A DNA stretch of 52,981 nucleotides from NCBI GenBank assembly GCA_015488485.1, contig WFNR01000100.1, positions 1 through 52,981 of the forward strand, given 5' to 3'. The translations under genes and the position numbers were made by a program. Positions within the stretch are counted from its first letter, which is position 1; each line of letters opens with the position of its first letter. The DNA comes from Cyclobacteriaceae bacterium. GTDB taxonomy: Bacteria > Bacteroidota > Bacteroidia > Cytophagales > Cyclobacteriaceae. Under the pieces are notes generated by a model, which saw nothing but the letters and a program-made list of their open reading frames with translations, did not search any database and had not been told where the DNA came from. Positions 1 to 52,981 of this stretch are shown piece by piece.

Positions 1-3
1 AAA

Positions 4-366
4 ATGGCTATAACAAAATTTACCGATTTGGATGTTTATAATCTGGCGGAAAGTATGGCTATGGACATCTTTCGGCTTTCTTCGGTATTTCCTAAAGAAG
101 AGAAATATTCATTAACCGATCAAATCCGCAGATCATCACGTTCGGTGGCGGTTAATATTGCAGAAGGTTGGGGCAAAAGAAATTATGAAAATCAGTTCAA
201 ACGGCACATTATCGATTCAATAGGTTCTCTGGAAGAAACAAAATCCTGGCTCGGATTTGCACTAAAATGCGGATATTTAAATAAGCATGACTATCAAGAT
301 ATTCATAATGTTCTTGATGAACTAGGCGCCAAGCTTTACATGTTGCATAAAAACTGGCACTCATGA
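4..366 (+). CDS. Four-helix-bundle protein (S23 / 23S rRNA IVS-like family)
   Basis: This 120-residue protein has the family pattern of bacterial four-helix-bundle proteins first found inside 23S rRNA intervening sequences. Visible hallmarks are the early FTDLDVYNLAE segment, the central SLTDQIRRSSRSVAVNIAEG helix with its conserved RRSS and NIAEG, and the later SLEETKSWL segment. No catalytic residues are known for the family and the molecular role is unclear. Members often sit outside rRNA, in repeat-rich intergenic DNA of Bacteroidota, as here. It is AT-richer than the downstream genes, and its stop overlaps the start of the next ORF (ATGA at 363-366). The start at 4 fits the family N-terminus. 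Family confidence is high; function is unknown. Confidence 0.88.
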   Translation: MAITKFTDLDVYNLAESMAMDIFRLSSVFPKEEKYSLTDQIRRSSRSVAVNIAEGWGKRNYENQFKRHIIDSIGSLEETKSWLGFALKCGYLNKHDYQDIHNVLDELGAKLYMLHKNWHS

Positions 367-1043
367 AAAAATCCTCCTCCGACCTCAGTCATCATACCTC
401 GGACCTCCGACCTCCGTCCTCCGGCCTCAGATCTCCGTCCTCTACCATCGCCATCATAGGTGCCGGAGGCCTTGGCCGTGAAATCCGCAACCTGGTAGAG
501 CGTCACCACCACTTTGCCGGTTTTTTTGACGATGTAAGCCAGGAGCAGCATTATCTGGGTACCCTGCAAGACATCACCGCGGAGAGTGACTACGCTTTCC
601 TGATCGCCCTGGGCAATCCGCAGGCCAAGAAGCAGGTAGCTGAGCGGTTGGCCCCCCTGGGGATTGCCTATACCAACCTGGTAAGCCGGCACAGCATCTT
701 GCCGGCCGAAGCCCTACGGGGGCAAGGCATTGTGGTTTGTGACGGGGTAGTGGGTACCGTAAACATCCGTCTGGGCAACCATGTGCTGCTCAATCTCAAC
801 GTTACCATTGGCCACGATGTCACTCTTGGCGACTACTGCTCGGTAATGCCGGGGGCCAATATATCGGGTGGCGTAACCATTGGCGAGGCTACCCTCATTG
901 GTTCGGGGGCTGTGATTCTACAGGGAATTACCATAGGCAATAACGCCCGGGTAGGAGCCGGGGCAGTGGTGACCAAAGATGTGCCCGCCAACACCACGGT
1001 GGTAGGCGTACCGGCTAAACCACGCGCCCCCTCGTTCCCCTAA
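363..1043 (+). CDS. PglD/NeuD-like sugar O/N-acetyltransferase with repeat-derived ends
   Basis: This is an acetyltransferase of the PglD/NeuD/VioB group, which acetylates amino groups on nucleotide sugars or sialic-acid-like sugars for surface polysaccharides. The N-terminal Rossmann-like domain starts at about residue 28 (IAIIGAGGLGREI). Left-handed beta-helix hexapeptide repeats follow from about residue 125 (LGNHVLLNLNVTIGHDVTLG) and end in GAGAVVTKDVPANTTVVGVPAKP. Two things are odd. Residues 1-27 are Ser/Pro/Leu-rich and are encoded entirely by an imperfect GACCTCCG-type repeat array. The last residues (RAPSFP) and the stop lie in a palindromic repeat at 1021-1073. No ATG, GTG or TTG suits the normal domain start, so the array may supply the start codon. 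The rest of the polysaccharide cluster probably lies left of the window. Confidence 0.85.
   Translation: MKKSSSDLSHHTSDLRPPSSGLRSPSSTIAIIGAGGLGREIRNLVERHHHFAGFFDDVSQEQHYLGTLQDITAESDYAFLIALGNPQAKKQVAERLAPLGIAYTNLVSRHSILPAEALRGQGIVVCDGVVGTVNIRLGNHVLLNLNVTIGHDVTLGDYCSVMPGANISGGVTIGEATLIGSGAVILQGITIGNNARVGAGAVVTKDVPANTTVVGVPAKPRAPSFP
371..442. repeat. Imperfect GACCTC(C/G)G tandem array
   Basis: This stretch repeats variants of GACCTCCG/GACCTCGG/GACCTCAG several times. It shares an exact 14-base word, GACCTCAGTCATCA, with a second array near 1897-1925 (copies at 381-394 and 1911-1924). It is read in frame as the N-terminus of the acetyltransferase. From memory, arrays of this kind lie beside S23-type four-helix-bundle genes in other Bacteroidota; that association was not tested here. 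Confidence 0.75.
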
Positions 1044-1073
1044 AGGGGAGGCCCAGCGCGCCTGGCAGATTCA
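1021..1073. repeat. Palindromic repeat, copy A (CCCCTAAAGGGG core)
   Basis: This is the left copy of a roughly 50-base repeat with a CCCC-TAAA-GGGG hairpin core at 1037-1048, followed by a GC-rich AGCGCGC block. Its other direct copy is at 1768-1820. About 44 of the first 47 aligned bases agree by eye. The TAA in the hairpin loop is the stop codon of the acetyltransferase. After this repeat, 1074-1198 is an AT-rich non-coding stretch in which nothing else was recognised. Confidence 0.8.
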
Positions 1074-1198
1074 CGCTTTTACTCCCATTCATGCAGCTAC
1101 AAATAAGTCCTTTATGGATTAAAGAATTTATACAGAATGTCAGACAAGTGTAACTAAAATTTTGCTTTCATTCCAATCAGAAAAAGTTTAAGCTATAA

Positions 1199-1651
1199 AT
1201 GAAAAATAGCAGATATAACAATAAACAAAAGGATAACCCAAAACCTGAACATGAAGTAGGGATGCACTTTGGTGCTCCATCTAATATATTTATCTATGCG
1301 AAAGAGTTACGCACAAAGCTAACACTGGAAGAGAAAATTCTTTGGGATAAACTAAGAAACAAATTATTGGGATATAAATTTCGCAGGCAACACCCTTTGT
1401 ACAAATATATTGCAGATTTTTATTGCCATAGGCTTAGATATGTAATAGAAATAGATGGCCCCTATCATTTAAACAAGCTACAAAAGCAGTATGATATCAA
1501 ACGGAGCGATGAGATGAACGAATTAGGAATCTTTGTAAGAAGATTTAAAAATGAAGAAATACAAAACAACTTGGCTGATGTTCTGGTCAGAATTCAGGCG
1601 GACCTCAAGCTAAGAGAGAAAATTTTACATCAACGCTTAAATAAGGAGTAG
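1199..1651 (+). CDS. DUF559 domain protein, Vsr-like PD-(D/E)XK nuclease fold
   Basis: This 150-residue protein matches the DUF559 pattern, a small Vsr/MTH-related endonuclease-like fold. Residues 33-50 hold the signature LRTKLTLEEKILWDKLR. It is followed by LGYKFRRQHPLYKYIADFYC, where the second element carries the acidic residue. Then comes VIEIDGPYH (usually EIDG-H in the family) and a final RRFKNEEI. These are candidate metal and catalytic positions, but no activity is established for most members. The gene is AT-rich and strongly basic. It stands alone and is bracketed by palindromic repeats (1021-1073 on the left; 1661-1699 and 1768-1820 on the right), as would be expected of a small repeat-associated or mobilised unit. 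The ATG at 1199 is the only sensible start. Confidence 0.85.
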   Translation: MKNSRYNNKQKDNPKPEHEVGMHFGAPSNIFIYAKELRTKLTLEEKILWDKLRNKLLGYKFRRQHPLYKYIADFYCHRLRYVIEIDGPYHLNKLQKQYDIKRSDEMNELGIFVRRFKNEEIQNNLADVLVRIQADLKLREKILHQRLNKE

Positions 1652-1660
1652 CCAATGCGT

Positions 1661-1699
1661 AGGGAGTTCCTCCTTTAGGAGGTTAGGAGGGAGCGCTGG
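1661..1699. repeat. Diverged inverted copy of the palindromic repeat
   Basis: The core CCTCC-TTTA-GGAGG at 1669-1682 is a perfect 5-bp-arm hairpin, followed by TTAGGAGGGAGCGCTGG. Read on the opposite strand it resembles copies A and B (1021-1073 and 1768-1820), with the same TTTA/TAAA loop, a nearby G-run and a GCGC block. It lies 10 bases after the stop of the DUF559 gene. Homology to copies A and B is an inference from pattern, with considerable divergence. Confidence 0.5.
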
Positions 1700-1767
1700 T
1701 AGCTCGATCAATACATGATTGTACTGAGTAATAGATCTTTTTCTGAAAGGTTAAGAGATAGCCGTCC

Positions 1768-1820
1768 CACGCGCCCCCTCGTTCCCCTAAAGGAGAGGCT
1801 CAGCGCGCATGGCAATATTC
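1768..1820. repeat. Palindromic repeat, copy B
   Basis: This is a direct copy of the 1021-1073 element. It begins with the same CACGCGCCCCCTCGTTCCCC block and carries an imperfect CCCC-TAAA-GGAG hairpin. Copies A and B bracket the DUF559 gene at a spacing of about 750 bases. Confidence 0.8.
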
Positions 1821-1830
1821 AGCTCCCACA

Positions 1831-1969
1831 CTTCGCGCCTTGGCGGTTAAGATCTAGCAGATCAACGATTTAAGATTTGACCCCCATCTGTCTTCAGACC
1901 TCCGACCTCGGACCTCAGTCATCAAGCTTCCAGCTTCTAACTCCATCCCTTTGCCCCTTTGCAGTTAAG
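1831..1969. repeat. Two diverged copies of a CTTYGCSCCTTKGCRGTTAAG repeat around a second GACCTC array
   Basis: The 21-base words at 1831-1851 and 1949-1969 agree at 17 positions (CTTnGCnCCTTnGCnGTTAAG). Between them, 1897-1925 is a second GACCTCCG/GACCTCGG/GACCTCAG array ending in the same GACCTCAGTCATCA word as the array at 371-442. The 1652-2008 interval has no gene; it holds these repeats plus unassigned sequence. Similar AACCGCAAAGGCGC-type repeats are common between genes in Bacteroidota (recalled, not checked). Confidence 0.6.
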
Positions 1970-2113
1970 CCTATCGCTTGCGGGCAGGTGTGTTGGACAG
2001 AAGACTAAACTACAAATAACCAGATACCAATAACCATCAACCAACTGCTACAAGAATACAAACCCGCCCTCTTCTTCCTGGCCCGTTTTCTCGGTATCTA
2101 TGTACTAGGCAAT

Positions 2114-2596
2114 GTGGTCTATGGCCTGTGGATCGTGAGCTTTGCTAATCAGCCCGACCCTTTCACCGCTATGGTTACCGCGCATGCTGCTAAACTGCTG
2201 CAGCTCTTCGGGTTTCCGGCCAGCACCTATGTGTCGGGTATGGCACCCAATGTAGCCTTGCAAATGGACGGCCAAACGGTAGTCAGGGTATTCGAAGGCT
2301 GCAATGCCATCAATGTTTCCATCTTGTTTGTGGCCTTTCTCTTTGCTTATAAAGGGAGCATAAAGAAAACATTTCTCTTTGCCCTGGTTGGCCTTATCGC
2401 CATCTATTTATTCAATCTGCTGCGGGTAGCCGGCCTGTTTCTGGTTGCCCGCTTTTATCCGGAGCAGCTTTATTTGATGCACAAGTTTGTCTTCACCGGC
2501 ATTATCTATGCCTTTGTCTTTGTCCTCTGGTATCTCTGGGTTACCAAATTTGCCAATTCTGCATCCGATCCGGCAAGACGTGAAACCAATATTTGA
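2114..2596 (+). CDS. xrtF: Exosortase F (XrtF-type membrane transpeptidase), start codon unclear
   Basis: This is a polytopic membrane cysteine protease/transpeptidase of the exosortase/archaeosortase superfamily, predicted to recognise and cleave C-terminal sorting signals at the inner membrane. The catalytic residues are visible in order: Cys in FEGCNAIN, Arg in FNLLRVAGL and His in YLMHKFVF, between hydrophobic segments. The listed start is a GTG inside the first membrane segment. In-frame sequence upstream continues the family N-terminus back to about 2036 (reading INQLLQEYKPALFFLARFLG), and the frame opens after a stop at 2006. That stretch has no ATG, GTG or TTG, only ATA, ATC or CTG. 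The true protein is therefore probably about 25-30 residues longer. Its 3' end is immediately followed by the exosortase F partner gene. Confidence 0.88.
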   Translation: MVYGLWIVSFANQPDPFTAMVTAHAAKLLQLFGFPASTYVSGMAPNVALQMDGQTVVRVFEGCNAINVSILFVAFLFAYKGSIKKTFLFALVGLIAIYLFNLLRVAGLFLVARFYPEQLYLMHKFVFTGIIYAFVFVLWYLWVTKFANSASDPARRETNI

Positions 2597-2607
2597 AATC
2601 CACTGCT

Positions 2608-3024
2608 ATGCCACTTAAGCGCTTGCTTCTGGTCATTATTGCCATCATTGCGCTGATAGCCCTCTACCTTTTTCAGCGCTTCAATTATGCCGCAGCGTTC
2701 TTCCCCGATACCAATGCCAATTTTCAATTTATCTTCAACCGCACGTTTCGCTATTTCTTTAACGACCTGGCCGTTATCCTTTTGTTGTGGGCCCTTTTTC
2801 AAAGCAAAAAACTGCTTAAAATAGCCTTTATCCTGCAACTATTCGGACTGGTAGTTGTCCTGCCCGTCTATTTTTATTTCAAACTTTCCTTCGAAGGGCC
2901 TACCGAATTATCATCGCCCTTACTCTCCTTTATTCACCGTATCGTTGTGAATCCCATCCTCATGTTGTTACTGATTCCGGGTTGGTATTACCAGCAACGC
3001 CTGGCGCAGACCAACAACCGTTAG
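2608..3024 (+). CDS. Exosortase F system-associated membrane protein
   Basis: This hydrophobic protein of about 138 residues directly follows xrtF, the fixed partner position of the exosortase F-associated family. A first membrane segment follows the start (LLLVIIAIIALIALYLFQRF), then an FFP-containing periplasmic stretch. Further membrane segments are around residues 55-75 (NDLAVILLLWALFQ) and 80-100, and a last one near the C-terminus (ILMLLLIPGWYY). No catalytic motif is visible; it may stabilise or regulate the exosortase. An in-frame TTG at 2593 would overlap the xrtF stop and add five residues. The ATG at 2608 is preferred because it sits next to the basic residues before the first membrane helix. 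Confidence 0.8.
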   Translation: MPLKRLLLVIIAIIALIALYLFQRFNYAAAFFPDTNANFQFIFNRTFRYFFNDLAVILLLWALFQSKKLLKIAFILQLFGLVVVLPVYFYFKLSFEGPTELSSPLLSFIHRIVVNPILMLLLIPGWYYQQRLAQTNNR

Positions 3025-3132
3025 CTTTTTAATACAGTTTAGACATTGCTTAAAGCTATCAGAAATGTAGGTCAACTGTGTTTTCTTGGGTCTTAAACTG
3101 GCATTTTTGCCCAAAAAGCAGTTACTTTATCC

Positions 3133-3140
3133 TAAATTTG
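3133..3140 (+). promoter_or_regulatory. Bacteroidota -7 box (TAAATTTG) for the giant surface protein gene
   Basis: It is a perfect match to TAnnTTTG, 43 bases before the ATG at 3184. A TTTG at 3106-3109 could serve as the -33 element, although the spacing (23 bases) is slightly long. It implies that the surface protein and the short gene after it are transcribed separately from xrtF. Confidence 0.55.
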
Positions 3141-3183
3141 GATATTAAACCCAAATACACCCGATAATTAACCGTACCGTACC

Positions 3184-6100
3184 ATGAAGAGAGTTTTACT
3201 AGCCGTTGTTTTTGCAGGAGGAATATTTAGTGGTATTGCCGGAATGGCCCAGAATGCCGGAGATTTCCGCTCGTTCCAGTCCGGCAACTGGAATGATGTA
3301 AACACCTGGGAGCGTTATGATGGTGCCAGTTGGGTAAATCCGGCTCCATCAACACCAACTGAAACAGATGGAGTTATCACTATTCAGGCAGGCCATAGCG
3401 TGGATGTAAATCTTGATGTAAGTATTGACCAAACTGTTATTGAATCTACTGCTACATTAAATGTGGCTGGCGGTTTCACTCTTACAATCAATGATGGTGC
3501 AGGTACAGATCTACAAAATAATGGCACATTAAGTATAGCCGCTGGTGGAGGTTTTCCCCCTGGCCCAAGTGGCACGATCCAGGTTAATGGTCAGTTGGCA
3601 CATGCAGGCAGTTCCTTTACGGGAGGATCTACTACCAGATTATATTTTAACGCCAACTCTACATATGATCATCAGGTTACTTCTAATCAGAATCTGCCTA
3701 TAGCTACCTGGGATGCAACTTCCACTTGTCTGGTTAGTGGGAACAATGGTAATGCAGCACCAGGGAATCTGAATCAAACATTCGGACATTTTACGTGGAA
3801 TACCCCAGGTCTTACAGCTAGTGTAGATTTAAATGGAGCGTTAAGTAATGTAAATGGAAATCTGTCAATATTATCTACAGGTTCCCCTTTTGTCTATTTA
3901 GGTTTAAGCTCTTCCACCGATGTTACTATCAATATTGGTGGTGACTTGATTTATGGTTCAGGGACTTATGCTTATATCACAAGTAGTGCTACTGTTACAG
4001 TTAGTGTAGGAGGGACTTTTAGTTGTGCCAGTGCTCAGTTTTTCATGAACAATACAGGTACAGCTAGCCTGGACATCGCTGGCGATTTTGTTGTTAACTC
4101 GAGTGGCTCATTTGATTTCACTTTTGACCCCGCAGGCACTTCAACAGTGAATGTTGCTGGCGATGTGGATTTCTCAGGGAGTATAATTAATACGGGTGGG
4201 GGGACAGCCCGTTTCATTGTGGACGGTACCTCTGATCAGAATTTGCTTAGTAGCTTGAACAATACAGAAAGTTTTGATTTTGAGGTCAGAAATTCCTCGT
4301 CAGCTTTCCTTTTTGGCTCGAATTCTATTCAAACAGGTGGCAACTTCTTGGTTGTGAATTTAGCTACACTTGATTTTGGGACTGGATATATTGGAGGCTC
4401 TGGTGATTTTACACTTGAATCAGGTGCGACAATTAGAGTTGGTTCAATAGATGCTGCTGGAGCAATTCAAAATAACAATACTGGTGGTAATATCCGGGTA
4501 ACAGGAACTCGAACTTACACTGATGGTGGTAATATCATTTACAATGGAAGTGCTTTGCAAGCAATAGGAGATGGCTTTCCCACTACCTCTGCTGTGAATC
4601 TGGAAATTGATAATGCATCAGGTGTGGATAACACAGCAGGTTCAACAAGTATAATTGGTGATTTAACACTCACAAATGGATCTTTCAATATTGGTACAAG
4701 CAGTTCCCTTGATATCCAAAGTAACTTTATTGTGACCAATGGTACCATTGGGGGAAGCAATACCTCCAACCTTACCTTCTCCGGCTCCGGCAATATGGGT
4801 ACGCTTACCATGACTACGGGGAGCGAATCGGTTAACAATTTAACCATCAGTCGCACTGGTGATTTAGTACTGGGTTCCGATCTTACTATCGGGGGAACTT
4901 TAGATCTTACGGGTAATCTGGACTTTTCCGGCCAAAGCCTGACTATTACTGGCACCTCTATTACCGGTACGGGAGGCCTTAAGAGTAATGCTTCCTCTAA
5001 CCTGACCATAGGTGGATCTGGCTTTAGTGGTAACATTCCTTTTTCTGGAACAGGTAACGAGTTAAACAACCTTACCCTGGTAAGTGGTGGCGGTGCCAGT
5101 TATGGCTGGGGGGCGGCTGTAACCATCAATGGCACACTCGACCTGGCACAGGGTACACTTACCAATTCCGGGCTTAACATGGGTACGGGCTCTACCATTC
5201 AGAAAGGGGCCGGTACATGGGCAGGAAGCTCTCCTAATGCGGTAAGCAGCTACAATGTAACCTACCTGGTGGGTGGTACCACGGGCCTTGAATTGCCTAC
5301 CTCCAACACAGCTTTGGCTAATCTTACAGTTACGGTTTCTGATACTGTCAAGCTGGCCTCTGCCACTACCGTTAATGGTGACCTGACCCTGAATAGCGGC
5401 ACCCTGGATGCCGGCACCAATAATTTTACCATGAATGGCAGCAACTGGACGGCCAATGGCGGTAATTTTACTATTAATGCTGCCAATACTGTTACGCTGG
5501 GTACCAGTGGTACACTGACCATGGGTGGCACTTCTATAGACGGCACCCAGTTCGGTAACCTTACCATCAACAGTGGCACTACGGTCAGCGCCCCTAACGC
5601 CAATCTCAATGTATCGGGCACCTGGAACAACCAGGGCACCTTTACACCCAATGCCGGTACGGTTACCTTTAATGGGGCCAATCAGAATATCGATCCGGCC
5701 GGCCAGCCGTTCAACAACGTGACTTTTGCCGGCACGGGTACCAAAACCCTGCAAGGCACCCTCGATGTCAATGGTACGCTTACAATCAGTTCTACCCTTG
5801 ATGTGGGCTCTAACCAGGATGTCCTGGTGGCCGGTTCCTGGGTAAACAACGGCACTTTCGTTGCGGCTGGTGGCACGGTTACCTTTGATGGTACCGATCA
5901 AACCATTACTTCGAATGGTCAGAATTTCTTCAACCTGGTGTTGGCCAATAGCGGCACCAAAACCCTGGGTGATGCCCTGGATGTTAACGGTGACCTGACG
6001 GTAAATTCCGGGGTTACGTTGGATGTGAGCGCTACGGCCTATGCCATCAATCTGGCGGGTAACCTCGTTAATAATGGGACTATTAATCCGCGCACCGGTC

Positions 6101-9100
6101 TGATTACTTTTGATGGGACTACAGCAATAAGTGGTACTTCAGCCGTTTCGCTTAATGATGTGACTATAGCCGGTAACCTGACGGCACCGGCAGCCAATAT
6201 GAATGTAAGTGGCGACTGGCTGTACACCAGCGGCTCTTTCAATGCCAATGGGGGCACCATTACCTTTACCGGCAGTAACAAGAGTATTACTTCTGGCGGT
6301 CAGTCATTTGCCAATATCACGGTCAATGGAATTAACAACCTGACCCTCCAGGATGCCTTGGATATAAATGGTAACCTGGTATTGTCGGCCGGCACCTTGG
6401 ATGTGGGCACCAATAATCAGATTAACCTGGCCGGTGACTTCACTGCTTCAGGCGGCAGCTTCAATGCCGCGGCCGGCTTGCTGGTGCTGGATGGCACCAA
6501 CCAGGCGGTTGATGGTGGCGGGGTTACCTTCAATGATCTACAGTTGAGTGCTTCCACCACGGCCACCTTTGCTGGTAACCTCAACCTGACCGGTGACTGG
6601 AATGCCCTGTCTGGCTCGACCTTTAGCGGTACCGGCACTGTTTCTTTCACCGGCAGTGCTACGCAAAATATTACCAGCAGTGGTAACTCATTCGGTAGTG
6701 TTACGGTAGCCGGCACAGGCGGTGTAGTGCTGCAGGATGCTCTTGATGTAAATGGTGACCTTACTATTTCTTCCAGCTTGAGTGTAGGCGCCAACGATAT
6801 TACGGTAGCCGGCAACTGGGATGCTTCGGGTGGCACCTTTACAGCCGGTACGGCAAGTGTTACTTTCGATGGTGGGGCGCAAAATATTACCTCAGGAGGT
6901 AATGCCTTTAATAACCTTACTATAGCTGGCACAGGCAGTAAAACCCTGCAGGATGCCCTCGATGTGAATGGCAGTATTACTATCAGTTCTACCCTGGATG
7001 TGGGTACTGATAATGCCGTGGCTGTAGCCGGTGACTGGACCAACAATGGCACCTTTACCGCGGCCAATGGCAAGGTTACTTTCGATGGAGGCGGTACCTC
7101 CAATGTGCTGGGCTCGGCCACTACTCAGTTCTATGATATGGATGTAACCGGCACCACTAATGTGGAAATAGAGACCACCCATAGCCTGGCGGGCACGCTT
7201 ACTCTGGTAGATGCTGCTTCGGCATTTGATGCCGATGGCTCGGGCGGTGCCGGAGTGTTCACCCTGGTATCGACCAACGATAACCCGGCTACCGATGGCC
7301 GCATAGCCGCTATACCTACTCCGGCCAATTTTACGGGTGATGTTACCGTGCAGCGCTATATGTCGTCAGAAGGCGGTATCTGGCGCTACCTGGCTGCCCC
7401 GGTATCAGGCCTTACCGTGGCCGATTGGCAAACGCAGTTTCCGATAACCGGTAATTTTACCGGAGCTGATGATTTGGGTGGTGCTAACTTACCTTCCTTG
7501 TATATTTATGATGAAACCCATACCGGCATAGCCGATTCCGGCTGGGTAGCCTATCCTTCTTCGGCCAACACCGAGCCTATCACCCCCGGGGTAGGATATT
7601 CGGCCTTTATTCGTGCCAGCAGCGGGCAGGTTACCGTAAATCAACGCGGCCCGATTAACAAAGGAGACTTTAACTTCTCGGTAAGTTACACAACAGGTTC
7701 TGGCGTTACCCATGACGGCTGGAACCTACTGGGCAACCCATATCCTTCTTCATTGGATTGGGATCAACTGTGGACCAATGGCGCTACCAATATTGATGCT
7801 ACTGTGCATATCCGGGATAATGGTAATAGTGGGGTTTATGCTACTTACAATGCCAGCACCAACAGCGGTACCAATGGTGGTACCCAATATATTGCGCAGG
7901 GACAATCGTTCTGGGTGCAGGCCAATGCCGCCAGTCCCTCGCTTACGGCTACCGAAGCCATGAAAACTACCGGCACGCATAGCTTTTTCCGGGTAGCGCC
8001 TCCGGAAAATTATATTCGTATAGCGCTGAGTGACGGTGCCAACAAAGATGAGACACTGATTCATTTCTTTGACGATGCCCTACCCGGCAAGGATAAGTAC
8101 GATGCCTATAAGCTGAAAAATAGCATTTTTAATCTGGCTACCGTTATGGAAGATACAGCCAATATGGTAATCCAAGCCATTGCCAATACAGGCTGTGACC
8201 AGATAATTAAATTGGATGTATACAATATTGCGGCCGGCAACTATTCCCTGGACTTCTCCGAACTTGATAGTTTTACGGAAAACCTACAGGTGTACTTGCA
8301 GGATAACTATACAGGCACCTACAACCTGGTGAGCAATGGTTATTCTTATCCGTTTACAATTACAGCAGATTCCGCCTCGTTTGGCATGGATCGTTTTGCC
8401 ATTGTCTTTGAAAAGCCGGATATCAATACCGACTTGCTGGTGGCGGCAGATAATATTTGTGAGCAGGAGCAATCTGCGGTAACGGTACAAGGAGCAGAGG
8501 CAGGCATCAACTATTACCTTACCTACAATGGCACGGGCGTATCCGATACCCTGACCGGCACTGGCGGTGATCTGCTGCTGACCGTGGCCGAACCGGCTGC
8601 ACCCGGTACTTACGAGTATGTTGTTATGGCCGATAATGGTTGTCAGGCTATAGCGCTTACCAATAAGGCTGTGGTGGAAGTGAAGCAGCTGTATGCAGTT
8701 ACACAGGTGGTGGGCGACCAGTCGTGCGGTACCAACAGCCTTACTTTGCAGGCTGCCGGAGCGCCTGCCAATGGCAAATACCTGTGGTTTAACGAAATGG
8801 CAGACGAACTACCTATAGCTGAAACGGTAACCGGGGAATATCAAACACCGGTAATTGATTCTACCCATACTTTCTATGTGGCTATTGCCAATGAATTGGG
8901 TTGCCCGGGAGAGAAAACTCCTGTAGAGGCCGTGGTAATTAACCTGGATATACCGGTAATCAGTATGGATACGGTAGATTTCAGAGTGTATCGTCTTACT
9001 TCCAGCTATGTCCAGGGCAACCAATGGTACCGCGATGGACAGCCCATTCAGGGTGCTACAAGCAATACGTTGATTATCGATGAGCCGGGCGTTTATTCGG

Positions 9101-9435
9101 TAGTGGTAGAGCAAAGCGGCTGTACGGTAGAGTCGGAGGTATTTGACCTGGATGACCTGGTTACCGGTCTTGACGATGAATTGACTGCCGACCTGATTAG
9201 TGTGGCACCTAACCCGTTTGTTTCGCAAGTCGAAATAAACCTGAATGCTGAGCAGTTTAACCTGCGCAAGACCCGCATAACCATCTACGATATCAACGGC
9301 AGCATAGTATATTTCAACAAGAAATTGAAAAATGAATATAATTCAGTAGATTTGAGTCAGTTAAAAAGTGGAATTTACCTGCTTAGCGTATATGACGGGC
9401 AAACCGGTGTACAGTACAAACTAGTGAAAGAATAA
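3184..9435 (+). CDS. Giant secreted repeat protein with type IX secretion C-terminal domain
   Basis: This 2083-residue exported protein has a Sec signal peptide (residues 1-22, ending GMAQ). An N-terminal module (GNWNDVNTWERYDGASW, residues about 33-110) resembles those found at the front of Bacteroidota beta-helix surface proteins. A long Gly/Asn/Thr/Ser-rich, beta-solenoid-like body follows. From about residue 800 to 1310 it has tandem units of roughly 65-70 residues built on NNGTF-x-GxVTFDG, QNITSGG-xF-NLTIAGTGxKTLQDALDVNG and LDVGTNN. Residues about 1385-1620 hold a RYLAAPVSG-type module and about 1765-1960 hold Ig-like stretches. Residues about 2004-2083 (APNPF ... YDINGSIV ... LKSGIYLLSVYDG ... 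YKLVKE) are a type A T9SS sorting domain, which directs surface attachment or release. The first third of the gene is much AT-richer than the rest. The function is probably adhesion or surface-layer. Confidence 0.9.
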   Translation: MKRVLLAVVFAGGIFSGIAGMAQNAGDFRSFQSGNWNDVNTWERYDGASWVNPAPSTPTETDGVITIQAGHSVDVNLDVSIDQTVIESTATLNVAGGFTLTINDGAGTDLQNNGTLSIAAGGGFPPGPSGTIQVNGQLAHAGSSFTGGSTTRLYFNANSTYDHQVTSNQNLPIATWDATSTCLVSGNNGNAAPGNLNQTFGHFTWNTPGLTASVDLNGALSNVNGNLSILSTGSPFVYLGLSSSTDVTINIGGDLIYGSGTYAYITSSATVTVSVGGTFSCASAQFFMNNTGTASLDIAGDFVVNSSGSFDFTFDPAGTSTVNVAGDVDFSGSIINTGGGTARFIVDGTSDQNLLSSLNNTESFDFEVRNSSSAFLFGSNSIQTGGNFLVVNLATLDFGTGYIGGSGDFTLESGATIRVGSIDAAGAIQNNNTGGNIRVTGTRTYTDGGNIIYNGSALQAIGDGFPTTSAVNLEIDNASGVDNTAGSTSIIGDLTLTNGSFNIGTSSSLDIQSNFIVTNGTIGGSNTSNLTFSGSGNMGTLTMTTGSESVNNLTISRTGDLVLGSDLTIGGTLDLTGNLDFSGQSLTITGTSITGTGGLKSNASSNLTIGGSGFSGNIPFSGTGNELNNLTLVSGGGASYGWGAAVTINGTLDLAQGTLTNSGLNMGTGSTIQKGAGTWAGSSPNAVSSYNVTYLVGGTTGLELPTSNTALANLTVTVSDTVKLASATTVNGDLTLNSGTLDAGTNNFTMNGSNWTANGGNFTINAANTVTLGTSGTLTMGGTSIDGTQFGNLTINSGTTVSAPNANLNVSGTWNNQGTFTPNAGTVTFNGANQNIDPAGQPFNNVTFAGTGTKTLQGTLDVNGTLTISSTLDVGSNQDVLVAGSWVNNGTFVAAGGTVTFDGTDQTITSNGQNFFNLVLANSGTKTLGDALDVNGDLTVNSGVTLDVSATAYAINLAGNLVNNGTINPRTGLITFDGTTAISGTSAVSLNDVTIAGNLTAPAANMNVSGDWLYTSGSFNANGGTITFTGSNKSITSGGQSFANITVNGINNLTLQDALDINGNLVLSAGTLDVGTNNQINLAGDFTASGGSFNAAAGLLVLDGTNQAVDGGGVTFNDLQLSASTTATFAGNLNLTGDWNALSGSTFSGTGTVSFTGSATQNITSSGNSFGSVTVAGTGGVVLQDALDVNGDLTISSSLSVGANDITVAGNWDASGGTFTAGTASVTFDGGAQNITSGGNAFNNLTIAGTGSKTLQDALDVNGSITISSTLDVGTDNAVAVAGDWTNNGTFTAANGKVTFDGGGTSNVLGSATTQFYDMDVTGTTNVEIETTHSLAGTLTLVDAASAFDADGSGGAGVFTLVSTNDNPATDGRIAAIPTPANFTGDVTVQRYMSSEGGIWRYLAAPVSGLTVADWQTQFPITGNFTGADDLGGANLPSLYIYDETHTGIADSGWVAYPSSANTEPITPGVGYSAFIRASSGQVTVNQRGPINKGDFNFSVSYTTGSGVTHDGWNLLGNPYPSSLDWDQLWTNGATNIDATVHIRDNGNSGVYATYNASTNSGTNGGTQYIAQGQSFWVQANAASPSLTATEAMKTTGTHSFFRVAPPENYIRIALSDGANKDETLIHFFDDALPGKDKYDAYKLKNSIFNLATVMEDTANMVIQAIANTGCDQIIKLDVYNIAAGNYSLDFSELDSFTENLQVYLQDNYTGTYNLVSNGYSYPFTITADSASFGMDRFAIVFEKPDINTDLLVAADNICEQEQSAVTVQGAEAGINYYLTYNGTGVSDTLTGTGGDLLLTVAEPAAPGTYEYVVMADNGCQAIALTNKAVVEVKQLYAVTQVVGDQSCGTNSLTLQAAGAPANGKYLWFNEMADELPIAETVTGEYQTPVIDSTHTFYVAIANELGCPGEKTPVEAVVINLDIPVISMDTVDFRVYRLTSSYVQGNQWYRDGQPIQGATSNTLIIDEPGVYSVVVEQSGCTVESEVFDLDDLVTGLDDELTADLISVAPNPFVSQVEINLNAEQFNLRKTRITIYDINGSIVYFNKKLKNEYNSVDLSQLKSGIYLLSVYDGQTGVQYKLVKE

Positions 9436-9436
9436 G

Positions 9437-9625
9437 ATGAAGAGTTGGCTAAAGATAATCGTTGTAACCATAGTTATATCTTTTATTGTTATTCAAGCAA
9501 TCCATGCCCAGCCCGGAAACCCCGGAGGTGACCCTGATGTGCCGTTAGGCGGTATCGAGTGGCTACTGGCGGCCGGGGCGGCTTTTGGCGCTAAAAAATG
9601 GCTTGACAGAAACAAAAAACGCTGA
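9437..9625 (+). CDS. Short exosortase-type substrate (PID-CTERM-like tripartite sorting signal)
   Basis: This 62-residue precursor is almost all targeting sequence. Residues 1-24 form a Sec signal peptide (MKSWLKIIVV..., cleavage after IHA). A Pro/Gly/Asp-rich linker follows (QPGNPGGDPDVP). The C-terminus is a tripartite sorting signal: short motif PLGG, hydrophobic helix (IEWLLAAGAAFGA) and basic tail (KKWLDRNKKR). That layout is typical of exosortase substrates. It closely resembles the Bacteroidota PID-CTERM class (name from memory), whose motif is usually PIDGG. It starts one base after the surface protein's stop, so the two are translationally coupled, and xrtF lies 7 kb upstream. If both signals are processed, only about a dozen residues remain. 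It could serve as a linker, an anchor or a modified peptide. Confidence 0.75.
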   Translation: MKSWLKIIVVTIVISFIVIQAIHAQPGNPGGDPDVPLGGIEWLLAAGAAFGAKKWLDRNKKR

Positions 9626-9640
9626 TTCGCATTGTCTGCT

Positions 9641-11557
9641 ATGTTGGCCCGTTTCACTAATATCAGGATACTCCCGCGGTGGATCATTGTGGTAATTGAT
9701 CTGGGGCTGACACTGCTGGCTGCCAGTCTGGCTTATTTGCTGCGCTTTAATTTCGATCTGGTAGCGGTTTATAATTCTACTTTTTACACCGGCATATTGG
9801 TGTTTGTAGGGGTGAATCTGCTGGCCTCGCTGGCTACCGGTCTCTATGCCGGTATTATCCGCTATACCGGGCTGGAGGACGGTCTGCGGGTGGTTTCCAC
9901 CACCGGTTTGGCCACCTTACTGGCTACCGCCCTCAATATGTTGTTTGTCATGCGTGCCGACAGGGGCCTGATGCCTTTCTCAGTTATTATCATCGCCTTT
10001 TTGCTTACCAACTTTTTCTTGGTTACTTACCGGCTACTGGTTAAGTGGCTGTTTGCCCATTATAAGGGCATGCGTGGCTATTCCCGCAACGTCCTGATTT
10101 TCGGTGCCGGTGATTCGGGACAGCAAACCCGGCAGATACTGAGCCGGGAGCCCAATATCCGCGTGGTAGGGTTCCTGGAAGACGATAGCAGCAAGATAGG
10201 TAAAGTGCTGAATGGAGTGCGCATTTATGATGCCCGCGATAACCTGCCTGTTCTTTTTGAAATGCTGAACGTGGCCGAATTGATTATTTCGGTGCAAAAC
10301 CTGCTGGTAGAGCGCAAAAAGGAGCTGGTGGATACCGCTATCGAGGCTGGCGTAAAGGTGCGCAACGTGCCACCTGTACACAAGTGGATTAAGGGCGAAC
10401 TAAGTGTAAGACAAATTCAGGATATCAATATTGAGGATTTGCTGGGGCGTGATGCTATCAAGATTGACAACTATTATGTAAAAAGTGAATTAAGTGGTAA
10501 GCGCATCCTGATTACCGGTGCAGCCGGCTCAATAGGCAGTGAGATTGTGCGTCAGGTATTACGCTTCGAGCCGGCCGAGGTTGTGTTGTTCGACCAGCAC
10601 GAAACGGGCGTTTTCAACCTGCAGGCCGAACTCAATGCTAATAGCCGCTATGCCACGCAGAAGATCACTTACTTGGTGGGTGATATCACCAGCCGCGAGC
10701 GCCTCAAGGCTTGTTTTGAAGAGCACCGGCCGGAGGTAATCTTTCATGCCGCAGCCTATAAGCACGTGCCCCTGATGGAGGGTAACCCTACCGAAGCGGT
10801 ATTGTGCAATGTGCTGGGTACCAAACATCTGGCCGACCTGTCGGAAGAGTTTGGCGTGGATAAGTTTATTTATATTTCTACCGATAAAGCGGTAAACCCT
10901 ACCAATGTGATGGGCGCCTCCAAGCGTATCGGGGAAATGTACATCCAGGCGCTTAACAATGTAAAAGTAAACGGCTCGGTAACCAAAACCCGTTTTATTA
11001 CTACCCGTTTTGGCAATGTGCTCGGCTCCAATGGTTCGGTTATTCCTTTGTTTAAGGAGCAGATCGCCCACGGTGGACCGGTTACCGTTACCCATCCCGA
11101 AATCACCCGCTTTTTTATGACCATTCCCGAGGCCTGCCAGTTGGTGCTGGAAGCTGCTGCCATGGGTAAGGGCGGAGAGATATTTATTTTCGATATGGGT
11201 GAGTCGATTAAGATTGTTGACCTGGCCGAAAAAATGATTCAATTGTCGGGCTTTAAGCCGCACGAAGATATAGACATAGTCTTTACCGGCTTGCGCGATG
11301 GCGAAAAACTCTATGAAGAGCTGTTGGCCACGGCCGAAGACACCATTCCTACCTATCACAACAAGATACTCATCGCCAAGGTGGCGGAGCATCCCTTCTT
11401 CCAGGTAAGCAAGGAGGTAGATGCGCTAATCAACCTGGCGCGCAATCATTCCGATCTGGAGGTTGTCCAGAAAATGAAAATCATGGTGCCCGAGTACAAG
11501 AGCAACTCCTCCAAGTACGAGGCCCTTGATGACGATCGCCTCAGCCAGGGCGCCTGA
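9641..11557 (+). CDS. Membrane-bound nucleotide-sugar 4,6-dehydratase/epimerase (CapD/PglF/WbpM family)
   Basis: This 638-residue enzyme is predicted to convert UDP-N-acetyl sugars to 4-keto-6-deoxy intermediates for surface glycans. Four N-terminal membrane helices (residues about 10-140) are followed by a first Rossmann-like domain (NVLIFGAGDSGQQ, about 150-290). The catalytic extended-SDR domain begins at about residue 291 (ITGAAGSIGSEI). It contains the STDKAVNP segment at about 413 and MGASKR, the WbpM-type replacement of the usual YxxxK. VTRFGNVLGSNGSVIPLF and a GLRDGEKLYEEL C-terminal motif complete it. The ATG at 9641 is preferred over an in-frame TTG at 9632. It pairs functionally with PglD-like acetyltransferases, one of which lies at 363-1043. 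Its 3' end overlaps the convergent DnaE gene by 17 bases. Confidence 0.92.
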   Translation: MLARFTNIRILPRWIIVVIDLGLTLLAASLAYLLRFNFDLVAVYNSTFYTGILVFVGVNLLASLATGLYAGIIRYTGLEDGLRVVSTTGLATLLATALNMLFVMRADRGLMPFSVIIIAFLLTNFFLVTYRLLVKWLFAHYKGMRGYSRNVLIFGAGDSGQQTRQILSREPNIRVVGFLEDDSSKIGKVLNGVRIYDARDNLPVLFEMLNVAELIISVQNLLVERKKELVDTAIEAGVKVRNVPPVHKWIKGELSVRQIQDINIEDLLGRDAIKIDNYYVKSELSGKRILITGAAGSIGSEIVRQVLRFEPAEVVLFDQHETGVFNLQAELNANSRYATQKITYLVGDITSRERLKACFEEHRPEVIFHAAAYKHVPLMEGNPTEAVLCNVLGTKHLADLSEEFGVDKFIYISTDKAVNPTNVMGASKRIGEMYIQALNNVKVNGSVTKTRFITTRFGNVLGSNGSVIPLFKEQIAHGGPVTVTHPEITRFFMTIPEACQLVLEAAAMGKGGEIFIFDMGESIKIVDLAEKMIQLSGFKPHEDIDIVFTGLRDGEKLYEELLATAEDTIPTYHNKILIAKVAEHPFFQVSKEVDALINLARNHSDLEVVQKMKIMVPEYKSNSSKYEALDDDRLSQGA

Positions 11558-14516
11558 TAGCCGGCTTCAACGCTTCTTCGCCTTCCTCCTCCCATACCAT
11601 CGCCAGTTTTTCCATTACTTCTACCTCCAGGCTTAGACAGCCGAACTCTTCCGTAACCCTGCCTTGCAACCAATAGACGCCCGGTCCGCGAAACGGGTAT
11701 TGTCGGGCGCTGTCGGGGAAGTGCACCGTTTCAAAAAAAGCACCTTCCTTATCGCGAAAAGTACCGAAATGCATCAGTTGCTTACGGCTGGTGACCACCT
11801 TTTTGCGGTGCACAAAGTAGCCGGCTATCTGTATTTTGCTACCCACATGATCGCCCATTTGTTTGGCGCTAATTCCCTCACCGGGTGGTGCTTCCACCAG
11901 TTCAAAGGGGCTGCACAGGGGGAAGCCCAGCAGTTCTATTTCATCGCGGGCGTCTTCGCGCAGGGTGTGGCCGAATGCCGGTAATGCCAGCGGGCGGGTG
12001 GGCGCCTTAAACAGCCCTGCCGGGGCTGTTTGCCTGCTGCCTGACAGCAGCAGGTGCGCTTCCCACAGCAAGGCTTTCTTGCTGTGGCCGGTGAAGCGCA
12101 AGGCGCCCACCCGTATCAACGGTTTGAGCTGCTCCAGGGTCAGAGGCACGCGTTCCGCCAGGTCGGCCAGCGACCGGTAGCGGCCATGCCGCTGGCGCTC
12201 CTGCAAGAGCCGCTCAAGCACCTGACGCTCCAGACCGGCAATCATACCCAGCCCCAGCCATACGGTGCGGCCGTGCAGGGTGGCGGTCAGCTCACTGCTG
12301 TTCAGGCAGGGGGCTTCCACCAGAGCGCCACACTGGCGTAGCTCATGCACATAGGTTTCGGTATTGTAAAAGCCGCCCCCGTTGTTGAGTACGGCCACCA
12401 TATAAGCCAGCGGATAGTGGGCCTTCAGGTACAGGCACTGGTAGCTCTCCACGGCATACGAGGCCGAATGCCCCTTGGCAAAAGCATAGCCGGCAAAGCT
12501 CTCTATCTGGCGCCATACCTCTTGCGCCTCTGCTGGCGCTATGCCACGTGCCCGGCAGTTGCTGAAAAAGCTGTCGCGGGTTTTCTGGAACTCGGCCCGT
12601 GAACGAAACTTACCTGACATGCCACGTCTCAGGTGGTCGGCCTCCTGCAGGCTCAGCCCGGCAAAATAGTGTGCCACCTTGATCACATCTTCCTGATAGA
12701 CCATCACCCCGTAGGTGTCGGGCATGATGTCGAGCAGCACCGGATGGGCGCGCTTCTTTACCTCTTCGGGGTGGCGGTAGCGCAGTATGTATTCGCGCAT
12801 CATTCCCGATTTGGCCACCCCCGGCCTGATGATCGAGCTGGCCGCCACCAGCCCGGTGTAGTTGTCCACCGCCAGTTTTTGCAGCAGCATGCGCATGGCC
12901 GGTGACTCAATGTAAAAACAACCGATGGTGCGGCCCGTGCGCAGCAACTGCTTGATGGCCTCATCCTGCTTAAGCTTTTCCATATCGTGGATGTCGATAG
13001 CGCCTGTTTGCTTGTCAAGGCGGCTGATGATGTGCAGCGCTTCCCTGATCTTGCCCAGGCCGCGTTGGCTGAGGATATCGAACTTATGAATGCCGGCATC
13101 TTCGGCTATTTCCATATCAATATGGCTGGTGGCGAAGCCCTTGGGCGGCAGAAAGGTGGCTGTATAATAGTGAATGGGTTTCTCGGTGATGATGATACCT
13201 CCGGCATGTACGCTCAGGTGGCTGGGGAAACCGCTGATCAGCCCGGCATAACGCAGCACCAGCCGGGTAATTTTGTCGGGGTGGGCAGGGGGTGTGCTGC
13301 CGCTAAGCCTGGCGATCTCGTGGGGTGGCAGCCCGAATACCTTGCCCAGCTCGCGTACCGCGGCCCGCTGTTGGAAGGTGTTGTAGGTGGCCAGCAGGGC
13401 TACATGCTTAAAGCGCCTGAAGATATAGGCAATCACATCATCGCGGTCGGTATGGGCAAAATCGATATCGAAATCAGGTGGATTTTTGCGGTACAGGTTG
13501 ATGAAACGCTCGAAATACAGGTCCAGATCGATGGGGTCTACATCGGTAATGCGCAGCAGGTAGGCTACCAGGCTGTTGGCACCACTGCCGCGCCCTACAT
13601 AAAAATAGCCTTTGCTGCGGGCGTACGACACGATATCCCAGTTGATCAGGAAGTAGGCTACGGCATCTTTCTGGCGGATGACGGCAAGCTCTTTTTCCAA
13701 ACGCACATAGATACGGGGGGCGGGCTGGCGATAGCGCTCAGGCAGCGCCCGATAGCAGAGTTTCTTCAGCAGGGCAAAATCCTTGCGGGCCGAGCCGGTG
13801 TAGGTGCGCTGGTTTTTGTGTGGGTATTGCTCCCCGAATTCGAAATATACCTGACAGTTGTCCAGCAGTTGCCGGGTGTTGTACAGGGCCTCGGGGAACT
13901 CGCCAAAGGCTTCCAGTAGCTTTTCCGGAGCAACGGGCCGGTGTTGTGGCCGGCCGCAGGCCTGCGGGGGCACTTTGCTCAGCAGGGTGTTCAGGTCGAT
14001 GGCGCGCAGCAGCCGGTGGATGTTGAAATCGCGCTGGTGGCGGAAGGTAATGGGCTGTAGGATTACCAGTTTATGCAGGGGCGTAGTGCTCTGCCGCAGG
14101 CGCAGGCGCGGCAGGTCGTCCAGGCCAACACCGATATATTCATTCGGGCGCAGGTGGGGCGGATGCTTGGCGAAAGGGTAGATGATATAGCTGTGCCGTA
14201 GCCCCGGAGCCTGGGCCGGGAAGGGCCGCTGGTGGTGCAGATACTCCGAGAGAAAGCGGTTGAGGGCCATAAAGCCGTGGTTGTTGCGGGCCAGAGCAAC
14301 AAATTGCTGCTCCACACCATTGCGGAAGTCGATGCCCAACACCGGCTTGATATGATATTGCGGGGCCAGACGCACGAACTCCAGGGCGGCTGAGGTATTG
14401 TTGATATCAGTTAGCGCCAGCGTGCTGATGCCCATGCTGCGGGCGGTGGCCAGTAGCTCTGCCGGGCTCATCACCCCGTAGCGCAGGCTGAAGTAGGTGT
14501 GGTTGTTCAGGTACAT
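11541..14516 (-). CDS. dnaE2: Error-prone DNA polymerase III alpha subunit (DnaE2/ImuC-type)
   Basis: This 991-residue C-family polymerase is shorter than replicative DnaE (about 1150-1200 residues). The PHP domain is N-terminal, but its first motif reads NNHTYFS instead of HxHxxxS, so one metal ligand is missing. The palm carries GRGSGANSLVAYLL and an aspartate cluster at residues 348-352 (PDFDIDF). A helix-hairpin-helix region is followed by a C-terminal OB domain (KIQIAGYFVHRKK). It follows the Y-family polymerase gene after a 4-base gap, an arrangement matching the imuB-dnaE2 translesion cassette of other bacteria. There is no imuA or lexA in the cassette here. It would extend past lesions opened by its partner during damage-induced mutagenesis. 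Regulation is probably from the region at 15685-15841. Confidence 0.9.
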   Translation of the reverse strand: MYLNNHTYFSLRYGVMSPAELLATARSMGISTLALTDINNTSAALEFVRLAPQYHIKPVLGIDFRNGVEQQFVALARNNHGFMALNRFLSEYLHHQRPFPAQAPGLRHSYIIYPFAKHPPHLRPNEYIGVGLDDLPRLRLRQSTTPLHKLVILQPITFRHQRDFNIHRLLRAIDLNTLLSKVPPQACGRPQHRPVAPEKLLEAFGEFPEALYNTRQLLDNCQVYFEFGEQYPHKNQRTYTGSARKDFALLKKLCYRALPERYRQPAPRIYVRLEKELAVIRQKDAVAYFLINWDIVSYARSKGYFYVGRGSGANSLVAYLLRITDVDPIDLDLYFERFINLYRKNPPDFDIDFAHTDRDDVIAYIFRRFKHVALLATYNTFQQRAAVRELGKVFGLPPHEIARLSGSTPPAHPDKITRLVLRYAGLISGFPSHLSVHAGGIIITEKPIHYYTATFLPPKGFATSHIDMEIAEDAGIHKFDILSQRGLGKIREALHIISRLDKQTGAIDIHDMEKLKQDEAIKQLLRTGRTIGCFYIESPAMRMLLQKLAVDNYTGLVAASSIIRPGVAKSGMMREYILRYRHPEEVKKRAHPVLLDIMPDTYGVMVYQEDVIKVAHYFAGLSLQEADHLRRGMSGKFRSRAEFQKTRDSFFSNCRARGIAPAEAQEVWRQIESFAGYAFAKGHSASYAVESYQCLYLKAHYPLAYMVAVLNNGGGFYNTETYVHELRQCGALVEAPCLNSSELTATLHGRTVWLGLGMIAGLERQVLERLLQERQRHGRYRSLADLAERVPLTLEQLKPLIRVGALRFTGHSKKALLWEAHLLLSGSRQTAPAGLFKAPTRPLALPAFGHTLREDARDEIELLGFPLCSPFELVEAPPGEGISAKQMGDHVGSKIQIAGYFVHRKKVVTSRKQLMHFGTFRDKEGAFFETVHFPDSARQYPFRGPGVYWLQGRVTEEFGCLSLEVEVMEKLAMVWEEEGEEALKPAIRRPG

Positions 14517-14520
14517 GGCC

Positions 14521-15684
14521 TTAGCGTCTGGTTGCTACAGCTTCCGGCCAGCCGGCTGCCCGCATAACGGCCCTTTTGCCAAACCGCTGGCGCAGGTGGT
14601 CCATCGCCTGGTACAGGTTAATCTTCTCTTCGGTGTCGTCAAACAGATTGATCTGGTAGCCGCCACCTACCAGGTGGCTGAAGCGCACGCCCACCAGCCG
14701 CACCAGCAGTCTGCGGTTGTAGAGCTTGTCGAAAAGCTCCAGCGCCCGGGGTATCAGCAGGTGGTCGGCAGCGGTATAGGGCAGGTGCATCTGGCGGCTG
14801 TGGGTGTTGAAGTCGGCATAGCGTACTTTTACCGCCAGGCAGGCAGTGAGCTTATGCTCCTGGCGCAGCTTGAAGGCCAGCGCTTCGGTTATGGCGGTGA
14901 TAACGCTGCGCAGGTGTGCTACATCGGTGGTGTCGCTGTCGAAAGTGCGCTCGGTGGAAATCGACTTGCTTTCGCAGTAGGGTACCACCGGACTGTTGTC
15001 GATGCCGTTGCCCTTTTTCCAGAGGGTGATACCATAGCGGCCCAGGGCGGCCTCCATCAGTTCTACCGGCATCTGCTGCACGGTGCTGATGCGCTTGAGC
15101 CCCAGTCCCGCCAGGGTTTGATAGGTGCTGGCGCCTACCATGGGTATTTTTTTTACCGACAAAGGAGCCAGAAAAGGCTTCTCGAGGCCCTGAGCGATAC
15201 GCAGGTGCCCCGGCTTGGCCTCGTTGGTAGCTATTTTGGCTACGGTTTTGTTGGTAGCCAGGCCAAATGAGATGGGCAGACCGGTTTCTTTGTTAATACG
15301 CTGCTGCAACTCCAGGGTCATCCGGTAGCTGCTGAAAAAACGCTCCATGCCGGTCATGTCAATATAAAATTCATCTATGGAGGTTTTTTCATACAGCGGT
15401 ACGCTGCTGCGGATAATCTCGGTGACCATGGCTGAAAAGCGACTGTAATCGGCCATATTGCCGCGTAGCACTACGGCTTCCGGGCATAGCAGCCGGGCGG
15501 TTTTCATGGGCATGCCCGAGCGGATGCCGAATCTGCGGGCTTCGTAGCTGCAAGAGGCTACCACCCCACGATCGCTGGCGCCTCCTATCAGCACCGGGCG
15601 GCCCTCTAGCTCGCGGTTTAGCAGGCGCTCTACCGATACAAAAAAGGTATCGAGGTCCATGTGGATGATCACTCTTTCGGCCAT
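14521..15684 (-). CDS. dinB: Y-family translesion DNA polymerase (DinB/Pol IV-like)
   Basis: This 387-residue polymerase keeps the catalytic Y-family motifs: HMDLDTFFVSVE at residues 8-19 (Asp10) and SIDEFYID at 102-109 (Asp104, Glu105). It is therefore predicted to be catalytically competent, unlike ImuB proteins that have lost these acids. A helix-hairpin-helix region (VGASTYQTLAGLGLKRI) and a little-finger domain follow. Near the C-terminus, QINLF at residues 344-348 looks like a beta-clamp binding motif. It is the first gene of a two-gene minus-strand operon with the error-prone DnaE. The upstream spacer contains a perfect 8+8 bp palindrome and short direct repeats, likely regulatory. The start is ATG at 15684; MAERVIIHMD is the usual family start. 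Confidence 0.92.
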   Translation of the reverse strand: MAERVIIHMDLDTFFVSVERLLNRELEGRPVLIGGASDRGVVASCSYEARRFGIRSGMPMKTARLLCPEAVVLRGNMADYSRFSAMVTEIIRSSVPLYEKTSIDEFYIDMTGMERFFSSYRMTLELQQRINKETGLPISFGLATNKTVAKIATNEAKPGHLRIAQGLEKPFLAPLSVKKIPMVGASTYQTLAGLGLKRISTVQQMPVELMEAALGRYGITLWKKGNGIDNSPVVPYCESKSISTERTFDSDTTDVAHLRSVITAITEALAFKLRQEHKLTACLAVKVRYADFNTHSRQMHLPYTAADHLLIPRALELFDKLYNRRLLVRLVGVRFSHLVGGGYQINLFDDTEEKINLYQAMDHLRQRFGKRAVMRAAGWPEAVATRR

Positions 15685-15735
15685 AGGGCAGTATGTTTTT
15701 TTGTGTCTGTAAAATTAATTAATATAGAGCTAAAA

Positions 15736-15773
15736 TATTTAGTAAAAACTAAATAAAATAGCTAAATAAAATA
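15736..15773. promoter_or_regulatory. Palindrome plus direct repeats in the dinB-dnaE promoter region
   Basis: TATTTAGT-AAAA-ACTAAATA (15736-15755) is a perfect inverted repeat with 8-bp arms. Its right arm begins the first of two 12-base direct repeats CTAAATAAAATA (15749-15760 and 15762-15773), 13 bases apart. It lies 52 bases upstream of dinB and about 70 upstream of the divergent DUF4920 gene. The form fits a dimeric repressor operator. Whether it is a damage-response site is inference. Confidence 0.5.
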
Positions 15774-15809
15774 ATTGGCAGAAAAAAACAGGTTATGGTT
15801 TTCGGTATT

Positions 15810-15817
15810 TATTTTTG
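15810..15817 (+). promoter_or_regulatory. -7 box (TATTTTTG) for the DUF4920 gene
   Basis: It is a perfect TAnnTTTG match, 24 bases before the ATG at 15842. No convincing -33 TTG at the usual spacing was seen. Confidence 0.45.
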
Positions 15818-15841
15818 AAAAAAACATCAAACAATTGACTT

Positions 15842-16303
15842 ATGAAGAAGCATTTTAGATTGATTTTGTTATTTGTCTTCGTATGCGGTGTTGGCATGAC
15901 ATCCGTACGGGGACAAAAGGTTTACGGCAGTCAGCTCAGCGACCGGAAAATGGTGCCGGCTGCCGATTTGCCGGCCCTACTCGCAGGTCAGGAAACCGTA
16001 GAGGCCAAGCTTAGCGGCCAGGTGGTTGAAGTGTGTCAGAAAAAGGGCTGCTGGATGAAAGTGGATATGGGCAACGGCTCCACTTTACGGGTTACTTTTA
16101 AAGACTACGGTTTTTTTGTGCCGAAAGACATTGTTGGCAAGACCGTTGTTTTTGAAGGCCAGGCTAAAGTAGAGAAAGTGCCAGTGGAGACCTTGCGCCA
16201 TTATGCCGAAGATGCCGGTAAGTCGCAGGAAGAGATAGATGCCATTACCAGCCCTGAAGAAAAGATAAGTTTTGTGGCCAGTGGCGTAATGGTCAATAAT
16301 TGA
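15842..16303 (+). CDS. DUF4920 domain exported protein
   Basis: This 153-residue exported protein has a signal peptide (residues 1-24, MKKHFRLILLFVF... ending VRG). It contains the DUF4920 core: a small OB-like fold with the conserved CQKKGCWMKVD motif (Cys at about 63 and 68), followed by RVTFKDYGFFVPKD and GKTVVFEGQAKVEKV. The paired cysteines and aromatic residues suggest binding of a metal or ligand in the periplasm, but no function is established for the family. It stands alone on the plus strand, and its stop abuts the stop of the convergent gene at 16304. Confidence 0.85.
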   Translation: MKKHFRLILLFVFVCGVGMTSVRGQKVYGSQLSDRKMVPAADLPALLAGQETVEAKLSGQVVEVCQKKGCWMKVDMGNGSTLRVTFKDYGFFVPKDIVGKTVVFEGQAKVEKVPVETLRHYAEDAGKSQEEIDAITSPEEKISFVASGVMVNN

Positions 16304-16843
16304 TCAGAACTTATAGGCAAAAACAAAGCCATAGACCACCCCGTCAAACAGGCGGGTGTGGTCCCAGCTTATATCGGGAATCACCTCCCAATTGGCCTGG
16401 TGTAGACGCAGTGGGTATTTGAGGCCTGTTTTCATCAGGCCCAGGTTTTCGTTTTTCTCCAACTCTACCCCATAGCCACCATACAGAATAAGCCCCCGAT
16501 ATAGCCGTATTGCTGCTACCGGTAATAGCAGCAATGCCTGCTCGCGATTGATCTCTGTTATGATGTTGCCGTCTTCGTCTTTTTTGATAATATGCGAGCC
16601 CAACTCCAGTTCGGTGAGCAACCCCAGGCCTAGCCAGGGCCGCAATTCTCTGATGTACTCAGCGCCTATGGTAGGCAGATTAAAGCCCGACTGTACAATG
16701 ATGGTGTTGCCAATAAACAGCCCCACATTGTTCAGACGTTCCGTTTCATGCTCGGTGGCACTGTGTGTTTCGGCAGTATGCTGTGCCTGGCCCGCCAAAC
16801 CGGCCAATGTGCTGAAAAAAAAGATGATAAGTACCCGTTTCAT
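16304..16843 (-). CDS. Small outer-membrane beta-barrel-like protein, unknown function
   Basis: This 179-residue protein has a signal peptide (MKRVLIIFFFSTLAGLAGQAQ) and a short His/Glu/Thr-rich mature N-terminus (HTAETHSATEHE). Alternating hydrophobic strands ending in an aromatic residue follow (VVYGFVFAYKF at the end), as in small outer-membrane beta-barrels. No catalytic motif is seen. The His-rich start could bind metal, but that is speculative. It begins 12 bases after the typA stop (minus strand) and may be co-transcribed with it. Confidence 0.6.
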   Translation of the reverse strand: MKRVLIIFFFSTLAGLAGQAQHTAETHSATEHETERLNNVGLFIGNTIIVQSGFNLPTIGAEYIRELRPWLGLGLLTELELGSHIIKKDEDGNIITEINREQALLLLPVAAIRLYRGLILYGGYGVELEKNENLGLMKTGLKYPLRLHQANWEVIPDISWDHTRLFDGVVYGFVFAYKF

Positions 16844-16855
16844 TGCACCAAAAAA

Positions 16856-18652
16856 TTATACCGACATTTTTTTACGCTCATGTTCATTCAAATAGATTTT
16901 GCGCATACGAATTGACTGGGGGGTTACCTCCAGGTACTCGTCTTTTTGAATATACTCCAGTGCTTCTTCCAGCGAGAATTCTTTTTTGGGAGCGATTTTA
17001 ACATTCTGGTCTGAGCCTGCCGCCCGCATGTTGGTCAGCTTTTTGCCTTTCTGTACGTTTACCACCAGGTCGTTGTCGCGGCTATGCTCACCGATCACCT
17101 GGCCGGCATAGAGTTCTTCTCCGGGCTCTACAAAAAACACCCCGCGATCCTGTAACTTGTCGAGGGCGTAGGCAGTAGCCGGACCGGCCTCCATCGAGAT
17201 GAGCGAGCCGCTGATGCGACCGGGCAGGTCGCCTTTGTAGGGCTGGTATTCCTTGAAGCGGTGGTTCATTACCGCCTCTCCGGCCGTGGTGGTCAGGATG
17301 TTGTTGCGCAGGCCGATCAGGCCGCGGGCCGGTATGTCAAACTCCAGGTGCTGCACATCGCCCTTGGGCTCCATTACGGTCAGCTCGCCTTTGCGCTGGG
17401 TTACCTGCTCTATCACCTTGCCGGCATAGGCTTCGGGTACGTCTACCACCAGGTGCTCTACGGGCTCATGCCGGGTGCCATTTATTTCTTTAAAAATAAC
17501 CTGCGGTTGGCCTACCTGCAGTTCATAGCCCTCTCTGCGCATAGTCTCAATCAGTACCGAGAGATGCAGGATACCGCGACCATAGACCAGAAACTTATCT
17601 TCCGAATCGGTTTCTTCTACGCGCAGCGCCAGATTTTTTTCGGTTTCTTTCAGCAGGCGCTCACGCAAATGCCGGGAAGTGACATATTTGCCTTCTTTGC
17701 CGAAAAAGGGTGAGTTGTTGATGGTAAACAGCATGCTCATGGTGGGCTCGTCAATGGCAATGCGTGGCATTACCTCGGGGTTTTCAAAGTCGGTAAGGGT
17801 ATCTCCGATGTCGAACCCTTCTATGCCCACTACGGCACAGATGTCTCCGGCCCGCACTTCGCTAACGCGTTTCTTACCCAGCCCTTCAAACACATTCAGC
17901 TCTTTGATTTTTACCTTTTGCAAGCTGCCATCAGCCTTGCTCAGGCCCAGGGTGGTGCCTTCCTGCAGGATGCCCTGGTACACCCTACCGATGGCAATGC
18001 GGCCTACATACGAGGAGTATTCGAGCGAGGTGATCTGCATCTTGGGTACCCCGTCAGCAAAGGGGGCGGGGGGTATTTCGGCTACAATGGCATCTAGCAA
18101 AGGCAGGATGTTGTCGGTGGGTTGTTGCCAGTCGGTACTCATCCAGCCTTGTTTGGAGGAGCCATACAAAGTATAAAAATCGAGCTGTTCTTCGCTGGCA
18201 TCGAGGGCAAACATCAGGTCAAAGACCTGCTCGTGCACCTCATCGGGGCGGCAATTTTCCTTATCCACTTTGTTGATTACCACAATAGGCTTCAGGCCCA
18301 GCGCCAGGGCTTTGCCCAGCACGAAGCGGGTCTGTGGCATCACGCCCTCAAAGGCATCTACCAGCAAGAGTACGCCATCGGCCATTTTGAGTACCCGCTC
18401 TACCTCACCACCAAAATCGGCATGACCCGGGGTGTCAATAATGTTGATTTTGACATCGTTGTAGGTTACGGCTACGTTTTTGGAGAGAATAGTGATACCG
18501 CGCTCGCGCTCCAGGTCGTTGTTGTCGAGTATCAGCTCGCCTGTCTGCTCATTGGCCCGGAAGACCTCGCAGGCATGAATGATTTTATCTACCAGGGTGG
18601 TTTTGCCGTGATCTACATGGGCAATAATGGCAATATTACGGATTGATGTCAT
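16856..18652 (-). CDS. typA: Translational GTPase BipA/TypA
   Basis: This 598-residue ribosome-binding GTPase acts in ribosome assembly and in stress- and temperature-dependent translation. The G domain has AHVDHGKTTL (P-loop, residues 11-20), RGITI in switch I, DTPGHADF (G3) and NKVD (G4). Domains II, III (EF-G-like) and V follow, with the BipA-specific C-terminal domain (GDLPGRISGSLISMEAG ... LTNMRAAGSDQNV). Length and order are normal for the family. A perfect -7 promoter box lies 20 bases upstream of the start codon. Confidence 0.97.
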   Translation of the reverse strand: MTSIRNIAIIAHVDHGKTTLVDKIIHACEVFRANEQTGELILDNNDLERERGITILSKNVAVTYNDVKINIIDTPGHADFGGEVERVLKMADGVLLLVDAFEGVMPQTRFVLGKALALGLKPIVVINKVDKENCRPDEVHEQVFDLMFALDASEEQLDFYTLYGSSKQGWMSTDWQQPTDNILPLLDAIVAEIPPAPFADGVPKMQITSLEYSSYVGRIAIGRVYQGILQEGTTLGLSKADGSLQKVKIKELNVFEGLGKKRVSEVRAGDICAVVGIEGFDIGDTLTDFENPEVMPRIAIDEPTMSMLFTINNSPFFGKEGKYVTSRHLRERLLKETEKNLALRVEETDSEDKFLVYGRGILHLSVLIETMRREGYELQVGQPQVIFKEINGTRHEPVEHLVVDVPEAYAGKVIEQVTQRKGELTVMEPKGDVQHLEFDIPARGLIGLRNNILTTTAGEAVMNHRFKEYQPYKGDLPGRISGSLISMEAGPATAYALDKLQDRGVFFVEPGEELYAGQVIGEHSRDNDLVVNVQKGKKLTNMRAAGSDQNVKIAPKKEFSLEEALEYIQKDEYLEVTPQSIRMRKIYLNEHERKKMSV

Positions 18653-18672
18653 CTGATTTTTTATTCAAGGCG

Positions 18673-18680
18673 CAAAGGTA
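18673..18680 (-). promoter_or_regulatory. -7 box (TACCTTTG) for typA
   Basis: On the minus strand this is a perfect TAnnTTTG, 20 bases before the typA ATG. It implies a short 5' leader of about 13 bases. Confidence 0.6.
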
Positions 18681-18730
18681 ACGATATTCCCGCGGAATAA
18701 GTTCTGCGCTATGAAAATGACCAAGGAAGA

Positions 18731-19849
18731 TTATTTGCTTTGCTCTCTGGCCAGCCACTGCTGCCAGATAGTATGAGCCGGGCGTTTGTTGCCGGCACCA
18801 TCCTCCAGACCGTTGTCTTTCCATATTCTTAAGGCAAAGAGGGCATTTGGCGTATGGTTGTAAAGCAAGTCATAATCGCGGTAAATAAACCACATCACAA
18901 ATTGGGCATTGAGTTCGTTGGTTTTGCCTAGCAGCCGGGCAGCATAGGCGGCCTGCCAGTCGGGGGTGCCTTTTATATTTATGCCTATTTCATGCAAATC
19001 GAGGTCTTCGGCTATGTAACCGGTTTCCGATATGCCGAAGGGCTTGTCGGGAGACAGGTTGTGCATATAATCTAGCCAGTCTGAAGGCAGCAGGTCGGGG
19101 TTGGCATCCTGGCCGGGCTTGTCGAACAGCCAGAAAGGGTAGGTGCTTACCGCTATCATATCTGTATAGGGCAGCAGCTGGGCCGTCAGATCCAGCAGTT
19201 GCTGGCGGTTTTTGTTGAAAGACTGATCCTGAAGGGTGAGAAAGACAGGCAGGTTGGGATATTCCGTTTTTAGGGTATGGTAAACGGTGTCGGCCAAAAC
19301 CAGGAATTGCTCGAAAATAGCCGTATTGGGTAGAAAGCTACCATTGGCTTCTATGCCATAGGCAAAATAAGTCGGTTTTATCTGGTCAATGATTCTGCGG
19401 CAATAGTTCAGGTAAGCGGCTATCACCTCTGGGTGGGCGAAATTATAGCTGTTCCAGGGTGGTGGTAGCGGCTGATGCGATCCGGCATCGTTCCAATAGC
19501 CCGCCAGACTGTCGCGGCTGAGGCTTATGGGCGTAGCGGTAAGCATAATTTTATGGGTGGCCGCCATATCGGCTGCGGATGCCAGGGTACCGGCCACTTC
19601 AGCAGGAAAGGGTTGACCGCTCAGGGCTTCCTGCCAGGGCACTCCGTAATCGAGGTGGATGAGCACCATATCGCTGTTGGCCAGCGCATTATTGTAGCTG
19701 GTAGTCAGGGCTTCGCTGCCCAGATCGTAGGGAAAAGGGGTTACCCCCATATTGAAACTACGTGTATCGTTGGCAGGGAGATGATCATTTTTGCGACAAC
19801 TTAGCAACATCATCATAAAAATGCCTGCCAGTAATAATCTGTATTTCAT
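18731..19849 (-). CDS. Lipoprotein with clan GH-A-like glycoside hydrolase fold
   Basis: This 372-residue lipoprotein starts from MKYRLLLAG; an upstream in-frame ATG at 19918 would add 23 residues in front of the signal peptide and is rejected. The lipobox is LLSC with Cys18. The rest looks like a TIM barrel of clan GH-A (GH53-like). It has candidate acid/base Glu167 in YGIEANG and candidate nucleophile Glu275 in FGISETGY, at spacings usual for strands 4 and 7. A late MWFIYRDYD segment follows. The substrate is unknown; beta-galactan or other plant or algal polysaccharides are possible by analogy. It follows another lipoprotein gene after an 88-base gap that holds a hairpin. It may also be a non-catalytic relative. 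Confidence 0.65.
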   Translation of the reverse strand: MKYRLLLAGIFMMMLLSCRKNDHLPANDTRSFNMGVTPFPYDLGSEALTTSYNNALANSDMVLIHLDYGVPWQEALSGQPFPAEVAGTLASAADMAATHKIMLTATPISLSRDSLAGYWNDAGSHQPLPPPWNSYNFAHPEVIAAYLNYCRRIIDQIKPTYFAYGIEANGSFLPNTAIFEQFLVLADTVYHTLKTEYPNLPVFLTLQDQSFNKNRQQLLDLTAQLLPYTDMIAVSTYPFWLFDKPGQDANPDLLPSDWLDYMHNLSPDKPFGISETGYIAEDLDLHEIGINIKGTPDWQAAYAARLLGKTNELNAQFVMWFIYRDYDLLYNHTPNALFALRIWKDNGLEDGAGNKRPAHTIWQQWLAREQSK

Positions 19850-19878
19850 CTTGGTAAGGTAAGTTTTTTTTGGTAAAG

Positions 19879-19910
19879 CAAACCCCGGCCCACGTTCGGA
19901 CCAGGGTTTG
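19879..19910 (-). other. Imperfect hairpin between two lipoprotein genes
   Basis: The arms CAAACCC and GGGTTTG (19879-19885, 19904-19910) pair perfectly and continue inward with two mismatches around a six-base loop. No T-run follows on the minus strand, so this is not a convincing terminator. It could be an mRNA stability or attenuation element between the two genes. Confidence 0.35.
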
Positions 19911-19937
19911 GCAACCACACACTCAACCTATAGGGAA

Positions 19938-21062
19938 TTATTGAAAATCAATTTGCAGGTTGGCAATCATAGCCGGGTTGTAGGGAGTAAGGTCTTGCAG
20001 GCGCGGTTCCAGGTGCTGCCACAGGCCTGAAGGTGGCGTGCCACCGGCCACAAACCCCTCATTGGTAAAATAACCGGGCGCTGCGGTGTTCATCAGGTAC
20101 AGGTCTATCATGTCCTGGGTGATGTTGGGGAAAGCGGCATAAATCTGCTCGGTAAACACATTCTTGATAGAATAGTCGCCCAGTATCACATCGCGGTCGG
20201 AGCTATCCAGGTTGTTGGGTGGGAGTCCCACTTCTACTACCGACAGGCCGGCATCCTCATCAGCGCTACCCACAAAGGCCCAGTTGAAACCGGTGTCATT
20301 GGTAAAGAAGCGGGCATTGGGGTGGCTGGAGTTGCCATACACATCGATAATATTGCCGCTCTTACCTACAAACATCTTCATGCTGCGCATAGAGTAAGGG
20401 TTGTCAGTGGGTTCGTCCAGCGTCAGATTGGCAATGGTTACAATCATGTGGGCGTCATAACCCAGTGGGCTGTCACTGTTGTATTCAATCTTCACCATAG
20501 CTTCGCCCTCATCGGCATCGTGCAACACATCCAGGTTAGCCGGTTTGATAATCGCTACCCCTTTTACCGGCTCACGGTTCCAGAATATCTGCATGGCATA
20601 GCCACCGTCATGGTCGTTTTCCAGCTCGGCATCGGTTATGGTGAGGCCATACTCATACACTACGCCATCGTACTCGGGGTTTTCCACTACTACCAGGTTT
20701 TTTACCCGGCCATCATCATCGCTTTCGTAAGAGAGCGTCAGCACGCGGTCGATGTTGTGCTTACGAATAGCGGTAATTACCTCATCTACAATCTGGGCGG
20801 CTGATTCGCCCACCCACACAAAAGTAGCCAGGTGCTCGTAGATATCGTTGCCCTGCAATACGTCTTCGCTCACCCGTCCGCCAGCTATGCGCCCGGCCGG
20901 GTTTTGGTTGGAAAGGCTGTTGGGGATGTCTATGCCGAATTGGCTCGGCAGGATATCGGCTTGCGGTTCAACAGCCGGATTTTTCTCACAGGCTATAAAG
21001 AGCAGCGCCACCATCCACAAGGCCAGTACGCTTTTCCAGGTTTTTACAATTAGCTTTTTCAT
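19938..21062 (-). CDS. Secreted lipoprotein, family not recognised
   Basis: This 374-residue protein has a lipoprotein signal (MKKLIVKTWKS...LLFIACEKNP, Cys at about residue 25). The mature part has no motif I recognise. It is acidic, rich in Asp and Glu, and reads as a beta-rich domain with a middle section around VLTLSYESDDDGRVKNLVVVE and a later FTNDTGFNWAFVGSADEDAG. The C-terminal third is predicted helical. It is probably surface- or periplasm-exposed. It is upstream of the GH-A-like lipoprotein on the same strand, so the two may act together. The upstream spacer (21063-21215) is AT-rich with no clear -7 box. Confidence 0.6.
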   Translation of the reverse strand: MKKLIVKTWKSVLALWMVALLFIACEKNPAVEPQADILPSQFGIDIPNSLSNQNPAGRIAGGRVSEDVLQGNDIYEHLATFVWVGESAAQIVDEVITAIRKHNIDRVLTLSYESDDDGRVKNLVVVENPEYDGVVYEYGLTITDAELENDHDGGYAMQIFWNREPVKGVAIIKPANLDVLHDADEGEAMVKIEYNSDSPLGYDAHMIVTIANLTLDEPTDNPYSMRSMKMFVGKSGNIIDVYGNSSHPNARFFTNDTGFNWAFVGSADEDAGLSVVEVGLPPNNLDSSDRDVILGDYSIKNVFTEQIYAAFPNITQDMIDLYLMNTAAPGYFTNEGFVAGGTPPSGLWQHLEPRLQDLTPYNPAMIANLQIDFQ

Positions 21063-21215
21063 TGTTTTCTTGGTTTAGGGTTTTAGAACTTTTTGTTGCT
21101 TCCGGAAGTTCTGTTTCAATTATAGAACACCCTGATGTTTGTCTTCCCCTATGCTGTCAGCAAAATTTTTATTGTATAAATTATAAGTATCTGTTTTAAA
21201 GAAAGTTATAAACCA

Positions 21216-22028
21216 TTAGTTCAAAGGTTTTACTACCACTGTATCGGTAATTACCGTTGACAAGGCGAAGAAACCGGTAGCGCCTGTGCTCAGGTTGGTA
21301 GCCGGATTGGCCGGGTAGGTATCGAAAAAGCCACCGCGCCAGGCGGTTTCGGAGAGCATGCCACGCAGGTAGGCCCGGTAGGCCTCTGATACCGAATATT
21401 TCTTTCGAATTATGATACTACCGGCTGGAAAGGCCACCACTTCCTGGTCAGGCGGAAACTGCGCCTGCACATCTATATTCTTCAGGTCATAGACTGTCAC
21501 CTCGGCTTGACAGGGTAGGCTGCCGGTGCAAAAGCCGGTTGCCTGCCAGTCTATCCGGTGTTCGATGTAGTTGGCTTTATCACCGCTGGCTTCGGGTACC
21601 AGCACATAAGTACTGTCGTTGGCCGGCCGGTAATTAAAAGGCGGCAGCGGCTCCACCGGCTCCTGCACATCGGTGGCAAAATAGGTCTGCCCGCCATAGT
21701 CAATGACCAGCGTATAGAGCCGGTTGCTGACAATACGCAGGCTGTCGGTCAGGTAGAGGCCGCTGCCGGGCGGCTCTTCGGTCAGGGTTTCGGTGCTGCT
21801 GCCGGTATAAAGGCGTACAACTGCCCCGCTTAACGGCTCTGCAGTACCGTCCTGTTGCAGGTAGGGGCGCGTTAGCTTTACTGTATGGCGTTTAAACTCG
21901 TTGGTGAGCACGGCCTCCACCACCAGCAGCGGTTCATCTTGTGGCTGCAGCCGCCAGTTGATGGCTTCTTCGCAGCTAATTAGCACCAGGGCAAGGCATA
22001 ATATGATAAATGTTTTTCCGGTGGTCAT
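21216..22028 (-). CDS. DUF4249 family lipoprotein, partner of the TonB receptor
   Basis: This 270-residue lipoprotein has a signal ending LISCEE (Cys at about 19) followed by the DUF4249 pattern: LLVVEAVLTNEFKRHTVKLTR near the start and LYTLVIDYGGQTYFA in the middle. DUF4249 proteins are usually encoded next to a TonB-dependent receptor with a carboxypeptidase-like domain, and are thought to be outer-surface partners. Here it follows the receptor gene after a 3-base gap and is the last gene of the sigma/FecR operon. The ligand is unknown. Confidence 0.85.
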   Translation of the reverse strand: MTTGKTFIILCLALVLISCEEAINWRLQPQDEPLLVVEAVLTNEFKRHTVKLTRPYLQQDGTAEPLSGAVVRLYTGSSTETLTEEPPGSGLYLTDSLRIVSNRLYTLVIDYGGQTYFATDVQEPVEPLPPFNYRPANDSTYVLVPEASGDKANYIEHRIDWQATGFCTGSLPCQAEVTVYDLKNIDVQAQFPPDQEVVAFPAGSIIIRKKYSVSEAYRAYLRGMLSETAWRGGFFDTYPANPATNLSTGATGFFALSTVITDTVVVKPLN

Positions 22029-22031
22029 GGC

Positions 22032-24638
22032 TCAGAATTTGAATTGATAACTGATAGCCGGGGTAAGGCGAAACAAGTATGTTTGGGTAGTAAGGCGATT
22101 GCTGCCCGGCAGGTTTACCGGCACGGCAAATTTGCCGTCTGCAGTTGCTATTTTATTGAAGTTGATAAATATCGGGTTTTTGCGACTGTACACATTATAA
22201 ACCGATAGCGTGATACTATGGTGAAAGCGACTGGTGAGCCGCTTGTTTAGTATAAATTTTAAAGCCAAATCCAGGCGGTGGTAGGGTGGCAGGCGGTCGT
22301 TGTTGCGCTGGCTGTACACAGGTACCTCGGTACCGTTGAAGTGGTAAAAAGCCGTTGGCGAGGAAAAAGGCAGGCCCGACAGGTACATAAAATGGCTGCT
22401 GAGGGTAGTGCGTGGCCCCAGGTCGTAGGCCACCTCCAGATTCAGGTGGTGCGGGCGGTCGGCATAGTTGTTGAAAGGGCGGCCGCCATCGATAGCGGCA
22501 AAGCGGCTTTGTGAGCGGGCATAGGTATAGGCCGCTTGACCACGCAGGCGCCCCTGCTTTTTGCGAAGCAGTACCTCCGCCCCATAGGCGTTGACCAAGC
22601 CGGTAACCAATTCGGCCTCGATGGTCGGGTTCAGCAGGGTGGCGGCATGGTCTTTATAATCGAGCTGGTTATACATCCATTTGTAAAAAAACTCAGCCTG
22701 GAGTTCAAGGCCGTATGCCGGCATCACACGGTAGTAACCCAGGCTAAGCTGGTCGGCCTGTGCCGGCTTAATGTTGGGGCCGCTGGGCAGCCATACCTCG
22801 AATGAGCTGAACGGGCTGATGGTATTGCTGATCAGGTGGAGGTTTTGCACCATACGCCCATAGCTGAACTTTAGCGAGGCGGCCGGTTCAAGGGCATAGC
22901 TGAGCGTAAGGCGCGGCTCGCCCTGCCAGTAATGGTTGTAAAACTGTCCGGGAGCATATTCGGTAGTGTCAATGGCCAGGCCGTTTTCATTAAAAGTATA
23001 TTCAAAGGCATCGCCCAGACTGCTGAACAGCGATAGTCGCAAGCCATACTTGAGGGCCAGTCTGGAAGTGATATTTAGCTGGTGTTGGCCGTACAGGGCT
23101 GTTTCCAGGTTGTTGCGCACCGATACCACCAGCTCGGGCGGCACCGGTTCGTTGGTTTGCAGGTTGCCGGGGTTAAGGGTACGTGCAGTAATGTTAAGGC
23201 CGGCCTTGATCTCCCGGTTGTGGGCGCCAAACCAGGAGATCTCCGTTTTGAGGCCCAGCTCGCCTATACGCGACCGCCAGTATTGGTTGGCTTGCCGGTT
23301 GTAATACAGGCGATAGGCGTAGTTGCTGCCATAAACAATGGTATTCATAAATACATGGCCTTTTATCTGGTAGTTCCAGCGCAATGAGCCGTTGAGGTTG
23401 CGCCAGCTAAGTCCTTCGCTGGTGGTGAGAAAGGCATCGGAGCCGGTATAAAACGACATGAACAGGCGGTGCTTGCTATTGAGGCGAACATTGGTCTTGG
23501 CAGTAAGGTCGTAAAACAGGAACTTGTCCAGATCGGGAAAGGCCTGTTTAAAGGCCCATTTGATGCTGGAAAAGCGGCCCGTCAGCATAAAAGAGCTGGC
23601 CTCCTTTTTTAGGGGGCCTTCCAGACCCAACTGCCAGCTTACCGGACTCAAATGCCCCCAGCCACCTACCTGGCGGTTGTTGCCTTCTTTTATTTTTATG
23701 TCTATTACCGATGACAGACGGCCGCTTTTCGACAGCGGGAAATCGCTTTTATAAACATCAATGGCATTGGCGGCATCGGGGGTGATGGAAGAGTAAAAGC
23801 CCAGCAAATGCGTGGGGTTATATACCGGAGCATCGTCTATCAGGATGAGGTTTTGGTCCTTATTGCCCCCACGTACATAAAAGAAAGTAGAGCCTTCGCT
23901 TTGCAGGCTGATACCCGGTACGCTTTCCAGCGCTTTGATTACATCGGTCTCGCCTAATGCCACCGGGCGTTCGCCAATAGTAGCCGGGCTCAAAGCCACC
24001 CGGCCGGTTTGCACCAGTTCGATATTGCCAGGGGCCATCCCTTGCACCAGTACGGCAGCCAGTTGGGTGGTATCCGGCCTCAGGTGGATATCAAGATGCT
24101 GTTCTTTTGTGAGGTCTATGGATTGCCGGTGGGCGGCAAAACCCACATAGCTTGCCTGCAACCGGTGGCTGCCGGGCGGCAATTGCAGGGCATAAAAACC
24201 ATAGCCGTTGCTTACCACCCCGTAGTGCAGGCTGTCGGCTGTGACCAGGGCGCCTATCAGCGCTTCACCGGTTTGCCGGTCATAGACATAGCCTGACAGG
24301 GTAATGTAGCGACTCTTTCCAGTGGGGAGAAGTACCAGCTGCTGTTCAACCAGCCGATAGGTGAAACCATAGTAATGTCCGAGTGAATCCAGTACCTGGT
24401 TAAGGGGTACCTGTATGGCCCGGTATGTGACCGGTTGCCGCATGGGAAGCTTGCGCGGGTTATAGGCAAACGACAGGTTGATTTGCCGCTGCAGGTTATC
24501 AAGTACCTGATGCAGGGGCATGGCCCTGGCATCCAGATCAACGGTTTGTTGCAGCCGATCGGTCTGGGCGGCAGCCGGCCACAGACTACCGAATAAAAAA
24601 AGGGTTATAAGATATTTGCTTAAACCTGTATAGCTCAT
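22032..24638 (-). CDS. TonB-dependent outer-membrane receptor with STN and carboxypeptidase-like domains
   Basis: This 868-residue receptor has a signal peptide (ending PAAAQ) and an N-terminal STN signalling domain (residues about 30-105, VDLDARAMPLHQVLDNLQ). A carboxypeptidase-regulatory-like beta-sandwich follows (ITLSGYVYDRQTGEALIGALV, about 115-200). The plug domain (about 210-330, ETDVIKALESVPGISLQSEGSTFFYVRGG) and a 22-strand-type barrel end in LTPAISYQFKF. The STN domain indicates that it signals through the FecR protein encoded just upstream to the ECF sigma factor. No SusD gene is present; the DUF4249 lipoprotein takes that position. The ligand could be a siderophore, a peptide or a glycan. 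Confidence 0.92.
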   Translation of the reverse strand: MSYTGLSKYLITLFLFGSLWPAAAQTDRLQQTVDLDARAMPLHQVLDNLQRQINLSFAYNPRKLPMRQPVTYRAIQVPLNQVLDSLGHYYGFTYRLVEQQLVLLPTGKSRYITLSGYVYDRQTGEALIGALVTADSLHYGVVSNGYGFYALQLPPGSHRLQASYVGFAAHRQSIDLTKEQHLDIHLRPDTTQLAAVLVQGMAPGNIELVQTGRVALSPATIGERPVALGETDVIKALESVPGISLQSEGSTFFYVRGGNKDQNLILIDDAPVYNPTHLLGFYSSITPDAANAIDVYKSDFPLSKSGRLSSVIDIKIKEGNNRQVGGWGHLSPVSWQLGLEGPLKKEASSFMLTGRFSSIKWAFKQAFPDLDKFLFYDLTAKTNVRLNSKHRLFMSFYTGSDAFLTTSEGLSWRNLNGSLRWNYQIKGHVFMNTIVYGSNYAYRLYYNRQANQYWRSRIGELGLKTEISWFGAHNREIKAGLNITARTLNPGNLQTNEPVPPELVVSVRNNLETALYGQHQLNITSRLALKYGLRLSLFSSLGDAFEYTFNENGLAIDTTEYAPGQFYNHYWQGEPRLTLSYALEPAASLKFSYGRMVQNLHLISNTISPFSSFEVWLPSGPNIKPAQADQLSLGYYRVMPAYGLELQAEFFYKWMYNQLDYKDHAATLLNPTIEAELVTGLVNAYGAEVLLRKKQGRLRGQAAYTYARSQSRFAAIDGGRPFNNYADRPHHLNLEVAYDLGPRTTLSSHFMYLSGLPFSSPTAFYHFNGTEVPVYSQRNNDRLPPYHRLDLALKFILNKRLTSRFHHSITLSVYNVYSRKNPIFINFNKIATADGKFAVPVNLPGSNRLTTQTYLFRLTPAISYQFKF

Positions 24639-24641
24639 CTA

Positions 24642-25625
24642 TCAACAGCCGGCCCGGACAATCTCGATCACGTTGCCTTGCTGGCGGTATTCCAGATCGA
24701 GGGTGGCTTCCAGCACCGACAAGATAGCATCTAATGATTGATTATCAAAGCTTACCGTCACTTTACAATTTTGCCCTACCTCGGTATTGAAGCGGATATC
24801 GGCTTCGTATATCCTGTTAAGCGTATTGATAACCCTGGCCAGGTCTACCTCATTAAATACCAGTTTACCGGTTTTCCAGGCCAAAAAGTTTACATCGCTG
24901 TTCAGGCTTTCGGTCAGTTGATTATTGGTTTTCATAAGCACTCCTTTTTCTCCTTTGGTTAGTATAACGGCCTGCCGGGCATCTTTAGTACTGAATTTTA
25001 CCTTGCCTTCGGTTACCGTTACTTCCGTAATGCTGTCTTTTTGCGGGGCATAAATATTGAATTTGGTACCCAGTACCTCTACCTTACTTTGACTCAGCAA
25101 AACCCTGAAAGGTTTGTCGGCCCGTTGTTTTACTTCAAAATAGGCCTCGCCCAGCAGCTTCACCTCCCTGGTTTTGCCGGTAAATTTCACCGGATAGGTG
25201 AGGGTAGCTCCTTTGTTAAGAGTGACCAGGGTCGAGTCGCTCAGTAATACCTGTACTCCGCGGGTATCGGCTGTGAAGGTGGTGGTGCCGCTATCCCCGA
25301 ACCACAGGTAAAACAACAGGCTGAAAACACCGATCAGCGCCAGCGAGGCAGCCAAACCATAATACCATCTTGGGGTGGAGCAGTTTTCTTGCTGGCCGGC
25401 TATACGTTGCTTAAAATGCTGCCATTCAGCCTCGGTATCAATGGTTTCTGGTGACACAGTATTTTGTCCGGCTGCATGATATATTTTTTCTAATTGGGCA
25501 AAATAAGCGGCATTCTCCGGATCCGCCTGCAGCCAGCTATCCAGCTCTTGCTGCTCACGGGTGCTGATACTGCCTTCCAGGTGCAGCAGAATGAGTCGGT
25601 CGATATGGTCGTTGGTGTTGTTCAC
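24642..25625 (-). CDS. FecR-family anti-sigma factor (DUF4974 C-terminus)
   Basis: This 327-residue single-pass membrane regulator has a cytoplasmic N-terminus (residues 1-85, HLEGSISTREQQELDSWLQ), a membrane helix (about 88-108, LAASLALIGVFSLLFYLWF) and a periplasmic FecR domain (about 118-215, GVQVLLSDSTLVTLNKGATL ... GEAYFEVK). The C-terminal domain (DUF4974) has LVFNEVDLARVINTLNRIY. It would hold the ECF sigma factor encoded 11 bases upstream and relay the signal from the receptor's STN domain. The domain layout is standard for Bacteroidota. Confidence 0.93.
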   Translation of the reverse strand: MNNTNDHIDRLILLHLEGSISTREQQELDSWLQADPENAAYFAQLEKIYHAAGQNTVSPETIDTEAEWQHFKQRIAGQQENCSTPRWYYGLAASLALIGVFSLLFYLWFGDSGTTTFTADTRGVQVLLSDSTLVTLNKGATLTYPVKFTGKTREVKLLGEAYFEVKQRADKPFRVLLSQSKVEVLGTKFNIYAPQKDSITEVTVTEGKVKFSTKDARQAVILTKGEKGVLMKTNNQLTESLNSDVNFLAWKTGKLVFNEVDLARVINTLNRIYEADIRFNTEVGQNCKVTVSFDNQSLDAILSVLEATLDLEYRQQGNVIEIVRAGC

Positions 25626-25636
25626 GGTCTAGCTGT

Positions 25637-26197
25637 TTATAAAACACATAAGCAGGCCCATACCCCTATGGGAATGAGCCACCAAAGCAGAAAATCTTTC
25701 AGATGGTCGCGTAGCAGACGCAAGGCTTTGCTCATCTGGTTTTCTACGGTTTTTACCGAAATGCCCATTTGCTCGGCTATCTCGTTATATTTTTTCTCTT
25801 CATATCGGCTCAGCAAGAAAACCTCACGACAGCGCTCGGGCAGGGTGGCAACGGCCTTATTGATGGCCACAGTCAGCTCACGGACGTTGTTGTCGGCCCG
25901 CTCGGGCGCGGCTGTATGGGCACTGGCCTCCAGTGAGGTGAATTTTTTGTGGTCGCGCAGGTAGTTGAAGCTTTTGTTGCGTACGGCTGTAAACAGGTAG
26001 CTTTTATAGTTGGTGTCGAGTGGCAGCAGGTCAAATTTTTGCCAGAAAGTTTCAAATACGTCATGAACGAGGTCTTTGGCAGCCGCAGAATCATGAACAA
26101 ATTTCAGACTTAGCAGGTACAAAGTCTCAAAATGGTCCCTGAACAGGCGGGCAATTATTTGTTCTTTATCAGGCGGTAAAGGTATTTGTTTGGCCAA
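25637..26197 (-). CDS. ECF RNA polymerase sigma factor (FecI-like)
   Basis: This 186-residue sigma-70-family factor has region 2 at about residues 20-90 (DSAAAKDLVHDVFETFWQKF) and region 4 at about 120-180 (LPERCREVFLLSRYEEKKYNEIAEQMGISVKTVENQMSKAL). It is first in the sigma, FecR, TonB receptor, DUF4249 operon and likely drives that operon or related ones on ligand binding. The C-terminus has a short hydrophobic tail (WWLIPIGVWACLCVL), common in this Bacteroidota group. Confidence 0.93.
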   Translation of the reverse strand: MAKQIPLPPDKEQIIARLFRDHFETLYLLSLKFVHDSAAAKDLVHDVFETFWQKFDLLPLDTNYKSYLFTAVRNKSFNYLRDHKKFTSLEASAHTAAPERADNNVRELTVAINKAVATLPERCREVFLLSRYEEKKYNEIAEQMGISVKTVENQMSKALRLLRDHLKDFLLWWLIPIGVWACLCVL

Positions 26198-26322
26198 AGG
26201 CAGGGTTGGGTTTATAACAGCAAAACAAATTAACGAAGTAATGACCGATTCCGGTGGTTAGCGGCCGGGTAATTTTCCGGTAAATATTTGCTAACCGGTC
26301 AGAATCAACGCTTTTTACTGTG

Positions 26323-26330
26323 TATCTTTG
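26323..26330 (+). promoter_or_regulatory. -7 box (TATCTTTG) for metG
   Basis: It is a perfect TAnnTTTG, 17 bases before the chosen metG start. It lies inside the longer ORF that begins at 26288, which argues for the ATG at 26348 as the real start. Confidence 0.6.
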
Positions 26331-26347
26331 GCCAAATTTCCAGACAT

Positions 26348-28399
26348 ATGCACAAAGAAGTTTCCCGATATACCTTAACAGCCGCCCTGCCTTATGCCAA
26401 TGGTCCGGTGCATATCGGCCACCTGGCCGGAGTGTACGTGCCGGCCGATATCTATGCCCGCTACCTGCGTAGCAAAGGCAAAGAGGTGCTGTTTGTTTGC
26501 GGCTCTGACGAGCACGGGGTGCCGATTACCATTCGCGCCCGCAAAGAGGGGGTGAGCCCGCAGGAAATAGTGGATAAGTACCACAAAATAATCAAGAATG
26601 CTTTTGCCGATTTCGGCATTAGCTTCGATATCTATTCGCGCACCTCCTCGCCTGTACATGCTGATACGGCTGCGGCTTTTTTCAAGACACTGTACGACAA
26701 GGGCGAGTTTATTGAAATGGAGACCGAGCAGTACTATGACGAGCAGGCCGGACAGTTTCTGGCCGACCGCTACATTACCGGTACCTGTCCGGTGTGCGGC
26801 CATGAGGGCGCCTATGGCGACCAGTGCGAGGCCTGTGGATCTTCGCTGAGCCCTACTGAACTCAAAAACCCGAAATCGGCTCTGAGCGGCAGCGCCCCGG
26901 TGCTACGTAAGACCAAACATTGGTACCTGCCGCTTGACAGGTATGAACCCTGGTTGCGCCAGTGGATTGTAGAGGGGCATAAGGACGACTGGAAGGCCAA
27001 TGTTTACGGGCAGTGCAAGTCGTGGATCGACCAGGGGCTGCAGCCGCGGGCGGTAACGCGCGATCTGGACTGGGGCGTGCCGGTGCCGCTACCCGGTGCC
27101 GAGGGCAAGGTGCTCTATGTGTGGTTCGATGCCCCTATCGGCTATATCTCGGCCACCAAAGAGTGGGCCGCAGCTCGGCAGACCGCGTGGCAGCCCTGGT
27201 GGCAGGATGAGAAAACCAGCTTGATTCATTTTATCGGCAAAGACAACATCGTTTTTCATTGTATCATTTTTCCGTCTATGCTCAAGCAGCATGACGATTT
27301 CATCTTGCCCGATAATGTGCCGGCCAATGAGTTTCTGAACCTGGAGGGCGATAAAATATCCACCTCACGCAACTGGGCGGTATGGTTGCATGAGTACCTG
27401 GAGGAGTTTCCCGGCAAGCAGGATGTGCTGCGCTATGTGCTTTGCGCCAATGCCCCGGAAACCAAAGACAACGATTTCACCTGGAAAGATTTTCAGGCGC
27501 GCAACAATAATGAACTGGTGGCCATCTTAGGCAACTTTGTCAACCGGGCGGTGGTGCTTACCCATAAGTATTTCGATGGTAGGGTGCCGCAGCGTTCGGC
27601 CTTGTACGATATTGATGAGGAACTGATCGGTGAGCTGGCCAAGGCTCCGGACTATATTGCCGAATCGCTGGACAAGTTCCGCTTCCGGGAGGCGCTGGCC
27701 CGCTACCTGGAGCTGGCGCGGGCCGGCAACAAGTACCTGGCCGACACCGAGCCCTGGAAGCTGATCAAAGACGATAAGGAGCGGGTGGGCACAATCCTCA
27801 ACCTGGCCTTGCAGGTGGTGGCCAATCTGGCCATACTGGGTGAGCCCTTTTTGCCGTTTACCGCTCGCAAGATATTTGCCATGCTTAAGCTGGAAAACCA
27901 GGGCTGGCAGGCCGGTGGTAGCATAGACCTGCTGGCGGGCGACCAGGAAATCAACAAGGCCGAATTGCTGTTTGAAAAAATAGAGGATAGCGTAGTAGAA
28001 AAACAACTGGAAAAATTGCAAAATACCAAGATGGAAAACCAGGCACAACAAGCTGCTCCGGCAGCACAGAAGGCGGAGATAAGCTATGATGATTTTGCTA
28101 AACTGGACATGCGTATAGGCACCATAGTGGCTGCCGAAGCGGTACCCAAATCGAAGAAACTGCTTAAGCTGACTATTGATACCGGCATCGATCAGCGCAC
28201 TGTGTTAAGTGGTATAGCCCAGCTATTTAGCCCTGAAGAGCTGCCGGGCAAGCAGGTGACGGTGCTGGTAAACCTGGCCCCGCGCAAGATGATGGGAATG
28301 GTTTCGCAGGGAATGGTGTTGATGGTAGAGGATGCCGATGGCAGCTTGCGTATGTTGGTACCGGAGCAGCCGGTGCAGAACGGCAGCACCATTAGTTAA
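26348..28399 (+). CDS. metG: Methionyl-tRNA synthetase
   Basis: This class I aminoacyl-tRNA synthetase of 683 residues charges tRNA-Met. HIGH-type motif: [14 protein letters not shown] near residue 15. The zinc-binding insert has [18 protein letters not shown]. The KMSKS-type motif is KISTS (in [11 protein letters not shown]). An anticodon-binding helical domain follows, and the C-terminal tRNA-binding OB domain ([18 protein letters not shown], about residue 580 on) promotes dimerisation. An upstream in-frame ATG at 26288 would add 20 non-conserved residues and precede the -7 promoter box, so 26348 is chosen. Confidence 0.97.
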
Positions 28400-28435
28400 A
28401 AGATTTTCTTTTATGTGACGTAAGTCAGAAATACT

Positions 28436-28696
28436 ATGGAAGAAAGCGTGTACTTTGGTCTTATGTTGATGGTGGTTGGCATGACTACCGTTTTTGTAAT
28501 CCTCGGTCTGGTGGTACTGGGCGGCAAGCTCACCATCCTGCTGACCAACAGGTGGGCACCTGTGCCCCAGCCCATGCCGGTGGTAAGGTCGGCAGCAGGC
28601 GGTATTGCTGCCAGTAAGATTGCCGCCATCACGGCTGTGGTAGAGGTGGTTACCGGTGGCAAGGGGCAAATCAAAGAGATAAAGAAAGAAAAATAA
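28436..28696 (+). CDS. oadG: Sodium-pumping decarboxylase gamma subunit (OadG family)
   Basis: This 86-residue small membrane subunit has one N-terminal helix (FGLMLMVVGMTTVFVILGLVV, residues 7-28) and a short Ala/Pro/Lys-rich cytoplasmic tail, standard for OadG. It anchors the alpha subunit to the beta subunit. It is the first gene of a gamma-alpha-beta operon, 14 bases before the alpha gene. Similarity alone cannot tell oxaloacetate from other decarboxylases. Confidence 0.85.
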   Translation: MEESVYFGLMLMVVGMTTVFVILGLVVLGGKLTILLTNRWAPVPQPMPVVRSAAGGIAASKIAAITAVVEVVTGGKGQIKEIKKEK

Positions 28697-28710
28697 TAAT
28701 TCTGTTAGTT

Positions 28711-30594
28711 ATGGCCAGAGAAATTCAATTTTGCCTGCTGTACCGCGATATGTGGCAGTCATCAGGCAAGTACGTACCCCGGGTAGATCAGTTGGTGCGG
28801 GTAGCCCAACCGATTATCGACATGGGTTGTTTTACCAGGGTAGAAACCAATGGCGGTGGTTTTGAGCAGATCAATCTGCTGTTTGGTGAGAACCCCAACA
28901 AGGCGGTGCGCGACTGGACGCAGCCGTTCAATGATGCCGGTATACAAACGCAGATGCTGGAGCGGGGCCTCAACGGCATTCGCATGAATCCCGTGCCGGC
29001 CGATGTGCGCAGGCTGATGTTTCAGGTAAAGAAAAAACAGGGCACCGATATAGCCAGGTCTTTCGATGGTCTCAACGACTACCGTAACCTCGAAAACTCC
29101 ATCAAGTTTGCCAATGAAGCCGGAATGATATCGCAGGCAGCCCTGAGTGTGACCTACTCCAAGGTGCATACTGTGGACTATTACATTGAACTGGCTGACA
29201 AGCTGATAAGCCTGGGTGCTAAAGAAATATGTATCAAAGATATGGCCGGTATCGGCCGGCCGGTGTCACTCGGTAAGATCGTGCAGGGCATCAAAGCGGC
29301 CCATCCGGATGTGCCGGTGCAGTATCACGGGCATTCGGGGCCGGGCTTTTCGGTGGCCTCTATCCTGGAGGTAGCCCGGGCCGGTGCCGATATCATTGAT
29401 GTAGCCATGGAGCCGCTTTCCTGGGGTACAGGTCATGCTGATTTACTCACCGTAAAAGAAATGCTCAAGGATGCCGTATTTAAGGTGCCGGAGGTAAACA
29501 TGCAGGCTTATATGCAGGTGCGTGCCCTTACCCAGGAGTTTATCGATGATTTTCTGGGTGAGTATATCAATTCGCGCAACCGCCTGATGAACAGCCTGCT
29601 GATTGGCCCCGGCCTGCCCGGTGGCATGATGGGCAGCCTGATGGCCGACCTGGAAAACAACCTGAAGAGCCTGAACAAATGGATGCAGAAAAACAACAAG
29701 CCGCAGATTACCCAGGATGAGCTGTTGATCAAGCTATTTGAAGAGGTGGAGCATATCTGGCCGATGATGGGTTATCCGCCCTTGGTAACACCCTATAGCC
29801 AATATGTGAAAAATGTGGCGCTTATGAATGTGATGAACATGATGAAGGGCAAGGAGCGCTGGGCGATGATTGACGACAACACCTGGGATATGCTACTGGG
29901 GCGTGTAGGCAAGCTGCCCGGCCCGCTGGCGCCCGAGCTTGTAGAGCTGGCCAAAGCCCAGGGGCGTGAGTTTTATGAGGGCGCACCGCAAGACCTCTAT
30001 CCGGACAGACTGCCGGAGATCAAGCAAGAGATGCAGGAGCTCGGCTGGGACTTCGGTCAGGATGATGAGGAACTGATGGAATTTGCCATGCACAAGGAGC
30101 AATATATGGCCTATAAGTCGGGCAAGGCCAAAGAGAATTTTGAAGCCGACTTACAGAAACGCAGGGCAGCCAAAAAAGCAGCGGCACAACCGGCTGCAAC
30201 TACACCAGCCGCTATGCCGACCATGCCAAAGGTACTGCAGGTAGAGGTTGGAGGCGAACGCTATACGGTGAAAGTGAGCTATGGCGACAGCAATGGTGTA
30301 GCCGATAGCCAGGCTGCGGAAGAAAAAGCACCGCCTCAGGTTGCCAGCAGCAGCGACAACGGCTATGCCGAAATTATTGCCCCCATAGAAGGCAACTTTA
30401 TGCTCACCAAAGACAGCTCCGAAAAACCGTTGGCCGTGGGCGATACCGTAAATAAGGGTGATGTAATTGGCTACATCGAGGCCATGAAGGTGTATAATGC
30501 CATTACAGCCGATAAGGCGGGCACGGTGGCCGATATCTGCGTGGCCAATGGCGACCACATAGATGAGGATGACGTAATCGTGAAGCTGAAATAG
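28711..30594 (+). CDS. oadA: Biotin-dependent decarboxylase alpha subunit (carboxyltransferase + biotin domain)
   Basis: This 627-residue cytoplasmic subunit has a carboxyltransferase TIM barrel at residues about 1-290. The opening motif is LYRDMWQSSGKY in place of the common RDAHQS, the lysine motif is EICIKDMAG and the metal-binding pair is YHGHSG. A conserved PYC/OADA middle domain runs to about 470, and an Ala/Pro-rich hinge leads to the C-terminal biotinyl domain with EAMKVYNA, biotinylated Lys at 593. It transfers carboxylate from an acid (oxaloacetate in the classic case) to biotin for the beta subunit. The divergent barrel motifs leave the substrate uncertain. Confidence 0.88.
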   Translation: MAREIQFCLLYRDMWQSSGKYVPRVDQLVRVAQPIIDMGCFTRVETNGGGFEQINLLFGENPNKAVRDWTQPFNDAGIQTQMLERGLNGIRMNPVPADVRRLMFQVKKKQGTDIARSFDGLNDYRNLENSIKFANEAGMISQAALSVTYSKVHTVDYYIELADKLISLGAKEICIKDMAGIGRPVSLGKIVQGIKAAHPDVPVQYHGHSGPGFSVASILEVARAGADIIDVAMEPLSWGTGHADLLTVKEMLKDAVFKVPEVNMQAYMQVRALTQEFIDDFLGEYINSRNRLMNSLLIGPGLPGGMMGSLMADLENNLKSLNKWMQKNNKPQITQDELLIKLFEEVEHIWPMMGYPPLVTPYSQYVKNVALMNVMNMMKGKERWAMIDDNTWDMLLGRVGKLPGPLAPELVELAKAQGREFYEGAPQDLYPDRLPEIKQEMQELGWDFGQDDEELMEFAMHKEQYMAYKSGKAKENFEADLQKRRAAKKAAAQPAATTPAAMPTMPKVLQVEVGGERYTVKVSYGDSNGVADSQAAEEKAPPQVASSSDNGYAEIIAPIEGNFMLTKDSSEKPLAVGDTVNKGDVIGYIEAMKVYNAITADKAGTVADICVANGDHIDEDDVIVKLK

Positions 30595-30601
30595 GCGCTG
30601 G

Positions 30602-31801
30602 ATGAAAATTCTGGAAGAGCTTTACCGGATGACCGCCCTGCAGGCCATTATCGATAAGCCGCAGGTGTTGATCATGATTGCCATAGGGCTGTTGCTGCTC
30701 TATCTGGGCATCAAAAAAAATTACGAGCCCCTGTTGCTGGTGCCCATCGGCTTTGGGGTGCTGCTGGCCAATGCCCTGGGTGGTAATATGGCGGTGGTGA
30801 CCAACGATGAAATACCGCACATGACACTCATAGAGATTGCCAAGCAGTATGGTATCATGAATATGATTTACTACGCCCTGATCAAGACCGGGCTGCTGCC
30901 CCCGATCATCTTCATGGGCGTAGGTGCGCTTACCGATTTCGGGCCTATGCTGCGTAATTTGCGCCTGGCCTTTTTCGGGGCGGCTGCTCAAATCGGTATT
31001 TTTACCGTATTTATCAGCGCCATCCTGATAGGTTTTACCCCCAAAGAAGCCGGAGCGCTGGGTATTATTGGTGGTGCCGATGGGCCTACGGCTATTTATA
31101 CCACCATTTTGTTGGCTCCGCATCTGTTGGGGCCCATAGCAGTGGCGGCCTATTCTTATATGGCATTAGTGCCGGTTATCATTCCGCTGGTAGTGCGGTT
31201 TACGACTACCAAAAAAGAGCTGCAAATCAACATGAAAGAGATGGACAAGCGCTACCCGAGTAAGACTCCTATCAAGAATCTGCGTACGGCCAAGATTATT
31301 TTTCCGCTGGTGATAGGCGGACTGGTAGCGGTGGCGGTGCCCTCGGCAGTGCCTTTGGTAGGTATGCTTATGTTTGGCAACCTCATCAAGGAGATAGGCG
31401 CCAGTACACACCGGTTGCACAAGGAGGCATCAGGTAGCATTATGAATACCGCTACTATATTCCTGGGCTTGTCGGTAGGCGCCACCATCACAGCCGATAG
31501 CTTCCTGAATGTGAAAACCATTATGATAGTGGCCGGTGGTTTTCTGGCTTTCGCCATCTCGATAGCGGGCGGTATTATTGCCGTAAAAATCTATAACCTG
31601 TTCAACAAGAAAAAAATCAATCCGCTGGTAGGAGCCACAGGCTTGAGTGCTGTGCCCATGGCCTCCAGGGTTGCCAATGAGATTAGCCTGAAGCATGACC
31701 CCAGCAATCACATATTGCAGTATGCCATGGCCAGCAATATATCCGGGGTAATCGGCTCGGCCGTTGCAGCCGGGGTGCTTATCTCAATGTTGGGAGGTTA
31801 A
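30602..31801 (+). CDS. oadB: Sodium ion-translocating decarboxylase beta subunit
   Basis: This 399-residue polytopic membrane protein decarboxylates carboxybiotin and exports sodium. Family signatures are visible: ALTDFGPMLRNLRLAFFGAAAQ, GIIGGADGPTAIYTT and FLGLSVGATITADSFL, plus a C-terminal VGATGLSAVPMASRVAN. It follows oadA after 7 bases. Its last bases overlap the convergent pth stop by 4 bases. Together with oadA and oadG it forms a complete sodium pump. Confidence 0.95.
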   Translation: MKILEELYRMTALQAIIDKPQVLIMIAIGLLLLYLGIKKNYEPLLLVPIGFGVLLANALGGNMAVVTNDEIPHMTLIEIAKQYGIMNMIYYALIKTGLLPPIIFMGVGALTDFGPMLRNLRLAFFGAAAQIGIFTVFISAILIGFTPKEAGALGIIGGADGPTAIYTTILLAPHLLGPIAVAAYSYMALVPVIIPLVVRFTTTKKELQINMKEMDKRYPSKTPIKNLRTAKIIFPLVIGGLVAVAVPSAVPLVGMLMFGNLIKEIGASTHRLHKEASGSIMNTATIFLGLSVGATITADSFLNVKTIMIVAGGFLAFAISIAGGIIAVKIYNLFNKKKINPLVGATGLSAVPMASRVANEISLKHDPSNHILQYAMASNISGVIGSAVAAGVLISMLGG

Positions 31802-32358
31802 TCGTTGTATTGGTTCATGGCCCGGTCGATACCGATGGTGCAAAAGGCCAGTATCATCTCGCAAGCCTTGTCGAGCAGAGGGGGGAGGGCGTCAAACTCC
31901 TCCTGGCTAAAGCGGCTCAGCACATAATCGACCTGCTGGCCACGGCTGAAATTATTGCCGATACCAAAGCGCAGGCGGGGGAAGTCCTGTCCTCCGGTCA
32001 GGTCGATGATATTTTGCAGGCCGTTGTGGCCGGCTGCCGAGCCCTTGGCGCGCATGCGCAGTTTACCGAAAGGCAGGGCAATGTCATCGGTTACTACAAG
32101 TAACTGACTTTTGGGTATTTTCAGCGCCTGCAACCAGTAGTTAACTGCTTTGCCGCTGAGATTCATATAGGTGTTGGGCTTATGCAGGTAGAGGGTGCGC
32201 CCCTTATGCCTGAGAGAGGCCTGCATGCCATAGCGCACCTGGGCGAAATCAACCCCAAACTTATCGGCCAGCCGGTCGAGCACCAGAAAACCGATATTAT
32301 GGCGGGTGAGCTCATATTCGGCCCCGATATTGCCCAGTCCTACAATCAGATATTTCAT
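31798..32358 (-). CDS. pth: Peptidyl-tRNA hydrolase
   Basis: This 186-residue enzyme releases peptides from peptidyl-tRNA that has dropped off the ribosome. Motifs: VGLGNIGAEYELTRHNIGF near the N-terminus (catalytic His about residue 20), KPNTYMNLSG, TDDIALPFGKLRMRAKGSAAGHNGLQ, and LRFGIG. Length is normal. It lies downstream of rplY, separated from it by a strong terminator hairpin at 32372-32429. Confidence 0.97.
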   Translation of the reverse strand: MKYLIVGLGNIGAEYELTRHNIGFLVLDRLADKFGVDFAQVRYGMQASLRHKGRTLYLHKPNTYMNLSGKAVNYWLQALKIPKSQLLVVTDDIALPFGKLRMRAKGSAAGHNGLQNIIDLTGGQDFPRLRFGIGNNFSRGQQVDYVLSRFSQEEFDALPPLLDKACEMILAFCTIGIDRAMNQYND

Positions 32359-32371
32359 CGTGTGCTACCAA

Positions 32372-32429
32372 TAAAAAACCGCCTTTACCAGGACAAATCG
32401 GCCGGGGCCTTTTGCCGGATAAAGGCGGT
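32372..32429 (-). terminator. Rho-independent terminator after rplY
   Basis: The perfect 10-bp arms ACCGCCTTTA/TAAAGGCGGT (32420-32429 and 32378-32387) enclose a long GC-rich loop. On the minus strand a run of six T follows. It sits between rplY and pth, so pth needs read-through or its own promoter. Confidence 0.8.
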
Positions 32430-32445
32430 AATTGTTCTTACTAAT

Positions 32446-33093
32446 CTATTCTTCCGATTTGGGCTCCTCACCGCCTTCGGCAGCGGTAGCTTCAGCACCT
32501 TCGGCTCCTTCTTCGCCTTCAGCGTCTTCGCCCACACCGGCAGCTTTCAGGGCACGCGGTACTTCTACCACGGCTATCGAGGCAATCGGTGTGTCAAGTA
32601 TCTCGAAGTTGTCGGTTTCCACATCTTTTACTTTGATAGAGTGGTGGAATACCAGGTTGGAAATATCCACTTCGATGTGCGAAGGCATATGCTTGGGCAA
32701 TGCCAGTACACTGAGCGTTCTGCGCTTGTGTACCAAAATCCCCCCCTGCATCACACTGGGCGAACGGCCGACCAGCTTTACCGGGATATCCATGCGGATT
32801 TTCTTGCCTTCAAACAGTTGCAGGAAGTCGGCATGCAGGATGATCTCACTTACCGGATGAAACTGGATGTCCTGTAAAATAGCTTTGTACTCAGTACCCT
32901 CAATGTTGAGGTTTACAAAGTGGGCATCACGGGTATATACGAGGTCGCGGAATAAAATCATAGGCGCATAGAAGTGAACCTGTTCGTCACCTCCGTAGAG
33001 CACGCAAGGCACATTGCCTTCGGCTCTTAATCTTTTGGCTTCAGATTTCCCGAGATTTGCTCTTTTATACCCTATAATCTCGATGGTCTTCAT
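32446..33093 (-). CDS. rplY: 50S ribosomal protein L25 / general stress protein Ctc
   Basis: This 215-residue long-form L25 binds 5S rRNA. The N-terminal L25 domain (residues about 1-92, GYKRANLGKSEAKRLRAEGNVPCVLYGG) is followed by the TL5/Ctc C-terminal beta domain (RSPSVMQGGILVHKRRTLSVLALPKHMPSHIEVD). The Glu/Ala-rich acidic tail (EDAEGEEGAEG...) is common in Bacteroidota. It follows prs after 39 bases, likely one operon, and ends at the hairpin at 32372-32429. Confidence 0.96.
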   Translation of the reverse strand: MKTIEIIGYKRANLGKSEAKRLRAEGNVPCVLYGGDEQVHFYAPMILFRDLVYTRDAHFVNLNIEGTEYKAILQDIQFHPVSEIILHADFLQLFEGKKIRMDIPVKLVGRSPSVMQGGILVHKRRTLSVLALPKHMPSHIEVDISNLVFHHSIKVKDVETDNFEILDTPIASIAVVEVPRALKAAGVGEDAEGEEGAEGAEATAAEGGEEPKSEE

Positions 33094-33132
33094 AGTTTAT
33101 TGTTTATGTTGAAAAATAATTGATTACTGTGT

Positions 33133-34062
<930 letters not shown>

Positions 34063-34088
34063 GGCAAGCCGGGCGCAGATAATAATAA

Positions 34089-34109
34089 ATCCCGAAAAAA
34101 ATTCGGGAT
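34089..34109 (-). terminator. Hairpin terminator after tRNA-Gln
   Basis: It is a perfect 8-bp inverted repeat ATCCCGAA/TTCGGGAT with a 5-base loop. On the minus strand it is followed by a TTATTATTAT stretch. It lies 11 bases past the tRNA 3' end and 26 bases before the prs start. Confidence 0.6.
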
Positions 34110-34119
34110 GTTTGTTTTG

Positions 34120-34192
34120 TTGACCCACCAGGGCTCGAACCTGGACTCTTCTGAACCAAAATCAGACGTGTTGCCAGTTACACCATGGGTCA
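34120..34192 (-). tRNA. trnQ: tRNA-Gln (anticodon UUG)
   Basis: The minus strand folds as a full cloverleaf. The acceptor is TGACCCA/TGGGTCA with discriminator A, and the D arm is GTGT/ACAC. The anticodon stem TCTGA/TCAGA has loop TTTTGGT, giving anticodon TTG, and the T arm contains GGTTCGAGC. The CCA end is not encoded. A -7 promoter box lies upstream and a hairpin terminator downstream. Confidence 0.95.
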
Positions 34193-34219
34193 AGGTGTTC
34201 CAATCCTGAAATTGGATTG

Positions 34220-34227
34220 CAAAAATA
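34220..34227 (-). promoter_or_regulatory. -7 box (TATTTTTG) for tRNA-Gln
   Basis: On the minus strand it is a perfect TAnnTTTG, 27 bases upstream of the mature tRNA 5' end. Confidence 0.5.
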
Positions 34228-34337
34228 GTATTTTTAGAGTTTAAAAAGGAAGAAAGAATTAGGAAAAAGTTTAAAATTATTCCACCAGTCTGGAGTAGTG
34301 TTTCAAAACAGGTATTTGTTCGCGTGAAAATTCTTTT

Positions 34338-34922
34338 TCACCCCTCCGGTTCCAGGATAAACTCCTTGTTTTCCATAAAGTCCTCGGCCAGGAATTTATA
34401 GCGGTCGAGGATGCTGCGCACGGCTATCTTGAGCTGGCGTTCGTTGTTGAAATAGATATTGCCATACACCCCGGTGGCATAGCCCTGCCATATGCTGCGG
34501 TTTTGCTTGCGGTCGAATAACTGGATGAGCAGGGTGCCTTTTTTGAGAATGTAATTGCGTTTTTTGTATTCTTCATCTGTTCGCTCATAGCGCAGCCAAT
34601 CTTCGATATCGGGCTGGTCGTAGCCACGGAAATTCAGGCTATCAAAATAAATTTTGTACGAAACCAGCAGATTGGGTTTGTCCTCTTTGTAGCGGTAGCC
34701 TTGTACCCGCAGCCGGTCCATAATCACCTTTTCTATAGTAGCCTGGTCTATGGTAGTATCTGGCAGGGCATTGCTGTCGTGCAGGAAGGCGTAAGTACGG
34801 TATTTTTTGAACTTGCCATGATAGCTGTAGTCATACTCCACAGGGTACTCCCGGTATGAGAAGCAGGCGGTGAGCAGCCAGCTTAGCATTAATGAAGAAA
34901 ATATGAGACGAACAGTCTTCAT
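34338..34922 (-). CDS. DUF4136 family lipoprotein
   Basis: This 194-residue lipoprotein has a lipobox near LLTACFSY (Cys about 20). The DUF4136 pattern follows: DYSYHGKFKKYRTYAF, then a variable middle, then GTLLIQLFDRKQNRSIWQGYATG and a C-terminal RSILDRYKF. The family is common in the Bacteroidota envelope and has no assigned role. It is monocistronic here, with no clear -7 box upstream. Confidence 0.85.
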   Translation of the reverse strand: MKTVRLIFSSLMLSWLLTACFSYREYPVEYDYSYHGKFKKYRTYAFLHDSNALPDTTIDQATIEKVIMDRLRVQGYRYKEDKPNLLVSYKIYFDSLNFRGYDQPDIEDWLRYERTDEEYKKRNYILKKGTLLIQLFDRKQNRSIWQGYATGVYGNIYFNNERQLKIAVRSILDRYKFLAEDFMENKEFILEPEG

Positions 34923-35046
34923 GATAGGTGTGTAGCCGGTTTGTTATGCAACAATTTTTCGCTTAATAAGGTTCCCTTATTAAGTTTATGTCTAATCATA
35001 TGGAATATTACGGAAATTTTCTTGTTTCGACAAATATCCGCCTCGA

Positions 35047-35511
35047 TTAGCGGTGTTGCTGTTTTCTTGACGGACAGTTTTTCAGCCAGTTGTCAACTTG
35101 CTTTACCTGTACAAAACCGTACTCATTGCCCCAGCTATTATTGATAAACGTGAGCACTTCGGCCAGTTCCAGATTGGTCAGGTTGTGGGCTGGCATTTGC
35201 GGGGCATACTGGCGACCGTTTACGATCAGGGTGTCGCTGCTGCCTGCTTTTAGCAAGCAGGGGATAGTGGCCTGGTGGTGCTGCAGGTAGTCGGAGGCGG
35301 CCAGCGGAGGTATGATGCCCCGCAGCCCGCGGCCGTCTGGCTGGTGGCAGTTGCGGCACTGCCGGTTGTAGATATCACGCCCTTGGAGGAAATACTTGTT
35401 GAACTTGGCTTTATCGCTGGCGCTGAGTTGCTCGTAGGTACTGTTGCCGTTGCCGGGTGCACAGGCCGCCAGGGTGGCCAGTGTTAAGAACAAGAGAGCT
35501 TTATTGATCAT
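35047..35511 (-). CDS. Mono-haem cytochrome c lipoprotein
   Basis: This 154-residue lipoprotein (lipobox LAACAPG, Cys about 17) has a single haem c site CRNCH at about residues 52-56 and the usual distal region with a Met ligand candidate in APQMPAHNLT. The C-terminal helix is LELAEVLTFINNSW. It is likely an electron carrier tethered to the membrane. Its start overlaps the SCO gene by 11 bases, so they form one operon; SCO proteins supply copper to cytochrome oxidase, which suggests a respiratory role. Confidence 0.9.
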   Translation of the reverse strand: MINKALLFLTLATLAACAPGNGNSTYEQLSASDKAKFNKYFLQGRDIYNRQCRNCHQPDGRGLRGIIPPLAASDYLQHHQATIPCLLKAGSSDTLIVNGRQYAPQMPAHNLTNLELAEVLTFINNSWGNEYGFVQVKQVDNWLKNCPSRKQQHR

Positions 35512-36127
35512 TTTCTGCCAGCAGGGTTTTTATGTCCCGGATCAGTTTATCTACCGATTCCTGTTCGGTGCCGTTATAAACCCCGCGGATGTGCCCCTGA
35601 CCATCAACCAGTATGAAGGCCCCGCTATGCTCATAACCGCCAGGGGCCTTAGGGTTTTCGCGGGTAGCCACATAATAACTGGTTTGCGCCATATCATAGA
35701 TGGCATCTTTATTGCCAGTAACAAAATGCCATTTGGCGCTGCTTACCCCCAGCCGCTGAGCATAGTCGTGCAGGCGCTTTACATTATCGTATTCGGGATC
35801 GATGGTGTGTGACAGAAACATAACCCGGTCGTTGTCGTGGTATGCCTCATAAACACGCAGCATTTGCGTTTTCATTACCGGGCAAATACTGGGGCACGAG
35901 GTGAAAAAGAAATCGGCCACATATATTTTACCCTTGTAGGTATCATTGTTAACCAGGTTGCTGTCCTGATCAACAAATTGGAAAGGCTTGATGGTATGAT
36001 AAACCGTATCGGTGCCATTCGGGGTTTCAATATACTCATGGCGGCCCAGGATGGGTAATCTGGCAGCTTTTTGCTGGCATCCCCAAACAATTGCCAGTAT
36101 GAAACCAACAGCAAAAAATCTGTTCAT
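35501..36127 (-). CDS. SCO1/SenC/PrrC family copper chaperone or thiol-disulfide protein
   Basis: This 208-residue lipoprotein-like protein (signal ending VWGCQQ) has a thioredoxin fold. The Cys pair is in FTSCPSICPVM (CxxxC) and the conserved His is in GYEHSGAF, together forming the copper site of SCO proteins. It is needed for maturation of the Cu-A centre in cytochrome oxidase in known members. It is co-transcribed with the cytochrome c gene downstream. Confidence 0.93.
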   Translation of the reverse strand: MNRFFAVGFILAIVWGCQQKAARLPILGRHEYIETPNGTDTVYHTIKPFQFVDQDSNLVNNDTYKGKIYVADFFFTSCPSICPVMKTQMLRVYEAYHDNDRVMFLSHTIDPEYDNVKRLHDYAQRLGVSSAKWHFVTGNKDAIYDMAQTSYYVATRENPKAPGGYEHSGAFILVDGQGHIRGVYNGTEQESVDKLIRDIKTLLAENDQ

Positions 36128-36168
36128 GATATTTTTTTGACAAAACTACAGGATTGCCGGCAATTGTT

Positions 36169-36741
36169 TTATAACCAACCGGGCGGGATATCATCAGGGC
36201 GGTCAACATCGGAGTAGGTATCCAACAGGTAATAGCTATACCCTTGCTGGTGGCATACCTCCAGGGTTTGCTGCAATACACGGTCTGTTCCCCAGTCAAT
36301 TCCTGTAAACAACGTGGCCAGAGGCTGCTTAAGGGCTATCAGATAATAGCCGCCATCGCTGGCCGGACCCAGCACTACTTCATGGTTGGTGAGGGCCTCA
36401 AAGGCAGCGTGTAGATCTTCCGGCCTGATGTAGGGACAGTCGCTACCGATCAGGCATACCCGTTCGCATAGCTTGAGTTCCTGCCGAAAGGCGTGTAGCA
36501 TGCGTTCACCCAGGTCATGGCCTTGTTGCAGGGCATAGGGCGGCTCAGTATGCGCAGGTGGTTGTTCGGCATAATATGTTTTGCAAGGTAACCCCGCCTG
36601 CTCAGCCAAGGCAAATGTTTGACCGAGTAGCTTGCGGTATATACGCAGCGCAGCAGCTTGGCCCAGAGTGGCTGCCAGGCGTTTCTTGACCTTGCCTCCA
36701 ACGGGCGGACGTGCAAAGATAATGAGCAAATCTTTTTGCAT
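36169..36741 (-). CDS. DUF2064 / TIGR04282-type glycosyltransferase
   Basis: This 190-residue GT-A-fold protein has IIFARPPVGGKVKKRLA at the start (nucleotide-binding loop), LGERMLHAF, LIGSDCPYI (DxD-like) and VVLGPASDGGYYLIAL. It matches TIGR04282, annotated as arsenosugar biosynthesis because of a few contexts; no arsM or other arsenic gene is present here. Glycosyltransferases of the minus-strand operon at 39019-42516 lie beyond the histidine kinase gene, so membership in a glycolipid pathway is possible. Confidence 0.88.
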   Translation of the reverse strand: MQKDLLIIFARPPVGGKVKKRLAATLGQAAALRIYRKLLGQTFALAEQAGLPCKTYYAEQPPAHTEPPYALQQGHDLGERMLHAFRQELKLCERVCLIGSDCPYIRPEDLHAAFEALTNHEVVLGPASDGGYYLIALKQPLATLFTGIDWGTDRVLQQTLEVCHQQGYSYYLLDTYSDVDRPDDIPPGWL

Positions 36742-37039
36742 ATTTTAAAGAAAAGTGTAAAGAACAGTTGTAACCTTACTTGTATGATTATTGATAAAAT
36801 TATATTTCTTATGTACAGTATTTTCAAAGTGAAGATTGGAATATACGCTATATTTTTCCTTTTAATTATTAAATAATAATGCAATAATAATCATTTTTAA
36901 GCAACTCCGGTTTTAGTAGGTAATATTGCGGACTTATTAAAATACAAAAATATATATTTATATTGCATGTAATGTTTTTGTTGATGTTATATTATTTTTC
37001 GTGTAAAGTAAAATGATTATTTTTACTTTAGTGTAGATT
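36742..37039. other. AT-rich divergent intergenic region
   Basis: This roughly 300-base spacer separates the DUF2064 gene (minus) from the histidine kinase (plus). It is strongly AT-rich. Two features are visible: a possible minus-strand -7 box TATTTTTG at 36945-36952, about 200 bases from the DUF2064 start, and a perfect 10+10 bp inverted repeat at 37004-37030. No ORF or RNA gene is recognised. Confidence 0.5.
37004..37030. promoter_or_regulatory. Perfect inverted repeat just upstream of the histidine kinase gene
   Basis: TAAAGTAAAA (37004-37013), seven bases, then TTTTACTTTA (37021-37030). It ends 9 bases before the TTG start at 37040. It could be an operator, or an mRNA hairpin that limits initiation. 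Confidence 0.5.
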
Positions 37040-39058
37040 TTGCAAGTGAATTGTAGATTGAATAATGTTAGTTGGCTATCTGGAATAACTATCCCGTTAT
37101 TAATAGTATTTTTTAGCGGGCAGGCCCGGGCTCAGCATGATGAGATACTGGCGCTGGAAGATTCGTTGTCTGTTGTAGAGAACGACAGCCAGCGGGTTGA
37201 TCTTCTTAACGAGCTTGCCCGCAAATATATGGCTTTTGATATAGTAAAAGCCAATGGGTTATTGTACAAGGCAGATAGTCTGGCTGTTGCAATTGGTTAT
37301 AGACGCGGTATTGCGAAAACCCAAATAAGTATGGGCCGGCTCAATGCCTACCTATCTGAATATAAAAAAGCACTTGAGTATTTTGGCAAAGCGCTGGCCT
37401 TTTATGATGGACATGTAACCAACAGACAGGATTCAATTGAAATTGCCGGGTTGTACAGGCAACTGGGGATCGTCAATCAGTATCATGAAAACCTGAAAGG
37501 GGCCAGGCTATATTACAATAGGGCTATTAGCCTTTATAAGGCTTTGCAGGATCGCAAAGGAGAAGCTATTGTTTTAAACAATATCGGCACCCTGTTTCTT
37601 ACCAACAAAAAGGGACAAGGCAATGCCGATAGCGCTTTTTATTATTTTGATCAGGCCAGGTTGTTAAACCTCGAAATAAAGAATGAAAAACATTTGTCGG
37701 CCAACTATTCCAATCTGGGCTATTCTTTCGCCATGAAAGGCGATCATAAAACGGCTATTGAATATTATTCCAAAGCTTTGGATATTGCCAAAAAACATGA
37801 TGACAAGGATGGGGTAGCAGTGTCGCTTAATAATATTGGCGATGGTTATATGAATCTGGGTGAGTTGGATAAGGCCGATTCGTTTATCAGAGAATCGATG
37901 CGTATTAACAATGATGAAGGGTTGAAAGATAATCTCTATATCAACTACTATACGTTGGGTGAAATATATGAGAAAAAGGGGGAATACAAGAAGAGTCTGG
38001 AATGGTATAAACGAGCCAATCAGGTAAGAGAGAAAATTTTCAGGCCTGGCAACTGGAGTATCTTAATGGATATTCAGAATGATCAACTTAAAAGAATACA
38101 GCAAAGGGAAATTGAACAATTGAATGCCATAAATGCCGAAAAGGTAAAGACTGAACGGTTTAAGAAAATTCTGTTCCTCTCTATTGCGATATTTACCCTT
38201 TTGTTATTGCTGGGTATTACCTATTATTTTATGAAACGCCATAAGGCTGCTTTAAGAATAGAGATGCAAAGTCGTGAAATAATAGCCCAAAAGGAACAAA
38301 TAGAACAGCAGGCCAAGAAGATCAGGCAGGTAAACAAGACTTTGCGCGAACGCAACAAAAAGCTACGTGAACTAAACGAAGAGCGCATTTATATGATGAG
38401 CGTAGTGGCGCACGACCTTAAAAGCCCGCTTAACCAGATCAATGGTTTGGTAAATGTGATCAAACTGGAAGATGAATCGCTCACTGATACCCAACATGAG
38501 TGCCTGGATAATATCTCAGTGGTGTCACAGCGTTTGAGTGATCTCATCAATAAGATACTCGGCAGTCGCTTATATGATAAAAAGAAGGAAGATATTGAGG
38601 TGGAGCCTGTTAATATCGAAGAGGTGGCGGAAAGCTCCATCAACGACTTCAAGGAAGTGGCTGCCGCCAAAGAGATTACCCTCAACCTGACGGCCCCTGG
38701 CCAGGATACCTTGGTGCAGGCGGACAGGCATTATCTGCGTCAGATCATTGACAACCTGGTTTCCAATGCGATCAAATTCTCACCTGCCGGCTCCAAAGTA
38801 GATGTCAATATTGTGGAGGAAGATGATAAAGTTCAACTGGAGGTGATTGATGAAGGGCCGGGACTTACCAAGGAAGATAAGGAGAAATTATTTACCGAAT
38901 ATGCTGTACTGTCGGCCAAGCCTACCGGAGGAGAGTCATCCACCGGCCTTGGGCTGGCCATTGTAAAAAACTACGTGGAGAAACTTGGTGGTAAAATTTG
39001 GTGTGAAAGTGAGCCCGGTCAAGGGGCAGCATTCAAGGTGCGTTTCGATAAGGCGTAA
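37040..39058 (+). CDS. TPR-sensor hybrid membrane histidine kinase
   Basis: This sensor kinase of about 672 residues has a signal peptide (ending ARAQ) and tandem TPR repeats at residues about 40-335 in the periplasm (IVLNNIGTLFL, ANYSNLGYSFAMKGD, VSLNNIGDGYMNLGE). One membrane helix follows (about 376-396), then a coiled coil (about 400-450). The HisKA box has His458 in VAHDLKSPLN. The HATPase domain has DNLVSNAIKFSP, DEGPGLT and STGLGLAIVKNYV. No receiver domain and no response regulator gene are nearby. The start is uncertain: TTG at 37040 or GTG at 37046. The 3' end overlaps the convergent glycosyltransferase gene by 40 bases. Confidence 0.92.
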   Translation: MQVNCRLNNVSWLSGITIPLLIVFFSGQARAQHDEILALEDSLSVVENDSQRVDLLNELARKYMAFDIVKANGLLYKADSLAVAIGYRRGIAKTQISMGRLNAYLSEYKKALEYFGKALAFYDGHVTNRQDSIEIAGLYRQLGIVNQYHENLKGARLYYNRAISLYKALQDRKGEAIVLNNIGTLFLTNKKGQGNADSAFYYFDQARLLNLEIKNEKHLSANYSNLGYSFAMKGDHKTAIEYYSKALDIAKKHDDKDGVAVSLNNIGDGYMNLGELDKADSFIRESMRINNDEGLKDNLYINYYTLGEIYEKKGEYKKSLEWYKRANQVREKIFRPGNWSILMDIQNDQLKRIQQREIEQLNAINAEKVKTERFKKILFLSIAIFTLLLLLGITYYFMKRHKAALRIEMQSREIIAQKEQIEQQAKKIRQVNKTLRERNKKLRELNEERIYMMSVVAHDLKSPLNQINGLVNVIKLEDESLTDTQHECLDNISVVSQRLSDLINKILGSRLYDKKKEDIEVEPVNIEEVAESSINDFKEVAAAKEITLNLTAPGQDTLVQADRHYLRQIIDNLVSNAIKFSPAGSKVDVNIVEEDDKVQLEVIDEGPGLTKEDKEKLFTEYAVLSAKPTGGESSTGLGLAIVKNYVEKLGGKIWCESEPGQGAAFKVRFDKA

Positions 39059-40350
39059 TCACGATAATCGTAATACATAGCCACCAGTACAGCCAGGTAC
39101 TCAAGGGTTACTACCAGATAGTTTTCTGTAAACCCTGTTTGGCTATATCCCAGATAGGTAAAGCAGATGACCAGACTCCACACCAGCGGAAAGCGCCAGC
39201 GGGTAAAGGGCGCCAGTGCTACGGGCAAAATCACATACCAGGGATGCAGAATCGGGGAGGTGAAAGCATAAATTGTATAAATAAGCGTAAAAGCAACTGC
39301 CAGTCCGGCAGCTCTTTTATTAAGCATATAAGACAATATCAGGATAACGCCTGCTCCCACGACAAACAGCAATTTACCCACAAAAGCGATGGTGTTGTAA
39401 CCATATAGCCAGTAACCTATTTGCCTAAGTAAGTAATACAGGCCGGCATTGAACTCCAGTTTTTGATAGTACAAGGTAAGGCTATCGGCCATGCCTGCCC
39501 AAAAGGAGGCGTCCAGCAGGGGCAGCGATACCAGTAGCAGGGTGGCCAGGAAGACTGCCAGAAAAGCCCCGCGCTGTTTGAGTTTGAGCAGGATAAACGG
39601 CAAAAACATCAGCGGCAACAGCTTGGCGGCCACCGATAAGGCCAGCCAAAAGCCGGCTATATTAATTTTATTTTGTTGCCAGGCATAAATAAAGGCCAAC
39701 AAAAACACCAGCATCAGCGCCTCATGGTGCAAATTACCACTCAGCTCTATTATTACCAGCGGGTTTAGGGCATAGATGCTTACCAACTGCACAGGCTGGC
39801 TGGCTTTTCTCAATATCCGTACAATCAGCCATAAGCTGGTTGCTTCGGCCATTATAATAAACAACCGCATCACCAGCACCGCATGTAATATATCATGTGG
39901 AAAAAGCTTGGCGGCCAGCCAGTTGATAAACTGCGGAATAGCCGGGTACACGGTGTAGTGGGTAGGGGAGTTGAGCAGCCCGAACAATTGCGGTGTGATA
40001 CCGTAAGCCCTCAGGGCCGGGTTGTCCACCAGGTCGGCAGGCAGCCCGGCAAAGGGGTTGATACCGGCTGCCCACAGGCGGCCATCCCAGATAAAGCGGT
40101 AGAAGTCGTCCGATAAGGCCGGTAGCGCCAGCAAGGGCAGTAACCGGTAGAGCAGAGCAGCACCCAGCAGCACCCCGATGTTCAACTGCCTGTACCTGGC
40201 CAATAAAAAAACATAGGCAGCAAACAGCAGGATGAATAGTAAGCTTAACTCTACGGACTGATAGCGCTGGGTATAATAAAACAGGCGCGCATAGAGCAGG
40301 GTGCTCAATGCCAGTATGATAAAGTGGGTGAAATCAGACCTTTTTGGCAT
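39019..40350 (-). CDS. Polytopic membrane glycosyltransferase (GT87/mannosyltransferase-like, GT-C)
   Basis: This 443-residue protein has 10 or more predicted membrane helices. The GT-C signature is in the first loop: ALSDDFYRFIWDGRLWAAGINPF (acidic pair after helix 2), with a later HPWYVILPVALAP. Such enzymes use polyprenyl-phosphate sugars as donors on the outer side of the inner membrane. It is last in the operon with two GT2 enzymes, and its start overlaps the upstream gene by 17 bases. The donor and acceptor are unknown. Confidence 0.82.
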   Translation of the reverse strand: MPKRSDFTHFIILALSTLLYARLFYYTQRYQSVELSLLFILLFAAYVFLLARYRQLNIGVLLGAALLYRLLPLLALPALSDDFYRFIWDGRLWAAGINPFAGLPADLVDNPALRAYGITPQLFGLLNSPTHYTVYPAIPQFINWLAAKLFPHDILHAVLVMRLFIIMAEATSLWLIVRILRKASQPVQLVSIYALNPLVIIELSGNLHHEALMLVFLLAFIYAWQQNKINIAGFWLALSVAAKLLPLMFLPFILLKLKQRGAFLAVFLATLLLVSLPLLDASFWAGMADSLTLYYQKLEFNAGLYYLLRQIGYWLYGYNTIAFVGKLLFVVGAGVILILSYMLNKRAAGLAVAFTLIYTIYAFTSPILHPWYVILPVALAPFTRWRFPLVWSLVICFTYLGYSQTGFTENYLVVTLEYLAVLVAMYYDYRDYALSKRTLNAAP

Positions 40351-41815
40351 GGTGAAAAACAGGTATAATATGGCTTAGCGAGATGACGGCAAAGCCGCTC
40401 ATGAGCATCAGGTGGAAGGGCAGTAAACCGTAATCGTTCATGCGAAAAGCCAGCCACACACCAACCGCAAAATAAAAGGCCAGCAACAACTCCAGCCAGG
40501 GCAGCCAGCCGGTCTGCCGGTTGAGGTAGTGCAAGCTCTCGCGCTGAATACCTTGGTCGGTAGCGTTAAACTTAGGCGTGCGTACAAAGGGTGTTTTGCG
40601 GCCCAGCAACCCTTCCAGCACGGCCAGGCCGTTGTGCAGAGCCAACCCCATAGAAACTACGATAAAAGCAAAAAACATCGGCACAAAGCGCTCTTTAATA
40701 CGCGTATGGGTGGCCTTTTTGCTGGCTACCCAAAAGTAAAAGCCGATTGATAAAAAGCCGATCAGAAAGAAATTGGCCAGCAGGAAGACATGATGCAGGG
40801 CCGGATGGTGCTCTTTGATAAAAAACATCGGCAGGCTGAGCAGGCCCATGACCAGCAGGAGCAGGAAAACGCTGCTGTTGAGCAGGTGAAAAGCAGCGTG
40901 TATTTTGGTGGTGAGGGGCAAGCGTTGCCTAAAAACACGCCCCAGCAATTTGCGGGCGGTTTCGGCCGCTCCTTTGTTCCAGCGGTACTGTTGCGATTTG
41001 ATGGCCGGCATAAGCACCGGCAGCTCAGCCGGTGATTCCAGGCCTTCGAGGTAGCGAAAACGCCAACCGCGCAACTGGGCGCGGTAGCTCAGGTCGAGGT
41101 CTTCGGTAAGGGTGTCGGCCTGCCAACCCCCGGCATCTTCGATACAGGCCCTGCGCCATACCCCTGCAGTGCCGTTAAAATTGATAAAGCTGTTCACACT
41201 ATTGCGGCCGGTTTGTTCTACCGAGAAGTGAGCATCCAGGCCGAAAGCCTGCATTTTGGTGAAAAAAGAATAATTGCGGTTGATATGTCCCCAGCGTGTT
41301 TGTACCACTCCTGTCTTGCTATCGGCAAACCAGGGGATGGTCTGGCGCAGGAAATCCGGCCGCGGCAGAAAATCGGCATCGAAGATAGCCACAAACTCCC
41401 CGCTGGCTTGTTGCAGCCCGTAGGCCAGGGCCCCGGCTTTAAAGCCACTGCGAGCGGGCCGCCTGATATGTTTGATAGCAAAGCCCTTTTGTTGATAGCG
41501 CCTGACCAGGCGGGCCGCCAGGTCGTTGGTTTCGTCCGTGCTGTCGTCCAATACTTGTATCTCCAGTTTGTCAAGCGGGTAATCGAGCCGGCAAACGGCT
41601 GTAATAAGCCTTTCGATTACATACTTTTCATTATAAACCGGCAACTGCACGGTTACGGCCGGCCACTCAGCAGGTGGCGGTGGCGGCTCCTGTGGCTGCT
41701 TACTGCGCTGGCGCATATAAAGCCAGGTAAGATGTAACTGCCCCAGGCTATACAAGAACAGCAGCCCTGCTGCCAGAAAATAGATGCCAACGATCAGATA
41801 TTCATACCAGGCCAT
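40334..41815 (-). CDS. Membrane glycosyltransferase family 2 (cellulose-synthase/glucomannan-synthase-like)
   Basis: This 493-residue GT2 has an N-terminal helix (IVGIYFLAAGLLFLYSL), a GT-A domain and C-terminal membrane helices. Motifs: TVQLPVYNEKYVIERLI, LDDSTDET, FDADFLP (DxD), TEDLDLSYRAQLRGW (TED) and QQYRWNKGAAET (QxxRW). Together these define processive or beta-glycosyltransferases. It lies between two other glycosyltransferases, 2 bases after the GT2 at 41818. The product could be a glycolipid headgroup or a polysaccharide. Confidence 0.9.
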   Translation of the reverse strand: MAWYEYLIVGIYFLAAGLLFLYSLGQLHLTWLYMRQRSKQPQEPPPPPAEWPAVTVQLPVYNEKYVIERLITAVCRLDYPLDKLEIQVLDDSTDETNDLAARLVRRYQQKGFAIKHIRRPARSGFKAGALAYGLQQASGEFVAIFDADFLPRPDFLRQTIPWFADSKTGVVQTRWGHINRNYSFFTKMQAFGLDAHFSVEQTGRNSVNSFINFNGTAGVWRRACIEDAGGWQADTLTEDLDLSYRAQLRGWRFRYLEGLESPAELPVLMPAIKSQQYRWNKGAAETARKLLGRVFRQRLPLTTKIHAAFHLLNSSVFLLLLVMGLLSLPMFFIKEHHPALHHVFLLANFFLIGFLSIGFYFWVASKKATHTRIKERFVPMFFAFIVVSMGLALHNGLAVLEGLLGRKTPFVRTPKFNATDQGIQRESLHYLNRQTGWLPWLELLLAFYFAVGVWLAFRMNDYGLLPFHLMLMSGFAVISLSHIIPVFHHAKKV

Positions 41816-41817
41816 GC

Positions 41818-42516
41818 TTACAAATTTCTGAAAATGGTATATAAAATTTTATATCCTGCCAGGATACTTCCTTTTACCGTACCCGATACTTTGGAATGAC
41901 CGATGCGGGCGCGGTAGCTGACCGGCACTTCGGTAAAGCGCAGCTTCTTTTTGGCAGCTTTAACCTGCATTTCCACCGTCCATCCGTAGTTGCGGTCGCA
42001 CATGTGCAGCGCCAGCAGGGCGGGCAGCCGGATGGCACGGAAAGGCCCCAGGTCGGTAAAATGGGCGCCATACAGCCACCTGAGCAGGCGGGCCGACAGC
42101 CAGTTGCCAAAGGCTTGTACCGGTGTGAGCGAGCCCGGCTGGCGCTGCCCCAGCGCCCGTGAGCCGATTACCATATCCATGTCATCTTCGATAATCGGCC
42201 GCACCACGTCCGGCAACTCTTCGGGGTGGTCGGAATAATCGGCATCCATAAACACCACAATGTCGGTGTCGGGGGCCGTTTGTTGTACATAAGCAATGCC
42301 TTTGAGGCAGGCCGCTCCGTAGCCGCGCTCCGCCTCGTGCAGCACGGTGGCCCCGGCCTGGCGCGCTACTGCGGCTGTCCGGTCGGTAGAGCCGTTGTCC
42401 ACTACCACCACTTCACTTACCCACTCTTTTGGTATATCGGCCAGCACTTTGACTATCGATCCCTCCTCGTTTAAGGCCGGTATTATTACCCGGCAAACCG
42501 GTTTTTCCATAGGCAT
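41818..42516 (-). CDS. Glycosyltransferase family 2 (DPM1/polyprenyl-phosphate sugar synthase-like)
   Basis: This 232-residue cytoplasmic GT2 has VIIPALNEEGSIVKVL, VVDNGSTDRTA, MDADYSDHPEEL (DxD) and GPFRAIRLPAL. It resembles enzymes that charge polyprenyl phosphate with a sugar, which would supply the GT-C enzyme of the same operon. The start overlaps the 4Fe-4S gene stop by one base (TAATG). The start could be residue 3 (MEKPVC). Confidence 0.9.
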   Translation of the reverse strand: MPMEKPVCRVIIPALNEEGSIVKVLADIPKEWVSEVVVVDNGSTDRTAAVARQAGATVLHEAERGYGAACLKGIAYVQQTAPDTDIVVFMDADYSDHPEELPDVVRPIIEDDMDMVIGSRALGQRQPGSLTPVQAFGNWLSARLLRWLYGAHFTDLGPFRAIRLPALLALHMCDRNYGWTVEMQVKAAKKKLRFTEVPVSYRARIGHSKVSGTVKGSILAGYKILYTIFRNL

Positions 42517-44252
42517 TATTTGATAAAGCCGTTGGGTTGGGACCTGTTATGCGGGTCGGCATTTTCCAGTTTAAGTACCCCACGCGGGCATACGGCTGCA
42601 CAGATGCCACAACCTACACAAGAGGCACGCACGATGTTTTCGCCTTTCTGGGCGTAAGCCCGTACGTCAATACCCATTTCGCAGTAGGTAGAGCAGTTGC
42701 CGCAGGAGATACACTGGCCGCCATTGGTGGTAATGCGGAAACGCGACTTGAAGCGCTGGATAATGCCCATGTAGGCTGCCAGCGGACAGCCGAAGCGGCA
42801 CCATATGCGGTTGCCCATAAGCGGGTAGAAACCGGTGCCCACTACTCCGGCAAATACCGCCCCGATCAGCGCCCCGTATATTTCGCGCAGGGTATAGGTA
42901 TTGATGCCCAGCCACATGGCCTGTCCGGTAAAATAAGTATAAAGCACCCCGATGGTCATCACCACGGCAAAGGCCAGCACACTGTATATCAGGCCTTGTT
43001 CTATCTTCCAGGCACGAGTGCTTTTGTCCGACAACTGGCGGAACGGATCCCCCAGGGTCTCGGCCAGTCCACCGCAGCCGCACACCCAGCTACAGTACCA
43101 GCGTTTGCCGTAAAAATAGGTGAACAGCGGTACTCCGATAAAGGAGAGCATGATACCCCAGCCTAGCATGAAGATACCCAGCCGGCCGCTGGCAAGCAGC
43201 TTGTTTATTTCAAAATCAAAGAAAAAGTCATAATCGAGCGGCCAGATATTTTTAAAATCAAAATAAGGCTGGTTGAGCCTTACCAGGATTTCTGGTATAA
43301 TAAAGGCAAAGGCCGTTTGGAAAAACATGACCGACAAGGTGCGCACCACCTGATAGCGGTTGAAGCGGTACTTGATAAGCATGCGCACGCCCATAACCAG
43401 CACACTCAGGGTGTACAGAAAGCCATACAAGAAGAAAGGCCCGGCCTGGTTGCCACTTAATGCCTTGCTGAGCGGATCGGCCAGGCTAATCCAGGCGGTC
43501 ATCAACTCCGGATAAAAGTAAAGGATGATGTAAAAGGTAATCAGAAAGGTGCCAATGATGATACCCAGCCACTTGCGGCTGGTGGCCGGGTGGCGAAAGA
43601 TGCCATTGTTTTTGATACCTGGCGGCTCTTGCAGCATTTGCAGGCTCAGGCCGAGGGCACCCAGTATTACGAGGCCGAAGCTGAGTAGGTCCCAGAGCAA
43701 AGGATTGCTGCTGGCAGGCCCCTGCAAGCTGGCACGGGCCAGGCTGTATTTTATCGCCTTCTGCCGGTAGCGATCGAAGCCTTGCTTGGGCAGAATCTCA
43801 TATTGTATCAGATTGTGGTTGAGGGCTTCGAGTTGCTGCCGTGCCTCATCGACATTGTCATACACTTTGCCATAGAGCCAGTTGCCGTAGCTGTCAACCA
43901 GTGCGGCTTTATCTTTGTCCAGCAGGCTGTCCAGATAGGTCTTGCTAAGGCCGCTGGTGGTCATGATGCCGGCCAGGGCTTCTATTTCATCATCATGTAG
44001 GCCGTTGCTTTGTGCCACCCGTAGGTTTACGCGTGTCATGGCTGCACCCAGTTCACCGGCCAGTTGCCAACTGCCTATCGGCTTATCGAAAAGGCTGGTC
44101 AGTTCTTCAGTTAGTAATTCTTGCCTGTCCGGGTCTTCAATAGTCTGACGGATATGCTCGCTGCTCAGCCGATGGTAAGAAATAAAAGGGACGGCCAGAA
44201 ATACCGCAAAACCGGTGATAATCAGTGTGATATAGATATATTGCTTGTGCAT
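42516..44252 (-). CDS. Polytopic 4Fe-4S membrane protein (NosR/NapH/CcoG-like)
   Basis: This 578-residue redox protein has an N-terminal membrane anchor (residues about 6-26) and a helical periplasmic domain (about 30-185). About six membrane helices carry two C-x3-C motifs (WYCSWVCGCGG and RIWCRFGCPLAAYMG). C-terminally there are two ferredoxin clusters (CISCGNCSTYCEMG and CVGCGICAAVCPRG). The C-x3-C motifs and tandem clusters match NosR/NapH-type electron conduits across the membrane. It pairs with the flavoprotein encoded 2 bases upstream, and lies in a glycosyltransferase operon. The electron acceptor is unknown. Confidence 0.85.
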   Translation of the reverse strand: MHKQYIYITLIITGFAVFLAVPFISYHRLSSEHIRQTIEDPDRQELLTEELTSLFDKPIGSWQLAGELGAAMTRVNLRVAQSNGLHDDEIEALAGIMTTSGLSKTYLDSLLDKDKAALVDSYGNWLYGKVYDNVDEARQQLEALNHNLIQYEILPKQGFDRYRQKAIKYSLARASLQGPASSNPLLWDLLSFGLVILGALGLSLQMLQEPPGIKNNGIFRHPATSRKWLGIIIGTFLITFYIILYFYPELMTAWISLADPLSKALSGNQAGPFFLYGFLYTLSVLVMGVRMLIKYRFNRYQVVRTLSVMFFQTAFAFIIPEILVRLNQPYFDFKNIWPLDYDFFFDFEINKLLASGRLGIFMLGWGIMLSFIGVPLFTYFYGKRWYCSWVCGCGGLAETLGDPFRQLSDKSTRAWKIEQGLIYSVLAFAVVMTIGVLYTYFTGQAMWLGINTYTLREIYGALIGAVFAGVVGTGFYPLMGNRIWCRFGCPLAAYMGIIQRFKSRFRITTNGGQCISCGNCSTYCEMGIDVRAYAQKGENIVRASCVGCGICAAVCPRGVLKLENADPHNRSQPNGFIK

Positions 44253-44254
44253 GG

Positions 44255-45508
44255 TCAGGCGGTTGTGAAATTCAGTAACGGATAAAACTCCGGGTCGAAC
44301 TGCAGCTCGTTGAAGTGCGCCAGAGCATACTCGAGGCTTACACCCTCTCTGATCCAGCGATCGGCCACCTCATGCCGCAGGCGGATGCCCAGGCTGTTGA
44401 TGCCGGTAAGCTGCTGCTGGTCGTTATAGGCCAGGCGCAGCGCTCGTTCGCCTTTGTCATCCTGCCAGTAGAAGCTGTCCGCCCCGGTACGGGCACTAGC
44501 GGGTACCAGTCCGTAGGTCTGGTATTCCAGGTCGAAGAACTTTGCCGAATTGAACCAGATACCCGGATCATAGGGCTGGGGCTGGTCGTGACAGATATTG
44601 TAGGCAGCGGCTTCGCCCATCAGGCGACCGGTGTACCATACCGGCTCGATGGCCCTGCGGCCGGCAGGCGGCTGGCGTAGCTCGGCACAGTCGCCTATGG
44701 CGTAGATACCGGGGATATTGGTTTGCAAGTATTCATCTACCAGGATACCGCGGTTTACTTCAATAGGGCTGTCTTTCACCAGATCGATATTGGGTATAAC
44801 CCCGATGGTGATGCCTACAAACTGGCAGGGTAGGGTAGAGCCGTCATCCAGGGCAACCTCTTGTACGCGTCCCTGACCACGTATGGCCGTAATATTTTTG
44901 CTTAACAGCAACTTTACCCCGCGGCTTTCTATATGGCGGCCCACCAGGTCGCTCTCTTCTTTGGGTAACACGATGTTCCAGAAGCCGTCTTCGCGCACCA
45001 CCATGCTTACCTCTATACCGCGGCTGTGCAGCATTTCGGCCATTTCCACACCAATCAGTCCGCCACCGGTAACCACTGCCTGTCGCACGCCCGGAGTATT
45101 GGCTTCCATCAGCTCCAGGTCCTGCTTACTGTACAGCGACTGCACACCTGCCAGATCGGTGCCTGCCACGGGCAGCGGGCGCGGCTTGGAGCCCAGAGCC
45201 AGGATAAGGGTATCGTAAGGGAGGGAACTGCCATTGGCGAGTGTCAGTTGCTTGCCGGCTGTGTCTATGCCCGATACGCGGGCTTGTATCAGGTTGATAT
45301 CTTGCTGGCGCCAGTAGTGGTTTTCGTAAGGCTGGGTGTGGGTAAATTTCATATGCCCCATATACACATACATCAGGGCGGTACGTGAGAAAAAATATTT
45401 GCTCTCAGCGCTGATTACAGTAATGCGGTGCTCGCGGCTGTACTGCCTGATGTGCCGGGCGGCCGTGATGCCCGCTATGCCGTTGCCGATGATGACGATG
45501 TTGCTCAT
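44255..45508 (-). CDS. FAD-dependent NAD(P)H oxidoreductase (rubredoxin/nitrite reductase-like)
   Basis: This 417-residue two-dinucleotide-binding flavoprotein has the FAD GxGxxG-like motif at residues 7-14 (IGNGIAGITAARHI), ALGSKPRPLP, the NAD(P) site VTGGGLIGVEMAEML (about 146-160), and the FAD-closing GIYAIGDCAEL. Extra C-terminal sequence after residue 330 fits a nitrite-reductase NirB- or rubredoxin-reductase-type dimerisation region. It heads the operon and probably feeds electrons to the 4Fe-4S protein downstream. No -7 box is clear; the upstream spacer holds an 8-bp inverted repeat at 45567-45608. Confidence 0.88.
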   Translation of the reverse strand: MSNIVIIGNGIAGITAARHIRQYSREHRITVISAESKYFFSRTALMYVYMGHMKFTHTQPYENHYWRQQDINLIQARVSGIDTAGKQLTLANGSSLPYDTLILALGSKPRPLPVAGTDLAGVQSLYSKQDLELMEANTPGVRQAVVTGGGLIGVEMAEMLHSRGIEVSMVVREDGFWNIVLPKEESDLVGRHIESRGVKLLLSKNITAIRGQGRVQEVALDDGSTLPCQFVGITIGVIPNIDLVKDSPIEVNRGILVDEYLQTNIPGIYAIGDCAELRQPPAGRRAIEPVWYTGRLMGEAAAYNICHDQPQPYDPGIWFNSAKFFDLEYQTYGLVPASARTGADSFYWQDDKGERALRLAYNDQQQLTGINSLGIRLRHEVADRWIREGVSLEYALAHFNELQFDPEFYPLLNFTTA

Positions 45509-45671
45509 GCTGTAAAATTAGCTTGCTTTACGGCAAGTTAACAAAATAGCCGGGGCGAATGGTTCAACAGGCAATAAATTTTGCTGACAACATGGTTGAT
45601 TTGCCTGTAATATTATTGGTAAACTTCTTACAGGTTGGCGACAGCCGGTTTACCGTTAGCCATTTATTTAT

Positions 45672-45679
45672 CATCTTTG
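45672..45679 (+). promoter_or_regulatory. Near-perfect -7 box (CATCTTTG) for the GT2 gene at 45699
   Basis: It has one mismatch from TAnnTTTG, 19 bases before the ATG. This is the likely promoter of the GT2-PMT pair. Confidence 0.4.
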
Positions 45680-45698
45680 CACGAACAAACACCCAGGC

Positions 45699-46418
45699 AT
45701 GACACAAAAGCTATCCGTAATCATACCGGTTTATAATGAAGGTGCTACCGTACAGAATATATTGGCCAAAGTGGCGGCTGTATCGCTGGAGCGTGGTCTG
45801 GAAAAAGAAATCATTGTGGTCAATGATGCCTCTACCGATGACACCGAGGAGGTGGTGCTGGCCTTTAAGGGGGCCAATCCGGCTACCGACCTGCAATATT
45901 TCAAGCACGAAAAAAATATGGGCAAAGGGGCGGCCCTGCATACGGGTATTGCCCGGGCTACCGGTGATTTTCTGATCATCCAGGATGCCGACCTGGAGTA
46001 CGACCCCAACGAGTACAATCACCTGCTGCGGCCGGTGCTTGACGGCCATGCCGATGTGGTGTACGGGTCGCGTTTCAAGGGGGCCAACCCGCACCGTATC
46101 CTGTTTTTCTGGCACTCACTGGGCAACCATGTACTTACTTTTATTTCCAATATGTTTACCAACCTCAACCTGACCGACATGGAAACCTGCTACAAGCTGT
46201 TCAGGCGCGAGCATATCCAATCACTCAAGCTCAGGGAAAAGCGTTTCGGCTTCGAGCCAGAGGTTACGGCCCGCATCAGCCGCATACCCGGCATCCGTAT
46301 TTATGAGGTGGGCATATCCTACTATGGCCGCTCGTACAGCGAAGGCAAGAAAATTAACTGGAAAGACGGGGTAAGGGCTATTTATTGCATCTTTAAATAT
46401 AACTTGTTTGTACGCTGA
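45699..46418 (+). CDS. Glycosyltransferase family 2 (DPM1/ArnC-like)
   Basis: This 239-residue GT2 has [46 protein letters not shown] (DxD), VVYGSRFKG and [13 protein letters not shown]. The pattern matches dolichyl/undecaprenyl-phosphate hexose synthases, which load a sugar on a lipid carrier. It overlaps the start of the ArnT-like gene by one base (TGATG), so they form a two-step pair: lipid-linked sugar synthesis and transfer. Confidence 0.92.
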
Positions 46419-48040
46419 TGGAGCAGCTTAGTAAGCAGTATGTGCGTTGGTTATTAGCCTTGATTACGCTGGTGCATGTGCTGGGTATGGCGCTTATCGA
46501 CATTATGGAAGTAGATGCCGCCCAGTATGCCTCTATCAGTCAGGAGATGCTACAAACGGGCGAGTACCTGCAGGTGCACCACCGCTACGAAGACTACCTG
46601 GACAAGCCGCCCTTGCTGTTTTGGGTTACCAGCCTGTCGTTCAAGGTTTTCGGGGCCGGCAATTTCGCTTACCGCCTACCTTCATTCTTGTTTTTGTTGC
46701 TCGGGGTGTGGGCTACCTATCGCCTGGGGCGCCACTTGTACGATGAACGTACCGGCCTGTTGGCAGCGCTGGTACTGTATTGTTCGCAGGCCTATTTTCT
46801 GTTTGCCCACGATGTACGCACCGATACCATTCTGGCCAATGTGGTGGTATTTGCCATTTGGCAGTTATGGTTGTTTGTTGAGCAGCGCAGGTTTGCCAAT
46901 CTGCTGTGGGGGGCCGTAGGGGTGGCGCTGGCTATGCTGGAGAAGGGCCCTATCGGGTTGATGGTGCCGGTGCTGGCGCTGGGTAGCCAGGTGCTGTTTA
47001 GCCGCAATCTGCGTGTGCTGTGGCGCTGGGAGTGGCTGGCCGGACTGGCGGTGATTGCCCTGCTGCTGGTACCCATGTGCTATGGTCTGTACCAACAATT
47101 CGGCTGGCATGGCCTAAAATTTTATTTCTGGACACAGAGCTTCGGGCGGATAACCGGTGAAAGCGAATGGCGCGATAATTCTACGGTGTTTTATTTCGTG
47201 CATACTTTCCTGTGGGCTTTTCTGCCCTGGATGCTGGTGGCCTATTACGGGGTCATCCGCGATTGGTATGTGCTGGTCAAAAATAAGTTTACCCCCGGGG
47301 TGGTGTCGGAAGTGCTTACGCTGGGTGGCTTTACGCTCACTTTTATCGCCATGTCGTTGTCGCGCTACAAGCTGCCGCACTATATTTTCGTGGTTTTTCC
47401 GCTGGTGGCCATTATTACGGCCAAAACGTTGTGGTATATCATTGACAACCGCAAACATGTCAAGGTTTTTACCCTGATTAATTGGGTGCTGTGGGCCGGA
47501 CTGTGGATGGCAGCCGGTTTGTTGAGCTATGGCACTTTCAGTGGCGCACCCTGGTGGGTAGCGGCCGGAGGGGTGCTCTTGCTGGCTGCCTCCTTTTATT
47601 ATCTGGCGGTGCGCAAGGAGCCGGTTGCGCGGCTCATCTACGCTCCGGTGCTGACTATCGTGGGTGTTAATTTTATGCTGAACACCTGGTTTTACCCTAC
47701 CTTGCTTACCTATCAGGCCGGCTCTGTGGCAGGCCGTTATATTGCCGCTCAGGCCGGTCATCCACCGGTTTATTCGTTGGGGCTTATTTCGCATGGGCTG
47801 GATTTTTACAGCGGCCGGGTGGCTACAAATGTAGAGGCCGGGGAGCTGCGTCAAATGCCGGGGGTGTGGGTATATACCGGCCGCCAAGGTAAGGCGCAAC
47901 TGGATAGCCTGGGTATTGAATATGTGCAATTAAAGGCTTTCAAAAAATACCCCGTTACGCAGCTTACGATGGAATTTTTACGACCTACCACCCGCGATAA
48001 GGTAGTGGGAACCGCTTATTTGCTGGAGATAAAGGAATAG
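46418..48040 (+). CDS. PMT/ArnT-like membrane glycosyltransferase (GT39/GT83 type)
   Basis: This 540-residue GT-C enzyme has 11 or more membrane helices. In the first periplasmic loop, MEVDAAQYASISQEML has the acidic catalytic Asp, followed by DKPPLLFWVTSLSFKVFG, typical of ArnT and PMT proteins (DKPP-l-fW). ALVLYCSQAYFLFAHDVRTDT follows. The last 90 residues form a soluble periplasmic domain. It likely moves a sugar from the polyprenyl-phosphate made by the GT2 encoded just upstream onto lipid A or protein. The acceptor is unknown. Confidence 0.9.
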   Translation: MEQLSKQYVRWLLALITLVHVLGMALIDIMEVDAAQYASISQEMLQTGEYLQVHHRYEDYLDKPPLLFWVTSLSFKVFGAGNFAYRLPSFLFLLLGVWATYRLGRHLYDERTGLLAALVLYCSQAYFLFAHDVRTDTILANVVVFAIWQLWLFVEQRRFANLLWGAVGVALAMLEKGPIGLMVPVLALGSQVLFSRNLRVLWRWEWLAGLAVIALLLVPMCYGLYQQFGWHGLKFYFWTQSFGRITGESEWRDNSTVFYFVHTFLWAFLPWMLVAYYGVIRDWYVLVKNKFTPGVVSEVLTLGGFTLTFIAMSLSRYKLPHYIFVVFPLVAIITAKTLWYIIDNRKHVKVFTLINWVLWAGLWMAAGLLSYGTFSGAPWWVAAGGVLLLAASFYYLAVRKEPVARLIYAPVLTIVGVNFMLNTWFYPTLLTYQAGSVAGRYIAAQAGHPPVYSLGLISHGLDFYSGRVATNVEAGELRQMPGVWVYTGRQGKAQLDSLGIEYVQLKAFKKYPVTQLTMEFLRPTTRDKVVGTAYLLEIKE

Positions 48041-48057
48041 ACACTGGCGGGTAGCTA

Positions 48058-48999
48058 CTACAGTCCCAATCTGGCAAATCTGTCTAATAAAAGCCTAATA
48101 TATTTTTCTTGCATCGCTTCAGATAGAAATGATTTGCGGATTAGCTGCACTGCGGCTGCTTTTTTTGCTGAAAAACGTTTGAAAACGCTGTTTATTTGTT
48201 TGTTATTCAGTCCGATATTAAAGGCAAACTGTTCAAAGTCTTGTTTCTTTAGTTTGCTTTTTTTTCCCACCATGGGCAAAGCGAGTTCTTCAGTATCATC
48301 TGGTAAAACCAGCGATACATTTACCAGGTCGTAGGCTGGTGATAAGCTCCAGTCGGTTGTGCTTTTTATAAAGGAAAAATTCTTTAAATGCATATCATTA
48401 TTGCCGGTGAGAAAGGCAAAAACGAGCTGCTCAAACAAGAATAATTGGTCGAGCAGAGTATTACTGGCATAAGTGGCAATTGCTTTAGCTATTCGTTCCA
48501 TCGAACCTTTGTATTTGTCTGTTGCCTCGGTAATCTGGAACATATCCAGCATATGTATTTTGCTGCCATCGGTTTCCCGATCAATTCGTTTGGTTAAAAA
48601 AGCCAATTCACCGGAAGCAAACCGAATAAGGGTAGCCGGAACTGTTTGAATGCCGAAAATATTAGCCAGTTTCATAGTCAAATGTTCGTTTGCCGGCATT
48701 TCGGGATACCTGTCATCAGGCGGTTTTAAAATATATTGACCTCCGAGTGTGCCCACAATTGTAAGCCTTGCCTTTGCTTTGCTACGGGTATTTTTAATTA
48801 TTGTCATTGACAATTTAGCTTGTACACCCGGTATGGCAACACTTCTTAGAACTACTTGTTGGGCCAATTCATCAATCTGAGTCAGCGAATAAGTAATTTC
48901 AGGCGCTGCCGTTGCACCGAAAATTGCCTGGGCACATTCCGTATGAAAGTCCCGGTATTTCTCCAAAGGCGCATAGCAATATAAACATTTATTCTTCAT
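48058..48999 (-). CDS. hipT: HipT-like short HipA kinase (toxin of a split HipA system)
   Basis: This 313-residue kinase has the HipA C-terminal domain. An N-terminal zinc-ribbon-like CLYC ... HTEC (Cys 5, 8, 22) comes first. The P-loop region reads AIPGVQAKLS (residues 55-64), where HipA proteins have an autophosphorylated Ser. Lys92 in YILKPP binds ATP, GNNDMHLKNFS carries catalytic Asp202, and the metal Asp is Asp224 in PAYDLV. It lacks the N-terminal HipA subdomain, which is encoded by the separate gene just upstream. HipA kinases phosphorylate tRNA synthetases and arrest growth; the target here is unknown. It overlaps hipS by 11 bases. Confidence 0.88.
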   Translation of the reverse strand: MKNKCLYCYAPLEKYRDFHTECAQAIFGATAAPEITYSLTQIDELAQQVVLRSVAIPGVQAKLSMTIIKNTRSKAKARLTIVGTLGGQYILKPPDDRYPEMPANEHLTMKLANIFGIQTVPATLIRFASGELAFLTKRIDRETDGSKIHMLDMFQITEATDKYKGSMERIAKAIATYASNTLLDQLFLFEQLVFAFLTGNNDMHLKNFSFIKSTTDWSLSPAYDLVNVSLVLPDDTEELALPMVGKKSKLKKQDFEQFAFNIGLNNKQINSVFKRFSAKKAAAVQLIRKSFLSEAMQEKYIRLLLDRFARLGL

Positions 49000-49324
49000 T
49001 ATCTTTTCCCAGCTGTCTTACACTTACGGCACCAATACAATCCTGACAGCAAACCAGCAACAGCCCCATACGATCATTTTGATTGATTTTCCAGCTTTTA
49101 GTCGCTATATCCAATAGCCAACCTTCGGGAATCAACCCTTCAAAAAATGGGAACAAATGATTTGCCTCGTAAGGTTGCTCGCGTACCGGCATGGTGAAAG
49201 TAATAAAATCATCGGGGAATTGTTTTATAAAATTTTCATCATAACGAAAAATAAATTGCCCCTCGTCAGTCTCTGTAATGATGCCGGCACGCACGTTTCC
49301 ATAGTATACTGCTCCTTGTCTCAT
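48989..49324 (-). CDS. hipS: HipS-like protein (HipA N-terminal subdomain encoded separately)
   Basis: This 111-residue protein corresponds to the HipA N-subdomain 1 (HipA N-terminal / couple_hipA family): AVYYGNVRAGIITETDEGQFIFRYDE, then LFPFFEGLIPEGWLLDIATKSWKIN, ending GAVSVRQLG. In the three-part HipBST system this part is a separate protein and neutralises the kinase. Here it lies between hipB and hipT, overlapping hipB by 4 bases (ATGA) and hipT by 11. It has two neighbouring Cys (LLVCCQDC). That it acts as an antitoxin is an inference from the arrangement. Confidence 0.85.
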   Translation of the reverse strand: MRQGAVYYGNVRAGIITETDEGQFIFRYDENFIKQFPDDFITFTMPVREQPYEANHLFPFFEGLIPEGWLLDIATKSWKINQNDRMGLLLVCCQDCIGAVSVRQLGKDNEE

Positions 49325-49530
49325 TTATTTAGCTCTTTGCTGGGTACGGGCGCCAACTCGTGGCCAAACATTTGCAGTACCCGGTTCACTTTTTCCATGT
49401 TCAGGTTGGTTTTGCCTTGCTCTATTTTGCGGACTACCGTCAGGGCCACTCCGGCCCGTTCGGCAAACTCTTCCTGGGTCAGGTTTACGGCCTTTCTTCT
49501 TTCTTTTACAAATTGATATAAAGGTTTCAT
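49321..49530 (-). CDS. hipB: HipB-like helix-turn-helix transcriptional regulator
   Basis: This 69-residue XRE-family DNA-binding protein has an HTH at residues about 10-60 (RKAVNLTQEEFAERAGVALTVVRKIEQGKTNLNMEKVNRVL) and a short C-terminal tail. It is first in the hipB-hipS-hipT operon and probably autoregulates it through the palindromes just upstream (49530-49629), the first of which abuts the start codon. The start at 49530 fits; another reading frame to 49579 has no HTH match and is rejected. Confidence 0.92.
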   Translation of the reverse strand: MKPLYQFVKERRKAVNLTQEEFAERAGVALTVVRKIEQGKTNLNMEKVNRVLQMFGHELAPVPSKELNK

Positions 49531-49629
49531 TATATGTAAAAAAATATAATTTACTAATTAATGATGTAATTATATGCAAAAGAATATAATTGTCAAAATA
49601 ATGTGATAAATATATGTAATAGCGTATAA
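49530..49629. promoter_or_regulatory. Three phased operator-like palindromes upstream of hipB
   Basis: Sites at 49530-49549 and 49570-49589 are perfect TTATAT-N8-ATATAA inverted repeats. Site 49610-49629 is an imperfect ATATAT-N8-GTATAA. Start-to-start spacing is exactly 40 bases twice. The consensus is TATATGyAAwA. This fits cooperative binding of HipB dimers on one face of the helix. Confidence 0.7.
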
Positions 49630-49642
49630 AAATTACCTGAAA

Positions 49643-50590
49643 CTATTGCATCGATTCCAAAAAAGCTGCAATGCTACTGTACACTTGCTTCGGGGTGGTG
49701 ATGCGGAGGTGGTTTTGCTGATAGTCTATTTGAATGCTTTCCGGCAACTGTGACAAATTTATCTGCTGTTTGCCAAGGGCCTTTTTTAACAAACCCACGG
49801 CATGCTTGTCTCCTGTAATTTTTATGGGGGGTAAGTTGTCCTGCGGGTTTTGATTGTGCAGGTCAAATACCTTGTCCACGCTGCCATTCAGCACCAGGTC
49901 TTCGGTCAGGCCCTGGCGCACGCCTTGCTTGTCGAAGAGCCATAAGTAATGCCCGAAGGTAAGGGCCAGGTCGAGGTCGTGGGTGGCGAGCAGGATACTC
50001 TTGCCCTGTTGCAGGCAAAGCTGTTGCAGCAGGCCGGTGATGTTTTGCTTGTTATTGATATCCAGGTGGATGGTTGGTTCGTCCAGGATGATCAGAGGGG
50101 TCTCCTGTGCCAGGGCGCGGGCGATGATGGCCTTTTGCAGGTTGCCATCGCTCAGGTGGCTGAGCAGGGTGTGGCGCTGCGCTTGCAGGCCTACCTGTGC
50201 CAGTGCCCGGTCAACCGCCTGATGATCGGCTGCTGAGAAGTTGTTTTGCCAGTTGGTATAGGGGTAGCGTCCCAGCCTTACCAGGTCTTCCACGCTCATC
50301 AGGCCGGTGGCCGGCTTGCCGGTAAGCACCAGCGCCATCTGGCGGGCGCGCGCTTTGGCGCTCAGGTTTGCCAGTGGCCTGTTTTGTAACCACACCTCAC
50401 CGTCAAGGGGCTCCAGCATGCCGGCCAGGGTCTTCATCAGGGTGGACTTGCCGATACCATTGGGGCCCATCAGGCAGGTAAGGCGGCCGGCCGGCAGGTG
50501 CAGCGACAGGTGGCGGGCTACCACTTGTGGTGCCTTCTTGTGGCGGTAGCCGATGGTCAGGTCAACGGTATGCAGGGTCGGGGCCGCCAT
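49643..50590 (-). CDS. ABC transporter ATP-binding protein (FecE/BtuD-like), orphan
   Basis: This 315-residue ATPase has Walker A GPNGIGKST, Q-loop LTGKPATG, a signature LSDGNLQKAIIARAL (in place of LSGGQ), Walker B LIILDEPTIHLD and an H-loop ATHD. It is closest to the iron-siderophore/cobalamin import group, usually about 255 residues. Here an extra C-terminal domain of about 60 residues follows residue 255 (ITGDKHAVGLLKKALGKQQINLSQL). No permease or binding protein gene is nearby. It follows the small gene at 50594 after 3 bases. The partner permease is presumably elsewhere. Confidence 0.85.
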   Translation of the reverse strand: MAAPTLHTVDLTIGYRHKKAPQVVARHLSLHLPAGRLTCLMGPNGIGKSTLMKTLAGMLEPLDGEVWLQNRPLANLSAKARARQMALVLTGKPATGLMSVEDLVRLGRYPYTNWQNNFSAADHQAVDRALAQVGLQAQRHTLLSHLSDGNLQKAIIARALAQETPLIILDEPTIHLDINNKQNITGLLQQLCLQQGKSILLATHDLDLALTFGHYLWLFDKQGVRQGLTEDLVLNGSVDKVFDLHNQNPQDNLPPIKITGDKHAVGLLKKALGKQQINLSQLPESIQIDYQQNHLRITTPKQVYSSIAAFLESMQ

Positions 50591-50593
50591 GAG

Positions 50594-50965
50594 CTAGTCG
50601 ATAGGATAGGGGATATAAACGAAGCGGGTAAAGGCTCCGTCCATGACGAACAGACAGCAATATTCGTCCGGATCTTTATAGGTAGCCTTGAAATTATCCA
50701 CCTTGTCTTCGGCTATCAGGCCGCGCTGCACAAACTCATCCAGGTAAGAGGCGTTGTAGTTCCATTCGGTGGCCACTTCGTGCTTGTCGATCAGCAGCAG
50801 CCCGATGGGAATATCGTCTTCCTTGCCGATGGGGAAGATGGGGTAGTCGGAAAAGCCTCTTTTTCTGATTTGATAGGCGGCTTCGCGCAGCGTGTCGGCC
50901 ACTACGGCAAAGTCTTTGGTGATCGTGCCCAGGTATTTACCATCCAGTTCCGGATCGTTGTGCAT
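50594..50965 (-). CDS. Small conserved-looking cytoplasmic protein, function unknown
   Basis: This protein of about 123 residues starts from MHNDPELDGKYLG; a longer ORF to 51100 would run into rlmD and is rejected. It is acidic and aromatic (GFSDYPIFPIGKEDDIPIG, EWNYNASYLDEFVQRG, DEYCCLFVMDGAFTRFVYIPYPID). It starts 2 bases after the rlmD stop and ends 3 bases before the ABC ATPase, so the three form an operon. I do not recognise the family. Confidence 0.7.
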   Translation of the reverse strand: MHNDPELDGKYLGTITKDFAVVADTLREAAYQIRKRGFSDYPIFPIGKEDDIPIGLLLIDKHEVATEWNYNASYLDEFVQRGLIAEDKVDNFKATYKDPDEYCCLFVMDGAFTRFVYIPYPID

Positions 50966-50967
50966 GG

Positions 50968-52374
50968 TTATTTCAGTTTTAATAATACAATATTTTCTAC
51001 ATGGTGGGTGTGCGGAAACATATCCACCGGTTGTACCTCTTTTATGGCATACTGGTCGGCCAGCAATGCCAGGTCGCGTGCCTGGGTGGCCGGGTTGCAA
51101 CTTACATATACTATTCTATCGGCCCGGCTACGATTCAGCATGTTCACCACATCCTTATGCATACCGGCCCGGGGCGGATCGGTGATAATCACCTGCGGGC
51201 GACCGTGGGTATGCATAAAATCATCCGAGAGGAGGTCTTTGATATCTCCGGCAAAGAAAATGGTATTGTCAATATTGTTCAGCCGGGCATTCAGATTGGC
51301 ATCTTCTATCGCCTCGGGCACCGATTCGATGCCTACTACCCGGCCGGCCCGGTGGGCGATAAAGTTGGCAATGGTGCCGGTACCGGTGTACAGGTCGTAC
51401 ACGGTTTCGCTGCCGGTGAGGCCGGCCATTTGCAGCACCTGCCGATAGAGGGTTACCGCCTGCCGGCTGTTGGTCTGGAAAAACGACTTGGGGCCGATGC
51501 GATAGGTAAGCACACGACCTTCTTCCACCTCCATCTGCTCTTCGATATAGGGCTGGCCGGCAAAATTGATTACTTCCAGGTCGTAAAAGGTTTCGTTCTT
51601 TTTGGGGTTCACCACATAATTGAGCGAAGCTACGGCAAATTCCTGCTGCAGCGCTTCGAGCAGTGGTCGGGTGATTTCCGGCCGCTCGGCTGCTACTTGC
51701 AGGATGACCATGGTTTGGCCGGTGGTGGCGGTGCGGATGATCAGGTTGCGCAGGAAGCCCGTATGGTGGCGCAGATTGTAAAAGGGGATATCGTGCTGGC
51801 GGGCATAGTGGCGCAGCCAGTTGCGGATGCTGTTGGACGGCTCGGCCTGCAGATGACATTGCTCGATATTCAGCACCCGGTCGAAGCGCCCCGGTATATG
51901 AAACCCCAGCCCCCTGCGATCCAGCTCGTTGGCGCTGTTTATTTCCTCCTGGGTAAGCCAGCGGCTGTCGGTAAAGGTGAATTCCAGCTTGTTGCGGTAA
52001 TGACGCTCCTGCGGGGAGGCGATTATGGGTTTTACAGGGGGGAACGACAGACCGCCCAGATGGGCAAAGGCATCGGCCACCTGCTTGTGTTTGAACTCAA
52101 GCTGAATCCGGTAGGGCAGGTGTTGCCACTTACAGCCGCCACAAGTGCCGAAATGCTCACAAAAGGGCTCGGTACGCAGGTCCGACAGTTCATGCCAGGC
52201 TATGGGCACCCCTTCGTAATAGTTTTTGCGCTTGTTGGTTACGCGTACATCCACCACATCACCGGGGGCGCCACCGCGGATGAAAACCACCCGGTTGTCA
52301 ACCCGGGCCAGGGTCTTGCCTTCGGCCGCCACCTCACTGATTTTTACCTTTTCGAGAATAATTTTCTTGCGCAT
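50968..52374 (-). CDS. rlmD: 23S rRNA (uracil-C5)-methyltransferase RlmD/RumA-like
   Basis: This 468-residue enzyme methylates uracil C5 in rRNA or tRNA. An N-terminal TRAM domain (residues about 5-60) is followed by iron-sulfur cysteines CEHFGTCGGCKWQHLP and a later QCHLQ. The SAM domain has YDLYTGTGTIANFI, DPPRAGMH and the nucleophile Cys in YVSCNPATQARD. Length and order are normal. The -7 box is only 7 bases from the start codon, suggesting a leaderless or near-leaderless mRNA. The opposite strand has a long ORF, which is a shadow. Confidence 0.95.
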   Translation of the reverse strand: MRKKIILEKVKISEVAAEGKTLARVDNRVVFIRGGAPGDVVDVRVTNKRKNYYEGVPIAWHELSDLRTEPFCEHFGTCGGCKWQHLPYRIQLEFKHKQVADAFAHLGGLSFPPVKPIIASPQERHYRNKLEFTFTDSRWLTQEEINSANELDRRGLGFHIPGRFDRVLNIEQCHLQAEPSNSIRNWLRHYARQHDIPFYNLRHHTGFLRNLIIRTATTGQTMVILQVAAERPEITRPLLEALQQEFAVASLNYVVNPKKNETFYDLEVINFAGQPYIEEQMEVEEGRVLTYRIGPKSFFQTNSRQAVTLYRQVLQMAGLTGSETVYDLYTGTGTIANFIAHRAGRVVGIESVPEAIEDANLNARLNNIDNTIFFAGDIKDLLSDDFMHTHGRPQVIITDPPRAGMHKDVVNMLNRSRADRIVYVSCNPATQARDLALLADQYAIKEVQPVDMFPHTHHVENIVLLKLK

Positions 52375-52381
52375 GCCCCTG

Positions 52382-52389
52382 CAAAAGTA
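52382..52389 (-). promoter_or_regulatory. -7 box (TACTTTTG) for rlmD
   Basis: On the minus strand it is a perfect TAnnTTTG, with only 7 bases before the rlmD ATG. Transcription would begin at or next to the start codon. Confidence 0.5.
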
Positions 52390-52474
52390 GTTGATTTGCT
52401 CCTGCAGCAGTAAACTTAAGCGGCTTACTCTACGTAAAAAAGAAATAATCGTACGCCTTGCCGGTTGAAATTCA

Positions 52475-52482
52475 TAATTTTG
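52475..52482 (+). promoter_or_regulatory. -7 box (TAATTTTG) for the gene at 52509
   Basis: It is a perfect TAnnTTTG, 26 bases before the GTG start. A TTG at 52458-52460 lies too close for a classic -33 element. Confidence 0.5.
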
Positions 52483-52508
52483 ACCGATTGCAACCTACCA
52501 ATCAAATT

Positions 52509-52981
52509 GTGAGACGGCTGTTACTCTTCTTCCTGCTTTTTGTGAGCCTTAGCGGCCGGGCCTCGCACATTGTGGGGGGTGAATTTGAGCTTTTGCATAT
52601 TGAGGATTTCCGCTATAAGCTCAATCTGATTTTGTATTTTGATGTAAAAAACGGCAACCCCGGAGCGCGTGATAACGATGTAACTGCGCGCATCTTTCGC
52701 AAATCCGATAATCAGCCGATGATGGATGTACTGCTGCCTTTTGTGCAGGTGCTGCGGGTAGATTATTTTCAGCCGCAATGCTCACAGGGCGAGATTATTA
52801 CCGATAAGCTTATTTACTCGGCAGAGATTACCTTGCCGCCCGATGTTTATAATGATCCGGCCGGTTATTATATAGCGTGGGAGCGCTGCTGCCGCAATTA
52901 CAGCATTACCAACATCTATAGCGAAGACCCGCAGGATGATGGCGCTATTACGGCCGGGCAGACGTTTTATCTGGAGTTTCC
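52509..52981 (+). CDS. Gliding-motility-associated secreted protein, N-terminal part (runs off the window)
   Basis: The GTG at 52509 opens a frame that continues to the window end with no stop (157 codons and 2 bases). It begins with a signal peptide (VRRLLLFFLLFVSLSGRA), followed by SHIVGGEFELLHIEDFRYKLNLILYFD. Later come WERCCRNYSITNIYSEDP and AGQTFYLEF. This is the standard N-terminus of large Bacteroidota proteins that end in a gliding-motility-associated (type B T9SS) C-terminal domain. The C-terminus is beyond the window. A -7 box lies 26 bases upstream. Confidence 0.88.
   Translation, partial: MRRLLLFFLLFVSLSGRASHIVGGEFELLHIEDFRYKLNLILYFDVKNGNPGARDNDVTARIFRKSDNQPMMDVLLPFVQVLRVDYFQPQCSQGEIITDKLIYSAEITLPPDVYNDPAGYYIAWERCCRNYSITNIYSEDPQDDGAITAGQTFYLEF

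Follow-up and report, generated by a model that had tools for sequence, protein, structure and literature searches.

A DUF559 nuclease gene flanked by triplex-type palindromes as a candidate REP-like mobile unit

Palindromic repeat systems and the DUF559 locus

REP sequences are short palindromes found in many copies per genome, both as solo copies and as copies flanking a low-copy nuclease gene, the RAYT, an HUH tyrosine transposase (Y1_Tnp) that co-diverges with its repeat. Rickettsial palindromic elements (RPE) are a second example, with no enzyme known to us. RPE are described as in-frame palindromes in likely functional proteins, and REPs too are described as having copies within genes (PMC3733652). 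The PIT, BoxC and TM_ECO class consists of a C-rich stem, a loop, a G-rich stem, a 3-nt spacer and a second G-rich stem; TM_ECO forms a triplex in vitro, occurs in 23 copies in E. coli, and has no mobility gene, transposase or integrase nearby (Holder et al. 2015, PMC4666352). Triplex-type repeats have been reported from many bacterial genomes and linked to genome instability in E. coli. Two groups of enzymes are also relevant here, the EDxHD homing endonuclease I-Bth0305I, described as multi-domain, and the Vsr mismatch endonuclease. VsrA, a DUF559 protein of Caulobacter, is tied to DNA damage with a proposed role in mismatch repair (PMC12907096).

The window (the whole stretch of DNA analysed, 52,981 bases) carries a DUF559 gene among palindromes. 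These were located by repeat comparison and by a triplex-type detector, which calls a hairpin whose 5' arm is rich in C, together with a mirror-repeat third strand.

1020-1067, forward strand: left palindrome, triplex type (repeat comparison and detector); third strand CCCCCT at 1027-1032, outward; hairpin core TCCCCT-AA-AGGGGA at 1036-1049
1199-1651, forward strand: stand-alone DUF559 gene, 150 aa (PF04480, E 2.8e-31)
1655-1699, reverse strand: right palindrome, diverged and inverted (repeat comparison and detector); core CCTCCT-TT-AGGAGG at 1669-1682; third strand AGGAGGG at 1685-1691, outward
1767-1814, forward strand: further copy, direct relative to the left palindrome (repeat comparison)

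The palindromic repeats that the first-pass annotation had placed around a DUF559 gene were thus recovered. It had described the gene as enclosed by two direct copies plus a diverged inverted one; the direct pair exists (94% identity across 48 nt), but when polarity is considered the enclosing pair is the left copy and the diverged inverted copy, which the annotation had noted at 1661-1699 and in which the detector found an inverted core. We read the copy at 1767-1814, which has a mismatch in its core and was not called by the detector, as a separate solo neighbour outside the enclosing pair. The inverted match between 1655-1679 and 1786-1810 was weak (72%). The detector made two calls in the window, exactly the cores flanking the DUF559 gene, and 0, 0, 1, 1 and 0 calls when the window was shuffled five times in two-base blocks. 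Both cores have the TM_ECO-class layout, with a spacer of about 3 nt, shorter stems and a sequence that differs from the published one. The upstream acyltransferase ORF (363-1043) ends inside the left palindrome. Rfam gave a single match in positions 900-2000, at E 3.6, below the family cut-off. No unoccupied counterpart of the window's unit was found in the one other genome of the genus that was compared, where the best match to the neighbouring acyltransferase was 35% identical.

An AlphaFold2 (AF2) model of the DUF559 protein was compared with known structures. It matched 3hrl (Z 15.6), I-Bth0305I (Z 12.5) and Vsr (Z 9.8), in line with the Vsr-like fold noted at first pass, and the relation to I-Bth0305I was also found in sequence (E 1e-6). 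Structurally, DUF559 is thus predicted to be a Vsr/EDxHD homing-type nuclease. The conserved family residues E45, D73, E84, D86, H90 and D99 are all present, and we read E84, D86, H90 and D99 as the EDxHD residues, the conserved acidic and histidine residues of the Vsr-type catalytic fold. Unlike the multi-domain I-Bth0305I, the window protein has one Pfam domain and no transposase domain by Pfam search; unlike Vsr and VsrA, whose fold it shares, it is flanked by palindromes.

Triplex-type motifs beside DUF559 genes

Enrichment was calculated by comparing motif density within 300 bp of the DUF559 domain with that more than 450 bp away. For the 76 stand-alone matches (open frame of at most 235 aa) among those listed, one of which has an in-frame TAA, the densities were 1.74 versus 0.084 motifs per kb, a 21-fold difference, with a motif within 300 bp of 48; when each of the 74 loci was counted once they were 1.70 versus 0.078 per kb (46/74 with a motif). 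The 21 long-frame loci, those with locus ids among the best-scoring DUF559 matches, had been planned as the negative control, but they carried the same palindromes (2.94 versus 0.115 per kb, 26-fold; 19/21 with a motif), and genes of family PF05635 were therefore used as the control instead. No motif was found in 16.2 kb around 27 PF05635 loci, three of 30 having been left out as too short. In a third set, the best 80 of at least 581 confirmed DUF559 loci in named genomes, the densities were 2.25 versus 0.073 per kb (31-fold; 56/80 with a motif). The association of DUF559 genes with these palindromes, for which the first-pass annotation had proposed this measurement within 300 bases, is therefore seen in all three sets. 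The detector found no motif within 300 bp of 28 of the 76 stand-alone matches listed and 24 of the best 80 named-genome loci. Of the 27 PF05635 loci, 1 had a period-7 array nearby, and a link of this gene to heptamer arrays was not supported.

The first-pass annotation had placed the system in Bacteroidota. It was found there, but its confinement to that phylum did not hold, since motifs also lie at DUF559 genes of Chloroflexota, Pseudomonadota (including E. coli), Patescibacteria and Latescibacterota, at least five phyla in all. Among the best 80 named-genome loci, 33 were not assigned to Bacteroidota (phyla were our own assignment, and 2 loci had none), and these showed a 27.6-fold enrichment, with a motif at 22.

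The closest motifs on the two sides of DUF559 were inverted in 51 cases, direct in 12 and ambiguous in 3, and inverted pairs thus made up 51 of the 63 scorable cases. Such pairs would be expected of an IS element or MITE, but the gene has no transposase domain and the alleles compared below showed no clear duplication. The third strand showed no outward preference, either in the stand-alone set (left, 21 outward and 15 inward; right, 22 and 21) or outside Bacteroidota (left, 9 and 10; right, 13 and 13). Across 193 motifs from four sets, in which two two-gene loci were entered twice, the third strands had a consensus near NNNGGGGtGAGG, and TGAGG occurred in 96 of the motifs (31/72, 11/33, 22/44 and 32/44 by set).

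Hairpins terminate many bacterial genes, and these lie near gene ends, as would be expected if they were simply terminators of transcription or GC-rich repeats that arose by chance. The mirror third strand, the placement on both sides of the gene, the occurrence within open reading frames and the lack of motifs at PF05635 loci make such an origin hardly credible.

Compared with REP/RAYT, the arrangement is alike in its many short palindromes per genome, its copies flanking a low-copy nuclease gene and its solo copies. It differs in having a DUF559 protein of Vsr fold as its enzyme and in that the repeats are C/G-rich and triplex-type, with TGAGG common at the outer end; they apparently lack the GTAG tag of REPs, which carry GTAG or CGTC at one end.

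Repeat copies, genome content and alternative alleles

The 3.17-Mb genome of the window contains 71 exact copies of CCCCTNNAGGGG, versus a single match when the pattern was reversed without complementing as a control, and a 61-nt query from the left palindrome gave at least 40 matches. These high-copy dispersed palindromes match those flanking the DUF559 gene, of which the genome has one. We also considered that the palindromes were moved otherwise, by a RAYT-type transposase, replication slippage or template switching, with DUF559 as a passenger caught between two copies. In this genome palindromes often form pairs, spaced by about 240 bp, that lack a DUF559 gene, and many of the solo repeats are distant from DUF559, both as the passenger explanation would predict. 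The only Y1_Tnp (RAYT-like) match in the genome lies in a 2.5-kb locus with neither CCCCTNNAGGGG nor a triplex-type motif, and RAYT was rejected as the agent for this genome.

Across genomes, the hairpin CCCTCTCC..GGAGAGGG was present in at least 10 copies in 41 of 295. DUF559 was detected in 37 of these 41 versus 102 of the 254 others (p 9e-10, kinship between genomes ignored), and repeat-rich genomes thus carry DUF559 more often than the rest, in keeping with a genome-level link suggested at first pass. The 4 hairpin-rich genomes in which DUF559 was undetected again suit a passenger. Of the 24 genomes rich in CCCCTNNAGGGG, 4 likewise had no detected DUF559; rich was defined here as at least 6 copies and more than 3 times the control, and G001 (18 versus 12) and G043 (9 versus 6) therefore do not count. 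Inside one genome enzyme and repeat co-diverged (rho 0.55, reached in 1 of 1000 permutations), also when recent duplicates were removed (rho 0.37, 12 of 2000 permutations). A random passenger would neither co-diverge with its flanking repeat nor recur as one gene family in at least five phyla.

In E. coli MG1655, the DUF559 gene ycjD has an exact published TM_ECO motif 167 bp downstream; Holder et al. counted 23 copies, on which basis the chance of a copy this near is about 0.004. Among the E. coli chromosomes sampled (60 rows, less one for a plasmid), those lacking ycjD retain 2 to 23 TM_ECO-like places, which is once more what a passenger would leave, but the lack of any transposase or integrase near TM_ECO (PMC4666352) speaks against another agent of movement. 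Taken with the absence of a triplex-type motif at the sole Y1_Tnp locus of the window's genome, these results make the passenger explanation unlikely. A simple empty site for ycjD was rejected: ATCC 25922 and FDAARGOS_1285, which lack ycjD, have at that place an operon for RND efflux next to fabI, and the change at the site thus exceeds the unit.

DUF559 units were found in frame within LeuS, MetH, Acs and other proteins at the 21 long-frame loci, 19 of which have a nearby motif and 13 motifs on both sides. The domain is C-terminal at L062, and at L070 the frame stops soon past it. Palindromes thus lie in frame here as in RPE, with the difference that the insert carries a nuclease domain. At the MetH and LeuS sites, occupied, solo-repeat and empty alleles occur within one genus, where some species have the inserted unit and others a short site without it. 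The MetH reading covered 16 of 30 loci, a further locus (L273) and four older loci with an insert, and the search expression left 5 of the 21 unmatched; for LeuS, 13 of 30 loci were unmatched and left out of the reading. No clear target-site duplication was seen by eye in the alleles compared.

These alleles bear on two further explanations. The first is that DUF559 is a housekeeping Vsr-like nuclease for repair or hairpin processing that guards unstable palindromes, its nearness arising by chance or regulation. The Vsr fold match and the proposed role of VsrA in mismatch repair (PMC12907096) would fit, but in-frame units in LeuS, MetH and Acs, set against the short MetH or LeuS sites of congeners, are mobile-unit behaviour, and as many as 11 DUF559 matches per genome are ill-suited to one repair gene. 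We consider this explanation quite unlikely. The second is that of a classical free-standing EDxHD homing endonuclease gene at fixed sites, the palindromes being part of the target or repair scars. Identical LeuS and MetH sites are occupied in different genera, as with I-Bth0305I, to which DUF559 is related in fold and sequence. Against this, the 76 listed stand-alone matches lie outside long frames in differing contexts, the insert keeps the host reading frame, and homing between homologous alleles alone leaves tens of solo palindromes per genome unexplained. DUF559 units also differ from I-Bth0305I in their paired palindromic ends and their numerous solo repeats, and we find fixed-site homing very unlikely.

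A proposed nick-and-copy model for the unit

Our preferred reading, to which we give a probability of about 0.6, is that a DUF559 gene, together with the triplex-type palindromes on its two sides, constitutes a single REP-like mobile unit, with the solo palindromes as its non-autonomous copies, spread by DUF559 now or formerly. The gene would encode a small Vsr-fold homing-type nuclease, and its recognition ends would be the palindromes, each made up of a C-rich arm, a loop, a G-rich arm and a mirror-repeat third strand that often ends in TGAGG. On single-stranded DNA, for example at a replication fork, a palindrome may fold into a hairpin or triplex, and the cognate enzyme may nick at the folded palindrome or at a new target. 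Nucleases of the Vsr/EDxHD fold hydrolyse DNA but join no strands on their own, and host repair must therefore be invoked; it would copy the palindrome, or the full palindrome-gene-palindrome unit, into the break.

In support of this model stand the association, the prevalent inverted pairs, the occurrence in several phyla, the co-divergence, the occupied, solo and empty alleles, and the frame-keeping insertion in conserved proteins. Against it stand the 71 exact cores with a single DUF559 gene in the window's genome, the repeats kept in some genomes without detected DUF559, including E. coli without ycjD, the DUF559 loci without a motif, the third strands with no outward preference in the stand-alone and non-Bacteroidota sets, the lack of a clear target-site duplication, and the need to invoke host repair. 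From the association, the co-divergence and the empty sites we infer that DUF559 catalyses the movement and spreads the palindromes. The first-pass suggestion of an enzyme that may spread or maintain palindromes, REP-like and without RAYT, is thus strengthened by the enrichment and the genome-level link.

We propose DUF559 as the partner of the published TM_ECO repeats. They share the stem-loop-stem-spacer-stem architecture, and the exact TM_ECO pattern adjoins ycjD; what differs is the added partner gene and the presence of such motifs near DUF559 in Bacteroidota, Chloroflexota, Patescibacteria and Latescibacterota. We see roughly even odds that a large group of interspersed repeats in bacteria, the E. 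coli PIT/BoxC/TM_ECO motif among them, belongs to a separate, RAYT-independent REP-like system in which a lone Vsr/EDxHD-fold nuclease, DUF559 (YcjD in E. coli), recognises triplex-forming palindromes and spreads both them and itself, including by in-frame insertion into conserved proteins. If so, DUF559, a family of 'unknown function', would gain a role, the likely spreading agent of triplex-type repeats would be named, and a second, independently evolved REP-like system would stand beside RAYT. E. coli K-12, with ycjD and about 23 repeats, suits a direct test of the model.

The peptide stretches LTPNPSPKERG and PLSLGEGQGER occur inside some LeuS and MetH proteins of Bacteroidota. A literature search on translated repeat peptides found no paper; if DUF559 is the agent, these stretches would be explained.

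The DUF559 gene of the window and its palindromes

The repeats that the first-pass annotation had placed around the DUF559 gene were recovered as two direct copies and a diverged inverted copy with the gene between them.

Features of the DUF559 region
1199-1651: DUF559 gene, 150 aa, PF04480 (E 2.8e-31)
1020-1067 and 1767-1814: direct repeat copies, 94% identical to each other
around 1655-1699: diverged inverted repeat copy
core from 1036: left palindrome, CCCCCT-CGT-TCCCCT-AA-AGGGGA, third strand outward
core from 1669: right palindrome, CCTCCT-TT-AGGAGG-TT-AGGAGGG, third strand outward

We found that in two of the window's palindromes a mirror copy of one hairpin arm lay outside that arm, a trait that the first-pass annotation had not mentioned, and, as read from the sequence, the layout of the palindromes at 1036 and 1669 is that of the 'intrastrand triplex' motif. 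Over the full 53 kb of the window, a detector for this motif (a hairpin with a C-rich 5' arm plus a mirror-repeat third strand) returned only these two, which lie to either side of the DUF559 gene; five shuffles of the window gave 0, 0, 1, 1, and 0 matches. Since the only motifs faced outward and flanked the gene, its own bracket is this inverted pair, and the direct copy at 1767-1814 was taken as a neighbour lying outside the bracket. Bracketing by repeats was upheld, with the inverted pair replacing the direct copies proposed as its ends. A PF05635 four-helix-bundle gene at 4-366 was followed by CCTCCGACCTC heptamer repeats at 376-445, and further CCTCCGACCTC-type heptamer repeats occupied 1885-1933, past the DUF559 unit; no wider link between PF05635 and heptamer arrays was found, an array being near 1 of 27 PF05635 loci. 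An exosortase-like membrane protein (PF09721, 2114-2596) lay downstream of an acyltransferase gene and the DUF559 unit.

In G000, the genome of the window (3.17 Mb, 182 contigs, 94.9% complete, one DUF559 match), exact CCCCTNNAGGGG occurred 71 times and the reversed control pattern once. These palindromes were often paired at a spacing of about 240 bp. Most of those among the matches listed (loci L017-L049) lay between a C/T-rich heptamer run and GAAGCTT-like or GCGGAA-like runs, and this placement between two kinds of heptamer/octamer tandem runs looks like a composite repeat unit. Contigs C25, C36, C88, C106, C121, C85, C89, and others ended or started no more than about 200 bp from a palindrome, and because many contig ends lie so close, the true copy number probably exceeds 71. 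No such palindrome was found in the 2.5-kb locus of the genome's one Y1_Tnp match (L154, contig C68). This RAYT-like gene was adjoined by its own inverted repeat, CGTTTCGTCCTC...GAGGACGAAACG, and the locus also held a tandem run of GGCTCTCGAAGGCA.

Palindromes beside DUF559 genes and across genomes

A DUF559 match was present in 139 of 295 genomes of the class. Flanks were retrieved for 76 stand-alone matches (open frame of at most 235 aa) among the matches listed, and there 140 GC-rich perfect hairpins fell in the 45.4 kb lying at most 300 bp from the domain, against 58 in the roughly 218 kb more than 450 bp away. The palindromes varied between these loci, yet both flanks of one locus often shared sequence; the best inverted flank-flank match exceeded 40 shuffles in 47/76 and the best direct match in 45/76. 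The predicted enrichment within 300 bp of DUF559 genes was seen in all three sets of loci and was absent from the control family.

Triplex-type motifs beside DUF559 and control genes
Stand-alone set (76, among the matches listed): 1.74/kb within 300 bp, 0.084/kb beyond 450 bp, 20.7-fold; at least one motif in 48/76, both sides in 19/76
Stand-alone set, two-gene loci counted once: 1.70 versus 0.078 per kb; motif in 46/74
Long-frame set (21): 25.5-fold; motif in 19/21, both sides in 13/21
Named-genome set (best 80 of 581 loci): 2.25 versus 0.073 per kb, 30.9-fold; motif in 56/80, both sides in 34/80
PF05635 control (small genes, same class): 0 motifs within 300 bp of 27 loci, 16.2 kb

Within the best 80 of 581 loci, enrichment was 33.9-fold for 47 Bacteroidota loci (assigned by us, one Ignavibacteria included) and 27.6-fold for 33 others. 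Motifs accompanied 34/47 loci of Bacteroidota, 8/8 of Chloroflexota, 10/16 of Pseudomonadota, 2/2 of Patescibacteria, 1/1 of Latescibacterota, 1/2 Desulfobacterota-like, 0/1 of Nitrospirota, 0/1 of Nitrospinota, and 0/2 of unknown phylum. When the nearest motifs on each side were pooled over the three sets, 51 pairs were inverted, 12 direct, and 3 ambiguous, and the third strands of the inverted pairs pointed outward in 35 and inward in 16. Third strands favoured the outward direction among long-frame loci and among named-genome loci of Bacteroidota; the stand-alone loci and those outside Bacteroidota showed no such polarity. A frequent outer sequence was the G-arm, three bases, and GGGG(T/A)GAGG, with TGAGG in 96/193 motifs.

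Genomes rich in the repeats also carried DUF559 more often than other genomes, as had been anticipated. The hairpin CCCTCTCC..GGAGAGGG reached at least 10 copies in 41/295 genomes, and DUF559 was found in 37 of these versus 102/254 others (odds ratio 13.8, p 9e-10, kinship ignored); for CCCCTNNAGGGG-rich genomes the figures were 20/24 versus 119/271 (p 2e-4, kinship ignored). The copies counted for both repeats include a few from the DUF559 genes' own flanks. DUF559 was undetected in the repeat-rich genomes G045, G117, G120, and G151 (CCCTCTCC..GGAGAGGG) and G045, G075, G149, and G259 (CCCCTNNAGGGG). Within single genomes, the more alike two DUF559 copies were, the more similar were their palindromes (rho 0.55, 1/1000 permutations, 61 pairs). 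The correlation was 0.37 without four recent duplicates (47 pairs from four genomes, 12/2000 permutations) and 0.19 when all pairs among 140 loci were compared (0/300 permutations).

In-frame units and their sites

The 21 long open frames were host proteins carrying the DUF559 domain in frame: LeuS (9), MetH (7), acetyl-CoA synthetase (2), and one each read as IleS, PurL, and HsdR (20 were scanned, and L072 was judged by eye). Their use as a negative control was dropped, given these in-frame domains and enriched palindromes. Motif orientation was nearly fixed (left, 19 outward and 0 inward; right, 16 and 2), and in several frames the palindromes were translated, e.g. as LTPNPSPKERG or PLSLGEGQGER. 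The domain was C-terminal in the PurL-like L062, and the LeuS frame of L070 (G201) stopped shortly after the unit. In L054 (G007, contig C12), domain and palindromes lay within an HsdR-like frame (type I restriction), which places a nuclease unit within another nuclease.

Among nine genomes of genus g26, the match to the MetH site was split in two in G020, G100, G193, and G220 and unbroken in the remaining five. Base-level readings gave units in G220, G100, and G020, a short site in G246 (51 nt), G133 (54 nt), and G164 (69 nt), and a solo palindrome (102 nt) in G271, whose second MetH site (L068) carried a unit. The LeuS site was short in six genomes (93-102 nt) and held a full unit in G064 (639 nt), a palindrome-like remnant in G220 (111 nt), and an unrelated longer loop in G164 (132 nt). 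No clear target-site duplication was seen. Other in-frame repeats, heptamer-like runs (AAATTCCAGATTCC) and unrelated palindromes, occurred in the LeuS (L283, L291, L295) and MetH (L254, L257) loops. As these are the very loops in which DUF559 units are found, they look like general landing places.

The DUF559 protein, known systems, and E. coli ycjD

An 18-member alignment conserved, among others, T42, E45, W49, Q64, D73, E84, D86, G87, H90, and D99, and its profile matched PDB 3hrl (NGO0050 of Neisseria gonorrhoeae, E 3.6e-31) and 3r3p, the homing endonuclease I-Bth0305I (E 1e-6), described in a review as a member of the EDxHD homing family (PMC3943268). The AF2 model of the window's protein (pLDDT 86.5) resembled 3hrl (Z 15.6, rmsd 1.0 over 93 residues, Foldseek E 7e-8), I-Bth0305I (Z 12.5, 2.5 over 95, 8e-4), and Vsr (Z 9.8, 2.3 over 99, 0.05).

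The first-pass annotation had proposed a REP-like, non-RAYT system. The pairing of DUF559 with the triplex-type palindromes is well supported, and the two likely form mobile units; that DUF559 itself drives the spread of the palindromes is the best explanation, unproven, at a probability of about 0.62. The system works like REP/RAYT and is no member of it, because the flanked gene is not a RAYT. Its kinship is with homing nucleases, from which it differs by its paired palindromic ends. We therefore rated it a new kind of system made of two known parts. Titles and abstract openings of literature mentioning DUF559 (CRISPR among the topics) held nothing on such repeats, and in the open-licence PMC literature covered we recognised nothing joining DUF559 with triplex repeats; an earlier description may exist elsewhere. 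Holder et al. 2015 (PMC4666352) described the repeats, their triplex formation in vitro, and a link to instability; according to its authors, no mobility function turned up in their neighbourhood, and 'Bacteroid', 'endonuclease', and 'Vsr' are absent from its main text.

The ycjD gene of E. coli MG1655 is annotated as DUF559, although E. coli was not reported for PF04480 in our 14-genome control panel. The exact published pattern of TM_ECO, the E. coli triplex repeat, matched once in the 12 kb examined, its near end 167 bases past the ycjD 3' end, and matched in 0/200 shuffles of the region. MG1655 carries 23 copies (Holder et al., PMC4666352), so the chance of one so close to a given gene is about 0.004. 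In an evenly stepped sample of 60 rows from the E. coli collection, one plasmid dropped, the median number of further TM_ECO-like candidate places was 21 in 37 chromosomes with ycjD versus 7.5 in 22 without (p 4e-8, not that of independent events because the strains are related), and 9 of those 22 keep at least 15. In E. coli ATCC 25922 and FDAARGOS_1285 (L247, L248), ycjD was absent beside fabI, where an RND efflux operon and a TetR-type regulator stood instead.
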